Of a stretch of DNA of 64,000 nucleotides, positions 1 to 64,000 are shown in pieces (within the stretch, counting starts at the first letter, position 1; each line of letters opens with the position of its first letter). The position numbers and the translations under genes are program-made. Source of the DNA: Loxodes magnus. Its lineage: Eukaryota > Ciliophora > Karyorelictea > Loxodida > Loxodidae. Below the pieces are notes generated by a model. The model was not told where the DNA came from, searched no databases, and saw only the letters and a list, made by a program, of their open reading frames with translations. The stretch covers positions 372,001-436,000 of the forward strand of contig CAMPDV010000114.1 in assembly GCA_946699065.1 (NCBI GenBank), written 5' to 3'.

Positions 1-1218
1 TATTTAAGAGGAAATAGAATTAAATAGGAATAAGAAAATAGATATATTAAGTTTATAGGAAATTGACTAAATTATCAATTTCTAAGTATTTAATAAATAA
101 TCTTAAAATAAGCTATAATATAGTTAACTTTATTGCTTAGTATTAATCATTTGAAAACAAGCCTGAGAAAGAGAGAGTACTATGAAGAACAGTATAAAAA
201 TAATTTGTTTATCTGGAAGAAATCATTCTGGTAGATAAAGATGTTAGTAAACCCTTTTAGTTTAAATTAAAATAAATAGTAAATTGAAAATAAATTGATA
301 AATATTAAATTCTATTTGAATAATCTTCAATTTAGTATTTTAAAAACCTATAAAATAATGTAATCAAAGGTATCTAGCAATTTTAAACTGTCTGGTATGC
401 TTTATTTTTATTAAAGATTATTAATAATGTAGTTAAATATTTTTATATTAAGTGAATGACTTCTTTATTTATTTTTATAGAAATTTACTAAGCTAAAAGA
501 AATAAAATAGATAGATATTCCTGGCACTATATATATAAGGATATCTATTTAAGGGCTAAAATTAAAAAAGCATTATTTTGGAGAAAAAGTAGGAAATAAT
601 TTAATTTGATCAACTTAGAAATTTTATTTCAGAAAAATATATTTTCTTACTCTAAAAGAGCAAATAAATTATTTACCTGTCACTTACAAAGGAAAGAAGA
701 TATTGTATATTGAGAATAAGAGAAAAGAGCAAGAAATTTAATCTATTTTAGATAAAAAATTTAGCAAAGAAAAAATAATAAAATAAGCAATTATTTTTAT
801 TATTTAATCAGCATAATTGTTATATCACCAAATTTAATCAAAAATATAGAGTAAATTTTTAATAAACTTTTTATATTGATTTAAAATGATTTTTGAGGAA
901 AGAATAATTATGCTGAAAAGCAAATTAACTATGAATTAAAGTTGGATAGATAAGTATTTCGTTAAGAAAAATTTGCTTGCAAGATAATAATCAATTGGTT
1001 TTGCTTGATTTATAAAATCTTAATTTATTATTTAATAAAGCCAAAGTTTAAGCCAATATTATGCTAGCTATAAGATCCAATAGAATAGGGTGTAAGAACT
1101 TTAATAAATATTAGCAAAGAAGCGAATTAAAATAATCAAAGTAGCCTGAAATAATACTTATTTATAAAGTGGCTTTATTAGTTTAAGCTAAGCATTCAAT
1201 TAAAAGCTTATATAATGA
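1..1218 (+). other. AT-rich stretch with a weak possible gene end
   Basis: Reading plus frame 1 with TAA/TAG as Gln gives a frame that runs from the window edge to a TGA at 1216-1218. Several internal TGA codons would have to be Trp. The Lys/Asn/Ile-rich translation has few Gly, Pro or Ala, much as translated spacer would. A slightly better segment reads around residues 175-260 (contains PVTYKGKKILYIENKRK). No family is recognised. It may be the 3' part of a gene cut by the window edge, a decayed gene, or chance. Confidence 0.2.
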
Positions 1219-4200
1219 TATATATTTTATCTATTTATTTTACTATTTATATTCTTTTATAATACTAAACTACTGAAGATCTTGCTTGATTTCATATATC
1301 AAATCTTTAAACTTCTTAGAACCGACCCCAGTAAGAACACCAATTAACATCTTTGAGTAATTTAGGAATAATAGTTAACTCAGTGAAAATTAAATAAACC
1401 ATTATTTCTATTTAAAGACAAATCTTAGAATTATAGCTAAATAGAATCATAAGGCTATAAATAAATTACAGCTATATCTAATACTAGTGTATATAATTTT
1501 TGCATACCTGTATTACTAATTTTGCATACGGCTTTAAATCATTAAGTAGATATATTAACTATTTCAAAAATAACTATGCTTTAAATACATTTCCTTTAGA
1601 AAGTGATATATATTTAAATTCTATTCATTAAAGAAATAAATATAATTTTACTAAAAAAATAGGCCCCACAATACAGCATTTAGTCTAAGATTTTAAGAAA
1701 TTTGTTAAAAACTTTATTTCAGAAATCATTAATCTTAGAACAAAATAATAATACTAATAAATAATAAAGTCCCTTTAGATTAATAATCTTATTTATAAAC
1801 TATATAATTTAATATTTGTTTTTGAAAATATAATATAATAATTAAATAAAAGGTATCCATATAATTTATATCTTTAATGCTATTTTTATATTTGCAAAAT
1901 TGTTAAATTTTATTATATATAATTATTTTAATCATATAGTTGCAAAATGAAATTATACTTAGCTTTTAGGATTACAAGTATATCTTTTTTAATTTAAAGC
2001 TTTTTATTTAACTATATTTTTTAACATTAAGCATTAAATAGCTCCTTCAAATTGTTAAGATCTATTTTACAAAGTATTATGGAGATTAATTTTTCTTTAT
2101 ATTTATAAATATTAGTTGTAGTTAATTATAAATGCTTTATTTAAGTAATTAAGAAAATAACTTATCTTAGAATAAATTTTGAACATCTACAACTTAAAAA
2201 GTAAATCTTTAATTATTCTTCTATGTAAAAATTTACCTTCGTTTTAATATTTTGTATTATTTTGATTTAATGTACAATCTCATAGTCAAATAGTTATATA
2301 AATAATAAAGAGCCAAAACTATTTTATTCTTTCTTAACAAATGTAAGAAATAGTTAAATAATAATATGTAATTATCTATTTAAAGCTTAAAGTATTTTAG
2401 ATCTGTTTTTTTTAATTTTACATTCTTTTATCTATTTTATAATATTTTATTTCTTGGTTTAATTTTAAATATATTCATTAAGTTCTAAATAATCCAAATA
2501 AAATTATTTTAGTCATTTTACTTTTTATCATTTTATAAATTTATGAAGCTAGAAACTTAAATGGATTGCGAAAATTATGTCTTTAAAAAGATTATATTAT
2601 GAGTTTAGCCTTTCATTTTAATGTTAATTTTTTTGGCTATATTTCTTTATTTTAACCAACAAAGTTGAAATGAGTATTTATATTAGATAGCATGCTATAA
2701 AATTTTTTAGTATCTATTTTGATAAGATTTATATATATGCATTATTATTTAACTTAAATAATGTTCCAAACATTGTATCGATGCTTTTTAAAACTTTCGA
2801 TTATCTTAAGTTTTTAGAGCATAAATATTTATAGTTAAAGCTATTTTAAGATTTTTATTTTATCTTTTATTATATATATGTTTATTGCCGTATAATTTTA
2901 AGCGGGCGCTGAAATATAAAAATGATTTAGAGGTTCTTTTAGAATGCAGGATAATATTTGAGTGTAAAGAATTAGGGAAGAATATATAATAGAAAATTTA
3001 ATTTAGCTTATTAATTTGCTATATTTAACTATAATTTAGAATTAACTTCTTTGCTTACATACTTAACTATAAAATGGCAAACTAACTTAATTTTTTAGTT
3101 ATTTTTACTTCTAATCCTTCTTATATCAATCTTTATTCATTCTTAGTATGACATATCAGATTTTTAATAATAATATCAAATAAAAAATATTAGAGTATGA
3201 ATTACTAATGTCTTCATGCTTTAAAATAAAAATTGTTTCCTTTAATTTGCATAACCTTTTTTATAACATTTCAACTTTTTATTCTTGATCATCGTTTTTT
3301 CATAACTATTAATTTCTTTTTATAGATTTTATTATTTGCGTTATTTAGAGCTTTACTAGGATTTTGTCAAAATTTTATTCTTTTAATTTATATCTTCAAT
3401 AATTCAAGTATGAATTTCCAGATTTTTACTTTTTCTCGTTTCTTTATTCTCCTTTTCAATACTTTTGAGATTTTTCAATGGACACTAAAAATTTTTATAT
3501 TATTTCCATCTAATATATTTTTCTTCGGGCAGCTTAAGATTATAATTGAATTTATTCTTCAATATTCTTCAAATTTTTGTAAAATATTAATCTTTTTTTT
3601 ATAAGCAATCGAAAGATATATTTTTCCTCTTTTAATTCCTAAATTTCATTTTTATTTTCTAAAATAAGGAGTAAAAATAAGTAATTTCTTGCCTATAATC
3701 TTTCTCAAACTTTCATTTTTATAGGAAATACGTTTATGCCAATCTCTAACATGATCAGTCAACTTTTTTTTAAATTATGGGCTTCTAGTTACTAATATAT
3801 ATTTCTACTAATTTGCTAACTAAGTTTTTGAAGTTGACGCTTCCAAACTTTAATAATTAATTTCCTTCATATAAATTATGAATAAAAGCTAATAAACTAC
3901 CATAAATGGGTAATTCTGATTTGCTTAGTACTTTAAGAATTTTAACTCTCTTGCTTAAAGATTCTATCTTATGATATTAGTATATTTAAAATGCTTTGCT
4001 ATACGAAATAAGAGTACTAAAACCTCTTGCACTGAAATAATTCTTAAATTTATTATGCTTAATTCAGTATTTCTTTCTTGTAATCTCAAAGCTTATATTT
4101 TTCTTGGAAATCTGTATTTACTACCACCAAATTAACAGTATCATAATTCTCATTTATCTGATTCATTATTTTACAGCAAAAATGTAGGTTGACTATAGAA

Positions 4201-6222
4201 GCCATCCACTGTTTTTTAAATTAAATCTTATTCTAGTCAAAAGTCCGAAATGCATAGTTTGCTCATGCTTAAACTAGCTAGTTTTGCTTCTTTTATAAAT
4301 AAAGAAAGTAAATAAAATAAAGGCTATTTAATTAATTCTTTGATAAGCTCTTTATATAAGTCCTTCGTATATCCAATTAACTATTTAGAGACTTTTTAAC
4401 AACTATCAGGCTAAACTCTTCATACTTTATTTTATCAACTTTATATAGATATTAGACATTAGAAAATACTTTAAATAAGCTAATTTATATATAGTCCTTA
4501 AGCAATAGTAATAATATAGAGTTTCTGTAAGAAAATAAATTAGAAATAACTTAGATCATATTAGCAGGGCTATATTATTTAATGCATGTAGTGGAAATAG
4601 CAGAAAGGTATTTTGAGAACCATATTGAAATATATAATATCATTAAAGCTAATAAATTTAAGCAGGACTGATCAGTTTTTTATACCGATTATTAGAGGAC
4701 TCTTGACTTCTCACTGATACGTATATAATGAAAGCAGTACACATAACTAAGGCTAGTATTTCAATAAAAAGTCCAATCATTCATTTTTTATAATATTTTT
4801 AATCTGCAAATGTATCATAGAGTCAGACTATTATAGCAGTTAAATAAAATAGAGGGATTATTCCTACACATAACTGTATTAAAGCTTACTTTTAGAGTTT
4901 ATTCAGATAAAATATTTTTATTTTTTATCCTTACTATCATAATTATTATCACAAATAGATGTAGCAACAATCCTGTAGTCTTGGTAAATGAATAAATTTT
5001 GTGTCAAGTTTACTCTTTTATGATTGATAAGAAAATATCAGAGTTATGCATTATTTCCTTTATTTCCTATGTATAAGCATCTTAATTATAATTTTGCTAT
5101 TATTAAAAGAAGCTACTCTTTTCTTATAAAAAGGGAATCTTCTACATTTCTAAGATTACATGGCTTCCACATTGATTCTCTATAAATCCTATTATCGCTA
5201 CTATAAAGCATGTTAAGCAAATTATGAAGTCCCCAACTCTTTTTACAATATCTTTACCATTCATTTAATTAGGCTAGGATTAGCTTTACTCAAAAGATGT
5301 ATTTTCGCAATTTATATCATTTGGCTACTTTTCAAGCATTTCACATTTAACCTAAACATCAATACTGAAATCTTCTAAATCAGAGTGTTAAATAAAAGGG
5401 TCTATAAAAGGAGTCTCACCAGATAATGCTAAAAGTTCGTTCTAGTTTTATTTTAAAAGTTTTTATTTGCAATATTCAAATACTTTGACAGGTACAACAC
5501 GTAAGTGGTTTAAGTTTCTTCTTTAAATCATTTTATTTAAAAACTCTTATTATTTTATAAGAAATTATAGTCATTTGCCATTCCTTTATAATTAAACTCC
5601 TAGCTTCATAAAGAACTCTCACTATAGCTGCTCGTTCAGATAAGCTTACTCTCATAATTAAGTTCATACATCATAAAACTAACTGGTAATATATGTCCAA
5701 AGTGTATAGGAAATAGCAAACTGATAATGTATATAAATCTACTAAATTTAACAAAAGGTAATAAGTTATTACTAGTATAACATAAACTATATAACTTTTA
5801 TTATTAACCCTACATGCTTTAAAATCTATGTAAGCAACTAAACTTTTATCAGTTCTTTTATAGTATCTAAAAAAGAAAACTTATTATTTACTTTAAATCG
5901 AAGATCTAACTATAGGAAGTTCTAGCGATATAGATTAATAATAAAGTGAGGGTTTAACATGCTAACAAATATATTATGAATAAAGGTTAAGAGATAGTAT
6001 AAAGAAGTTTATTATATAAACTAGGAATTTGCTACAATTGATAATAAAATAATTGAACTAAATGGCTTAAAATAGCAATTATTTGAAAGTGAAACTTCTA
6101 TTTTATTTTTATTCTATTTCTAGTTAATTCAAAGATACTAGATATATTATATATGATATTAGTAATAAGATACTTTTAAAGAGATAATTTATATAATCGA
6201 GAATTAATTAATAAATTAAGTT
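1219..6222. other. Gene-poor AT-rich region
   Basis: About 5 kb without a gene I can defend. On the minus strand near 3400-4200 one frame gives a moderately protein-like stretch (contains LTDHVRDWHKRISYKNES) with both TGG and TGA at Trp-like places, but no start, end or family is visible. The rest is T- or A-rich spacer with no tRNA-like fold, no long direct repeat and no transposase motif that I can see. Confidence 0.35.
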
Positions 6223-7874
6223 TCATTTAGGATCTTGCTAAGCAATTACTGTTGAATTATCTTGCTAAGCAATTACTGTTGAATTATCTTGCTAAGCAAT
6301 TACTGTTGAATTATCTTGCTAAGCAATTACTGTTGAATTATCTTGCTAAGCAATTACTGTTGAATTATCTTGCTAAGCAATTACTGTTGAATTATCTTGC
6401 TAAGCAATTACTGTTGAATTATCTTGCTAAGCAATTACTGTTGAATTATCTTGCTAAGCAATTACCGTTGAATTATCTTGCTTATCTAACGAGTTATTTT
6501 CAATATCTTTTTAAACATTACTGTTGGTGTTTTCATTTTCAAAGAGGACTACATTTGGTTATACTTATACTTGTGAATTTTCTGCATTTAATTACTAATT
6601 AACAACTGTTATCGTGATTTCTGACTTGTCATTTGCCTATTAAATACTTTTGATTTGGTTTTAAGAATCAACTGCTTGAGTTTGATACTCAAAGTTATTT
6701 TTTTCCTGCTAGTTAATCTAATTTTCAATCTCTTAACATTACATCTATATACTTTGCTAATTTATGTTTTCAGGCTGAGATTCTGGCTCTTTTAAAGTTT
6801 AAATTTATTGAAATTTCTAATTTTCTTCTTTCTTCCTTAACCAAAGTTCTTATATATCATTTAACTATATCTTTGTTTCATTTTACTGCGCATCGGTTTC
6901 AAAGACAACTACAATCAACTACTCTACAACTTACTTAATTTCCGCTTTCTAAAGTAAAATAAGATACCTTTAACTACAGATTTTAAATGCTTTGATCATT
7001 TTAACTGATTTCATTTACTTTAACTAGAATTTATTACCCAATTTCCGGTTTAAATTATAAGATCTCTTGCTAAGCCACTTAGGAAAATCCACTACTTTCA
7101 TTTTAAGTTTCTTCCTTTTTATTCATAATATTCTCCTACTCATTAAGCTTTCCTGAATAGCAAATTACTTTTTTTTAACTGCATGTTATTCTTCTTTTTG
7201 CCAAAAGGCTTTATCTTCCACTATGCTTTTTTAGCTGCAAATTCCTATGCTGGTGATTTTATATTTATCTAAATGACTTCTTATTTCCCCTAGGTATTTT
7301 CTTGATTATCTTGCTTATTTTGCTAATCGAACTTAGATCGTGTTCCTTAATAGCTAGATGCAACGATATGCTTAGAAGCATCTATTTATTCAATATCTAT
7401 AAGATTTACATAGGTGTTAGAATCAGTTGAATTTCCATCCTCTTGTTAGTTGATTTGCTTTAGTATTTAGAATGGTCTTTTAATATTTTGCTCTTTATGC
7501 TGATTTTTCATGCTTGAAGGTTATTTTTATATCAATGAATTATCAGAACTTTCATCGCTAGAACTGCTTGAAGTATCTTAAATGCTGTCTTCTCTCTCTC
7601 TTTTGCAGGATGCTATAATTTTACCAGTGCTATGCACTTGAATCACATCTTAAGGAAAAATTACATTCTTTAAGTTTTCGCAAGGTGGAAGAGTATAATC
7701 CTCTAAAGTAAGATAAACTCCAGATTTAAGTCCAAATGAAGAAGTAATATGATGACACAAATCGCTCACTCTTTTCATAGCAACTGATACAGCAACTCAT
7801 GATCTCTATAAATGGGGCTCGACTAAACCAACTTCAAATTCTAGCTTGATTCTATTTAAATTAGCTTAGGCCAT
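6223..7874 (-). CDS. COIL: Coilin homologue (Cajal-body scaffold)
   Basis: Coilin organises Cajal bodies and snRNP/snoRNP maturation in the nucleus. The ATG at 7874 opens MAQANLNRIKLEFEVG, and residues 8-90 match the ubiquitin-like coilin N-domain: hydrophobic beta strands, then FGLKSGVYLTLEDYTLPPCE, the counterpart of the FGF-SSGAFLGL...LPPAES region. Residue 26, the conserved Trp of strand 2, is TGA (7797-7799). An acidic Ser run (SSSSSDESSDN) and a basic KKKNN stretch follow. A Tudor-like module comes next (FKPEIGQQILVKVNEI ... VVVFETDAQQNETKIQL), as at coilin C-termini. Two 16-nt GT...AG introns (7153-7168 and 6919-6934) join the three frames; without them each module breaks. The tail is nine copies of QDNSTVIAQ, then TGA at 6223-6225. 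Spliced length is 540 codons. The call is strong because both ends of the protein match the family in order. Confidence 0.85.
6234..6476 (-). repeat. 27-bp tandem repeat, nine units, coding
   Basis: Nine head-to-tail units of 27 bp (plus-strand unit begins cttgctaagcaattactg). Eight are identical; the unit furthest 5' in the gene (6450-6476) has one base change (acc for act). They encode a nonapeptide QDNSTVIAQ at the C-terminus of the coilin homologue and end two codons before its stop. Near-perfect identity suggests recent expansion, and copy number is probably variable. A standard-code frame on the opposite strand is a by-product of the 27-nt period. Confidence 0.95.
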
Positions 7875-10129
7875 CTAACGTATTTTATTTAATTACTAGC
7901 TTAATTAAATTATATCGATTATATCAGCTTTATAAGTCTTTTAATCTCTTCATAACTTACTAAAATACTTAAAGGCTCTAACTTGATACTAAAAGAGCAA
8001 GAACTTATAAGATGATTCTAAGTATATAAATGAGATATGTATATCTAACTATTCTATAAACTATTTAACTTAGAAATAGTAATTATAAGATATGTTTAAT
8101 ACCATATACAAATAAGTGCTTTTATATATAATATGCTTGCTTATCTTTCTTATATAGTCTATTTATATCTATATTTCTATTTATCATTGCTTCCATTCCT
8201 TAGTTAGAACCTGCTATTTAGTTGGGCTTCTAGTGTAATTATCAATACTAAAATTTAATCTAAGCTCTTAGTTATGTGTATTAGACTTAGCTGAGGTTTG
8301 TAGAGAGGAGGTTTTCTAGCCTTTATTATAAGCTTCTTTATTATTTATCTATGTAACCTTTGAAAATTTATTAGAGCTAATAGCTTTCTTTTAATTAGCA
8401 TTATAAGAACTAATTTTAAGTTTATTTAGATAGTAGGATTTAGATATTAGCTAAACTAAATCCTTAAGAATCTCTTAAATAGCTTAATTTATTTCTAATT
8501 ATAATATGTAATCTATATTTAGTGAATCCATATATTATAGTATGAAAACAGCTTGACTAAATATATTTAAATTAGGCATCAAGTAAATTAAAGGAAAATA
8601 GAGGATTGAGATCTAAATTAAGTAGCATCAAATTAATAAAAGAAACATTTTCTATTTCTTTAGGGATTCATTGACTAAAGTAATTCTACAGTGATTAAAG
8701 TAGAATAATTTTAAGCTTAAGCTAAATGTAGAAAGGAGGATTAATAAATATAATATGTGATATAAAAATCTTCGTGCATTATTTAAAAAAGCATAATAAA
8801 TAAATAGAGAGTTTATAAGTAGAAAGCTCTATAAAATAATAAGCCAATAGTTATAATTATTTAATCTTATAAATAATAGAGCATAACTATAATCCTTCTA
8901 TTTATAAAAGCTTTAAACTAAGAATATAGTAACTATGAAACTTAGCTGTTTATTATTCTTTACTATTATAACATCATTTAGATGTAAAAGTAATTTAAGA
9001 GAGTCATTAAATCAAGAAAAATAGTTTTTCATTAATAATATAAAGCATAAAGCAATTTAATAGAGATATCTATGGATTAATTGAAGTCAATTTCTGAAGA
9101 GTTAGTTAAAGAAATAGCTTTTAAGCATATAATTAAATAAAGAGCAAATCAGGTAATTGATAAAATAATAAACTTTTTAATATATCATATTGTAGTTAAA
9201 CAGAAAAAGGTAATAAGAATTAAGTTAACTATAAAATATAAACTACTAAGATATTAAAGCATCAAATAACTTCTTTAGGAAGAAGTTTAATAATTCTAAT
9301 GTGCTTTTTAATTAAAAGTTAGAAATATCAATTTAATTTGCCATTAGCTTATCTAAAGATATGAGTAAATTAAAAAAATTAGATACTTAAAGTAAACTGT
9401 ATTTTTTCAAATAAATCTAATATTTTTTATATCAAAGTTAAATTTAATTCAAGATGCTACTTCCAGCTTATAACATGAAATTAAAATATTTTTTAGATAA
9501 AAAGAAGATTTATTGCTAAAACTAGTAACGTAATGAAGATTTCTCAAATAGATTTCTAATAAGCTTTTATATAAATAGAATTGATTTATAGATTTAGTTA
9601 ATTACCTTTAATTAAATTAATGTTTAGAATTTACTCTTTCATATTTCTTCTAACTCTTTTGCTATTTCTATTTTTAGGCAACTTTCTACAGTTCAAAAAT
9701 TTTTGTTCACTTGTTAATTGTGTTTGGATCTATATTCAATTATTTATAACGTTCTTATATCTTTCTTAAAGAGTTTCCTGCTTTGATAATTGCTATTATT
9801 TCTATTTTCTATAGGTTTGTTTAAGCATCCATTATATTTATTTCCTCGCTATTATATATATGAGTATTTTTCTTTATTTGTGATATTTTTGCGAGTAATT
9901 CAAGGTCATTCATGTTCTATAGCTTGCTTAGAAACTCAAAATATCTTTTTTAATATACAGAAATCACTTTATTTTACTTTATTTACTAGAGAGTTAGAAA
10001 AGAAAAGTTTTTAAGACTCGTTTTCTTTTTTTAGACTCATTGGTTATAATTATCCTATCACTAGTATTTCTGATAAATTTTTATAATAATATTGACATCA
10101 ATTTCCAAAAGTTTGGATATCATTTTTTC
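7875..10129. other. Spacer upstream of coilin gene
   Basis: About 2.2 kb of AT-rich sequence between the coilin start and the end of the next minus-strand gene. I see no convincing coding frame, RNA gene or repeat. The first few hundred bases must contain the coilin promoter, but no recognisable element stands out. Confidence 0.4.
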
Positions 10130-10588
10130 TCATTAGTATTCCTCATATAGCTCTCTTATTTGAACTGCTATCTCATGTGGCAAATCATTTTCGGGAAATT
10201 CCTCTTTGAATTCTTTTATCTGCTTTCGAAGCTTTATGATTTTATCTCTTGCTTGCTCTTTCTTTTTATTAAAGCTTTCTTATTAAGATGTTAAACTAGA
10301 CAGTTGCTAGATTTGCTAGTCAACTACATTAAACTTATCACTTGGCTAATTTTTTATGAATTAAAGTGCGTTTTGAGAAACCCCATAAAAATGTCCCACT
10401 CACCGTCAAAAATTTTCATCAAGTGGCCTTTCAAATCCAACAGAGTTTTGCAAAATGATGTTAAAGAAATTTCAGATCTTCTTGCTATTCTAAAAGTAAT
10501 CACACACTTTACTTATATCAGAAGTAGTTTTTACCCTCTTAGAAAGCAGTATTTGCAAGATATCTTAAGAAATATCTTTTTTGTGCAT
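10130..10588 (-). CDS. Small unknown protein, helical C-terminus
   Basis: ATG at 10588 (MHKKDISQDILQILLSKR) runs in one frame to TGA at 10130-10132, 152 residues with no intron. The first half has a compact, protein-like composition (NSVGFERPLDENFWRWVGHF), with TGA read as Trp three times. The second half is a charged helix, probably coiled coil (FNKKKEQARDKIIKLRKQ, then acidic FKEEFPENDLPHEIA). No family is recognised. Gly/Pro/Glu content differs from spacer on both sides, which supports a real gene. Trp codons in the middle are not independently verified by homology. Confidence 0.6.
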
Positions 10589-11275
10589 TTAAGTATAAAA
10601 GTATCGTTAGAAGTATTCGAAGCTTTGATTTAACTCTAACTTATTTTTAATTTCGTATTATTAATGGAGGATTAATAGCTGATTGCTAACTGTATTTTTA
10701 CTAAAAATGTTAAATATTTATCATTCACCTGACTGTATAGTAATAAAACTAGTGCAAATTAAATTAGAAGTTTAAATCATAAATCAAGGTATTTAAAGGT
10801 TGACAGCTTATATAGCAAGGAATTTTGAAATTGGTAATTTAAACATTTTAAAACAGGATGTTTATACTTCTATTGGCTAAGAATCCTTCTTTGATTAAGT
10901 ATGCTTCGAAGTTTAACATGAACTTTTTGATTCTTTCTCATTAATATAAATCTTGCAAATGTCATAAAAAGCAGCAGAATCATTAATGTGATAAATTAAA
11001 AGATAAATTACGTAAGAAAAGGCTTTAAAAAGGATATTGTTATACTTTTGAAAGCAAGCTAATTCAAAAATAACAAGTATAATGGCAGGTATTTATATAT
11101 AATGCTTATCTAGGTGTAAACTTCTAATAAAATTAAGTAATAGCAAATATACCCTAAACAAGTATTTTGCTTGATAGAATTAACACAAAGAAAGTCTTTA
11201 TTATATAATCATATTTAGACGTTGAAGATTATTTAAAGCACAATACTCTTAGTTAATTTAATTATAGGATTAATA
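10589..11275. other. Spacer between two minus-strand genes
   Basis: About 690 bp between the CNOT2 stop and the small gene start. AT-rich, with no gene or structured element seen. Confidence 0.45.
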
Positions 11276-12300
11276 TCACAAATTTTCACAATGGGGAGAT
11301 CTCCTGATTTTTACTTTTTCCTTGGATAAGTAAACTTAAGGAAGTTTATCACATCTTACAAATTTCCACTATAGAGTATCTCATACTTAATTGTTCTTAT
11401 ACCACTTTCTATCTTAATCACTAAATCTTCATTCTTTATTATATCTAAATCATAAACTTACAATTCCTCAGCAGCTAATGCTTGAAGCTAGTCTTTGGGA
11501 AAGAAGTAAAATATGTATAAAAGAGTTTCTTCGTTAAATTTCTAAAAGTGGCTGTTTCTTAAGCTTGGCTTTAGTTAAGCATAGCAAGAAGGTAACATAA
11601 GGTTGGGCAATTCAGATATAGAGCTTTGCTATTACGTTTGAGGGGTTATTAGATTACTTGAAATTAAACCTTTTGATTTTTTGTCCATGTTGCGTAAATC
11701 CAATGACTATAATAGTTCTCTTTCTTCCTCACTCTACTTTACAAGACCTTAAACTCCAAATTACTATTTTTCCTTTTCAGTGTTAAAAGTATTATGATGT
11801 ACCTGAATCTAAATAAGATCTCCATCTTTAGAACTGTTAATATTAGACCTTGGAACGAATTCAGGAATATTTTTAATCTTAACCTAATTTTAAGATTTAA
11901 TCTAATTTTATTTAGCAAAAGATTTAAAAGGTTCCTAAGGAACGTAGGCATTAGCCTTAGGATTAGGAGTATATTTAAAAGTAGTTTATTAAGGTCTAAA
12001 ATTTTAAGAAATGCCGTATTAAATATTACAGTCTGTAGGAGGGATGCTCATTATTATCTAGGGATCTTCCATATATCCATAAGATTCTTCATATGGTATT
12101 GTCTTGAACATTCCTTCTATTTACTTAATAAACTTAGCAGGAGTTTTAGTAGATGCTTATGTCATGTTTGGGTAAAATGCAGGAATTTGTGCAGGGAACA
12201 TTTCTGGGTTAATGAATGGATCTTGTCTTAGCATATCGTTTTCTATAGTTTCATTCATTCCACTTGAAAAATTCTATTAGTAGTTTTATTAAGGAATCAT
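11276..12300 (-). CDS. CNOT2: CCR4-NOT subunit 2 (NOT2) homologue
   Basis: NOT2 is a core CCR4-NOT subunit (mRNA deadenylation, transcription). ATG at 12300 begins MIPQQNYQQNFSSG; the first ~215 residues are a low-complexity Pro/Gln/Asn linker. The C-terminal NOT box follows: ELPNLMLPSCYAQLKPSLRN, then FNEETLLYIFYFFPKDQ and LQALAAEELYNKEWRFSDQD. This aligns with the vertebrate pattern LLFYLYY...LQLLAAVELFNRDWRYHKEERVW. The exons are joined through a 17-nt intron (11445-11461) placed exactly inside LAAEEL|YNKEW; unspliced, the box is lost. The conserved Trp of (D/E)WR is TGA (11429-11431); other Trps use TGG. The TGA stop is at 11276-11278. Length is 335 residues, shorter than human CNOT2 (540) because the N-terminal region is reduced. 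A NOT3/5 identity is possible, but the WRY-type motif favours NOT2. Confidence 0.85.
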
Positions 12301-14155
12301 TTTTTATTCTATTAACACATAAAATGAGAGTTATACTCTTTTATGCTATACACTCTAATCTTTATCAAGCCATCTTATAGTTATACCAGACCTTAAAATT
12401 TGTTAATACTTAGAATGAGGAGTAACAAATATTTACTGGACACTAAAAATTTTTGTGATGGTGCTTATTCCATCAATCATACCTTAAGTAAAGATTTAAC
12501 GTAAAATAATTCAATTTTAAGGAATTAAGGAGTCAAAAAATGACTTCTAACTCATTTAATATCGCTATAAGTTTAGTATTGAGGATTGTAAGAAGAATTA
12601 TAAAGAAAAATGATGATAATAATTACTTAGAAATTAAAAGAGATAATCCTTAAATTTAGCTTTAATAACTAAGCAGCTAGACCTTTCCATAATAATTAGA
12701 AGAATCAGCAATTAACAAGGGATTATTCATATTCATTGAAGTACTTATTTAAAAAGGAGGCTTTGAAAGCTAATTTATTAATTAAACCAATACATTGAAG
12801 AATAAAGTATCGGTGGGATATGCTTTTATTGGATGCTTTTATGGTACTAAAAGGAAATTATTAAACTATGTAGTAAATAAGCGAAATCTGCTATAGAAAA
12901 TTAGTTTAACTAGAAAAACAACACTAAAACTGATTGTAGTATCATCAAAAGGAAAATAACCTGAAGATAATATATAAAAATTGAAACAGTTTTCAGTTGC
13001 AAATACCTAAATCAAAGTAAAATTATAGAAAAGCTCAAGTACATTATTTAATAATATGATAAATAAAAATGTGAATACTGAATTGTAATCCATTAATTCA
13101 GATATTTTAATACCTTATTTTTATATAACAATTGACATCCAATGGTAAGATTGTAATTAATACAGTTATTTATTGAAGTTACTTTTTAGCAAAAGATCTA
13201 ATATTCTTATTTATCTAGCAAACTTAGAGGTAAAAAGACAGAAAAAGTTGTAAATATATTTAATAAATTTAGCTGAATAAACTGTTTATATAAACAGGTT
13301 TAAATTAGGAACTTACTGATTTGGCCAACTTAAGGTTATTATTTAATAGATGAGTCAATAAATAATAGCTAAGATAGAATAACATTGTTCCTTTAGTCTC
13401 TAAAAGTTAAACTCATATGCAAATGCAAAATTTTTAACTTTGTAACCCTAGATAACTTAGTAAGCAACAAACTTATAGGAGCTAAAAGATTTTTTAGCTT
13501 TAAAGTACTTATTTAATCAAATTTTAATATCCCTTTCTTAACTCTGGGCAAAGAAAGTTAATTTTAATTATTTCTTATAAGAGTAAATTATATCTTGCTT
13601 TGATATTAGATATATTTCTCTTTTTGAAATAGCTTAAAAGTCGAAAGTTTATTTATTTCAGCATCTAAAGAAACGAGGTAAGTAAAAATAGATTACATCT
13701 TCTCAATTATACAAAAGTAATAAATAGGTAAAAGCATCCAAAAATATTGAATAGAGGGAAATAAAATAAAGAAACTTTGTTCTTTAATAATTAGGATAGA
13801 CATTATTTAGCTATATATTAGATATTGAAAATGTTTTAAAAAAGCATTTCTCAGTTAATTGAAGTCTCATTATATATATTTTTATTGTAAAGACTAACCA
13901 AAATTTTATTTAAAAGTATATATTAGAAATTCATTTTAACCTTATTATGAACTCATATATAACCATATATATGCATCAGAAAAGATTAAATGTTTAAATC
14001 AAAAATGAATAACTTATTGAAATTTTACTTATATAAATAAAGTGAAAATTATCTTTTTTTTAAATTAACTAAAGTATGCCTTTTAGAGACTTAACTTAGA
14101 GTTTATCAAAAAGACAATATAATTAAAATTATTTGAGTATTTCATTGTATTTTCA
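12301..14155. other. Spacer with no supported gene
   Basis: About 1.85 kb. A plus-strand frame near 12650-13050 yields a weakly protein-like translation (contains SIGGICFYWMLLWYQ) with several TGA codons, but no start, stop or family can be given. Otherwise AT-rich spacer, probably holding the CNOT2 promoter at its left end. Confidence 0.35.
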
Positions 14156-17100
14156 TCAAGGTTTTAGTATTTTTTTTGTTTTTAGATCAATTGTATTATT
14201 TTAGGATTTTGGGTTTATTTCTTGAGTTGTCTTCTTTTCGATAAAATTAGCTTCAAAAGGACTCTATGATCTATCATGTGGTTGCTAAATTTTCGAAGAA
14301 CTTTTTTGTAATAAATAATCTTTATTTTCTTGTTTTTCCTACTACTGAACTTGTGGTTATTGCTATTGTAAAGCCTAAAAATCCTTCACTTTAGAAAGAG
14401 AAGAGGTACGTCGAAGGACAGATACTTCAAGTCCCATCTGCTTTTTCTAAAAGTCCTTACTCTGTTTGATATATTCTAAGCAAGATTCATCTTCAGGAGA
14501 AGTAAAAAAAGGACATTCTTCAGGTCATAAGTACTTAAGTTTAAATTTTAAATTGGTAGCTTAAAGAAGTCAAGGCATTATATTTTCTATCTTTTTGCTT
14601 AAGTGGAATTAAGAACTATCTTCGTCTATATCCGCAATTGTTTCAGCTCTAAACAAATCTCCTCTTTTTCCATTTAAACCTAAAAAAATGCGAGTCTTCT
14701 TATTGCAAATGTGAGCAATTCTTGCAATTGCCTCAATAAACTCATAGAAATTCATTTATTTGAATCTTTCATATTTTATAGTATCTATTTATGTCATCAT
14801 TGATAGGTTAAAACAAATGGGTATATCGCGAACTGGAAGATTTTGATCTACTAAACTTGCCTGCATAATCAATTTTTCAAACTCATCCAAACTCATAAAT
14901 CTATAGATATATAAGAACTAAGTACCTTTTCTAACCAGGCAAAGCTTATGCTCCTGAGTATTTCCTGTAAAGGGCTTTTAAAATTAGCAAATATCTTCTA
15001 AGAACTATGTCACATTACTAGTTAAGGTAAAACTCATCACGCCAACCTTGCCCTATTTTTTTAAAGCCTTGTAGTTAACTCTATAAAAAGTCAAAAATTC
15101 TAGCTACTGCTCTTGAAGGCTCATAATCTACAATATGAAAACTTACTTCTATATTTATCCAGAGAAATTTTGACTAAGCAGTTAATAAATTAAAACCTAA
15201 CTAACAAGTTCTGAGGGATTAAATTAGGCAAGTAGCTTAGATCTTATTTAATTACGTTTGATTCAATGTACTTCAAATCAACATCTTTCAACTTGTATAC
15301 CTCATCTACTATGTTACCATTAGACATAAAGATTTCAAATTAGTTCTTACCTACACTAAACCCATTTCCTGCTGACAGTACAGAATAAGCATTTTTTAGT
15401 GCTTCGTAGTTCTCAAGCAAAATGTCAAATATCTTTTACTATTAATCTTCAGGCTTTATAAACTTAAGATTCTAGGAATTTCAATCATAAATGAAGCATT
15501 ACTGCAATAGCTCCTTATTATCAAATTTGTAGTTTTTAAAAATAGACTTTTCAATAGCCCATTCTTCTGTTTCTTCTGGAAGTTAATACTCTCGAACGGT
15601 AGATCTTGGCTATACACTTGGAGGATTTTCCATGTTTATTTTTTTTAAGTTTTATCTATTATCTAAGACATTCATTTCAAATATTTCAACTTTAAGGTTT
15701 TGCTGTAGAATTGGAAAATCGAAATACCCTTAAAAATAGGAGTTAATCACTTATCTATCCTCAGCTACCATTGCTAGTCCATCTGTACTAAAGAAGTATT
15801 TGTGAGTACCTGGAGGAATTGCTCTTTTAATTTAAAAATTTCCATCTGAAACACATTCCATTAGCATTGGATAATAATCATCAATACTTAAATGAATAAA
15901 CAGAGGACGCTATTTGAAATTTGGTCCACTTACACCTCCTGTTCAAGTTATTTAAAATTCGCTTCATTCTTCACAAAGTCAGCAATGATCTTCTCAAAAC
16001 TCTGAAATTTTTCGTTATGATTTTCTAGACAATATTCTAGGACTCAAATGGCTAGAGATTGGTCTTGATTTTCCTGCATGAAGATTTCCAGCTGCATCCA
16101 TTACTCCTGCATTTCCTGTAACATGAAGTCCTAGCAAATTATTATTTAGATGTAGTTGCTTAGATATAATTTCAATTTCTGCTTCTGAAATGATATTGTG
16201 AGATATATCCAAATGCACTATTTTTTAGTTCTCCTTTATAAAGTTTCCTATTGCTTTTGCTGTCAAATAGTTAGGATCATTTCCTTCACCCAAATTATTT
16301 CAGCTTACATCTAGTTAAAGCAACGAATCGTTTTGTTCTAATCCTTAAAACAGTTTAATAGCGGGAGTTCCTCTAATTCTATTTCAATGTAGGTCTAATT
16401 TAGTGAGAGTGTTATTATACATTAAGTATTATCCAAGTTAAGTTGCTGATTTATAAATTTCATTCTTCGCTAAGCTTAGTTCGCTCAAAGTATTGTTTTT
16501 TTACATAGATTCAATAAGAAGGTATGCTAATCTGTCTGTCATTTGGACTTCTTCTAGAATTAAAATTTGTAACTGGCAAGTTGGCTCGATTAGAATAGAG
16601 TTTAGTATATTGATGCTTTTCAAGCCTATTTAATTTCCTGTAATGTCAACCTAACTAACATCTTTTAATCTTTTCAATAAAGAGGCTGTTCCCTTATCAC
16701 TTAGTCTATTGTTTTAGGCAAACAAATTGTTTACTTAATCTATTCTTTTCAAACCTTTTGATAGTGCCTTAGCGTAATCATCTCCTATTTTATAGTTGGC
16801 AATATTAATATCAATAGGATTTCCAGCTCTTTTAGCAATTCCTATTGGTTAAGGAGTAAGTCTGAGTTCCTGGCATTTTTACAAATAGGCGATATGAGCA
16901 GAATGATCATATAGGTTAAACTTATTTCTTTCTACAAGCTTCTAAAGTTCACGGTAGGAATCATAATACTATTACATTGACTATACTCCACAAAAAGAAA
17001 TATCCTCGTATTCACTTCCTCTGTATTTAGCTGTATAAGTTTAGCTGTCGCTTTCTAATAATTTAATTCTTGAGCTCTATTGAAACTTTTAAAGTCTGTT

Positions 17101-17524
17101 AAATTTTCTTGGAGTTTTATTTAAAGGTCGATCAGTAGTAGGTGCGGAAGGATAATATCGATAAGGAGAAGCTTCTGTAGTTGTATCTTCCTTCGTATAT
17201 CTTGTAAACTAACTCGTTTTTCATTATGTGATAAAGTGTTTGATCGGTCTATATTTAAAAGGAATGAATTTTTTTTAATCCTAATGCATTTTACTACTAT
17301 TATAATTAAAAAAAATAAGAGCAATGCAGTTACAAGCCTGTCTAAATTACTTTAATCCAGCTCATACAATAAGCCCTTGGTTAAAATTTCCTGTACTCAT
17401 ACTTAAAGGATATGCGTATGTGAGTTCATTTAAATATATATCTCTATCTAATAAGCTTTGGCTTGATTCTTAAAATGTACTTAAGTTTAACTTACCAGTC
17501 CTTAGTTAATTTTGTTACACTCAT
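14156..17524 (-). CDS. Large LRR protein with EF-hand-like C-terminal region
   Basis: ATG at 17524; 1102 residues after removal of introns 17480-17495 (16 nt), 15128-15146 (19 nt) and 14901-14925 (25 nt), each of which restores frame. The order is an N-terminal region; ribonuclease-inhibitor type leucine-rich repeats, about residues 215-470 (LSELSLAKNEIY, LTKLDLHWNRI, LLQLDVSWNNLG, IVHLDISHNII); a DHCWLCEEWSEF motif near 508; a beta-rich segment (IKRAIPPGTHKYFFSTDG) resembling a glycogen-binding-like fold; and an EF-hand-like module from about residue 863 (FMSLDEFEKLIMQASLV, FNLSMMTQI, MNFYEFIEAIARIA). The same module order recurs in ciliate and algal LRR proteins as I remember them. The LRR Trps are TGA (16384-16386, 16300-16302). 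It ends TGATGA (14153-14158). The cellular role is unknown; flagellar or cytoskeletal scaffold is a guess. Confidence 0.85.
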
Positions 17525-19099
17525 ATATTTAAAGGAGATTCAAAGAAGTATAAATATCTTTCCTATTAAATGGTATAAACTTACGTTGTATTTATGCTCT
17601 TCATATTTAATCAGATAATTCTTAGTCTATTAATTTTATTCCTTATGTATAATCCACTTCATCCAAATATACTAATGCTTATGTTACTATTATCAAGTCG
17701 TAAAATGTTATTTGAACGTCTATTTCATCCTCCGAAACATAAATTAAAATATCTAAAATATTTGTATTTTGAGCAAAATAGATTATAGTAATGATTGTTA
17801 GGATTTATAAGAAGAGGTCTATTTGAATAACTTCATTTACATGTTTATGGTATTTATTATTTTACTTTAATGAAGTTCTTTAACTATTTTTATCCTTCTT
17901 AGTCGTAAACTCCTTTTGTGAATTAAAGTTAATTACTAACAGAAGAGTTTATTGATTTAGATTAACTCTAGATACTAAAATACCTTCTAGTATTGTAATA
18001 GCCTTCATAACAATAATTCATTTTAATAAAAATGTTATTGCATGAAGCATCTGATTTAAATCAGATGCTTCATTTATTTAAATTTTAAGAGATCATACCT
18101 CTTTTGTCCCTTCACTTCTTCCCTCCTTCTACTCTTGACCTTTTATTGCAATTTTATTTATTTTTTTACTCTTCTAACTATCTTTATAAGTTATTTCCAT
18201 GAATTTACTTGTGAAAAATTATGATTTGAAGGGTTATTTCTGATCATTATTTAGAATTAAATTGCTAACTCAAGAAATTGGGTCTTAATTATTAATATTT
18301 TCCAAGTTCTTGGCAAGAAATTTATCTGAAAGTTATCTATTTAATCAAAAAAAGAAGACATTTTTGAATGTACCTTTTCCTTCGAATATACAGAGAGGAT
18401 AATGTCACAAATACAAATCATAATGGAAACTATAATAACGAGTTTGAACATAATGCTGAGATGATTTCTTTCTATATTGGTGCTAAGTTAGTTATTTATT
18501 CTGTATATTTATAAAATATTTAAAGCTTTTCTTAGAGTATATGTGTATTAGGCATGTTTGCATAGCCCAAAGTAGTTTGATATGTATAGTAACATGTTGT
18601 GGGGTACTAAACTACTCTAATTATAATGGAAATTTAACAAATAAGATTGAATTAACTATAAAATATTCTTAATCACCTAAAAGTATGCATAGTCTACATT
18701 AGCAACCTACTTCAACTCATAATTTATTCATAAATATTTAAATAGCATTGATATATCCATCATCTGCTCCCATTTAATGAATCATATATAACCATTGTCA
18801 GCATCAGTACCTATCTAGGATATAATTTGGGAAACTCCAATAAATCCATCTTGGTATAAAAATAGAGAACAGATATTAGAAAAGAAAGGTAAATATAAAT
18901 AAAGAGAACTTTAATCTATAAGCATTGAAGATAAAGTAGCACATTATTTATTATACAATTAAACCTTATAAAATGATTTAAATAATTAAAAACACATAAA
19001 CTATCTTTAAATTTTTACACTTGAAAGAGCTATCATTTAAATAATATATATAGAGAAATGAGGTTCTTATTTAATAATAGAGATTACTGTGTATAAAGT
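17525..19099. other. Divergent intergenic region
   Basis: About 1.6 kb between the divergently transcribed LRR gene and the tail-anchored gene, so both promoters should lie here. It contains the perfect palindrome at 18042-18073. A 64-codon standard-code frame at 17594-17788 has hydrophobic, spacer-like composition and no ciliate-code extension worth calling. Confidence 0.4.
18042..18073. repeat. Perfect 32-bp palindrome
   Basis: The half-site atgaagcatctgattt is followed immediately by its exact reverse complement, with no spacer and no mismatch. It would extrude as a 16-bp hairpin in single-stranded DNA or RNA. It lies between two divergently transcribed genes, about 520 bp upstream of the LRR start and 1030 bp upstream of the tail-anchored gene. 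No flanking target-site duplication or longer terminal repeat is visible. It could be a protein-binding dyad, a replication or cleavage structure, or a minimal foldback element. Confidence 0.9.
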
Positions 19100-19902
19100 A
19101 TGGAATTCAAAGAAATTATTTTGGATTAAGAACAAGATTTGGCGTAAAATCTGTTTATCATCAATTCGCAGTCTCAACTAGAGGAGGAAATTAATACTTC
19201 AGATTAGTCTATTATAAATCAATTTATGGGTGAAAGGAACAGTTAGAAGTCTAAAACCTATGTTTAGAATGTTAGTAAAGCGTAGTAAGTAAAGATGAGA
19301 TAATAGATATAAGCTAATTCATGATGTGACAAGAAACAGAACGATATCCTAAAAAAATATGGTGTAAATTTCCAAAGCAAAAAGCAGGAGCACTAGAAAC
19401 AACAGTTTTTAAATCAACTAGGAAAAAAGAAAGATGGTAGCTCTATTTTTAATAAAGAACAACAAATTAATGCGAAAATTGAGAACTAGAAAATTATATA
19501 CAGACTCAAGCTTATTTAACTTAATTAGAATCAGTAAGAAATAAGATAAAACAAGAGAAAAATTAAAAAGATTCTATTGAACAAATAGCACATAGAAAAT
19601 ATAACCAAGCAAGAGATATCTCGTTTGAAATAAATTTTTGTCTCACTAAAGTAGAAAGAAAAATCAGTTCAAGAAGAAATCCATAACCTAATTTCCTCTT
19701 TTAAGTAAATTTAACAAGATATATACGACAGCTAGGAAAAGATTGAATCAAGTTACAATTAAAGATCCAGGTAATTTTTTAAATCTGTAGCTTTTAGAAG
19801 AATAAAAAGAGTTATTTTTGAAGAAGAAACTTTAAAATTATCATATACATTTTAATCCTGTTTGCAAGCAGTTTTGTGCTATCTCTTTGTCATTTTATGT
19901 GA
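19100..19902 (+). CDS. Tail-anchored coiled-coil protein, SNARE-like
   Basis: ATG at 19100 (MEFKEIILDQEQDLAQ) to TGA at 19900-19902, 260 residues after a 20-nt intron (19771-19790) that restores frame. Residues 1-90 are polar. About 95-220 is a long amphipathic helix rich in Gln, Lys and Ile (KQEISRLKQIFVSLKQKEKS, SFKQIQQDIYDSQEKIESS), with heptad spacing like a SNARE motif. A short basic stretch (KNKKSYFWRRNFK) leads into one hydrophobic segment (IIIYILILFASSFVLSL) and a few terminal residues. This is the topology of a tail-anchored SNARE of the ER/Golgi (Sec20, Use1, Bos1 or Vti1 type). I cannot assign a subfamily or see the zero-layer residue with certainty. In-frame TGA at 19322 and 19819 are read as Trp. 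Confidence 0.7.
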
Positions 19903-20644
19903 AGACTTAATATATGTAAAGCTAAATTTTTAATATAATTTCATTAATTTTAACTAATTTCAAAACTCTCATCTAATATAAATCAAACTTAAAGCTTTTT
20001 CCTATTGAGCTAAGAATTAAGAAACAGCATAGTTCCTCTAATTAACAAAAATTTTTAGAAGTTGTCTAATCCAATCCTGGTAATATATACTTGAAGGATA
20101 AAAGAGAATAAAAAAGAGATAAATAAGGAATAAAAATAAAGAATGCAAGATTTTTAAAATAATCTCAGAACTTAACTGTAAATAGTCAAAAAGAGTGGCT
20201 ATACATTAATATTTAAAGCCATAAAAAAAAGACAATCATATCATAGCCTTAGATTTTACCTGCAAAGGTATAAATTTATCAGGTATAAAAGTTGAGATAA
20301 ATATGGCTCTTTAATCTCTATATTATTACTCTTAGTTAAATATTTTAAAAATCATAAAATAAGTGCTGGTAGAATAAATTTTTAACCTTTTATCAAAGTT
20401 ATAAATAGAGTAATTGGATTTAATTAATTATTGCTTTAATATTAGTAAATCTGCCATTTGGATAACTTTACATGAAGTGCTATTAGAGTTTTCTAAATTT
20501 AGTTATTATATTCTTTTTCCTTTAATTTTAGTTGATTTTTATATTCTCCTTAGTATTAAACTTTAAAGAAGCTATTTATGCCCTTTCTTTGAGCAAAAGT
20601 TTCTGACTTTATTATATTTACTTTAGGGTTTCTTTTTAGAAATG
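19903..20644. other. Convergent spacer
   Basis: About 740 bp between the 3' ends of a plus-strand and a minus-strand gene. AT-rich; no feature recognised. Confidence 0.45.
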
Positions 20645-21565
20645 TCATCTAATCAAAACTTTTGAGTGCAATCTTAGATTTTAACTTAATTTTTTTGCTT
20701 TCATTGAATTAAAATTTTTCAGTAAACTAAATTACTTTTGAATTAAATAAATATCAAGATCATCAAAAATTGAAAGCAATAAAAATACCCAAAATGAGAT
20801 AAATAGATAGATGGATAAATTATGAGATATAAAGTAGATAAAACTTATAACCAAAAAAGCATTCAAGATGATAACTTCCCATAAATTACAGCGGTTGTAA
20901 TCAAATAGTGTTATCTTGAATGAGATTATGATGAAAGCAAGAATCAAGAAGCAAGCAATTAAATAATAATTAACTAACTTACTAAGATAATTTTTTGATA
21001 TTCTATTTGCTTCTCTAACTTCACTTGTACCATTTATCAAAAAAGAAAGTTAAAGTTTTTTAAGCTTATTATCATAGAAGTTTTGAATACAGGTATTTGA
21101 TGAAAGCAAATAATAGCTCTACCATACTACAGAAGGTTAAATTTATAATTCCAATAAATTTTAATAAGTCTATAAACAAAAATTAGCTTCATTTATTATA
21201 AGCTCGATCTTCTTTATTGCTTTAATTTTATAACTATTTCTCTTTACTGCTGTAAATAGACTAATAGTCCAATTTTATAAAGTAAAAAACTAGGAGCAAA
21301 AACTGGGAAATTGAAAAATCCATTATAATCTAAGTCTGATATGGAGGGTAATGCTAATATCTAAAAATACCTTTAAGCTAACTAATCTTTAAATAAGATA
21401 CCTTCTTATATGAAATATAACTAAAATTTACAGTAAAGGAAATATTCTTTAAAAGCTTAAAAGAATACCTAACCCTTCACTATAGAGCTATATCATTTTT
21501 TAAAATAAGGAAAATATAATTATTATCATAATTGTAAAGTAGAGGTTATGAATTTAATCCTTCAT
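20645..21565 (-). CDS. Multipass membrane protein, unknown family
   Basis: ATG at 21565 (MKDQIHNLYFTIMIII) to TGA at 20645-20647, 306 residues with no intron. The frame holds no internal TGA but five TGG codons, the reverse of what spacer gives, which supports coding. There are hydrophobic stretches near the N-terminus, and at least three strong membrane segments in the last third (YYLIACFLILAFIIISFKI, VIILNAFLVISFIYFIS, IYLFISFWVFLLLSIF). Between them lies a polar, helical part (INGTSEVREANRISKNYLSK). It ends with a basic tail (MKAKKLSQNLRLHSKVLIR). I recognise no family; a transporter accessory or ER membrane protein are possibilities only. Further coding sequence may lie upstream on the same strand. 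Confidence 0.6.
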
Positions 21566-24304
21566 AACAAGAACTGGATCAGATACAAATAAAATTTTAT
21601 TATCAAAAATTTTAATTTAATAAATGTTTAAATAAAGTAAATTATTCTAACTCTAATAATTAGCAATTTACACTCTTAAAATAATTTCTTGCTATCATTT
21701 GTTGCGTCTTATGACAGTCTCTTTATTCCTGCTAAGACATTATTTTATTCCATTTAATTTAAACTGAAAACTAACTTACTGTCATTATTAATCCTAATCT
21801 TCAAAATATCTATTTATCTATTAAATTAAAAGTAACTTAAAAGAAAGCTAACACATTTGATTGCATTTCCTTTCATTTTTTTAAATCTAAATTCACCATT
21901 AAAAACTAGAACTCATGAGTTCAATTTACTTCTTTAGCTAAACTAACAAAGTTCCTTAAAAGAGTTCCAAATTTTATTCTTACCATATAATTCAAATTAT
22001 TTTTCTGCTTTTCTACCAAGAAAAATCTTCAAAATGTATATATTTTTATTCAATTAACCCTTTTATTTTATTTTTAGCAACATATTTCTAAGCTGATTTT
22101 TGAGTTTCCAAAAAAGGCTATAATTTAATATGCTTTACTATGCTAACTAACAAATCCTTTATTCTATTTCTCTAAATTTTCATAATTATAATATAATGGA
22201 TCATCTCCTTATTTTTTATCATCAGATTCAAATTCAAAATCAATATCATTAGAAACAAATTTTTTTAACTATTTAACTTAATTATCCTTATTATAAACCA
22301 ATCCAACTTTTCACAACAAACTGAATATATATTGGGGCTAAAGCTTTTAGAATGATCAGGTAAAATAGTCCTAAAGAATGAAGGATATTTACAATATTTC
22401 AATTTATAAGAAAATAGCTGTATAAATTTGAAAGGAGCATCAATAGAATATCTTTTTGCTTTTTTATTATAGAAGTTTTACTTCAATATCATTTAAAATT
22501 TTATTGTTTCTATACCATTATAAATCAAGATTTATGCTATTAGTTTTAAAACTTCTACCTTTGTATCTTCATAAGTATCATAGATTCTACCTTTAATTAA
22601 CACCAAATATATTATCTATTTTTTATAGATAGTTACTTAGAAAAGTTTTATATATTAGCAACTTATGAAAACTTTCTATTAATAATAACTTTATTTTATT
22701 AAATTTGGCATCTTATTAATCTTAAAAATACAGCATTAGTGATATTCTGTTTTGGGTGTTTCATCTTTTTCATATTTATCTGCTATCTAGAGTTAGGAAT
22801 AGTTCAGATATTATGAGTTTCTAAGTATGTTACCTTATATACTTCTTGATATTACTCATATATGAGAAATTTATTCCATACAGCATAAATTTAAACGATA
22901 TAATAGGCTTCTTTATATTATTTCCTTTCTCAATCCATCAAATTATTATTGCTTAGATAATTCAATCAAATGTTATATTTTGCTTTCCTTTAAAATTCGA
23001 ATTTCAATCTATTTTTCTATACTGCTAAATAGCATTTTAAATCGGAATTCTGACAAGTCAACCTGCTTTAAACTTATCAATCTTCTACATTTATTAAATT
23101 AGCAGCAACTACTAAATTAGCACTAGAAAGTAAATTACTGTCTCTAAAGCAATCTGCTATCCAAATAAACCTAGACTGAAGTGCTTCTGTATTCTTAATT
23201 TTGATTGAAAAGTAACCAAAAATGAGTCAATTTTAAATGTAAATATTCCTTTACTTTATCTAATTATTTCAGTTTATATGATAGTTTATAGGTTTTATAA
23301 ACGTATACCAATGTTATATAAACCGTGCTTCTTACAAATTTCTATAAAAGCTAGTGATTAATCACTATATCTTGCTTGTTGAAATATTGATAAATTTCAA
23401 TCCTCTTCATTCTTGTCCTCATTAAATCTTCTTTCAGCTACTATTAAAGCAAATTTCTTTTAAGTGATTCGAGTTTAATTAATATAAATTAATTCCAAGA
23501 TAGAAGCTTCAAATCAAACTAATTTATGAACATTAGTAAGCCTAATGCTATTTCTATTTCCAAGATAGTTCAATATTTTCAGATCAACTAAATAGATTAG
23601 AAAAGTTAGATATATGAGCTTATCTTTCTAAACAGAATAGAAAATTTCAAAAGCATTAAGATCATTCTAAAATAATTTAAATCCAAGTAGAAATTCCTAT
23701 CTCAGTTGATAGAAAATGACAGGGGAATCGTAAAAATGAATTCTTTAAGCTATAATTACTAAAAACCATTCGAAGCGAAAATCTACAGTAATGTCAATAA
23801 AATGGAGCTAATATTAACACCAAGCCCGAACTTCAAAAACTTTAATTAAATATGAGCAAAGGAGTTTATATAAGCATTTAATATTGACTCTTAGCTATTC
23901 TTACTTTCTTTCAAATATATGAGTTTCTAACTTATAATCTTAACTAAATAGTTTATAAAAGGAGTTTTGAACAAAAAATGATAAATGAAGCTACCATTAG
24001 ATTTTCAAGAGATTTAAGTAACTTACTTGCGTTGCTTATATATTCATACTATATTGCTCTGAAAAATAAAAATCATTAAGCTATTAAAAAAAGAAGAATC
24101 TGCGCACTTTTAAATAAGTATTAATGAAAATAAAGTTAGATTAACCATTAAGATCTTTTCACAAATGTTTAAGTCTTAATTTAAAGCTTCTAAGTATATA
24201 AAAAAAGCATTCTTAATGAGTTTTCAATAATTCTCTTTAGCTATGAAGAATTTATCTCTAGGTTAGTAGATATAAAAATTAAAGATAGTATATTTTATTA
24301 TCTT
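21566..24304 (-). other. Probable further minus-strand coding sequence, unresolved
   Basis: Between about 23150 and 23950 a minus frame reads like protein: a hydrophobic N-terminal part (ITVDFRFEWFLVIIAQRIHF), then GNRNSIRLTNVHKLVWFEAS and a charged end KKFALIVAERRFNEDKNEED, followed directly by TGA (23397-23399). If that TGA is a stop, a protein of about 190 residues or more ends here; if it is Trp, the frame goes on. No ATG is visible in frame, so a 5' intron or a decayed gene must be assumed. I noted and did not accept a loose likeness to PEX11. The stretch 21566-23150 contains another possible frame without landmarks. Confidence 0.3.
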
Positions 24305-25225
24305 TCAAAATTTATAAATTTAAATACTAAAGCTTAACTTCAGTATATTCATTATACTTGGTATATTTACTATACTTTTACTTTATTAAGATTGTAGAAT
24401 ATAAGAGTTTATTAAAAGAACTTTATGATATTAAACTAAAACTAATATCTCAATTAAAATATTTTAATTTAAATAAGTAACCTAATTTAACTAACAAACC
24501 TTATAATAAAGCTGAAGATCTTGACTTAAGGAGTATGCACTTATTATTAAATAATTACCTCTCTAGTCAATAATTGCTCAGATAGTGATAAAACATTATT
24601 TAAAAGCAAAGTATACTCTTTTAATGCTATAGACATAGTAATACTTAGAGCTAATCAAATATTTTTTATATTATATTAGCATCATCACTTGCTATTATTT
24701 AAATGACATTATCATGAAATGACTATATTGTTAACTTTCAAAAGATTTTTGAATCCATGCTTACTTATACTCTTCATTCTGAATTGTCTATCTTACCTCT
24801 TTATCAATAGAAATTAAATAAAAAATGTAATATAAATTCTTATATTTAATTCTGTTTTACTACAATTTATTAATCATATTATCTATCTTGTATTTAATGA
24901 GGTTATTCGTTATATAGAAGTATTATAATTTTAATTCCAAGCTTTAGTCTATTAAATTTAGCTCATTTAATAAATTATAACCATCCTACTAGAAAAAACC
25001 TTTATACCTATTATAGACTTCTATTTCCCCATTAACATATTTATGAGAACTTATATGCTATTTTTGTATAATAGGCCTATCTTTATAGACTAAATTACCT
25101 AATATTGAAAGAAATTATCTTCATACCTTTTTATAATAAGTTGGTTATAAACTGTCAATGATGTATTTTTCTAAGCTTAAGCAATTAAATACTTATATAT
25201 TGATATTGCTATGTTCTTATAGCAT
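24305..25225 (-). other. Possible gene, weak support
   Basis: A minus frame from an ATG at 25223-25225 (MLQEHSNINIQVFNCLSLE) to a TGA at 24305-24307 gives 306 codons, with two internal TGA and one TGG. Composition is Tyr/Ile/Lys/Gln-rich (contains RPIIQKQHISSHKYVNGEIE, then NEEYKQAWIQKS), only marginally better than translated spacer. No family is recognised. It could be a divergent or decayed gene. Confidence 0.3.
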
Positions 25226-25568
25226 CTATCTTACTTACTAGAACTATTCCTTTCTAGTAGTCTACTTAATTGATTAGTTAAAGTAATTACTTAGTTTAAT
25301 CATCTAAATTATTCATATACACTTAATAGTTTTAGAACTAATTCAGTTAAATTTACTAGAAAGAGTATTAAACAGATAATTTCGGAAGATGTTTAAAGAC
25401 TAGTAGAAGTAGTTCTCTTCATGTTGATTATACTTGCCTATACTATAACATTTGCTTTAGTTAAAGTTATGCTAACAATAAGAAGGAAGAAGTAAAAATA
25501 AGTTATAAAGCAATTTAAATATTAGAGTATTAATTATACCTTTAGTAGACTGACTGGTTATATTTAAA

Positions 25569-26801
25569 ATGTATAATTAGTAGTACTCTAAGAATTCTCT
25601 GTAATAGTAGTATGAAAAAGTAGGATTAAAGCAATTAGGAAGTAATTATAAGCCTGCTTGTAACATCATTCGCTCTCCAAATCTATCACCAGGCTATGTA
25701 CATAACAAACAACATTCAGATTACTAAAACTAGCAACTTGCTATGCTGAATTAATAGAACTTAAAGAACTCTAATAATTTTCTTAAAATGCATTAGAAAA
25801 TGCTACAGAAGGAGAAAATTAAGAAGAAGATGAGTATTTGTGAATATGAACCAGCTAAAAAGAATCATAAGAATGGATCGAATATCTAGAGAGTATAAAT
25901 GTTCTAGGTATTAAATTAGAGTTATGTATCAGAAAATGAAAGGAGTAGAAGTAGTTGAGCTAGAAATAAATTTAATTAAACTTCCAAAAGTAACTTCGCC
26001 TAGAATTCTAGTTAAGATGAGCCAACTAACTTAAGTTTCTTTTCCTAATCTACCAATAGAAAGTCATATATTAATAGTCATTGCAATAGGAAAATAAACC
26101 TTAAAAGGAATTTAAAAAGAAATCAATCAGAAAAATATTTAGGAAGGAAATCACTACATTAGTCTTTTTAGGACTCTAGTGATTAAGATGTTCTTACTTA
26201 CACTAGTGGATTTGCTTTGAAGATTGCTGACAATTGCTAAATAAACCAGGGAAAATTCAGTAAAAATTAATTTTTAAAATACCGAAAAATATCGGATCTA
26301 AATTCATTTTCCTAACCAAATTCAAGTTTGAACACTAGTAGAAACTCTAAAAGTTCTCCTTAAGTATCTCAAAGAGCTAAGAGCAATTTAAATTCTTACC
26401 GTAGATCTGCCTCTAATTTTATCAGAGATATGAACTTAAACTCTTCAAAAAACAACGAATCATTTATCTCAAACTTAAACGAAGAAGTTAATTAAAGTCT
26501 AATTGATATTAAATCAAAAGAATAACGAGCAAGGAAGAAAAGTAGCGAAAAGCTAAATTATGCAAAAAAACTTATAAAGGAAGCAAAATGAAAAATGAAT
26601 CTACAGCAAAAAATTAATTAGATTTTTGATTCTCAGATGGAATAAAAACCACAAGAAAAGGAAAAAAGAGCAACAGATTTGACAAAGAAATTCAAACTAG
26701 ACAACAATCTGTTAAGTTTAGGAGTTTTATAATAAAAAACTCCAAAAATTGTTATCGTAGAGAAGAAAGGAATTAAAAACTACATAATTAAGTTTAATTG
26801 A
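25569..26801 (+). CDS. Basic Ser/Asn-rich protein, unknown
   Basis: ATG at 25569 (MYNQQYSKNSLQQQYEKVG) to TGA at 26799-26801, 410 residues, no intron. The protein is disordered-looking and dominated by Ser, Asn, Lys, Arg and Gln (IIRSPNLSPGYVHNK, SENERSRSSWARNKF, SYRRSASNFIRDMN). A lysine-rich helix lies near the end (KSSEKLNYAKKLIKEAK), followed by VLQQKTPKIVIVEKKG. It has many SP/SxR-type phosphorylation-like sites. Two internal TGA codons (25956 and 26589) read as Trp; no TGG is used. Cytoskeletal, basal-body or nucleic-acid-binding roles would fit such a sequence, but nothing proves one. Confidence 0.65.
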
Positions 26802-29179
26802 ATACAAAATAGCATCTTAAATAGACAAAAGATTTATAATATAGATATTAAATAACTATTTTTTAAAAGCTCTTCATTAAAATTATTATAATAGATACCT
26901 ATTACAATTAACAAATAAATAGAAAACTATTAATGAGTCATTATATTAGAAAAAGATAAATAGTAGCTTATTAAAAGAGTAATAAGCATTAGTTTTGCTA
27001 TAGGAAGCTAATTCATTCGTCATTTAAGTTTAAAAAGGAATAGAAGTTAATTTAAATATTAAATATATTTAAAGTAAGCAAGTACCTCAATAAATAGCTA
27101 TCATTTCAAATTACAAGTTTTGATTTAGAACCTTTATGGAGGGCAAAATACTTATCTGATATATTTTTTAGTTAATAGAGGAAATAAATTACCTCCTATG
27201 TTACTTAGTAGGATAAAATAATATAGAAAGAATTGGTATTAAGAACTGAAAAAAAAGAATTATAGTGTAGATTTTTAAATGGTGACGATAATAGGAATAT
27301 TAAAGCTTAAAAGATTATATTAACTAAATTAAAGTATTTATCATTTAATAAAATCCACATTAGCAATATGTAAGAGATATTTAATAGAAGAAGAAGCTAG
27401 ACTAATAGGCATTTATCTCTTTTTGGGGACTATTTTAAATAATTAAAGAGAGCTCAATAACAAATTATTTAATCAATTTCATGCAAAGGTAATTATGTAA
27501 GGTTAAATTTTTCGCTCTTATAAAGAAGCTATTAAATAATAAGAAAGGTATTAAAAAAGAGTACTTTGAAACTAAACTTAAATTCCTTTAAAAAGATTTA
27601 ATTTCTTTGGCAATGAAGGTCATGAAAATTAACTAAGCTGAGCTCATTCTTCGCTATTTATAACTAAATAAATTCTTTAAATAAGATAAATTTTAAGTAG
27701 ATAGTCAATATGATTTTAGCCTAAAAAATAAAACTTTACACTTAAACAAGAGCAATAATCTAATTTGGCAAACTTTGCAATAGATTATATTATTCGCAAA
27801 GTCATTAAGAAAGAATCATCTTAATTATCCCAAAAAATATTTGATAATAAAATCATAAAAGCCCTTAATTAATAAATGAGGCAAAACTAAGCACTAAGCA
27901 ATATCTTCTTCATCAAATTAAAAAACTACTTATAAAGTCTAAAAATAATTGCATATATGACTCTTATAGCAAACCTCTAACAATTACTTGACTAACGATA
28001 ATAATTTCATAGATATATGTCCTTGATATATCAAGCTACCACTTAGCAATAGCTTAACATTAAGCTTATAATATGATCTCCATGTAAAATAATATTTATA
28101 ATACTACTAAAATTTTTAATTTCTTTGTCACTTTTAGCTTTTAAAAGCAAATCCTAGGGTATTTTCATATGCCTATATAGTTTTACATACACCTATTCAT
28201 AACTTCTTAGTTTGCTATAATAAAAAATCAGAATAATAAGTAAAATATTTAGCATTATTATTCAAAGTATCTAGTATATATCTATTAAATTATACTCAAA
28301 AGCTGCTTTTTCTTGAAATTTTAACTAACTCACTGTGATAAACTAGAGAAGTCTGAAGAATATAACTTCGAATTATGATGATTAAAGCGATGGAAAATCT
28401 ATAGCTTAATTAAAAGAAAATCTTAAGGACTTAATTTAAGAAAATAGTAGGAGAATAAGCTTCTTATGCCTATATAATATAGATAGCTTGCCTCTTTATA
28501 TTAGAATAATAAAGCTTTATTTTAAATTAATATCTATCTAATTTTACTCACTAGAAATAACCTAAAAGTTAGGAATTCTTGCTATATAATTAATAAGGAA
28601 AATCAAGTTATTTTAAATAAGCTTAGCTAAGGAGTTAAATTTAATGGTAATATTAAGGTGAAGATATATTAACAATAGAAGCTAGAATAGTAAATATTTA
28701 TATAGGTTGGATAATGTAAGGATGTTATTAAGAAGGTAATAGGTAGTTAGAGAAGCAAGGATAAATAAAAATTAAATGTTAATTAATGGTAGCCAATTAA
28801 ATAAATAGTATTCAGTATCTCTTATGAGGGGCAATTCTTTCCTAATATTAGTCATACTAATTTAGTAACATTTTATAAGGCTATTAAGATTTGGCCTTTT
28901 AACAATAGTAAATGTCGTAGGGTAAATATATTAGTTAATTAAATATGATGCTAGAAGTTAGTTTTATATATGGATAGTAATTAAGTGAGGTTATGTAATA
29001 ACATACAAGAAGAAATGCTAGTAATGAATAAGGGAAGGTGAAGTATGTGTTAATTTTCCTAACGAAGAGTGAAGATTGAAGGAGTAACATGAAGAATATT
29101 ATTAGAGGATATTTTCTATTTAAACTAATTAGTTTTAATAAATATTAAAAAACCGATGAATTATTAAACTCAATAAGGT
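26802..29179. other. Long spacer with possible coding remnants
   Basis: About 2.4 kb. The plus strand at roughly 27080-27760 and 28400-29140 is somewhat richer in G than other spacer and gives short protein-like stretches (RYLIEEEARLIGIYLFLG; RRNASNEQGKVKYVLIF), but no start, stop or family. These may be remnants of genes or long 5' leader sequence of the kinase gene. No repeat or RNA gene seen. Confidence 0.3.
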
Positions 29180-30874
29180 ATGGAAATCTTGAAAACATTG
29201 GGGGTACAAATCTACAGTTGGGATCAGATTTTTGAAAACATTACAAGTGAAATATCAGTGAGCACTTTCTGCAAATTGTATAGAGCAAACCTAAACAACT
29301 AAGAAGTTGCTATTAAAGTGCTTGACTAAAGACTTTTCACTGATAAAGAATAAGGCTAAAAATGCTTTATTGAAAAGGCTCTTATAGCAGCTTAAAATTT
29401 CGGATAAAACGTGCTAAGTTTACGTGGAATAAGTTGTGATAAATATTTATGCCTTGTTTACGATATAATGAATACGAATTTGGCGTAGTCATTGCAAAGT
29501 CTTTCTGCAACTGAAAAATTCCACATAGTATATGATGTTGCATGCGGTATGCACGAACTATAGACAAGAAATATAAGCCATCTATTGCTTAACATTAACA
29601 ATGTCCTGCTTGATAATAGAAATAGAGCTTTAATTTCAGATTTCATGACTACATAAATTAAACCTCTAAGTAAAGAAGATTATATTTAAAGAGGAACTAA
29701 CACTCTTTAATACCTACCTCCTGAGGCTCTTACTACGGGAGAAACTTCAGGATGGGATGCTTGGTCTTTTGGATGCATTGTAATACATATGTACAGTGGA
29801 TCTAAACCTTGGCCTAACTATAAGCAAAAAGAATTAATTGATTCCCTAACTTAAGGTTAAGCTCCTTAAATTCCGATAAGTATGCCAGAGCAGCTTAAAG
29901 CACTATTACAATAATGCTTTAGCGAGCCATCTAAGAGGCCTGCATTCTCATAAATAAAAGAAATAACCTATAATCTTTTGGATTATTAAAGTAATTAAGC
30001 AGCTTAAATTAAATTATCATAGGAATCAGTTACATCAGTAGATTGTAATTTCTTGTCTGACTAGATAGATATTCAAAGATGGAAGGAACTAAACAGAACT
30101 ATTTACCATCTCTTGATTCAAAGCAAAAAAGACTAGATTAAAATTCAAAAAGATCTTCAAAAAGCCTAATAAACGATAAAATAGTAAAGTGATATAATAG
30201 AACAGCAGCATGCCTTGGTTTGCTTTTTATAATAGCAAGTAATGGATTTCCAACTAGGAGCTTAGGTACCATCGCAGCCAACGTAAATAGAAAAAGCTGA
30301 AGAAAATTTGACTAACGGGAAAGTAGAAGAAATAGAAATTCCAAAAGCAGAAGAAAGTCCCATACAATAATTTACAAAAGCATTCAGTACTTAGAATAAG
30401 TCTCCTAATGTTAAATTAGTTAACAATGATTTACGAGCCATGTTTCCTGGTGATTAGGAGAATTTGTGTCTTATTGGAATTCCACTTACTCCTGGCTTAC
30501 TTGTCTCAATTTTATTCATTATGGTTGATGGATATGGATTTGACTTTGGAATTTGCGAAGTTTAGCAAAATTATGAAGTACTTTTACGAGATGTTGGATA
30601 TGCTTTTTACAATGGAGGCAATCCAGCATATCTTTATAAAAATGGCAAAGAAATAGGAAGATATGGAAAGGAATCATGAAGACAAGGAGACGTCGAAATG
30701 ATCATAAACACTAAAGAAGGAACTATTTCGTTTGCCATTAATGGATAGCCATATGGAACAGCCTTCTAGCAAATTGATTTTTCAAAAAACTACTTCCCAG
30801 CCATTTCTAGCTCAGGAATGATTTCTTATCGCATATTAGAGATAGAAAAGTGCGAAATTACACAATTGAGTTGA
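29180..30874 (+). CDS. Protein pseudokinase-SPRY fusion
   Basis: ATG at 29180 (MEILKTLGVQIYSWDQIFE) to TGA at 30872-30874, 564 residues, no intron. Residues about 10-275 form a kinase-like domain: NNQEVAIKVLD keeps the ATP-site Lys, and TNTLQYLPPEAL and GWDAWSFGCIVIHMYSG are the P+1 and F-helix motifs. The catalytic loop is ISHLLLNINNVLLD, so HRD has become HLL and the catalytic Asp is gone. DFG is DFM, and the Gly-rich loop is poor. It should therefore be a pseudokinase. A coiled coil follows (SKKDQIKIQKDLQKAQQTI), then an acidic linker and a C-terminal SPRY domain, about residues 415-560 (YEVLLRDVGYAFYNGG, YLYKNGKEIGRYGKES, GDVEMIINTKEGTISFAING). Codon 500 (30677-30679) is TGA at the Trp position just before RQGDV. 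A signalling scaffold is likely. Confidence 0.85.
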
Positions 30875-30964
30875 TATTTAACTCTTTTATTAATAAAATA
30901 AGTTCTTTATGTTGATCACCTCTTATTAATATAGCTTACAGTTCTATTTCTCATACTAACTTCA

Positions 30965-31516
30965 TCATTGCTTCATATCTAAGTAATGGCACAGAATGAT
31001 TGAAATTATTCTAGCAATTTACTTAGCTTTTAACAAATAATTTAGAGATGCTTAGTTGTTACAAATCTTCACTGCTCTATTCAGCATTATTTAAGATACC
31101 AGTACATCTGATAACGTTAAATGAAGTAGAAAGATATAAGATATTCCTTTCTATTTGGTTACTGTAATTAGAATAGCTTATCTTTCATCTTATGGAAATG
31201 GCTATTTATTGTCTATATACATAGTTCAATTTACTCTATCTTCTAACCCTTTAGTTAAAAATACTTAAGTCTAAGTAAATTGAGATATAATAGCAACTAA
31301 CCTAATCTAGTCATGTGTTTTAAAGCTAATTGCATGAAAGAAAAGAGAACATCCTTTAAAATAGGTAGGAAATGGTAAAAGCATTAGCCAAGAAATAGTT
31401 ATTTGAAATAAATAGAAATATATTAGAAATTTAGTTCTTTCCTTACTTTCTTCTAACTTCCACTGTTTAATTAATCTCCTATCAATTAGATTTGCATCAT
31501 TAAACAATACATCCAT
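30965..31516 (-). CDS. Unknown protein, tail-to-tail with the pseudokinase
   Basis: ATG at 31516 (MDVLFNDANLIDRRLIKQWK) to a double stop TGATGA (30962-30967), 183 residues, no intron. A charged N-terminus is followed by a hydrophobic segment (FLIYFYLFQITISWLMLL), then a mixed region (LTKGLEDRVNWTMYIDNKQ, HLTLSDVLVSQIMLNRAVK). One internal TGA is read as Trp (VNWTM); others use TGG. Its stop lies about 90 bp from the pseudokinase stop, so the two genes converge. It may be a small membrane-associated protein; no family is recognised. Confidence 0.6.
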
Positions 31517-31910
31517 CTCAGATAATAGGTTAAGACATATTAATTAATATTTATATGAAGTTAGGTATTAATTAAATTACTAGAAAGGTAATTAATTTGT
31601 AAATAGAATGAATCTAAACAAAGAGCGCTAATTTAACTAAATATAGACATTTCAACTAATTAAATTGTCAAGTTAAGATCGGCAAGAATTAGCATAGAAA
31701 AAGAAGCTAAAAATTATTTTTATTTAAGGACTGAATTACGTAGAGTCATTCGTAATAAAGAGCGGTAATAGTAGTATAATTATGGTGGTGTTAGAATGAC
31801 AAATTGGATGGAGTATATTAAGGTATACTTGATAATGAGAGAAGGAGATATATAAATGAATGTAAATAAGATTTAAATATAAGTTCAAATGAATTATTTA
31901 GTACAGTTTA
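31517..31910. other. Short divergent spacer
   Basis: About 390 bp between two diverging genes, expected to hold both promoters. Nothing recognisable beyond AT-rich sequence. Confidence 0.5.
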
Positions 31911-33609
31911 ATGGAAGAGGAAATTGAATTAAATAAACTCAGAGAATATTTGAAAACAATAGAATATGAAACTAGTAAGCATCAAGATAAAACTGACTAA
32001 TTTGACTTTTTAAACACTACAGAAGCTCTGAAAACCATGAAGCAAGAACTGATAGATTGTGTATGAGCTAGCAAGAATGTATGTGGAATTGCTATGTGCT
32101 TACTTGATAAAAATGATAGCTTAATGTAGAAGATTTATATCTTGTAAAGTTAAAATGACTTATTGTAAGAGTAGTTAAACGCGAAAAATGAAATGTAAGA
32201 GTAGTTATAGTAAAGTATAAAGAAGAAATTGTCTCAGATTAAGAAAGTAGAGCAGGAACTTGAAATTAAGCGAGATAATTTAAAAGAGATTAAAAGGCAA
32301 TTGAAAGAAACCGGGAATCAGGTTAACAAAATGTAAATTCAAATTAATAACTAGCAAGCTGAGAAAAAATAAATCCAATAAAGTCATTAATAATCCTTAA
32401 GTTAGCTAGCTAAGCAGATTGAAGAGATAACTGAAGATAATAAATATTTAGAATAAAAGCTAAAAGAATCTAGATAAATAGAAATTCAGCTAAGAGAAAA
32501 CAAGTAGACAAGCCAGACTTATCAACAGATTCTTTTATAGAATAAAATAGATGAACAGGAAGATAAAATTTAATCGCTATTGTCTGAAAATAAACAGCTG
32601 TAACAGGACAAACTCAGTCTCAATTAAAAGTTAGCCAATAAAAAGCAAAAATTTGATGAATTTAAAAAGAAATACGAGTAGGATAGGTATGAATGAGAGT
32701 AGCTACTTTAAAAAAGTGATCAAAAAATAAAAGAAAGCACGTAAAGAGATTTTGAGATTAAAATTTCTGATTAAAATTCTCTGAATAAAATAGCTAGTTT
32801 TGAGTAAGAACTCGAAGAGTTAGAAACTGACTATAGCTACAAGTAAAAAAGCGTTTGTAGTAATAACTAATAATTAATCTACGATAATTTGATGGATAAC
32901 GATCTTAAATAAGAGAGATTGAACAGGAAGCTATTCTCTAATAAAGCTTTAGTATCCTAGCCAAATAGCTATGAGAATTAGTAGAACTATATTATAAAAT
33001 TTACCTCAATATCTAGCAATAATCTCAATTATCAAACCAATCTTCAAAAATAGATAATTCTTTCTTTTCAGAAATTAGAGTCAATCCATTTTTTAAAGTA
33101 AGGTAGTTTAAATACGTTAAATGAAGATGAGGATGTATAATAAAAATGCTAAGAGTGTAGCAAACCTATAATAAAGCAGCCTAACAGAAAATCTACTACT
33201 GAAGAACACTTTTAACTACTGACTTAAGCAGTGAAATTAAATAGTCCTTATATTGATGAAATATGCACAGTCTCCACTTAATAACTCTGACAAAAATGTA
33301 CTCAATAAAACATTCCCTTTCAAAACGTAAGTTTTTTTTATTAACGCTTAGTGATGAAAGTGGATTGAGAAGGAATTGAATAATGCTTATATAGATTAGA
33401 AATATTTATGTAATAAAGGAAAACAAAGTAGCAAAGTTAATTCAATCTAAAATTAAAAATTCAAGATAGTTACTTCCAAAAAAAAAGAGTCATAAAGTAT
33501 GTGAACTTAAAACTTAAGAGAAGATGAGGAAAAACTTAGAAAGAAACTACAAAATTCAGGATGGATGCTTAGGGATATGAATATTTTTAACAAATACGTT
33601 AGCAATTGA
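31911..33609 (+). CDS. Long coiled-coil protein
   Basis: ATG at 31911 (MEEEIELNKLREYLKTIEYE) to TGA at 33607-33609, 557 residues after a 25-nt intron (33327-33351) that restores frame. Residues about 90-330 are continuous heptad-type coiled coil rich in Gln, Lys, Glu and Leu (SQIKKVEQELEIKRDNLKEI, QLAKQIEEITEDNKYLEQKL). A CxxC pair follows (KCQECSKPIIKQP), then a mixed C-terminal part (VSTQQLWQKCTQQNIPFQN). Internal TGA codons read as Trp at residue 52, in RYEWEQLLQ, in QLWQKC, and as a pair directly after the intron (NWWKWIEKEL, 33352-33357), where the third Trp is TGG. Probably a structural, ciliary or trafficking protein; the family is not recognised. Confidence 0.72.
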
Positions 33610-34287
33610 GCTTTAGGACTAAATTTTAATTTTACTATACCTTACTTTATTTGCTAGATATTACCTCTTATATTCTTACATCATCAACTTTTAATTAAAT
33701 TAAAATAGTTATTAGTATATCAACTAAAATAGTTATCAAAAAAGGTAAATCAATCATCTATCAGATGTAAATATTTAGATAGTAATGAAATGAGTACAAA
33801 TAATTAAGGAACTAGAAATTATAAATTATTTAATCTGAAGCTAGAAAATATAATGAAACATAGTCCAAAGAAATAAACCTAATACAGGATAAATTAGCAG
33901 AATTTTATCTTAAGATTATAAATATTGTTGTGATCAAAGCTAGAAAAAATGGAATTTATAATTTAATTAACTGCAAGCCTTAAAAAGTTAATAAAAATCT
34001 AAAATTTAAGAGCATATAGTTTAGAATATTAAAACATAAATTATCTATTTACTTTTATCTGAGTTATATAACTTTAAAAAGGTTTAATTGAATAGATCTA
34101 GTTAATATTGTAAAAGTATATAATTTTATTAAGAAAGAAGTTTTAATAATTTATCTAAAATTTCAAAGAATAAATAGAGATTTGATTTAAACTTAGAATT
34201 AAAAATGAGAATTAAACTAACTTCTTTAGATATAATGAAGTAGATTAATAAATAGAGATTAAGTTTAATTAGAATAGAACAATAAAA
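33610..34287. other. Convergent spacer
   Basis: About 680 bp between converging 3' ends. AT-rich with no recognised feature. Confidence 0.45.
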
Positions 34288-36156
34288 TCATTTTTCATTT
34301 TGTTTTTATGCTTAAGCTTCTTTCCTCTTAATTTCGTTTATGATCAAAAAATTCATTTCTAAGCTTTTACTGATAGTCTTTGATTTGAATTTGATATTTC
34401 CTTAGATCCTTTATATAAATGAAATATCAAGTTCAATGTTATTGATCAAAGCAAATGCCTTATCATTTTTAGTGAGATATCCTATTTGAGCTTAACCATT
34501 TTTTTCATCTATTTATCATTGCTATAGATAGCATTTATCTGTCTATTTTGTTTATTCAGACGCTTAAGCATTTTTACCATTTTTGATATTATGAGTTTAT
34601 TATAATTTTTCTTGAGCTAGTTATCTTCAGTAATTTTCTAATGGCATTGTCTTTTCTTCTTTCATCATTCATTACAAAGTTAATTAACCATGCACTGAAT
34701 TTAAATATAAATGACTTGAAATTATTTAGGCTATATAGCTAGTACTTAAGTTAAAGTAATCATACATATTTTAAAGGTCCATTACTACTTCATTTTAATA
34801 TAAGTAATCTTTTGGGATAGTTAATTTGGTAGGCTTTCAATTCCTTTAATCTAAAGCCAATTGAATTTAGTCTATACTTTTCTGAACAATAATGCTATTG
34901 TTTCTATATTCGCTGCCTTTTAGAGATATTATAATTGTATATCAATCTTCTCCATACTCTTCATCAAAATGAAAACTGATTATGTCCTTTTCACATTTTA
35001 AGTAAAGCTTACTTAAAATGCTATTCTTTAATGCTTATTTTAAGAAATATCCGCCTTTTTTTGCTTCGTAGGATGGAAGAGATGTCTTAATCTGGATTTA
35101 ATATGTTTGACTATCAAGTGAAGTTTTAGCCAAAATATGAAATGAATTTTAGTTTTTATTAGCGTAAATATTTAGCACAGTTCAGATACCAGAAACATTA
35201 TAGGCTATTTTCAATGCTAAGGAAAATTCAGAAGGTATTCGGGTTTCATTCTCTTAAACCTTCTAATTTATTTGAGAAACTTGTTTGAATTATTTCTGAG
35301 AGTTTCCTGTTCTTCTCGCTAGAGAGTTATATTACTTTTCGATATCTTTTTTCATTTTATTTTCCTACTCATAATACTCTTAAAAAGGCTCTATCTACTT
35401 ATAAATATTTTAGGTGTCAAAATCTATATACGCTAGCCTAGCTCGAAAGCTTTTTTTATTTAAGTGTTCTCATTCTGTCTTTGCTAAGTCTCTAAGAATT
35501 TATAGCTTTTCGCTTTTCTTTCAAATTAAGCCTAAATTCTTCTATTATTATTCATAGTTTCATTTTTGAATAATAGAGGTCTAATCATTAGTTTCAGTTG
35601 TAGTACTGATATCTCTCTAACGAGGATTGTTGGTACTTTAAGAACTAGCAGTCATAACTCTTCCTCCTTTCGCTATAGAACTAATTGGCCTACTAGTTGG
35701 TGTTGATCCATTGTAACTTACTTTAGAATTATAGCTTAGGTATTTAGAACTTTTTGATCCTTCAGAACTCTGCAGATCATTAACAATGCCATCATTTTAC
35801 TCTGACTACTTTGCAAAGATTTTCTTGTGTTTGACCAAAGAAATCTATCTTCTCTCTTCAACACTTTGAGGATTTGCAGCACTTTTTCCATAAAGAGAGA
35901 TATATTTTTTAATTCTGCTAGTTCCTTATGATGTTTTAGTTCTTCTATTAGAAGCAAATTCGCTCTAAAGAGGTAATTCTTCTTAATGTTGGAAAGGTTC
36001 TAAAATTTAGGCATCTTAGAGGTTTTCAAATACTTAATTAGAGTTAGGATTGGAAATTCTTATAACTCTTCTTTATTATCTTTAGGAACCACTTCTAGTT
36101 AATTAAATGTTCTTATAAGCTGATAGTATTTATTCCTTTTTTTAGATGTTAAGCAT
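34288..36156 (-). CDS. Unknown 622-residue protein, all Trp as TGA
   Basis: ATG at 36156 (MLNIQKKEQILSAYKNIQLT) to TGA at 34288-34290, one uninterrupted exon. The first ~230 residues are a disordered Ser/Gln/Arg-rich region (RISNPNSNQVFENLQDAQ; SSKYLSYNSKVSYNGSTP). The middle is helical (EPFQEYYEQENKMKKDIEKQ). A folded-looking part with alternating strands follows (SEFSLALKIAYNVSGIW, KDIISFHFDEEYGEDW, LTIPKDYLYQNEVVMDLQN), then a Gln-rich linker and a last strand-rich segment (INNIELDISFIQRIQGN). Nine in-frame TGA codons sit in Trp-like contexts and no TGG occurs. No homologue family comes to mind; the length, composition and clean ends make it a convincing gene. Confidence 0.72.
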
Positions 36157-37652
36157 TTTATTTTAAAGAGTCAAACTGATCTATTTTATTAATTAGGAAA
36201 TATTATAATTGTTCTATAAGGTTAACTATGATTTATTTCGTTTAAATCAAACATTTATTTTCTAATGGAGCGAAGAGTTAGAACATCTAGCACTTAGATC
36301 TTTCGCTAATAAATATAATAACTCTGCTATAGAAATTATGAAACAAGAAGTATGTTGATATTACTTTAGGCTATAGTTTCTTAGAGAGATATTTTAAAAT
36401 GCACTTGATATTTATAATTTATCTAGACAATCAAATATTTATACTAAGTTATTTATACCAACTTATTATAAATCATTTAACGTTCATCGAAATCTTTAAT
36501 TTATAAGAACGTTTGAAAGAATCATTACATCTAGCCTCTTTGAACTAAGCACTCCTTTATTTTAACGATTAAAGTTTTATTTCCTTTAATAATTATATCA
36601 AATTAGCTAATTTTTTAGTTCTAAAATCATTTAAGATTTTAAAATATACAAGAACATGTCACTAACGCTATTCTTCTTCATACAATTAAAAAATTAGATA
36701 AACTAAAACTATATTAAGAGATACTTCTAAATACCTATTTATTAAACATTAGCTTACTATACCCTTTAGTTTATTTAGATGCCTTATAATTATTCAAATG
36801 TATGGTAATAAGATAAATCAATTCACTTCACTATTATTATTTAAAAATACGCAAATGTGTTCTCTTCTATAGCAATTTGCTTATATTTCCTCATAGAGTA
36901 TTCTTATACCATTGAAATTTAAAAATTCAGACTTTTTAGTTTCATTTTCTATAAAAGTTGTTAAGTATATTCTTCCAAGCGTTCTTGAGTCTATAATGAT
37001 AGCAAGATAAAAATTATACTAAAAATAGATAATAAATTCACACTTTTGTCTTTATCCTATTAAGACTCTTTCAAAAGGTGAGTGCTTAACTAAAATCAAT
37101 AATCTTAGCTATAATTTTAATTTTTTTAATTAAGCTTAAATTATATTTTATATCAGCATTCTGAGTTCCGTTAGTAATTTTATGGTAAATAAAAGATAGA
37201 AACAAATAAAGAAGGAACTCTTACTTATTAACATCTAATTCTAAGTTTGATTATTCAATATATAAATTGCTGATAGTTAATTGAAAAGTGCCTTAGTAAA
37301 GATAGATTTGGTATAATATTAAGTAGTTTGAGTTCCTTTATAATGCAATATTTTATTTTAAGTATAATGAACTATGAGATAAAGTAAGAAAGTGTATACA
37401 TATTACAGCTATTTTCGATGAACCTTGGTAATTTCATAGCCATATAAAACTTAATGATTCTTCCTTACCTTTTTCATTTATACTATTATGGTGATAACTA
37501 TGTTATTAATTGGGCTAATTCGACAATGATATTAACGATTAACATTTGATTTAATATTTTATTTAGTTTGAAAAAGTGCCCTTGATGGCTTTGATTAGAT
37601 TATAAGTACTCAAATGAAATATATAATCAATCTATGTTACGCGTTAAACATT
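36157..37652. other. Spacer with no supported gene
   Basis: About 1.5 kb of AT-rich sequence between two minus-strand genes; it should contain the promoter of the downstream one. No repeat, RNA gene or motif recognised. Confidence 0.45.
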
Positions 37653-38432
37653 TCAAGGCATTTGCTTCCTTTTAATTTCTAGATTCACCTTCTATCCTAC
37701 TATTTATGCAAGAGGCTGCGTTTCATTGTGCTAAGCTAATTCCTTTCGTAAGTTATATGAAAAATTATGCTTCTCTTCTTGAAAAGTTCTAGTGCTAAGC
37801 TATTTAGTAATTCCCTTTTTTCTCTTTTTTATATTATTTTTTAAATCGAAATTAATTGCAGCTCAGTTTAAACGTGAATCAACTAAAGTGAAATTAGAGT
37901 TTAATTACAAAGGATCTATTAGATTTGCTTCATAGATAAAACGAGAGCTGTTTATTTTAGGTAGATTTATTTAGCTTTTTACATTTAATCCATTCTCATC
38001 ATTCTGAAACTTAAAATTAGTATTGCTGTTATTGAAGGTAGCTTAATGATTCTTATAATTGACTCTTCTATCTTTATTTGTGTTATGTGGACTTTTTGTT
38101 CTAACTTTGCTAGTTAAATTAAAACTCTACTTTTTTGAACTCTTCGTTGAAAAAGAGCGTTGCTTGGCATCCTTAAATTCAACATTCTAAAAGTTCATGG
38201 AATTAAAATCTAGTATAGTAACATTGCTACTCTTCCTGCTGTATTTAGCTGCAATTTAACTTTTCTTAATTACTTATTGAGAGAATTATTTTCCTTAATT
38301 TTCATCATTCGAACCTACTTAATGCTAAGATTAGTGAACTGAATTTGATTTAGAATTGATTCCACTTAACTCCTAATTTAACTTCTTTTAGCTTTATTAA
38401 TTTTATTTTTTCCCTTTATAGCTCATTTCCAT
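37653..38432 (-). CDS. Basic low-complexity protein, unknown
   Basis: ATG at 38432 (MEMSYKGKKQNQQSQKKLNQ) to TGA at 37653-37655, 259 residues, no intron. It is rich in Ser, Asn, Lys and Gln with scattered Arg (KSSNVTILDFNSMNFQNVEF; KVRTKSPHNTNKDRRVN), and more ordered near the end (INLPKINSSRFIYEANLIDP, FTLVDSRLNWAAINFDLKNN). The final part is charged (TFQEEKHNFSYNLRKELAQH). One TGA is read as Trp (NWAA). The protein resembles disordered cytoskeletal or microtubule-associated proteins in composition only; no domain is identified. Confidence 0.62.
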
Positions 38433-39005
38433 TATAATAGCTATATAAACTCAGCCTATTTTATTCATATACTACTAATTAAATCCTTTTATATGTTAAA
38501 CTATCAAATGGTGATTAACTTATTAAATAACAGAACTAACGAATTTATCACCTAAAGTGGAGAAAGCCTTTTAGTTCGGTTATTCATCCAGTATTTTTCT
38601 CCAGTTTGCCTTATGAGTAACTTTTGTTTGATAAAGTACCTATAAGTATGCTAATAAGAGATACTACTTACTTGTTCATTTATTAGAAATAGAGTTTTAA
38701 ACTCTATTATACTTTTTCTTACCTAATTCAATCTCTAACTTTTTTGAATATTTATAAGTTAGGTTTACTTAACTGCTATACAAACCTAATTTTAATACTT
38801 TAAGACTAATTTTTATAGTCAAATGGTATATATTTAAATTTATATTTGGTAACCCTTCTTCTAGTTCCTGCCACTACTTGGTATTATTTATTATAATAGT
38901 TTGCTTTAGCTTGTAGATGATAGATAGGAAGTAGTAGTAAAGAGCATTTTAGGAATAAATGAAAGTATAATATTAGAAATAATAAAAAACTGGATTATGA
39001 TACCT
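38433..39005. other. Spacer between same-strand genes
   Basis: About 570 bp; likely 3' flank of the CLAMP-domain gene and promoter of the gene to its left. No feature seen. Confidence 0.5.
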
Positions 39006-39782
39006 TCATGTTTAGTTAGCTTCTTCATCTGAATCAGGTTCATTTGCCATTCTTTCTAGCTTCTATAAGAATTCCTAGTCATTATCCTGCAATGCTTTCT
39101 ATACTTTCTCCTATAGCAACTTTATTTTATCGTTTATTTTCATATCCACATCTGATTCTTCTGTTTTAGCTGTAACCTCTTACTTTTCAGAAACTTCAGA
39201 AGGAGCTTGATCTATCTGTACTGGCAAGTAAGATTGAAGTAAATCACCAAACTGTAAAGGATCAACAATTTAGCCCTCTTTTATTTGAAATATGCTAGGT
39301 AACTGAACTTTGTGAAAAGGCTCATATGTAATTAGCTTAACATCAATAATAGGAGCAAAAGTGAGTACATATAGAGAATAGTGTCTATAATATCCGCTCA
39401 GACAGAACTCTTAAATAAGCTTCACATCTCGTTCATTAAAAATTTCGATTTTCTTAGGAGGTCTTTATATAGAATGGATATGGAGAATCTCCTTTAAAAG
39501 TTGGAAAGAATCGTTAAGGTTCATATTATTCTGTATGGACTAATTAAAAATATGATTCAAGATACCTAAGCATGTTGAAGTCTTCTCATAGGAAAAGTTA
39601 CACTTCTAGGTAAATTCATAGATGTTAAAGTAGAAATCCATTAGTATTTCTTGCTTCTCTTAGTCCTTTACATTTTTAATGAAAATCTCTTTAAGCAATG
39701 CTCTTACTTCTGGAGATTTAGAGTTCAAAAGCACTTATGTCTGTTTTTTAGTAACAGGATTAAAAGTGAAAAAGCTTGACAT
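39006..39782 (-). CDS. CLAMP-domain ciliary protein (CFAP119/C1a-32 type)
   Basis: ATG at 39782 (MSSFFTFNPVTKKQTQVLLN) to TGA at 39006-39008, 258 residues, no intron and no Trp codon of any kind. Residues about 20-165 match the flagellar C1a-32/CCDC189 family: EILMDFYFNIYEFTQKCNFS, then TSTCLGILNHIFNQSI, FQLLKEILHIHSIQRPPKKI, IFNERDVKLIQEFCLSGYYR and HYSLYVLTFAP. The strongest signature is the run around HSIQRPP...FN followed by Y(F/Y)RH(F/Y)xLY. These proteins sit in the C1a/C1d central-pair projection and help control ciliary beating. An acidic, helical tail (KLLQEKVQKALQDNDQEFL) ends DSDEEANQT. I am confident of the family and less so of which paralogue. Confidence 0.82.
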
Positions 39783-41166
39783 TAATTTAAATTACCAGGG
39801 TAAATAAACTATTTCAATTTAAAACTTATGTAACTTAATAAAATTTAGCTAAGGCTTCTTCACCTTTCTATTACTAAAAGCAAATCTGACTCAAGCTATT
39901 CAGAATAATAAAACTACTAGCATCTTCATTATGTAGGGTAAAATAAAAAAATTAAACGTGTAATTGAAGCTATAAGGGTAACTACCTTATGCTTTTAATA
40001 CTTTATTGATTGAGAAGAATTAAAATAGATTATCTAAATGAATGCTATATAATAAAGTCGGAAATTTATATTTCTGCAATAGAGACATTTTAAAATTTCA
40101 TTGTGATAAACATGATACAAATTTAAGCTAATTCACTTTATTTTTTAATGATCATGCGAATTTTTAAAAGAATAAGGTTTTATTAATTAAATATTCTTAC
40201 ATCAATTAGATTGATATAGTAGAGTCTTAACTTCATTAGCTTTTTCTAAATCTCTATTTAGTTTTTTTTAATTCTTGAGGGTCTGATAGAATGTCTGAAC
40301 TTATATAAATAATGATATATTTATTGATGCTATAAATTGAACATCGTTATTAAAAGTTTAGATACCAAGCTAAGTAATTTTATCTTTTCTCAAGAATCTT
40401 ATTTTCTACAATAGCATCTGATTTTTCGTCTAATATACTATACTATTAAATTTTAGACTCTGAGTAACCAAAGAGAAAATATTACAATATCTATCAATAA
40501 ACAATTACAAAACATAGGACAGATTCTCACTATCTATAATTGAATCTTCCTATCATTTATTAAGCAATTATAAAGACTATTAACACTTAGCATTAGCAAA
40601 TTAAATACGTCTTAATAGCAACTTTCCTAACAAGCAAAAATCATTTATCTTTTGATTAAAATATCCTAGAATAGTAGCATACTAATAAGATTAATAAATA
40701 GCAATATTTATAAATTATAATTTTAGTCTTAAAGAACTGTTTATTATATAAGACTCCTTATCTTTATCTATTTACTTACAAACTTAGATATGTAATTGCT
40801 TTATTAATCCTTATTAATGTCCTTTTAGCTTTGATATACCTTCAAGTCAAAATTCTCTTTTTGCTTAATCTTTATCCAAAAGCGCATCAACATATCCTCT
40901 TTAACAATGCTAGCAAGCTTCAAAATTCTAATTTTAAACCGTTAAATTTCTAATTAAGAAGACTAATTAATTCTGATCTAATTTTCTAAGTAGAGTTTAA
41001 AAAAGAAGTAATTAGAAGAAAATACTTCAGGTATAAGATTAGACAGTATTGAAATGAGTATCCGTTATGAAACTTATAGCTTAGAAAAAGAAATAAAATA
41101 CTGGGTTTTACAAAATAAATTGAAATAACCTGATATAAATTCGATAACTTTCATAACTATTATAAT
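39783..41166. other. Spacer between diverging genes
   Basis: About 1.4 kb, AT-rich, lying between the start of the CLAMP gene and the start of the A20/AN1 gene, so both promoters are expected. No coding frame or structured element supported. Confidence 0.45.
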
Positions 41167-41605
41167 ATGCAAAAAAGCTTTAACGAAAACTTACAACTTC
41201 CTAGTTGTGTCTGCTGTAAGAAATTCTTTGGAAACCCTGAAACTGCTAATATGTGCTCTGTATGTTATAAGAAAAATTAACTTCAAGATAATAATGAAAC
41301 TAACAAGTCTGTTCCTGCTACTATTTAGCCTACTTTACAGATTCAAGAGGAATCTAAGAATGATATCAAGGAAAAAGAAGTCGTAAAGGTAATTTTATTT
41401 ATAATAGAGTGATCCAACTCGTTGTAAGGAATGCAGTAGAAAAGTGGGATATACTGGGATAAAATGCAGGTGTGGGGAAACTTTCTGCACTAAGCATAGA
41501 TTTTCAGAAGACCACAATTGCAAATTTAATTACTAAGAAATGCAAAAAGAAAAGTTAGCCAAAGAAAATAAAGTGATAAAATAGAAATTAGATAGATTTA
41601 ACTGA
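41167..41605 (+). CDS. A20/AN1 zinc-finger protein (ZFAND5/6, SAP family)
   Basis: ATG at 41167 (MQKSFNENLQLPSC) to TGA at 41603-41605, 139 residues after a 19-nt intron (41389-41407) between the two fingers. The N-terminal A20 finger reads CVCCKKFFGNPETANMCSVC (the family form is CGFFGNPxTxNxCSxCY). A 40-residue linker (SVPATIQPTLQIQEESKN) follows. The AN1 finger has all eight ligands: RCKECSRKVGYTGIKCRCG, then ETFCTKHRFSEDHNCKF. Length and layout match the ZFAND5/6 and plant SAP stress proteins, which bind ubiquitin chains and the proteasome. It ends with a short basic helix. This is one of the clearest calls in the window and it anchors the reading of TAA as Gln and of tiny introns. Confidence 0.93.
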
Positions 41606-42288
41606 AAAATTAAATGAAGCATAAGCTTAATTGATTCATTTTTCGTAATTTCACTGGCTTTGAATGTTTTAACTATTACTTTTTTTATTAAATTTGTAGC
41701 ATTTAAATTACCAAAAATCACTTTAAAATCATATCTCACTATCATCTTAAAAAGGACTAGAAAGTGGCATTTATGAATAATATTATGTATCAATAAAGGG
41801 CTATGAAACATAAGTAAAATCAGTTATCATTCTTTTACTGTTATAAAGGAACTGTTCTCAAAATAGAGGTTAAATATATCTTTCTTTTTTATAGAGTAAG
41901 TATAGTAAAAGTAAAACGATTATAGAAACTAAATTTGCGGAAAGTGAATCGCGTAAAGAAATCAAATTATTGAGTTAAAAAAGAGAGAAAATAGCTTATA
42001 AACAAGGAATTAGATAAAGGTAGAAAACTAGCTGAAAGCTTTAAATTTTATTATAGAAAAGAAAAAATTGGATGATTTACTTTTATAGCATTGCTTGCTT
42101 ATCATATTACAGCATATGAATAGTATAATTATGTTATAACTTTAGTTATGCGATTCTTTTTAATCTTAGGATTTAATAAAATAAGGTTATTCTTACTTAT
42201 TTTGTTATAAAGGTAGAAGAGGTTAAGTTAAATTATTTAGTTAAGGTAAGAAAGACAAAATAATTATCTAAACTTTTTCTAGGTAAAA
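41606..42288. other. Convergent spacer
   Basis: About 680 bp between converging 3' ends of the zinc-finger gene and the YPP-repeat gene. No feature recognised. Confidence 0.45.
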
Positions 42289-42966
42289 TCAGTGATGAAA
42301 TCTATACTTCATGCATTTGCAAGGCTTTCTGTATCCCTTTTTTGAATTTTTAAAACCAGTTCCATTGCATTTGTAGCATTTTCCTGCCCATTAAGCACAT
42401 GGCTTGCATATTTTTCCTGGTTTTTTTAATTTGTAGCCGGTACCTCCGCATTTGAAGCATCCAGGACGACCTCTAACGACTCCCATTGGTGCAACTCCTG
42501 GATATGCAACAGGATAGGCAACTGGTACTTGTTGTTGTACAACAATTGGAGGGCCGGTTGGATATCCAGCAGGATAAGCAGTTGGTGGATATGCTTAAGC
42601 TGGTGGATAACCAATTTAAGTAGGAGGATAAGTAGGTGGAGGATAAGGACCCGTCATGCTACCTGCTGGAGGATAACCTGCAGGTGGAGGTTAATAACCT
42701 GGAGGAAGTTATTACATTGGAGGAGCTGCATATCCTGTTGGAGGATATCCTCCAGGAGGTGGGTATTATGTTGGAGGAGGAGTAGGGCCTGTCTATATAT
42801 AGATCGTTTAACCTTAGGGTGCTTGAGGTGGAGCTGATGGAGGATATCCTCCTGGTGGAGGATAGCCACCTTGTGGAGGATAGCCACCTTGTGGAGGATA
42901 GCCACCTTGTGGAGGATAGCCACCTGGTGGAGGATAGCCACCTGGTGGAGGATATTATTGAGCCAT
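42289..42966 (-). CDS. YPPxGG-repeat protein with zinc-ribbon tail
   Basis: ATG at 42966 (MAQQYPPPGGYPPPGGYPPQ) to TGA at 42289-42291, 225 residues, no intron. The first ~45 residues are YPP(P/Q)GG hexapeptides; degenerate PPxGY units continue to about residue 150 (PPGYQPPPAGYPPAG, PTAYPAGYPTGPP). The C-terminus has two CxxCxGxG-like knuckles, CFKCGGTGYK and CYKCNGTGFK, plus CKPC and CKCMK pairs. This is the ligand pattern of a DnaJ-type zinc ribbon. XYPPX-repeat proteins of this build are found with annexins, rhodopsins and shisa-like proteins and tend to phase-separate or bind membranes. Standard-code frames on both strands here are shadows of the repeats. Confidence 0.85.
42836..42961 (-). 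repeat. 18-bp tandem repeat, about seven units, coding
   Basis: Head-to-tail 18-bp units (plus-strand form ggtggaggatagccacct) with small base differences between units. They encode the hexapeptide YPP(P/Q)GG at the N-terminus of the zinc-ribbon protein. The middle three differ by a single base (tgtgg for ggtgg) that switches the Pro of the hexapeptide to Gln. Confidence 0.9.
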
Positions 42967-44038
42967 TAGTTATTATATAATAGAATATACAAATAGAATT
43001 TGAACTCCTTTAATCTTTATTTATCTTAATTAAACAACAATTTAAATATTTCGAGTTACAAGGCTTTCTGATATATAGTTGAAAATTTAATCCTTTATAC
43101 TTTTTTAATATCTATTTGCCTATTTTTTAAAAGACTTATTAAACAAATTAAGTATCCTTTCTAGTAGAAGAGTCTTTTATCTGTACTTTTACAAATATAA
43201 AAATAAAGAACCATTCTTTTACCTTGCTATTTTTTTATTTATAAGTAGATTATCTATTTATTAAACAGCTTTAAGATAAGCTTTAGAGGTAATTGCTAGC
43301 ATTAATAATAAAGGAATTTAGTAAACTAATTTTTGATTTTTCAGATTAAAATAAATAATATGTTTGACTAGTTTATAAGCATGCTTAGTGTTGCTTTTAA
43401 ATACTATATAAAAAAATGCTAAACTTAGCTTTTATATCAATTTCTAGCTTTGATACAACTAGATTTCTTTCGTAAGATTAAAGATTCTAATTCTTAATTA
43501 TTAAAGTGAAGTTTTATATAAATACAATCAGTAGTAAAATTAGACTATGCTTTGCTGATATTCTTCAAAGCAGCATAGATCTTAATTTGCTTTTGAAGTA
43601 ACTTACTATAAGATAGTTAAAGACTTTAAATCATTATAGTCCGATACTTGGAATTTAAGCATTTAAATCCTTATGAAATTTTCCTGATTCTCATAAAATT
43701 AGCTAGTTATTGGTAAGGATTATCATTAGTCTATTTTCAGAACTTTTTTAAAAGGCATTTTAATATCCCAACACAGTTGCTATATATCAATTAACTTCTC
43801 TATAAGTATAACATAATTAATTGAATTTTCAAAAAGAGAAGGTAATTAAAATCTTTAATGTGTGGCATTGACTTTTAATAAAAGACTTAGAGATAAAAAG
43901 ACTCTATATAAAACCTCTATAAATCCAAATTTCTTTAACTTAAAAAGTAAGGTAAAAGACAGAAAGTATAGATTTAAGAAAGTAAAGGCGCATTAATAGA
44001 AGGAAAAGGATAATTTCTACTTTAAATTTAAAAATAGT
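42967..44038. other. Spacer with no supported gene
   Basis: About 1.07 kb between two minus-strand genes. AT-rich; should carry the YPP gene promoter at its left end and the 3' flank of the casein kinase gene at its right. Confidence 0.45.
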
Positions 44039-45020
44039 TCAATTACTTTTTCTGCACAAGCTAATTTTCTTGGTTTTCTTCTAAGACAGAATTAGATTAA
44101 TTTTCATTCTGTTGATTCTGAATTACCAAACTTACTTAATTTAATTGCACCCAATCGAAAACGAAATCGTATTGATAATTAAGACTAAAAAGTAGCTCTT
44201 TGAACATTATTTTTAGATATGTATAATCAGGTTTTTCTTCAAATTTTAAGTTTTTACAGTAGTTGATATATATCTAAAATTACTAAGGCAGATCTTAGCA
44301 AAGTTCTTATGATGAAGTTTCCATTTTTTTGTTTTTTATCTTTTCATATTTTTCTGACTTTGTGTTAGCATTAAGAATTTATCAAGGAAGTTATCCTTTT
44401 ATGAAATAAATTAGAACATATCCTATACCTTCTAAATCATCTCTTCTAGATTGTTCTATACCCAAATGTGTATTCACGCTAGTGTAACGAGCAGTTCCTG
44501 CTAAGCTTTTTCCCTCTTTGTATGGAATATGTAGCTATGTTTTTGAGTCAATGTATTTTCTGGTCAGACCAAAATCTATCACATGTACTAAATGAGCTTT
44601 CTTTCCTAAACCAATAAGAAAATTATCAGGTTTAATATCCCTATGAATATATTCCTTATCATGCATATATTCAATACGAGATATCATTTGGTTAGCAAGC
44701 ATAAGTGTAGTTTTAAGTGAAAACTTTTTTTTAGATTAATTAAATAAATCTTCTAAAGAAGGACCTAATAAATCAATAGCCATTACATTATGTTCTCCTT
44801 CTTTTCCATACCAATACACTTAAGGAATTCCTACTCCTCCTTTGAAAGCTCTGTATATCTTTCACTCATATTCAAGTTAAGGAATCTTATTTCTAATAGA
44901 TTCTAGTTTAATAGCTACTTTTTAATTCGTTTAAACGTTTATTCCTAAATGAATTTCTCCGAAAGATCCACTTCCTATTTTTTCCTTGAGTTTATAAGTA
45001 CCTCCTAAAATAATTTCCAT
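44039..45020 (-). CDS. Casein kinase 1
   Basis: ATG at 45020 ([20 protein letters not shown]). The full CK1 kinase domain is present: the Gly loop [70 protein letters not shown], the catalytic loop [24 protein letters not shown], the CK1-specific [20 protein letters not shown], and finally [13 protein letters not shown] and YDFVFDW. Catalytic residues are all kept, so it should be active. The invariant Trp of LPWQ is TGA (44382-44384), and a second TGA (44862-44864) reads as Trp in LEYEWKIYRAF; two other Trps use TGG. The C-terminus beyond FDW is unresolved: no in-frame TGA follows soon, so a last small intron is likely. The 3' limit given is one such option. Confidence 0.92.
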
Positions 45021-45358
45021 TCTATATAACTTAGAATTTAATTAAATTTAGCCTTTAATTAGCTTTACTAAAAGTATTTTTTCACCTTTAATTATAAATT
45101 ATATCTTTTATATGTGCTTATATAGCTCTTGATAAATACATACGGATTTTTAAGCTTTTTGTATCAATCTTAGATAAAGAGACTAAAGATATTTTATCAG
45201 GAAAATTTAGATAGGAAATCTAAAATTTAGCGAAATGTAGCCAGAAGGAGTAAAGAAAGTAAGAGTAAAGCTAAGCTTTATCTATATAGCAAAGCAAACA
45301 AATAAATTAAGTTAAGTAATTTCTTCAATAATCTAACAGAAAATAAATCCACATTTGA
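45021..45358. other. Divergent spacer
   Basis: About 340 bp upstream of casein kinase 1; presumed promoter region. No motif recognised. Confidence 0.45.
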
Positions 45359-46207
45359 ATGATACAACAACACGAAGAAAGTTGCTGCAAGTAGAGCAAG
45401 TTAATCTATAATCTTCAAGAAATAAAAAGAGTATTGATGATTTGTATTGAATCATTAACAAGAAATAAAATACCTATAAAACAAACTGTTCAAATAAATT
45501 CTTAGCTAGAGAACAGCTGTGATTTTAATCCTTATCCATCTTAATAAGTATTGAAGTAAATAGATTGATATCATGACTCTCAAATAAATGATTAATAGAT
45601 ATTTAAAGAACTAAATACCAAAGATTGAAAAAAACTGGAAACATATATTCTTCATTTAAAAAAAATGATAAAAATAGAAGAAATTATAATCTTTACAGCA
45701 TCTAATAAAACGTTAATTTAGTTTCAAAAGGTTCAAAAGACAATATGATTAAAGAAATTTAAGAAATTACGAAAAATATTAGAGATTGAAGAGATATTAG
45801 TAAGATTGAGAAGGAATGATAACTATCCACATTAAAAATGATCATAGTATTAAATTTGGAAAAATGGACAACCACAACTAGTTAAAACTCTGAAAGCCAA
45901 ACTTATGTAAAATTTATTTTTTATCAATATTAATAATAATAAAGAGCATTCATAATAAAATCCTTTCTAAAAGATAGAAAACTATATTACAATCTCTTAT
46001 CTACTTAATATTTCATTTGTAATTATATTAATAATAGATTATCAGTTTTATAAGCTCTAAAGACAAATAAAAATAAATATGATTTACAAATTCAGTTTAT
46101 ATTTGGCATAAGGTAAAAATTTATTGCTTTGTCATTTTAAGAAATAAATAGAGGATTAAAAGCAATAAAACTCATCTTTTTAAACACAAAAACTAAAGAA
46201 AACCTGA
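45359..46207 (+). other. Possible gene, weak support
   Basis: A plus frame from ATG 45359 (MIQQHEESCCKQSKLIYNLQ) to TGA 46205-46207 gives 282 codons, with four internal TGA and one TGG. The first half reads acceptably (PIKQTVQINSQLENSCDFNP); the second drifts to Ile/Leu/Asn-rich text. TGA frequency is what chance would give. No family is recognised. It may be a real but divergent gene starting a few hundred bases from the casein kinase start, or spacer. Confidence 0.28.
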
Positions 46208-47170
46208 TTTAAAACTCATTAGATAGGCATTCTTTTTCTATATTATTGAATATTATGAATATTGCTCCTAAAAGGTAGAAATAATATAATTATTTAATAC
46301 TTTATCATTTATAAGGAAATAAGATATATTAGTGATATTTTCTATAAACTCTTGCTAGATTTTTATACTCATAGCTCAATTCTTTAATGCTTATTAGTAT
46401 TTAAAACTTTAGACAAATAGCTTTATAAAATATTTTAATGGGATTAGCTAAATCATCATATAAAACGCTCTAAAATGATAAAATAGTTGAATAGGCTCTT
46501 TATTCTTTTTCTGTACCTCCAGTTCAAGAAGATTTTTTCATTTAATGGATAAATCTAGGGTTGAACATCTATAGTACTTAGCATTTTTATAATCTAAAGA
46601 ATCAATAAATTTGCCCCCTCAAGTACAACTATTTTTATCTTAGTCAACTATTAAAAATTCAAAGCAAAATAATATAAAATTATCTTTTAAGTTTATAAAT
46701 AAGCTCTATGAGTAATTGGATTCATTATATTTAAAAACTTTGAGAAAAATAATAATCGATTCTTTAATAAAGCGAAAATAAATTTTTGCTATTTTAATAA
46801 AATGATTAATAAAGAAGCAAAATATTTTAAATTAGTTCAATACTTAAATTATATAATTTAAATACCTTATCATTAGTATACTTGTTACTAGCTTATTAGT
46901 AATCCAGTTATATATTTATTGCGCTATGAAGAGTCTAATGCTTACTTTATTAAGTTTCTTGATTTATGCCTATTGAGCTTATCTGAAATATTCTATTAAG
47001 TACTTTTATTTAATATCAGTATAGTTATTAAGTGAGCTTAAGATAAGGTATTAAATCGTATGAAGCTTGATACATGAATTGAGATAAAAAGTTATTATTT
47101 AGGGTTATTTTTATTAATGATTTTGAAAATTTGGACAGAAGCAAAATACAGAGTTAATTAATTAAAATTA
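46208..47170. other. Spacer, 3' flank of the 47-48 kb gene
   Basis: About 960 bp, strongly AT-rich. No gene seen. The reading frame of the gene at 47171-48073 continues into it without a TGA for at least 100 nt. Confidence 0.45.
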
Positions 47171-48073
47171 TGTAAATAAGTGGGTTGATGCAGGTTCGTC
47201 GTCACTTTCTGATGTGTTAAACGCTTCATTAAACTTAATTTTTTTGATCTATTACGAGTTATCAGAAGATTCGGAGTCTATAGATTATTTGCGTTTCTTA
47301 AGCGTATTAAAATCGATAAATTCCTCTTCTTCATATATTTAAAACGATGTTTGAATTTAATTTTGTTTCTTACGCTATTTTTTCTTTTTTTTCTCTTTGT
47401 GTCTATTTTTTGAGTGACCGAACTCTCTTATCTAATTCTCAGAATTTTTTTCTTAAGGTTTTTAGTTTTCTGTACTTATAAAGCTTTTTTTTAATGGCTA
47501 AATATAAATATTTTATTCTTAGGGCTTTTCTTTTTCACTAATTATGTCTTTGAAAGTAGGATCCTTGCTTTGGTTTACGTTTTTATCCTTAGTCTTAAAA
47601 TCTAAATTCAGCTATAAATTAAGCTTCTTCTACTCTTTATTTTCATTTGTGACTACGTTCTAAGCTCCATTGACTGTAAGTTATTTCTTCTTATTCTCAG
47701 CATTATCAATCTGTACATCAGCTATTTCTTTTTACATCTAATTATTTTCCTATTTTATAACTTAATCTTACTGCTAGTTATCTAAATCTATAATCTCTTT
47801 GATAGAATTATTATGCTTAAGTACTGCTAGAACTTAATCTAGATCTCTAAAACAGTCGTTAACGAATAGTCTGTCATCTAAGAAGCAGCTTTAGAACTTT
47901 AGCTTAGCTATTGATACTTGTTTCTTGAGAATATGTTGGTAGGTGGTTTAAATCAAAGGTATTAATTCAGATACTGTTAGCAGTTTATCAGGAGCAATGA
48001 GAATACGGTTGTTATCCACTTGAACAACAAGTCTAAGCTTATCAGTGGATTATAATCTATTAAGCAAATCCAT
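47171..48073 (-). CDS. Unknown, possibly nuclear protein with ubiquitin-like N-terminus
   Basis: ATG at 48073 (MDLLNRLQSTDKLRLVVQVD). Residues about 10-90 look like a small beta-grasp fold: KLRLVVQVDNNRILIAPDK, LLTVSELIPLIQTTYQHI, then SIAKLKFQSCFLDDRLFVND and DLDQVLAVL. The alternation of strand, helix, strand and a final L/V strand recalls ubiquitin-like domains, including the coilin N-domain, but no residue proves kinship. A long charged linker follows with a lysine block (RHKEKKKKKQRKKQ), then acidic IYEEEEFIDFNT and an ending SDSESSD-like and SESDDEPAS. The alternation of basic and acidic tracts is typical of nuclear or nucleolar proteins. No TGA or TGG occurs in about 300 codons, and no TGA follows the natural-looking end at THLFTQ, so the stop is unresolved. 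Confidence 0.65.
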
Positions 48074-48473
48074 TTATAACGAATCTTAATAATTAGCTTC
48101 ATTTCAATTAGCAAGGATTAAAAAAAGCTACCAATGAAGAACTAATAAAGCTTAGAAGAGTATAGAGATAAGCAGTCTAATGTATAGCATGAAATAAGCA
48201 CTTATAGAAGCTTTATTTCTTGCTTTTGCTAATTCTTGAAAATAACCTTAAGTTGAGAAAAAGCTGCTCACTGAGAAATATAATATTATAGCAAGAATTT
48301 TAAGAGATTTACTAGTTACTAGCGAAGAATATTTTTACTTCTGTAGTTATTTCCCAAATAAGTGGGAAGATATATGGTAAAGCTTGACTTCTATATGTAA
48401 AGCATAATCCTTCTAGCTTTATACAATAGTAATTTTGTTAATTATTAATATTCTTCAATTTAGATAATTATTA
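48074..48473. other. Divergent spacer
   Basis: About 400 bp between two diverging genes, presumed to hold both promoters. The first 150 bp give a somewhat protein-like plus-strand reading, but no start codon or family. Confidence 0.4.
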
Positions 48474-48848
48474 ATGGAAACAAAACCTGGTCGTAGATTA
48501 GTTTAGCTTAAAAGACTGCGATTGGCTGAATTTATTGATCGTAATCCGATATAAGGCACTCCAAGCCTATTAAGAACATTGGTTACAAACAAGAAAGAGT
48601 GGAAAATGCCAAATTTCAGAAAATCTAAGTATAAAAAGAAAAAATTTTTTGTTTTGGATGAAAAAAGTCCTCATGCAAATGCGCTTTCTCCTAAATTCAA
48701 ACACGAACAAGAAAAAATATTTGAAACTAATTAAATAAACCAGAATGCTTTGGACTTTTCTTTTCAGAATGCATTACCTGAGAATACTTAAAATAACTTT
48801 GTTCAATTATATTTTTTTCATTTGTTAACTACACTCTCTATAAAATGA
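48474..48848 (+). CDS. Small basic protein, unknown
   Basis: ATG at 48474 (METKPGRRLVQLKRLRLAEF) to TGA at 48846-48848, 124 residues, no intron. The first two thirds are basic and compact (LAEFIDRNPIQGTPSLLRTL, VTNKKEWKMPNFRKSKYKKK), then Asn/Gln-rich with Phe (NALDFSFQNALPENTQNNF), ending in a short hydrophobic piece. Trp is TGG. Pro, Arg and Gly content is well above spacer. No family is recognised; a small ribosome-biogenesis or chromatin-type protein would fit the charge. Confidence 0.55.
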
Positions 48849-50130
48849 CATTTGTCTTATTATATTCTTTCCTCACTTTCTAAAAATACCTTATTCATAC
48901 TATACCTATAATTCTTTTTCTCATCATCTATAACTAGCTAACTTCATAAATAAAGGCATAATACTTAAATATTTCCTACCAATGTATCTAAATAATTTCC
49001 CTAAGAAGTTTAACTAAGTTGTAAATTAAAGTTATAACATCTAGTTAAAGATACAGGAAGTAACTATAATTATTAGTTCTACTAATGTTAAAACATTTAA
49101 ATCATATAATGCTAGGCTTTAAATACCTTTATAATCAGAATTATTCATTTTTCAAAGTACTTCAAGGTTTTGCTAAAGTATTTATATATCCTTTATAAGA
49201 ATAGAAGAAAAGCTATATCCAAGAGCCTTTAATTACTTTAATTTTAAAATAGTATTTTTATATATAATAAGGACTGAAAACATCTAAATATATCAACTCT
49301 ATGATCATAAAACTCATACTTTTCAAGAGTATTTTAATCATCTAATTTTAAGAGGCAAAAAGAAATTCTTCTAGGAATATATCTAAGTTGTACATTAATG
49401 CTACTGAAAAAAGAGTAAAAATAAAATATAATATAGCTAAAGTGTGTTTCCTTAAACATAGAACTCTAATTAAATAAATATCTTAATAAGGAGGTTATTT
49501 CTATTAATAAACAGAGAATATATTCTTATATTTATAATGTTAGATCATTTAATGGGCATTTATAATTAATCAAGCACATTTTATTGATGTGACCAAGGTT
49601 TTGCTTAATTCGAACACATCTTTAATAGTCTTTACTGTAGACATTTATTTAGGAATTTACTAATAGTTAGTTACTTTTGGGAAAATATTAGAAGATGCTA
49701 TTTTTAAATTATTAGACTTATATTAATTACCATTTTCCAATATTTTCTTCCTAAAGTGGGTAAATTGGTCAAAATGCTCCATAAGGAATTGTTGAAGAGA
49801 AGATTATAAGTCTTAAAGTTGAAAATTAAAATTAAATAACTCCTCAAATGGAAAAGAAGAATGCTAAAATTAATTTTTTCAAGATCCTTTTTAAGATAAG
49901 TTTGAGAAAGGAACATGATAGAGCGTTTGAAGAAAATAGAAATTTTATCTAAACATAATTTGGTATTACTCTTAATGTATTTAAGCTATTATGTTGCAAC
50001 ATTCGAAATTAAACTTTTTTTATTTATAAAGATATATAATTTATCTACCTTAAATTAATAATAGACTTCAAAATTTGAATATTTACTAAATAAAACTTTA
50101 AATAATCTTTAGTTTTATTTTGTTTAAAGC
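48849..50130. other. Spacer with possible 5' exons
   Basis: About 1.28 kb. The plus strand near 49690-49960 has a better-than-spacer stretch (NAPQGIVEEKIISLKVENQ, then FKISLRKEHDRAFEENRNF), which could be an upstream exon of the gene at 50.1-51.1 kb, but I could not join the frames with a clear intron. A standard-code minus frame at 49704-49916 is its shadow. The remainder is AT-rich spacer. Confidence 0.3.
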
Positions 50131-51030
50131 AAAGAAAATTGGGAAATTAGAAATAATAATGCATAAAAGCTTGACAAAAGGAGATATGTCAGACCAGAAG
50201 TGAAAAAGCAAAAATCTTTGTTATCGAATAAGGGCAAAAAATTATTAGGTAACTAGGATAGTACTTCAATAATTGGATAGGAAAATGAATCCGTATATGA
50301 AAGATGTGACAAAATTAATAAAATTATCAGCAAGCAGGATGAGATTATTTTCCTTCTTATTGAGAATAAGTTAATTGATGACCTATAATTAGTAACTGTC
50401 ATTAGAAACGACATTCCTACAAAAGTAGCTTGCTTAAAAGAAATTATTTTACAAAGACTAGAGAGAATTAAAGAAACTGAAAAGAATTAACATAACTTTT
50501 TATAAATAGCAAAAGAGTCTAAAAGGGGTTGAAGATAGAAGAATTCTTAGCCAAACAAAGAAGGAGTGTAATCATTCACATAAAAAATTATAGAAAAATC
50601 CAATCTTGATAAAAATAAACAGCTGGAACAGATCTAAAATCCATGGAAAGCAAACATTTCCTAAGCTTTCAGTTAATAATATTAATAATCATTTATCAAG
50701 AATAAAAATTAATTCTCTTCAATAAGGATTGATGATTTTTAAGTCTTAGATAAATTTTAAAAGAAAAAATTAAAAAAGAATGTTATTGAACTCCGATGAA
50801 GTAAAGGCAAAATATATATTATTATTTTAAGATTAAAAATACTCGCAAAGCCTTTCACTAATTCACGTCCTCAATTTAAAGAAAAAAGTGGAATAAATAA
50901 TCTAAGATAAATTACTTAAAGAGATTTATAAAATTTTCCACAATTAGATAATTAAATTTTGAATGAACGTTAAAAATAACTTTATAAGTCAGAATAGGTA
51001 AAGAGACTTAAGAAAGGCATTTTTAATTGA
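50131..51030 (+). CDS. Unknown helical protein, 5' end unresolved
   Basis: A plus frame reads coherently from about 50131 to TGA codons at 51028, 51046 and 51055, any of which may be the stop. Early text is KLDKRRYVRPEVKKQKSLLS, then INKIISKQDEIIFLLIENK and DLQLVTVIRNDIPTKVACLK. A charged helix follows (EIILQRLERIKETEKNQH), then SFTQKIIEKSNLDKNKQLEQ, and a basic end (DDFQVLDKFQKKKLKKN, QVKRLKKGIF). Two internal TGA and two TGG codons fit Trp. There is no ATG in frame at the 5' side, so a short upstream exon is probable. No family is recognised. Confidence 0.48.
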
Positions 51031-53418
51031 AATCCTTAATAAACATGAGAAAAATGAATCAATAATCAGATGTAAGGTGAGATCTGAATGTTTTTTAAAG
51101 TATCTATTTAGTTAAAATAGTTAGTTCATAATTCACACTAATAAAATTAGAAAAAGCATCGAAGTAATTTAAGAAGAAATATAGAGAAAATAAATTTTTA
51201 TAAGTATTGACAAATTTATAGGAATAAAAACAATAATAATGATAAAGAGGATACATCAAAGAGTTGTCTAATGTCTGAAATTAATTATCAATAAATTTTA
51301 TTCTTTTATTGAATCTCTAATATTTATGTGGCAGGAGATGAAGTGATAAAAAAAGTTTATAATCTCCTTATAAAATAAATGAATTTTACAAGCAGACATT
51401 AATATATTAACTAACCTTAAGAACATAAGTATTTTATATTAATTAGAAGTTTAAAATTAATTCTTTTGTAAGCCCCTTAAATGAAATGTAATTCTTCATA
51501 TATTATTTATTTTATTTCCTTTCTTAATATTACCATAGTTCCTAAATACAATTTAGACAATTAATGTTTAAGTATTAAATGTTATTCATACCTTGCATAA
51601 GACATAGCTAATTATGGTAATAAATCATTTATGCTATTATTAAAAAAAAAGTTTATGACTAATCAATCTTAGTTTAGTTGCTTAGTATTAAAAAATTTTT
51701 GCATAACTCTAAACTATATAAGACTTTTTGCTTTTTCATTGAAATCTCATAAGTTTAATTACAAACTCTATATCTATTTTTTAAAATTGAACTGATAAAT
51801 TAAAAATTATATCATATAAAGCAGGCTTGTTGTTTGAAGCAAGGGAAAATTGCTGCTGATAGATAAATAATTATACTTATACTAAAGCACCTATTTAATA
51901 ATATTCTTTTGCAATATCTTAATTTAACTTAGAAAAAGACAGATATGTCCTTATAAAGTGCCTTCAATTCTCACTGTTGTAAATTTAGTAAAAATTTAAA
52001 TTCTAAATAATAACTAAGAAAAGACTTTGAAGCATATAGCTTAAATTTAATAGTAAAAGAAAGGATATTTATAAGATATAAATTAGTTTGCCAATTATAC
52101 CATCTAATAGCTCAATATCATTTAACTTTAATCTTAAGAAAGTAAAGCAATATTTTATACTGAGATCTCTTCAATTTATAGTCAGATAAAATATATTATT
52201 ATTAAAATTTATATTTAAAGAAAGCTTTATAAACAATGTGGAATATATTGAAAAGTAAAACGAGAAACTAGATTTTGTTGATTTGATGCTATAAAAGTAT
52301 TAAGTTGTATGAAAGAAAATAAGCAAAACTCATAATTTAGTATTAATATAGTGAATATTCAGACAAAAAACTAAGAATTAAGAATTAAAGAGTGAGAATA
52401 GACAAAAAATAATTAAGTTTACTTTTAAGAGGAATTTGGCTTAATAACTCAGAACCTTTCTATGATAATCTAAATTGAAAAACGTTATTAATTAGTAGAC
52501 TATCAATAATTAAGGTTTTGAATAAGATAAAATTATAAAAATAATAAAGTTAAAACTTGTTAAGGATTAAATAGAAAATATTTCCAGATTAAATGTTTCT
52601 AGCTTAAAATATATATTCTGATGTTTAATTAATTAAGGATAACTTACTTAACTCAAATGGATAAAGTGTTATGTTAATTTTCAGTTAGCATTTATTTTAA
52701 AAAATTTACTTAGTTAAATAAATAAATATCTTTTTATTTGTCTCCTTCAATTCTTTTATTTTCTAATTTTTCTCCTTAAATAAAAAAATGAAACCAAATA
52801 TTTGAAGATATTGGCATTTCTTTCTGCTCTATTTTTATTATCATAGAGATATTATGGTTGACAGCTAGATTTATCTTTATAGGTTGTTTGTATCCGTAAT
52901 AGCAAATGTAATCAAATAACAAAATTAAATTTACAAGTACCAGGTTTTATGACGAAAGTATATCAAATTTGATATCTCTATTTAATAATGCCTATTTTAC
53001 TATTTTTAGAAAAACTAATTCATTTCGTTTGTCACCTAACATAAATATTCCATTCAATTTGCATTGGGCTACCAGAAAAAAAGCATGATAAAATTCGTTA
53101 TTAAGAAAAAATGAATAGTTAAAATCGAAGAATATTCGTTAGGTTTAAAATATGCAAATGATTTGATAAATAATGACATTATGATATAATTTAAAGATAG
53201 TTGATTAATATCAAAATTAAAATTAAAATAGATTAGTTGGTTAATGTTAAAAGACCATCATAAGCAAAGCCATTTTTCTTTATTTTATACTTTAAAAATA
53301 ATTCTAAGATTAAAGATTTAATTAGAAGACATAAGAGAAATTAAATTTATTATTATATAACTTAATATTGTATTCAATTAAATTGGCAAAAATTTAAAGT
53401 TTATAAAATAAAAGTTAA
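51031..53418. other. Long AT-rich spacer
   Basis: About 2.4 kb without a supported gene. Near 52810-52960 the plus strand reads like a signal peptide and short mature part (KILAFLSALFLLSQRYYG, then LQVVCIRNSKCNQITKLNLQ), but the nearby ATG is in another frame. Otherwise spacer; it contains the 3' flank of the large beta-helix gene. Confidence 0.35.
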
Positions 53419-56400
53419 TCATTTTTTATTTTCAAAAATATTGGTGAAGTCAACTTTTACCGGATTTGAAGAAAAATAATCTTTATTCTTCCAATCACTC
53501 TTTAGTTTCTCTTATGTTATTTCTTCTTTCTAAAAGCTTTAGCAAATATCCTAATTTTCCTCTTCTTCATATTCTTAAATTGTTATCAGATTTTTCTTAC
53601 TCTTCAAACTAGAATTTTAAAGGCTTTAAGATTAAATATGCCTGCTTTATCAAAACTAATTGGGATCATCTTCTTCAGTTGAAGCTTTTCTGTATTTAAA
53701 GCGTTTTTATGCTTATTCTTAATTGGTATTCCTTCTACTTTCATTTACTCTTCTTCATTTAATTAAGTTTAAGACTATTACTAGAAAAAGCTATTTTCTT
53801 ATTTATTTTTATCATTTACTTCTACTTCTTAAGTTATATTTTAGTACGTAGATTTAAGATTAATTTCATATTAGCTTTCGTACAAATTTAATATAGCTTG
53901 AAAATTCTAGTATTCTTAAAAGAAAGTTTTTATACGTTAATTTCAGTAGTCCTTTCATGACTAACGAAAACTTCAGCAGTTAAAGATATAAAGATCTTTC
54001 ATGCTCATATTATATAGCAGAGATATTTCTAATTACTAAAGCAAAGGTATTGTTTATTGATTTTCAAAGCGTTGATAAAGTTTTTTGTTGTGCTTATTTT
54101 CTAAGGATAATTAGATAAATTTTTCTTCTTCAAAGTTTGAATCACTTACGATGCTTTTATTAAAAATTTAATTCTTTTTGGTTTAAATTTTTTGAACTAG
54201 ACTCTTCTTTTTCTATAATTAAGTTTCTTAATCCTTTTCCATTTAAATAATAGTCTCAAGTAATTAAATCTTCTTATTAGAAAGGCATAAATTAAGCAGT
54301 TTCTAAACAGTTTTGTTTTATACTGAGTATCCTATCTCAAGTATAATTTGTCTAAATCAAAATATAAAGAATTAACCATTTGCTATCACAAGTAATATGT
54401 AAAGGCTTAAATCTATAAAGAGTCATCTATCTCCAGAATTAAAATAGATTCCAATGTATAGGATGAAAGAGGAAATAAGTAAATAATTTGCTTCTAGTAA
54501 GTTCAAATCTTTCTTTATATAAGGCATAAATTTAATTTAGCAAGACACACATATTATCATTATCAAAATAAGACACCAACATTAAAAAATTAGCGAATTG
54601 TTCTAAAAAAATACTAGAACACATGAAATCACTTGCTTCTGCTACATCTTAAAGAGCTCTCAATAAAAGAATTTATCTTAATATCCATTTGTTAAAAAGC
54701 CTAGCTTGGATTTAACTTTATAGCTTTAAATAATTCTTCTATTCTTATAGAGATACAAAAATACTAAGAAAGGAATAAAAGCTCCATAAATTATGAAAGC
54801 TGGTAAAGATAAAACTAAAATGAACTGCTTATGAGATCCTTATCAGCATTTTATATCAGTATAAGAATTCAATACGTAGGTATTTTCTGATATATAGTGG
54901 CAACTTAAGGAGTTAAAAATAGTTTGAATCAAGTTAGTATAAGATTGAAAGAATGAGATGGTCATTATACTAGCTGCAACTGATTAGTTAAAAGATTTTT
55001 GTCTTATTTAAGATCATAAAAATAATACCAAAAAGGTAACTATTCAAATAACAAAAGGAAGAGCCATACTTCTGGATACTTTATTGTAATATAATTATTC
55101 TCCTTCTTCATTTAAAACGCAATCAAATTTCAAAGAATTGGAAGTTGCTGCCATATATCCTTAGTTTAACTTGAAAAATTCTGAAATGTTTTTCGTCCAA
55201 TCGAATTTAAAATTTTTAAAAAGCATGGAGTATTAAATATGGTTAGTTAGTATTTTGAAATAAGCACCTAAATAAGAGCTTTTTGATTATTTTAAAGTTT
55301 TTTTGACTAGGAACAATATATAGGCAATAAAAGCAATTGAGGTAAAAAAGGCTACTAAAAGTGAAAATTTTTTACTTTAGCATTTTACACATTTATTGAA
55401 ATCATCTTTTGATCAATTTTATTCGCAAACATCACATAAAACTCCTTTATATCCTTTTTTACATTTTCCATTCCAATTTATTTCATTTAACAAATCTTCT
55501 CTCTCTTTTTCGTTAGAATTCGCAAAATATATTTCAAGTCAGGTCTTATTTGCATAGGTACCTAAACATGCTTCTGAGGTGGGACACTCGTGAATAATAT
55601 CTGAGCTTAAAGATTCCCTTCAGTAACCTTAATCTGGAGCTATTAAATTACCACCATAACATCTCGCTCCTTACATGCAATCGTTGCAAAATTTATCATT
55701 TTTGTCCAACGAATATTATCCATAAAAACAGTTTTGACATAAATTACTGTCTATGAGGATTTATCCTTCTAAACATGGTTAAATAGTGAGTTCTATTTAC
55801 ATAGTATTAGTCATATTTTGGTCATAAAATAGATTGTCTTGGTCTATTGCATTTGACTCTAACTATACATGAACTAAGTCTCCAGGTATGGCTTTGATGA
55901 TGATATCTTAAATATCAAAAGTTCCTTGATCAGCTTAGAATCTTGTTTTTCCTGCTAGTTGAGCATCATCTGAGAAAACTTGAATAATAGAAGTAGAATC
56001 ACTTTTTACAACCTATCCATATATATCAACTATTTAAATTTGGAACTAGGAAACTGGAAAACCTGGAACATTAGTAAGGCATTTTCTTCTAGTAATATTT
56101 TCGTAGCAGTGAGATAGAACATCGGTAATTGAGCTGTTACTATATTTATAACCAAACGAAGCTAAATTACTTCCATAATAAGCTTCATTATTCTAAAACA
56201 AAGAACAAATTTCTTTACTTCAAACATCAGGAATTAGAGTAATCAATGATCCCTAAAATGAAATAGCTCCTCCTTCACTTATTTCAGTCATTATTTAGTT
56301 GTTTATAAAATAGTTATTTTCAACTAAATATTCGCAAATCAAATCTTTATCACACATAAGTCTTAAAGCTCCCCCTTTTGAAACATACTATTAATTACCT

Positions 56401-59173
56401 TCTATTTTATTATTTTCAAATCTGTTTTCTTCAAATCTTATCTTAGCATTTTAGCAGTAACCAACTCCTCCATTTTCTTAAGCAACACAATTTTCGAATA
56501 TGTTTCCTATAAAAACATTCTCTTTCTCAGTCTTTTTGTTTATTATACCAAAGCATCCACCTGATAAAGCTTACATCTCTGAACATACACAGTTCATCAT
56601 CCTCATCTAAGAGTTAAGGGAATATATTGCAGATCCATAAAAATCTAGACTAACTCCTTTTGTAAAGTTTGAGAAACTTATATTTAAAGAGCTTGCATCT
56701 TGAGAAATAGCAGTATTTAAGTATTCACTAAAAGAGCAATTTTCAGTCACCATTTCAGAACTTTTGAGGTAAACTATAGATCCTTAAAATTAATTGGAGA
56801 TAATCCTATTAAAATTAGAATTATGGATTTTTACTTAAGAAGAGAGTGCTTAAATTACACTTCCTTATTAGCTTACCAAATTTACAAACTATACTTCATT
56901 TAAAGCCAATTCAGACTAAATTAAATGAATAGAGCCTCCTTACTCTCATTCTCCATTTTCAAAGATAGAGTTATTTATCTCAATTTTACCTTGGAAATCA
57001 CTTAGAATAAATAATCCTTCTTTCATACTTTAGTTTTAAAATACTGAGAATTAAATTTTAACTTCTGAGTCTCTTATTAGAAAACCTGAAGTAAGTGCTT
57101 TAGCTTTATTGTTGGTACTAATTACTCCATTCAGAATTAATTTACTTTTATAAACTGAAAATGTTGAAATATAAGCTTCATTATCAAATATCTCTACATT
57201 CTATAATTCACTTGTCTCCTATAGGAATGAAGTCTATAAATAGATGGCACCGGTTGATATTGCAGTATTATTGAAAATCTTGCAGTTTTCTATTATAAAC
57301 TAAGAGTCCTAAACGTATATAAATGATCCTTCACTTGCAGTGTTTTCACTGAAATTACTATATTTTGCTATTAATATGCTAGAAGTATCCGAAAAGCTCA
57401 CTCCTCCCTTACTAGATGCTTCACCTTATTTGCATACTACTTAAAAGGTATTTAGTACAGAAAATTTTAAATGGAAAATACCTCCTTCTGTAGCGTTACT
57501 GTTTATAAAGGTTGAATTTACTATGTTTATTTCAGATAACTCTGCCTTAAGAATTCCACCATAAATGGCTGAACTATCTCTAACTTCTATAGACTAAATT
57601 TCAACGATGGTTTTTAGAAAGATGAGAGTGCCTCCATTAGCAGCAGCTCGATTATTAATAAAAGTGCAATTCTAGATTATCATTATATCTTCATCTGAAC
57701 TCTTAATTTAATCATATAAACGTATAGCTCCTCCATCTGTAGAGTTATTATCACTAAAGAAGCAATTCTTCATCAAATAAACAATTGACTATTCTTGTAT
57801 ATTTACAGCTCCCCCATTTATAGCATTATTTTCTATGAATATGGAATCTTCTATTGAATTTACGTAAGATTAAGATGTTATATAAATTGCTCCTCCCTTC
57901 CATTATCCATCGTTTTGGATAAATGTCAAGTTGTATAAATTATTTACAATGGAGTACTCAAATCAAATAACTGCTCCACTAATAAAGTTTTTATTAGAAA
58001 TGAAAATAGAGTTTGAAATTTATATAGCAGTTGCTTGGTAATAAGAGATTGAATTAATGTAATCAGCTTCATTTTCTTCGAAGATGCAGTTATCAATTAA
58101 AAATACTATATCTATAACAAAGTCGAATGTTCCAGCCACACTACCTTTATTTTTTATAAATGTACAAAATTGAATTGTAAAATTAGAATCTCCTAAAGAT
58201 TCTAAAACTCCCCCCATCATATAGCTGAATTGTTAAAAAAGGTAGAATCTCTAAAATATAAATCTGAGCTAATTACGATGAATGCTCCTCCTTTATCATC
58301 TGCATGATTGGATATATATTTAGAATTTTAAATGATCAAAGTTGATCTCTCACTCTGGATGCAGCTTGCTTAAAATGCGGAGTTATAAAGAAACTATGAT
58401 TAGGTCATGAATAAAATGCTTTCTATGATATAAAAAACTGTTCCTGTATTTCCAACAAAGAAGGAGTTTATAATATCAATAGTAGCATCTTACACAATTA
58501 TCGCACTTTATGAGGTAACAATATTCATTAAGGTAAAGTTAGTAAAACTAGCTTCTCCATAGTTAACTGATAAGAAATTTTAAGACCCTAAAATAAAATT
58601 TTGTATTGTTACTTCATAAAAGTCTAGCAAAGCTCTTTCAGCTTTAATGAATACGTTAGAGGTACATTCGTTTTAATAACAGTCTTGATACAGGCTTTAT
58701 CCACTAATGGTTAGGTGTTTTAACATAAGAGAGTCTCGACTTAAACTTAGCAGTAAATTTGGATTATTTACAAATAAGATTGCTTAGTTTTCAGAGTCTC
58801 AGCACATTGCTCTATACTACTGATTATTTAAGCAATCAAATGATTATATTTTTATTTTCATAGGATTTTTATTCTAATTATTCGCTCTTAAAATCTCACA
58901 GACATCACAATCATTGCAAACGTCTTCTGCCAGGCATTCTAAGGTGTGATTATGTGGAGATACTCAAATATAAGTTTCTGATCCATCAGGTAAATTGAAC
59001 AGAGTTTAAGATAGTGAAGTAAAAGGGTTATTTATTTATCCATCTGGATGAATCAATCCTAGATAGCTAGAAACTTCAGGTGTGGTAACATAGAAATTAA
59101 TGGCTTCGCTTGAAAATTTTTGGATAAATGATAGAAGTAAACATAACTAAAAGACTAACTTAGTTTGCCTCAT
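53419..59173 (-). CDS. Giant surface beta-helix protein with C-terminal membrane domain
   Basis: ATG at 59173 starts a signal peptide (MRQTKLVFQLCLLLSFIQKF). Residues about 30-1090 are imperfect right-handed beta-helix repeats: polymorphic-membrane-protein-like rungs with GGA/GGxI turns and NxxF/NNxA ladders (KGGAFIVISSDLYFRDSTFF, NGGAVNIQEQSIVYLMKN, GGAIRLYD). A Cys-rich stalk follows (CLEGQILIDSNLCQNCFYGQ, CYGGNLIAPDQGYWRESLSS, CPTSEACLG, GYKGVLCDVCE), then several membrane segments with the family motif LGFLTNGY...FFYWELFK, and an acidic cytoplasmic tail (EYEEEENQDICQSFQKEE). The Trps of GYWR (55620-55622) and FYWE (54660-54662) are TGA. The stop is TGA at 53419-53421. A small intron of about 17 nt near 53730 is inferred from a frame change. 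Another shift near 58210-58245 is not explained by a GT...AG intron. Large ciliate surface or receptor-like proteins of this build are common; the ligand is unknown. Confidence 0.82.
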
Positions 59174-61230
59174 TTTATAGTTAAAAATGTAAATAAGGTT
59201 TTAAACATAACTTTTCTTTGAATATAACTACTAACGAATGAAATAATCAGTTCAATAGTATATTTTTTTATTTAATTCTTATTTATCTACTTGAAAAAGA
59301 GGTTATATCAAAAAATATCAGTCAATTTATTTTTTAAACGTTTAATACTTTAAAAATATAGGAACCTGGAGCTAAAAGCCTAGTTTAAATTTATACATAG
59401 TAAGTATATAAAAAGTTTTAATCGATTAATTAAATTTAAAAATAGATATAATTTGAATTATTTGAGAGTGAAGACTCTATCCAAATTTCTCTTTCAATTT
59501 GAAGAAGATTTGGTTAAATGAATTATAGATCGCTATACATATTTCTGTAAACTAACTATATAAATAATATAATTGTAATACTCATGTACTAATTTAATGG
59601 ATTAAGTTAACCTTAAGTTTAGGAGAATAAACTAAAATATTATTCTCTTTGAAAATACTTTTTAATTTATGCTCTTATCTCTAATAGTTTTCTTCGCTAA
59701 ATTGAATCTTGATAAATATTTGAGAATTCATTTATTAGTTTTAGTGACTATAAAATAAAAATTTAAGCTGTGAGATAACTAAATTTAAAAAGTTTGCTTC
59801 TTCTCTTAAATGAAATTAGAGATTAAAGGTATAAATTTACTTAAACCAATTTATATCCAAATTTAGTTCTTCCTAATTAAATGTCTTTTCAACAAATCTA
59901 CATTCAATTTCTGAAATAGTAGCATACTACTGTATATCTTTTACTAGCAGCATAGTTTTATCATTTAAGCTAAAATTAAATATTCAAAAGTAGTTAATCT
60001 GCTTTTAGTCCTCCTTTTCGTTATATTTGCTTATATAAAGAAAATCATAAATCGAGCATAATTAGCTATTTTTGTAATAAAGGCGAGATCTGCTTTAAAA
60101 ATAAAAATATTGTTTCTTCCATCATCTAAATACTATTTCAGGAATGAGATTTCCAAAGGAAATAAAATTTGAATATAAAACTAAATATTTAGTTGCTAAT
60201 AGTTTAAAATACCTCAATTAACTAAATTCTAGAGGGTTAGAGTAAAGCAAATACTATTAAAATGAAATTAAAAAGGCAAATATAATAATAAGGCATTTGT
60301 TTTTGTAGCTAGACCTATTTAGCTATAATTCAATAACATTAGTGATAATTGTATAACTTTTCTCCTATTAAATCAATACTTAATTTAACTTTTAATTGAT
60401 TGACAGAGGCAAAATTTATCAAATTTAATTCCTTTATTTTAGTTTTAAATTTCTAAATAAGCAGCAAAAGCTATTTGGGTATATAGAAATAATGAGCTTT
60501 TTAGCTATTATAATGCATTTAATGAAATTACATATAAATATAGTTCAGATAAGTTGCTTTAAGCTTATATATAGCAAGGGAAGATATTTATGATGCTTCT
60601 ATCAACTAGTTTTATCTATTTCTGTAATTTTACTTAATATCAGCTCTTTTAATGTTTATCATACTCAATGCTAAAATAAATAAACCACCAAATAAAAAGA
60701 ATTAATTTTCCTAGTAATATAGTAGGATACAAGTACTAAATGGTAATATGAAAAGCAATCAGTTTAAGTATATTAACTAGTAATAGTTTGCTTTTCTTAA
60801 AAGCATCATAGCGATACATAATTATATTTGTAAGCTCTTTACTAGAACTTATTTATAATTGATTTAGTACATACATGTAACTATAGCTATAGATTAAGAG
60901 GGCAATATAACTGATAAGTAGTTGAGGGAGAATTTAATTACTACCTCTGAATAGACTTAAAATAGGAGACTTCCAATTAATATTAACTTCTAATTATCAT
61001 AGTTAAACAATATCTAGTTTTAGAATAAAACCAAACAAGTATCTACTTTAAGAAATATCTTAAATTAGTGTTTCAACATTTAATCTTTTGCATTAATAGG
61101 AATTTAAATTAAAAAACATGAATTCTACCTCTTATAAAGGAAAAATTAAATTAACTTAAATATTAATTATCAAAAGGAGATAGCAGCTTTTCTTGGAGAA
61201 TTAGATACTAAAATATAAGCAAAGGAATAA
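59174..61230. other. Divergent spacer
   Basis: About 2 kb. The left end should carry the promoter of the beta-helix gene. The last ~90 bp before 61231 stay in frame with the next gene (IAAFLGELDTKIQAKEQ) without an ATG, so an upstream exon is likely. No repeat or RNA gene seen. Confidence 0.38.
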
Positions 61231-61833
61231 ATGAAAAATTGGAATTTTGCTATAAAAAACAGTGAAGATTCAATAAGAAAACAGCTTATTAAAAAAAGAA
61301 AGGAGCAGCAAATAGGAAACTTAAAAGGTAAATTTGCATCTAAAATAAATAGGAGAGAGATTCAGCCAATTATCCTTATATATGCAATTAATAGTCCAAT
61401 AAAACTAAAGCAACGGAGATCCTATGGATATTGAGAAAGAATGAAAGCTATTTTACGTCAAAAGTGGAGAAGCATACTAAGATATTAATATTGCAAGAGC
61501 AAAAGATGCTTGGTAAGATAATGCTTACAATTTTATAAAACTTTAGGAAAAGAGGAAAAAACTTTGACTCAATGTGAGTCGCATATATAGGAAGCAAAAA
61601 GGTAAATTAATAGAATAAAGTTGTATCAAGGAATGGAACATCATGAGCCAATAATAGAAGCAAATATAATAATAAAGAAAATGCTAAAAAGAGCTACATG
61701 ACGCATAAACCTATAAGAGTAAGATGAAGACTGAGCTGAAGAGAAAGAATAGGAAAAAAACTATCAACAATTTCGGAAGTAGTAAAGAAGCCTTCATAAT
61801 CAATAAAACAATTAGACATAACATAAACCATGA
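61231..61833 (+). CDS. Coiled-coil protein, unknown
   Basis: From ATG 61231 (MKNWNFAIKNSEDSIRKQLI) a first exon ends in a 25-nt intron (61328-61352). The second exon then reads well: GERFSQLSLYMQLIVQQNQS, PMDIEKEWKLFYVKSGEAYQ, DINIARAKDAWQDNAYNFIK, LQEKRKKLWLNVSRIYRKQK. A possible second intron of 23 nt (61719-61741) would lead to a double stop TGATGA at 61831-61836; without it no TGA comes soon. Two internal TGA codons (KEWKLF, KLWLNV) and TGG both fit Trp. Helical, charged, probably structural. The start may lie in an upstream exon, because the frame is open and protein-like before the ATG. Confidence 0.52.
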
Positions 61834-64000
61834 TGATCCTATTAATGAGGAATCACACTAATCTAATATTATTATAATTATACCTTTATTTTAACCAATT
61901 TCTAAAATAATTTGTAGATATCTAAAACTGAAGAAAACTAGTAATGATCTAGCAAATTTAATTTATTTGACATAAATAATTATTGATAATGCTTCAATTA
62001 TTTTAAAATTATATCAAGTTAAACATAATTATTATGTATTTTAAGTAATAATACAGTTAAATTAATATTTTCATTTAATAAAATACTTCATTGCCTATAC
62101 CTTCATAAATTATTCAAATTATATAAGTTAACTTTTTAGCATAAATATTGAAAGATATTAGACTTTAAGTTTTGAAGCATTCTTATTAACTAAAAATATT
62201 AATAAAATATAAAGAATATAACTAGACAAATGTAAAGTTATACCCTTTTGCTTAAATAATACTTTTCTTTATTTTCTAGATAAGTAACATAAGGATATGC
62301 TATACAGCTTATCTTAATTCCTTTAATTTTATTTGATAATATCAACTTCTACCTTTAGATTCTTTTTCTTTATTTTCCTTATAAGTTAGGAATTAAAAAA
62401 TTTGAATTATCTAATCCTATTTATATAACAAAGATAAATTTAGGTTATGTATACTGAATAAAATACTAAATTGATACTAAGATTAAGAGTATAATTAAAA
62501 GCAAAAGTTAGCTTTATGTAGAATAAGAATATTCTCTTATGAAAAGGAAATGAAGGAGAAATTTTAAATTAAGCAATAACTTTAATTACCTTATAGTTAA
62601 ATTCTATTAAATCTAGAATATGCTAAATAATCTTTTATTCTATCTATTATTTAAGCTTATGCAAAATTTCCAAATATTACTACTAAGTAGTATCTCTTCG
62701 TCAAATTTTTATTAATTTGACTGATTTTGCTAACTTTTCTTTTATAGCATAACAACTTTTTTAGTTAATAGAATCGAAAGATTTATAATTAAAATTTAAA
62801 GAAGAAGTTATCTTTTTACTATAGATTTTACAAAGTAAAAGAGCAATTTATTAAGCTCTCTAACTAAAAGCTATTAACTTTTAAATAAAGTTATTTATAA
62901 ACGCTAATTTTTAGAATTCTAAGTATGAATATAGATTAATTTTCTTATAGTATCTGAAATATTTAGGAGAAATAGAGTAAGCTATTTAATTATCTCCAAG
63001 TTAATAAAGATCCTTTATTATTTTAGTAAACAATTTAATTATATTTTTCCTTAAAAAGTAGACTTTATTTAATTTTTATTTTATAAGCATATTAGTTTAT
63101 TTACCTTTAAAAAATATGATGATTTCATTTTCTTTACTTTCGTTACTTTCTTTGGTGTCTATTTTTAACTTGACAAGATATTTCTTGCTGACTCTAGATT
63201 ATATTATTTCCATTTTAAATCTAATAGTTTAATTTTGCTTCTCAGTTATAATTTTACTTTTGGAGATTATAAAATTTTTCTTTTTATTTCATAGAACTCA
63301 TATATAGCTATTATTCATTTACTTATTTGACAAGCTACTACATTTTTATATGCTATTATTTAGGGTCGAAATCTTGATTTTCTATATCTTTTTTACTTAG
63401 TTTATATATTTTTAATCTAAACTTGATGTATCGAAGCTTTATAAATAGCTATGAAAATTAGATTGAATTAGCATAGTTTTCATAATTAAAAAAATCTTAT
63501 ATTTTTCTTTTTATCTTCAGATTCCTCAGCCTTTATTTTGAATAAAATAGTTAAAGCCTCTATTAGTATTTAAAAAGATTATAAGATTATTTCTAGATTT
63601 CAATTCATTAAATTTATAGGTTATTTCTCTATAAGCATTGTTTCCTTTTTGAATAGTTTACTAAAATTTATTTTATGCTTCAAATTTTAATTAAAGTTGT
63701 TACTTGAAGCTTTTTTGCTATATAGCAACTTATCGAAGTTGCTTTGCTTATTCTTGTAAGGAATCTATTTATAAGATGTTATCCTAAAACTTTTATTATT
63801 AGCTAATTTAGCTTTTCTTCCTTTATTTTTGTGTGTTTACTTGAAATCTTCAGATTTCTTGAGATTAGGAACTAAAAAATGGAATAATTTGTCTTTTAAG
63901 GTAGTCCCCAAATATTTGTGTTTTAATTAAATTGAAAGGTTCCTAGTCATGCAGTTATTTCTCATTAACTGATATTGAAATTAATGTTTTTCTGTCTTTT
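61834..64000. other. AT-rich end region with a weak possible gene
   Basis: A minus frame from the right edge to a TGA at 62071-62073 can be read as about 640 codons with seven TGA and no TGG. That is close to chance for this base composition. Fragments such as KKYLVLKIDTKESNESKENE-like text near 63150 are the best part. No family, start or intron can be named. It may be the 3' part of a gene that starts beyond the window. Confidence 0.25.

What the first reader, a model, noticed from the sequence alone, without database searches (positions are those of the whole stretch)
44382..44384. UGA encodes the invariant Trp of casein kinase 1 (LPWQ)
The CK1 kinase is intact and colinear with its family over almost 300 residues, and the Trp of the near-universal LPWQ motif is TGA in frame. 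A stop here would remove the last third of the domain, yet the sequence after it ([15 protein letters not shown]) is also conserved. Read together with TAA/TAG as Gln, all three canonical stops have sense meanings in one gene.
Basis: partly seen in the sequence, partly recalled or inferred. Interest (0 to 1): 0.9.

Follow-up and report, generated by a model that had tools for sequence, protein, structure and literature searches.

The report
Stop codon UGA read as tryptophan
In this piece of a ciliate-like nuclear genome the codon UGA, normally a stop signal, most likely spells the amino acid tryptophan inside genes such as casein kinase 1 and still ends other genes, an unusual but already described genetic code.

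Summary
A casein kinase 1 gene on the minus strand (ATG 45018-45020) aligns gap-free to known CK1s over 294 codons, and the Trp of LPWQ is TGA (44382-44384). The next codon, its Gln, is TAA: two canonical stops in a row spell WQ. A second in-frame TGA (codon 53) lies where relatives have Ser. The kinase is not alone: TGA stands at the conserved Trp of a CNOT2-like protein (after a 17-nt intron) and probably at a Trp of a SPRY domain; Trp gave the best Pfam score of the residues tried. TGA also ends genes: an A20/AN1 (ZFAND5-like) gene stops at TGA two residues past its relative's aligned end, with a TAG read as Gln seven codons earlier. UGA = Trp or stop by context, UAR = Gln and introns of 17 and 19 nt match the published karyorelict code (NCBI table 27; Loxodes). 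Open: CK1 and one other gene have no in-frame TGA near their apparent ends, so UAA as an extra stop is not excluded (a test showed no clear excess), and predicted genes show no depletion of TGA before the stop. The organism cannot be named here.

The parts
44139..45020 (-). casein kinase 1 catalytic domain, 294 codons, with 13 TAA/TAG and two TGA in frame
44382..44384 (-). TGA at the Trp of LPWQ (codon 213)
44379..44381 (-). TAA directly after it, at the Gln of LPWQ
44862..44864 (-). second in-frame TGA of the kinase (codon 53); relatives have Ser here
29156..30874 (+). protein kinase plus SPRY gene (start uncertain), read through TGA 30677-30679, ending at TGA 30872-30874
30677..30679 (+). 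TGA inside the SPRY domain; lies on a Trp of a ryanodine receptor SPRY domain in an alignment that is not significant on its own; Trp best of 7 residues in Pfam score
11380..12480 (-). CNOT2/NOT2-like gene (3' end not determined)
11445..11461 (-). 17-nt GT-AG intron inferred from a frame shift; after removal the Pfam NOT match runs to profile position 87 instead of 71
11429..11431 (-). TGA at the conserved Trp of the NOT domain
15223..17166 (-). leucine-rich repeat protein frame, 648 codons with 7 TGA and 1 TGG
16384..16386 (-). TGA in a leucine-rich repeat; Trp in one (9fqr_Km) of the 4 chains printed
16300..16302 (-). TGA in the next repeat; no Trp in the 4 chains printed
55620..55622 (-). 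TGA in GY-TGA-R of a Cys-rich repeat protein; no relative aligned
41167..41605 (+). A20/AN1 zinc-finger gene (ZFAND5-like), 19-nt intron 41389-41407, ending at TGA 41603-41605
39006..39782 (-). CFAP119/FAP119 (CLAMP) gene ending at TGA 39006-39008

Best explanation
The window is nuclear DNA of a ciliate, most likely a karyorelict (Loxodes-like), that uses the ambiguous code NCBI table 27: UAA and UAG are Gln; UGA is Trp inside the coding sequence and the stop codon near the mRNA 3' end. In the kinase the ribosome reads UGA-UAA as Trp-Gln and makes a full-length CK1. Shown here: TGA at conserved Trp sites within intact domains, TGA at a homology-supported gene end, UAR within intact frames, introns of 17 and 19 nt. 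Inferred from published work: sense reading is the default, and the release factor wins over the tRNA only near the 3' end of the transcript.
For: Gap-free CK1 over 294 codons with TGA at the Trp and TAA at the Gln of LPWQ, both residues present in the 4 alignments printed. CNOT2-like: the TGA aligns to Trp in 5 of 5 alignments printed; Pfam 62.0 bits with Trp against 57.8 (Ser) and 57.4 (Arg), both TGAs of the fragment changed together. SPRY: Trp gives the best of 7 residues tried, 38.2 bits against 37.3 (Tyr) down to 35.1 (Gly). Usage: 20 TGA to 12 TGG in 3573 codons of eight gene segments, 12 to 10 in 2275 codons without the Cys-rich gene that has no aligned relative. Stop meaning: the 139-residue A20/AN1 protein has residue 137 aligned to 212 of 213 of ZFAND5 and is followed by TGA; CFAP119 ends at TGA 13 residues past the last aligned residue of 9ijj, 317 of 333. 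TGA is second best of 64 single-stop models; beside TAA it scores 1641 against at most 1627 for 8 other partners, and is again the best at a second setting. Loxodes magnus: table 27, introns mode 17 nt, 93% at most 25 nt (PMC11441545, section 9 read).
Against: Codon 53 of the kinase is TGA where relatives have Ser. Of 7 TGA sites that could be aligned, 4 fall on a Trp (chance 0.002 under random nonsense change), but the SPRY alignment is not significant on its own and the LRR site has Trp in only 1 of 4 chains; 3 of 7 would be 0.02, 2 of 7 would be 0.14. The three TAG codons of CK1 align to His, Thr or Ser, and Ala, none to Gln. The A share of TGR (0.62) is the lowest of 15 NNA/NNG pairs, so some avoidance of TGA is possible. 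Predicted genes show no depletion of TGA before the stop, unlike Loxodes: 5 of 560 codons against 104 of 12767 overall, though many predicted ends are uncertain. No in-frame TGA lies near the apparent ends of CK1 and of the gene at 47180-48073. GAA, not TGA, came first in the single-stop scan. No RNA, protein, tRNA or genome data were at hand.
Confidence: 0.92

Rival explanations
1. Condylostoma-type code (NCBI table 28): all three stops are both sense and, near the 3' end, stop; UGA = Trp holds, but UAA and UAG also terminate.
For: The gene at 47180-48073 loses its coding signal three codons before an in-frame TAA, and the next TGA in any frame is 152 nt further on. CK1 has no in-frame TGA between codon 213 and codon 428. 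Adding TAA to TGA as a stop raises the model score by 13.4 or 17.0 at two settings. No depletion of TGA before predicted stops.
Against: Unrelated codons gain as much: TAA is 8th of 63 at one setting and 5th at the other. The ends of the three domain-bearing genes examined (A20/AN1, CFAP119, kinase-SPRY) are TGA. Introns of 17 and 19 nt do not fit the 15-16 nt given for heterotrichs (PMC11441545).
Confidence: 0.07
2. The kinase is a decaying copy in a genome where UGA is only a stop, so the two TGAs are nonsense mutations (Ser to TGA and Trp to TGA).
For: Codon 53 aligns to Ser; TGG and TCA are one change from TGA.
Against: No gap or frameshift in 294 codons; 177 of 293 identical to 3sv0; TGG at the other two aligned Trp sites. 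TGA also lies inside CNOT2, SPRY and LRR frames, with Trp favoured in the two score tests.
Confidence: 0.02
3. RNA editing or programmed readthrough of a dedicated stop at a few sites.
For: DNA alone cannot exclude editing.
Against: 20 TGA to 12 TGG in the eight segments (12 to 10 in the stricter set) is too common for site-specific editing or readthrough (inference). In C. magnum UGA is translated directly, by mass spectrometry and ribosome profiling (PMC4967479, passages).
Confidence: 0.01

Closest known systems
Karyorelict code, NCBI table 27 (Loxodes, Parduczia)
   Same: UAR = Gln; UGA = Trp inside genes and stop at ends; introns of 17 and 19 nt as in Loxodes magnus (PMC11441545, section 9 read).
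   Different: TGA is 20 of 3573 codons (0.56%) in the eight segments, above the 0.120% given for Parduczia (PMC4967479, passages); no Loxodes value was found in the passages seen. No depletion of TGA before predicted stops. UAA not excluded as a stop.
Condylostoma code, NCBI table 28
   Same: All three stops have a sense meaning in one gene.
   Different: UAA/UAG termination not shown here; introns longer than the 15-16 nt given for heterotrichs; UGA in C. magnum 0.042% of codons (PMC4967479, passages).
Amoebophrya sp. ex Karlodinium veneficum (syndinean) and Plagiopyla frontata (ciliate)
   Same: UAR = Gln and UGA = Trp; UGA appears to be the sole stop in Amoebophrya and may be a stop in P. 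frontata (PMC6394959 and PMC10553269, passages).
   Different: UGG strongly favoured over UGA in 14 Amoebophrya dynein alignments, and internal UGA in 3 of 240 P. frontata proteins; here TGA is about as common as TGG or commoner.
Casein kinase 1 family (delta, epsilon, plant type)
   Same: Complete catalytic domain, gap-free.
   Different: TGA at two codons; C-terminal end not determined.

Membership tests
Karyorelict code (NCBI table 27) | UAA and UAG encode Gln | tested here: met
   13 UAR codons in the gap-free CK1 domain; against 3sv0 3 lie on Gln and 3 on Glu, all six TAA, while the 3 TAG lie on His, Thr, Ala; 206 TAR to 80 CAR in 3573 codons
Karyorelict code (NCBI table 27) | UGA encodes Trp within genes | tested here: met
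   CK1 codon 213 and CNOT2-like site on Trp, SPRY site probably; Trp best in the two Pfam score tests; 3 of 7 aligned sites not on Trp
Karyorelict code (NCBI table 27) | UGA is also the stop | tested here: met
   A20/AN1 gene end against ZFAND5; CFAP119 end against 9ijj
Karyorelict code (NCBI table 27) | UAA and UAG are not stops | tested here: inconclusive
   TAA as second stop ranks 8th and 5th of 63 at two settings; two gene ends unexplained
Karyorelict code (NCBI table 27) | coding UGA and UAA depleted just before the stop | tested here: inconclusive
   not seen in 28 predicted genes (TGA 5 of 560 against 104 of 12767, TAA 30 of 560 against 662 of 12767), whose ends are partly uncertain; at the 3 domain-bearing ends 0 TGA, 1 TAA and 2 TAG in 60 codons
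Loxodes-like karyorelict | introns mostly 16-25 nt, mode 17 | tested here: met
   two frame- and homology-supported introns, 17 and 19 nt; the gene finder's other introns are unproven
Loxodes-like karyorelict | rRNA or protein phylogeny | not testable with these tools
   no Rfam match or tRNA in the window; no genome for the window; the collections scanned for CK1 gave no ciliate relative
Condylostoma code (NCBI table 28) | UAA and UAG also terminate | tested here: inconclusive
Casein kinase 1 | full catalytic domain gap-free with CK1, including LPWQ and the KPDY and FDW motifs | tested here: met

The most novel reading that the evidence does not exclude
A genome with Loxodes-sized introns in which UGA has become a main Trp codon while remaining a stop, and in which UAA too may serve as a stop at some genes (CK1, the 47-48 kb gene): all three codons ambiguous, as described for Condylostoma magnum, but with UGA used as Trp about 13 times more often (0.56% against 0.042% of codons).
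Probability: 0.07. Interest if true: 0.6.

Novelty: already known. Interest (0 to 1): 0.2.

Why it matters
It shows from one locus how a canonical stop can be an ordinary amino-acid codon in the body of genes and a stop at their ends; gene callers with a standard or Tetrahymena-type code would cut CK1 and CNOT2 here. It also gives a quantitative point to check against Loxodes: TGA makes up 20 of 32 TGR codons (12 of 22 in the stricter set), not significantly below the A share of TAR, TTR or AAR but below that of GAR and lowest of the 15 pairs counted.

Tried and rejected
A codon scan seeded from the kinase alone collapsed onto a Gly/Pro repeat; replaced by a composition-based scan and a small gene finder. 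Searches used a wrong frame for the SPRY region and are void; repeated in frame. An excess of GTA..TAG stretches 22 nt long (59 against a mean of 36.5 over 28 lengths) was looked at as an intron signature; at least one lies in plain coding sequence (44786, in CK1), the best-supported introns are 17 and 19 nt, so it was dropped. Searches for CK1 relatives in viral contigs (12 pattern matches, none a relative) and in prokaryote genomes (117 pattern matches, one distant Myxococcales kinase at 24% identity) gave nothing useful. TAA as a second stop: no more than controls (8th and 5th of 63 at two settings). Intron options for the CK1 tail: 4 stretches of 16-23 nt bring a TGA into frame, none compelling. 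No tRNA and no Rfam match in the window, so the UCA tRNA question could not be tested. Seah et al. 2022 (karyorelict code) is not held and Heaphy et al. 2016 is not held; neither was read.

Full report
Observation. The kinase lies on the minus strand. Its frame opens at ATG 45018-45020 and, with TAA/TAG read as Gln and TGA as Trp, gives a CK1 domain (Pfam Pkinase E 2.1e-26). Against PDB chains, residues 2-294 align to 3sv0 (E 4.2e-126) and 1-297 to human CK1 delta without gaps. Codon 213, at 44382-44384, is TGA and falls on the W of LPWQ in all four alignments printed; codon 214 is TAA and falls on the Q. Codon 53 is a second TGA, where those four alignments have Ser. The two TGG codons fall on Trp in both relatives compared. 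Of 13 UAR codons in the domain, 3 lie on Gln and 3 on Glu in 3sv0, all TAA; the three TAG lie on His, Thr and Ala.

Is it one damaged gene? A look at the window's coding-like stretches and Pfam scans of most of them gave other genes with known domains: a kinase-SPRY gene, CFAP119/CLAMP, an A20 zinc finger, a NOT2-type protein and an LRR protein. In the kinase-SPRY gene a TGA at 30677-30679 lies inside the SPRY domain. Of seven residues tried there, Trp gave the best Pfam score (38.2 bits; Tyr 37.3; the rest 36.4 to 35.1), and an alignment that is not significant on its own puts it on a Trp of a ryanodine-receptor SPRY domain. In the NOT2-like gene a frame shift is resolved by a 17-nt GT-AG intron, 11461..11445: the Pfam match goes from 41.7 bits in the unspliced 1000-residue frame (profile positions 3-71) to 62.0 bits in a spliced 109-residue fragment (positions 18-87). 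The TGA just after it aligns to Trp in five of five printed CNOT2/CNOT3 alignments, and Ser or Arg lower the score by about 4 bits (both TGAs of that fragment were changed together). In the LRR gene one of two TGAs in repeats aligns to Trp in one of four chains printed (9fqr_Km); the other in none. Counting all seven aligned TGA sites (CK1 53 and 213, two in the NOT2 fragment, SPRY, two in the LRR), four fall on a Trp and three do not (Ser in CK1; Pro in CNOT3 for the second NOT2 site; various in the LRR). The chance of four of seven under random nonsense change is 0.002 (with 9.4% for hitting a Trp codon); if the two weaker sites are not counted, two of seven is 0.14. So the case rests on the two firm sites, the two score tests and the intact frames together, not on that count alone.

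Usage. In eight gene segments (3573 codons) there are 20 TGA and 12 TGG; without the Cys-rich repeat gene, which has no aligned relative, 12 and 10 in 2275 codons; in CK1, kinase-SPRY and CNOT2 alone 5 and 9. The A share of 0.62 does not differ from TAR (0.67), TTR (0.67) or AAR (0.72) by Fisher test, but differs from GAR (0.81, p 0.02) and is the lowest of the 15 pairs counted. UGA is thus a common Trp codon here, with room for some avoidance.

Is TGA also the stop? The A20/AN1 gene (41167-41605, with a 19-nt intron at 41389-41407) gives a 139-residue protein whose residue 137 aligns to residue 212 of the 213-residue ZFAND5, and TGA follows residue 139. Seven codons before this stop a TAG is read as Gln. 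CFAP119 ends at TGA, 13 residues past the last residue aligned to 9ijj (317 of 333; its other match, 7n6g, ends earlier), and the kinase-SPRY gene at TGA followed by AT-rich DNA. A gene-finder scan in which each of the 64 codons was tried as the only stop ranked TGA second, after GAA, so the scan alone is weak. With TAA as one stop, TGA was the best partner of nine tried, at both settings. TAA as an extra stop gained no more than control codons did (8th of 63 at one setting, 5th at the other). Against the simple picture, CK1 has no in-frame TGA between codons 213 and 428, and the gene at 47180-48073 loses its coding signal just before a TAA with the next TGA in any frame 152 nt on. Small introns could bring a TGA into frame in CK1, but none is compelling. 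In 28 predicted genes TGA is not depleted in the last 20 codons (5 of 560 against 104 of 12767), whereas Loxodes shows such depletion; predicted ends are partly uncertain, and the three domain-bearing ends have no TGA in 60 codons. This point stays open.

What it is. UAR = Gln, UGA = Trp or stop by position, and introns of 17 and 19 nt fit the karyorelict code described for Parduczia (PMC4967479, passages seen) and for Loxodes magnus, where introns have mode 17 nt and UGA is the only stop (PMC11441545, section 9 and passages seen). Heterotrichs, to which Condylostoma belongs (recalled), are given there as having 15-16 nt introns. Another paper lists UGA as the stop and UAR as Gln in Loxodes (PMC6935857, passages). 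Plagiopyla and one Amoebophrya share the sense meanings (PMC10553269, PMC6394959, passages), with rarer UGA. The organism itself cannot be named: no genome is held, and no tRNA or Rfam match lies in the window. That it is a ciliate is inferred from the code, the introns and the A+T-rich composition.

Verdict. The phenomenon has been in print since 2016 (PMC4967479) and for a whole Loxodes genome since 2024 (PMC11441545). What is left of interest is the high share of UGA among Trp codons and the two gene ends without a nearby in-frame TGA.

Noticed in passing
47180-48073 (-): Gene frame without a Pfam match (coilin-like by eye only) whose coding signal fades three codons before an in-frame TAA; the next TGA in any frame is 152 nt downstream.
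   Followed up: partly
44109-44150 (-): CK1 tail: the in-frame reading runs on into Q/N/E-rich sequence past a GTAAGT..CAG stretch of 18 nt (44135-44118); other small introns of 16-23 nt would give TGA ends.
   Followed up: partly
6232-6482 (-): 27-bp tandem repeat, 9.3 copies at 99% match, coding for a nine-residue repeat (QDNSTVIAQ) at the C-terminus of a predicted gene that ends at TGA 6223.
   Followed up: no
42434-42958 (+): Gly/Pro-rich open frame with an 18-bp tandem repeat (42834-42954, 6.7 copies), between the A20/AN1 gene and CK1.
   Followed up: no
55251-59173 (-): Long Cys-rich repeat protein with 8 TGA and 2 TGG in frame, continuing into a hydrophobic (probably membrane) stretch; DUF7630 match below its cut-off.
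   Followed up: partly
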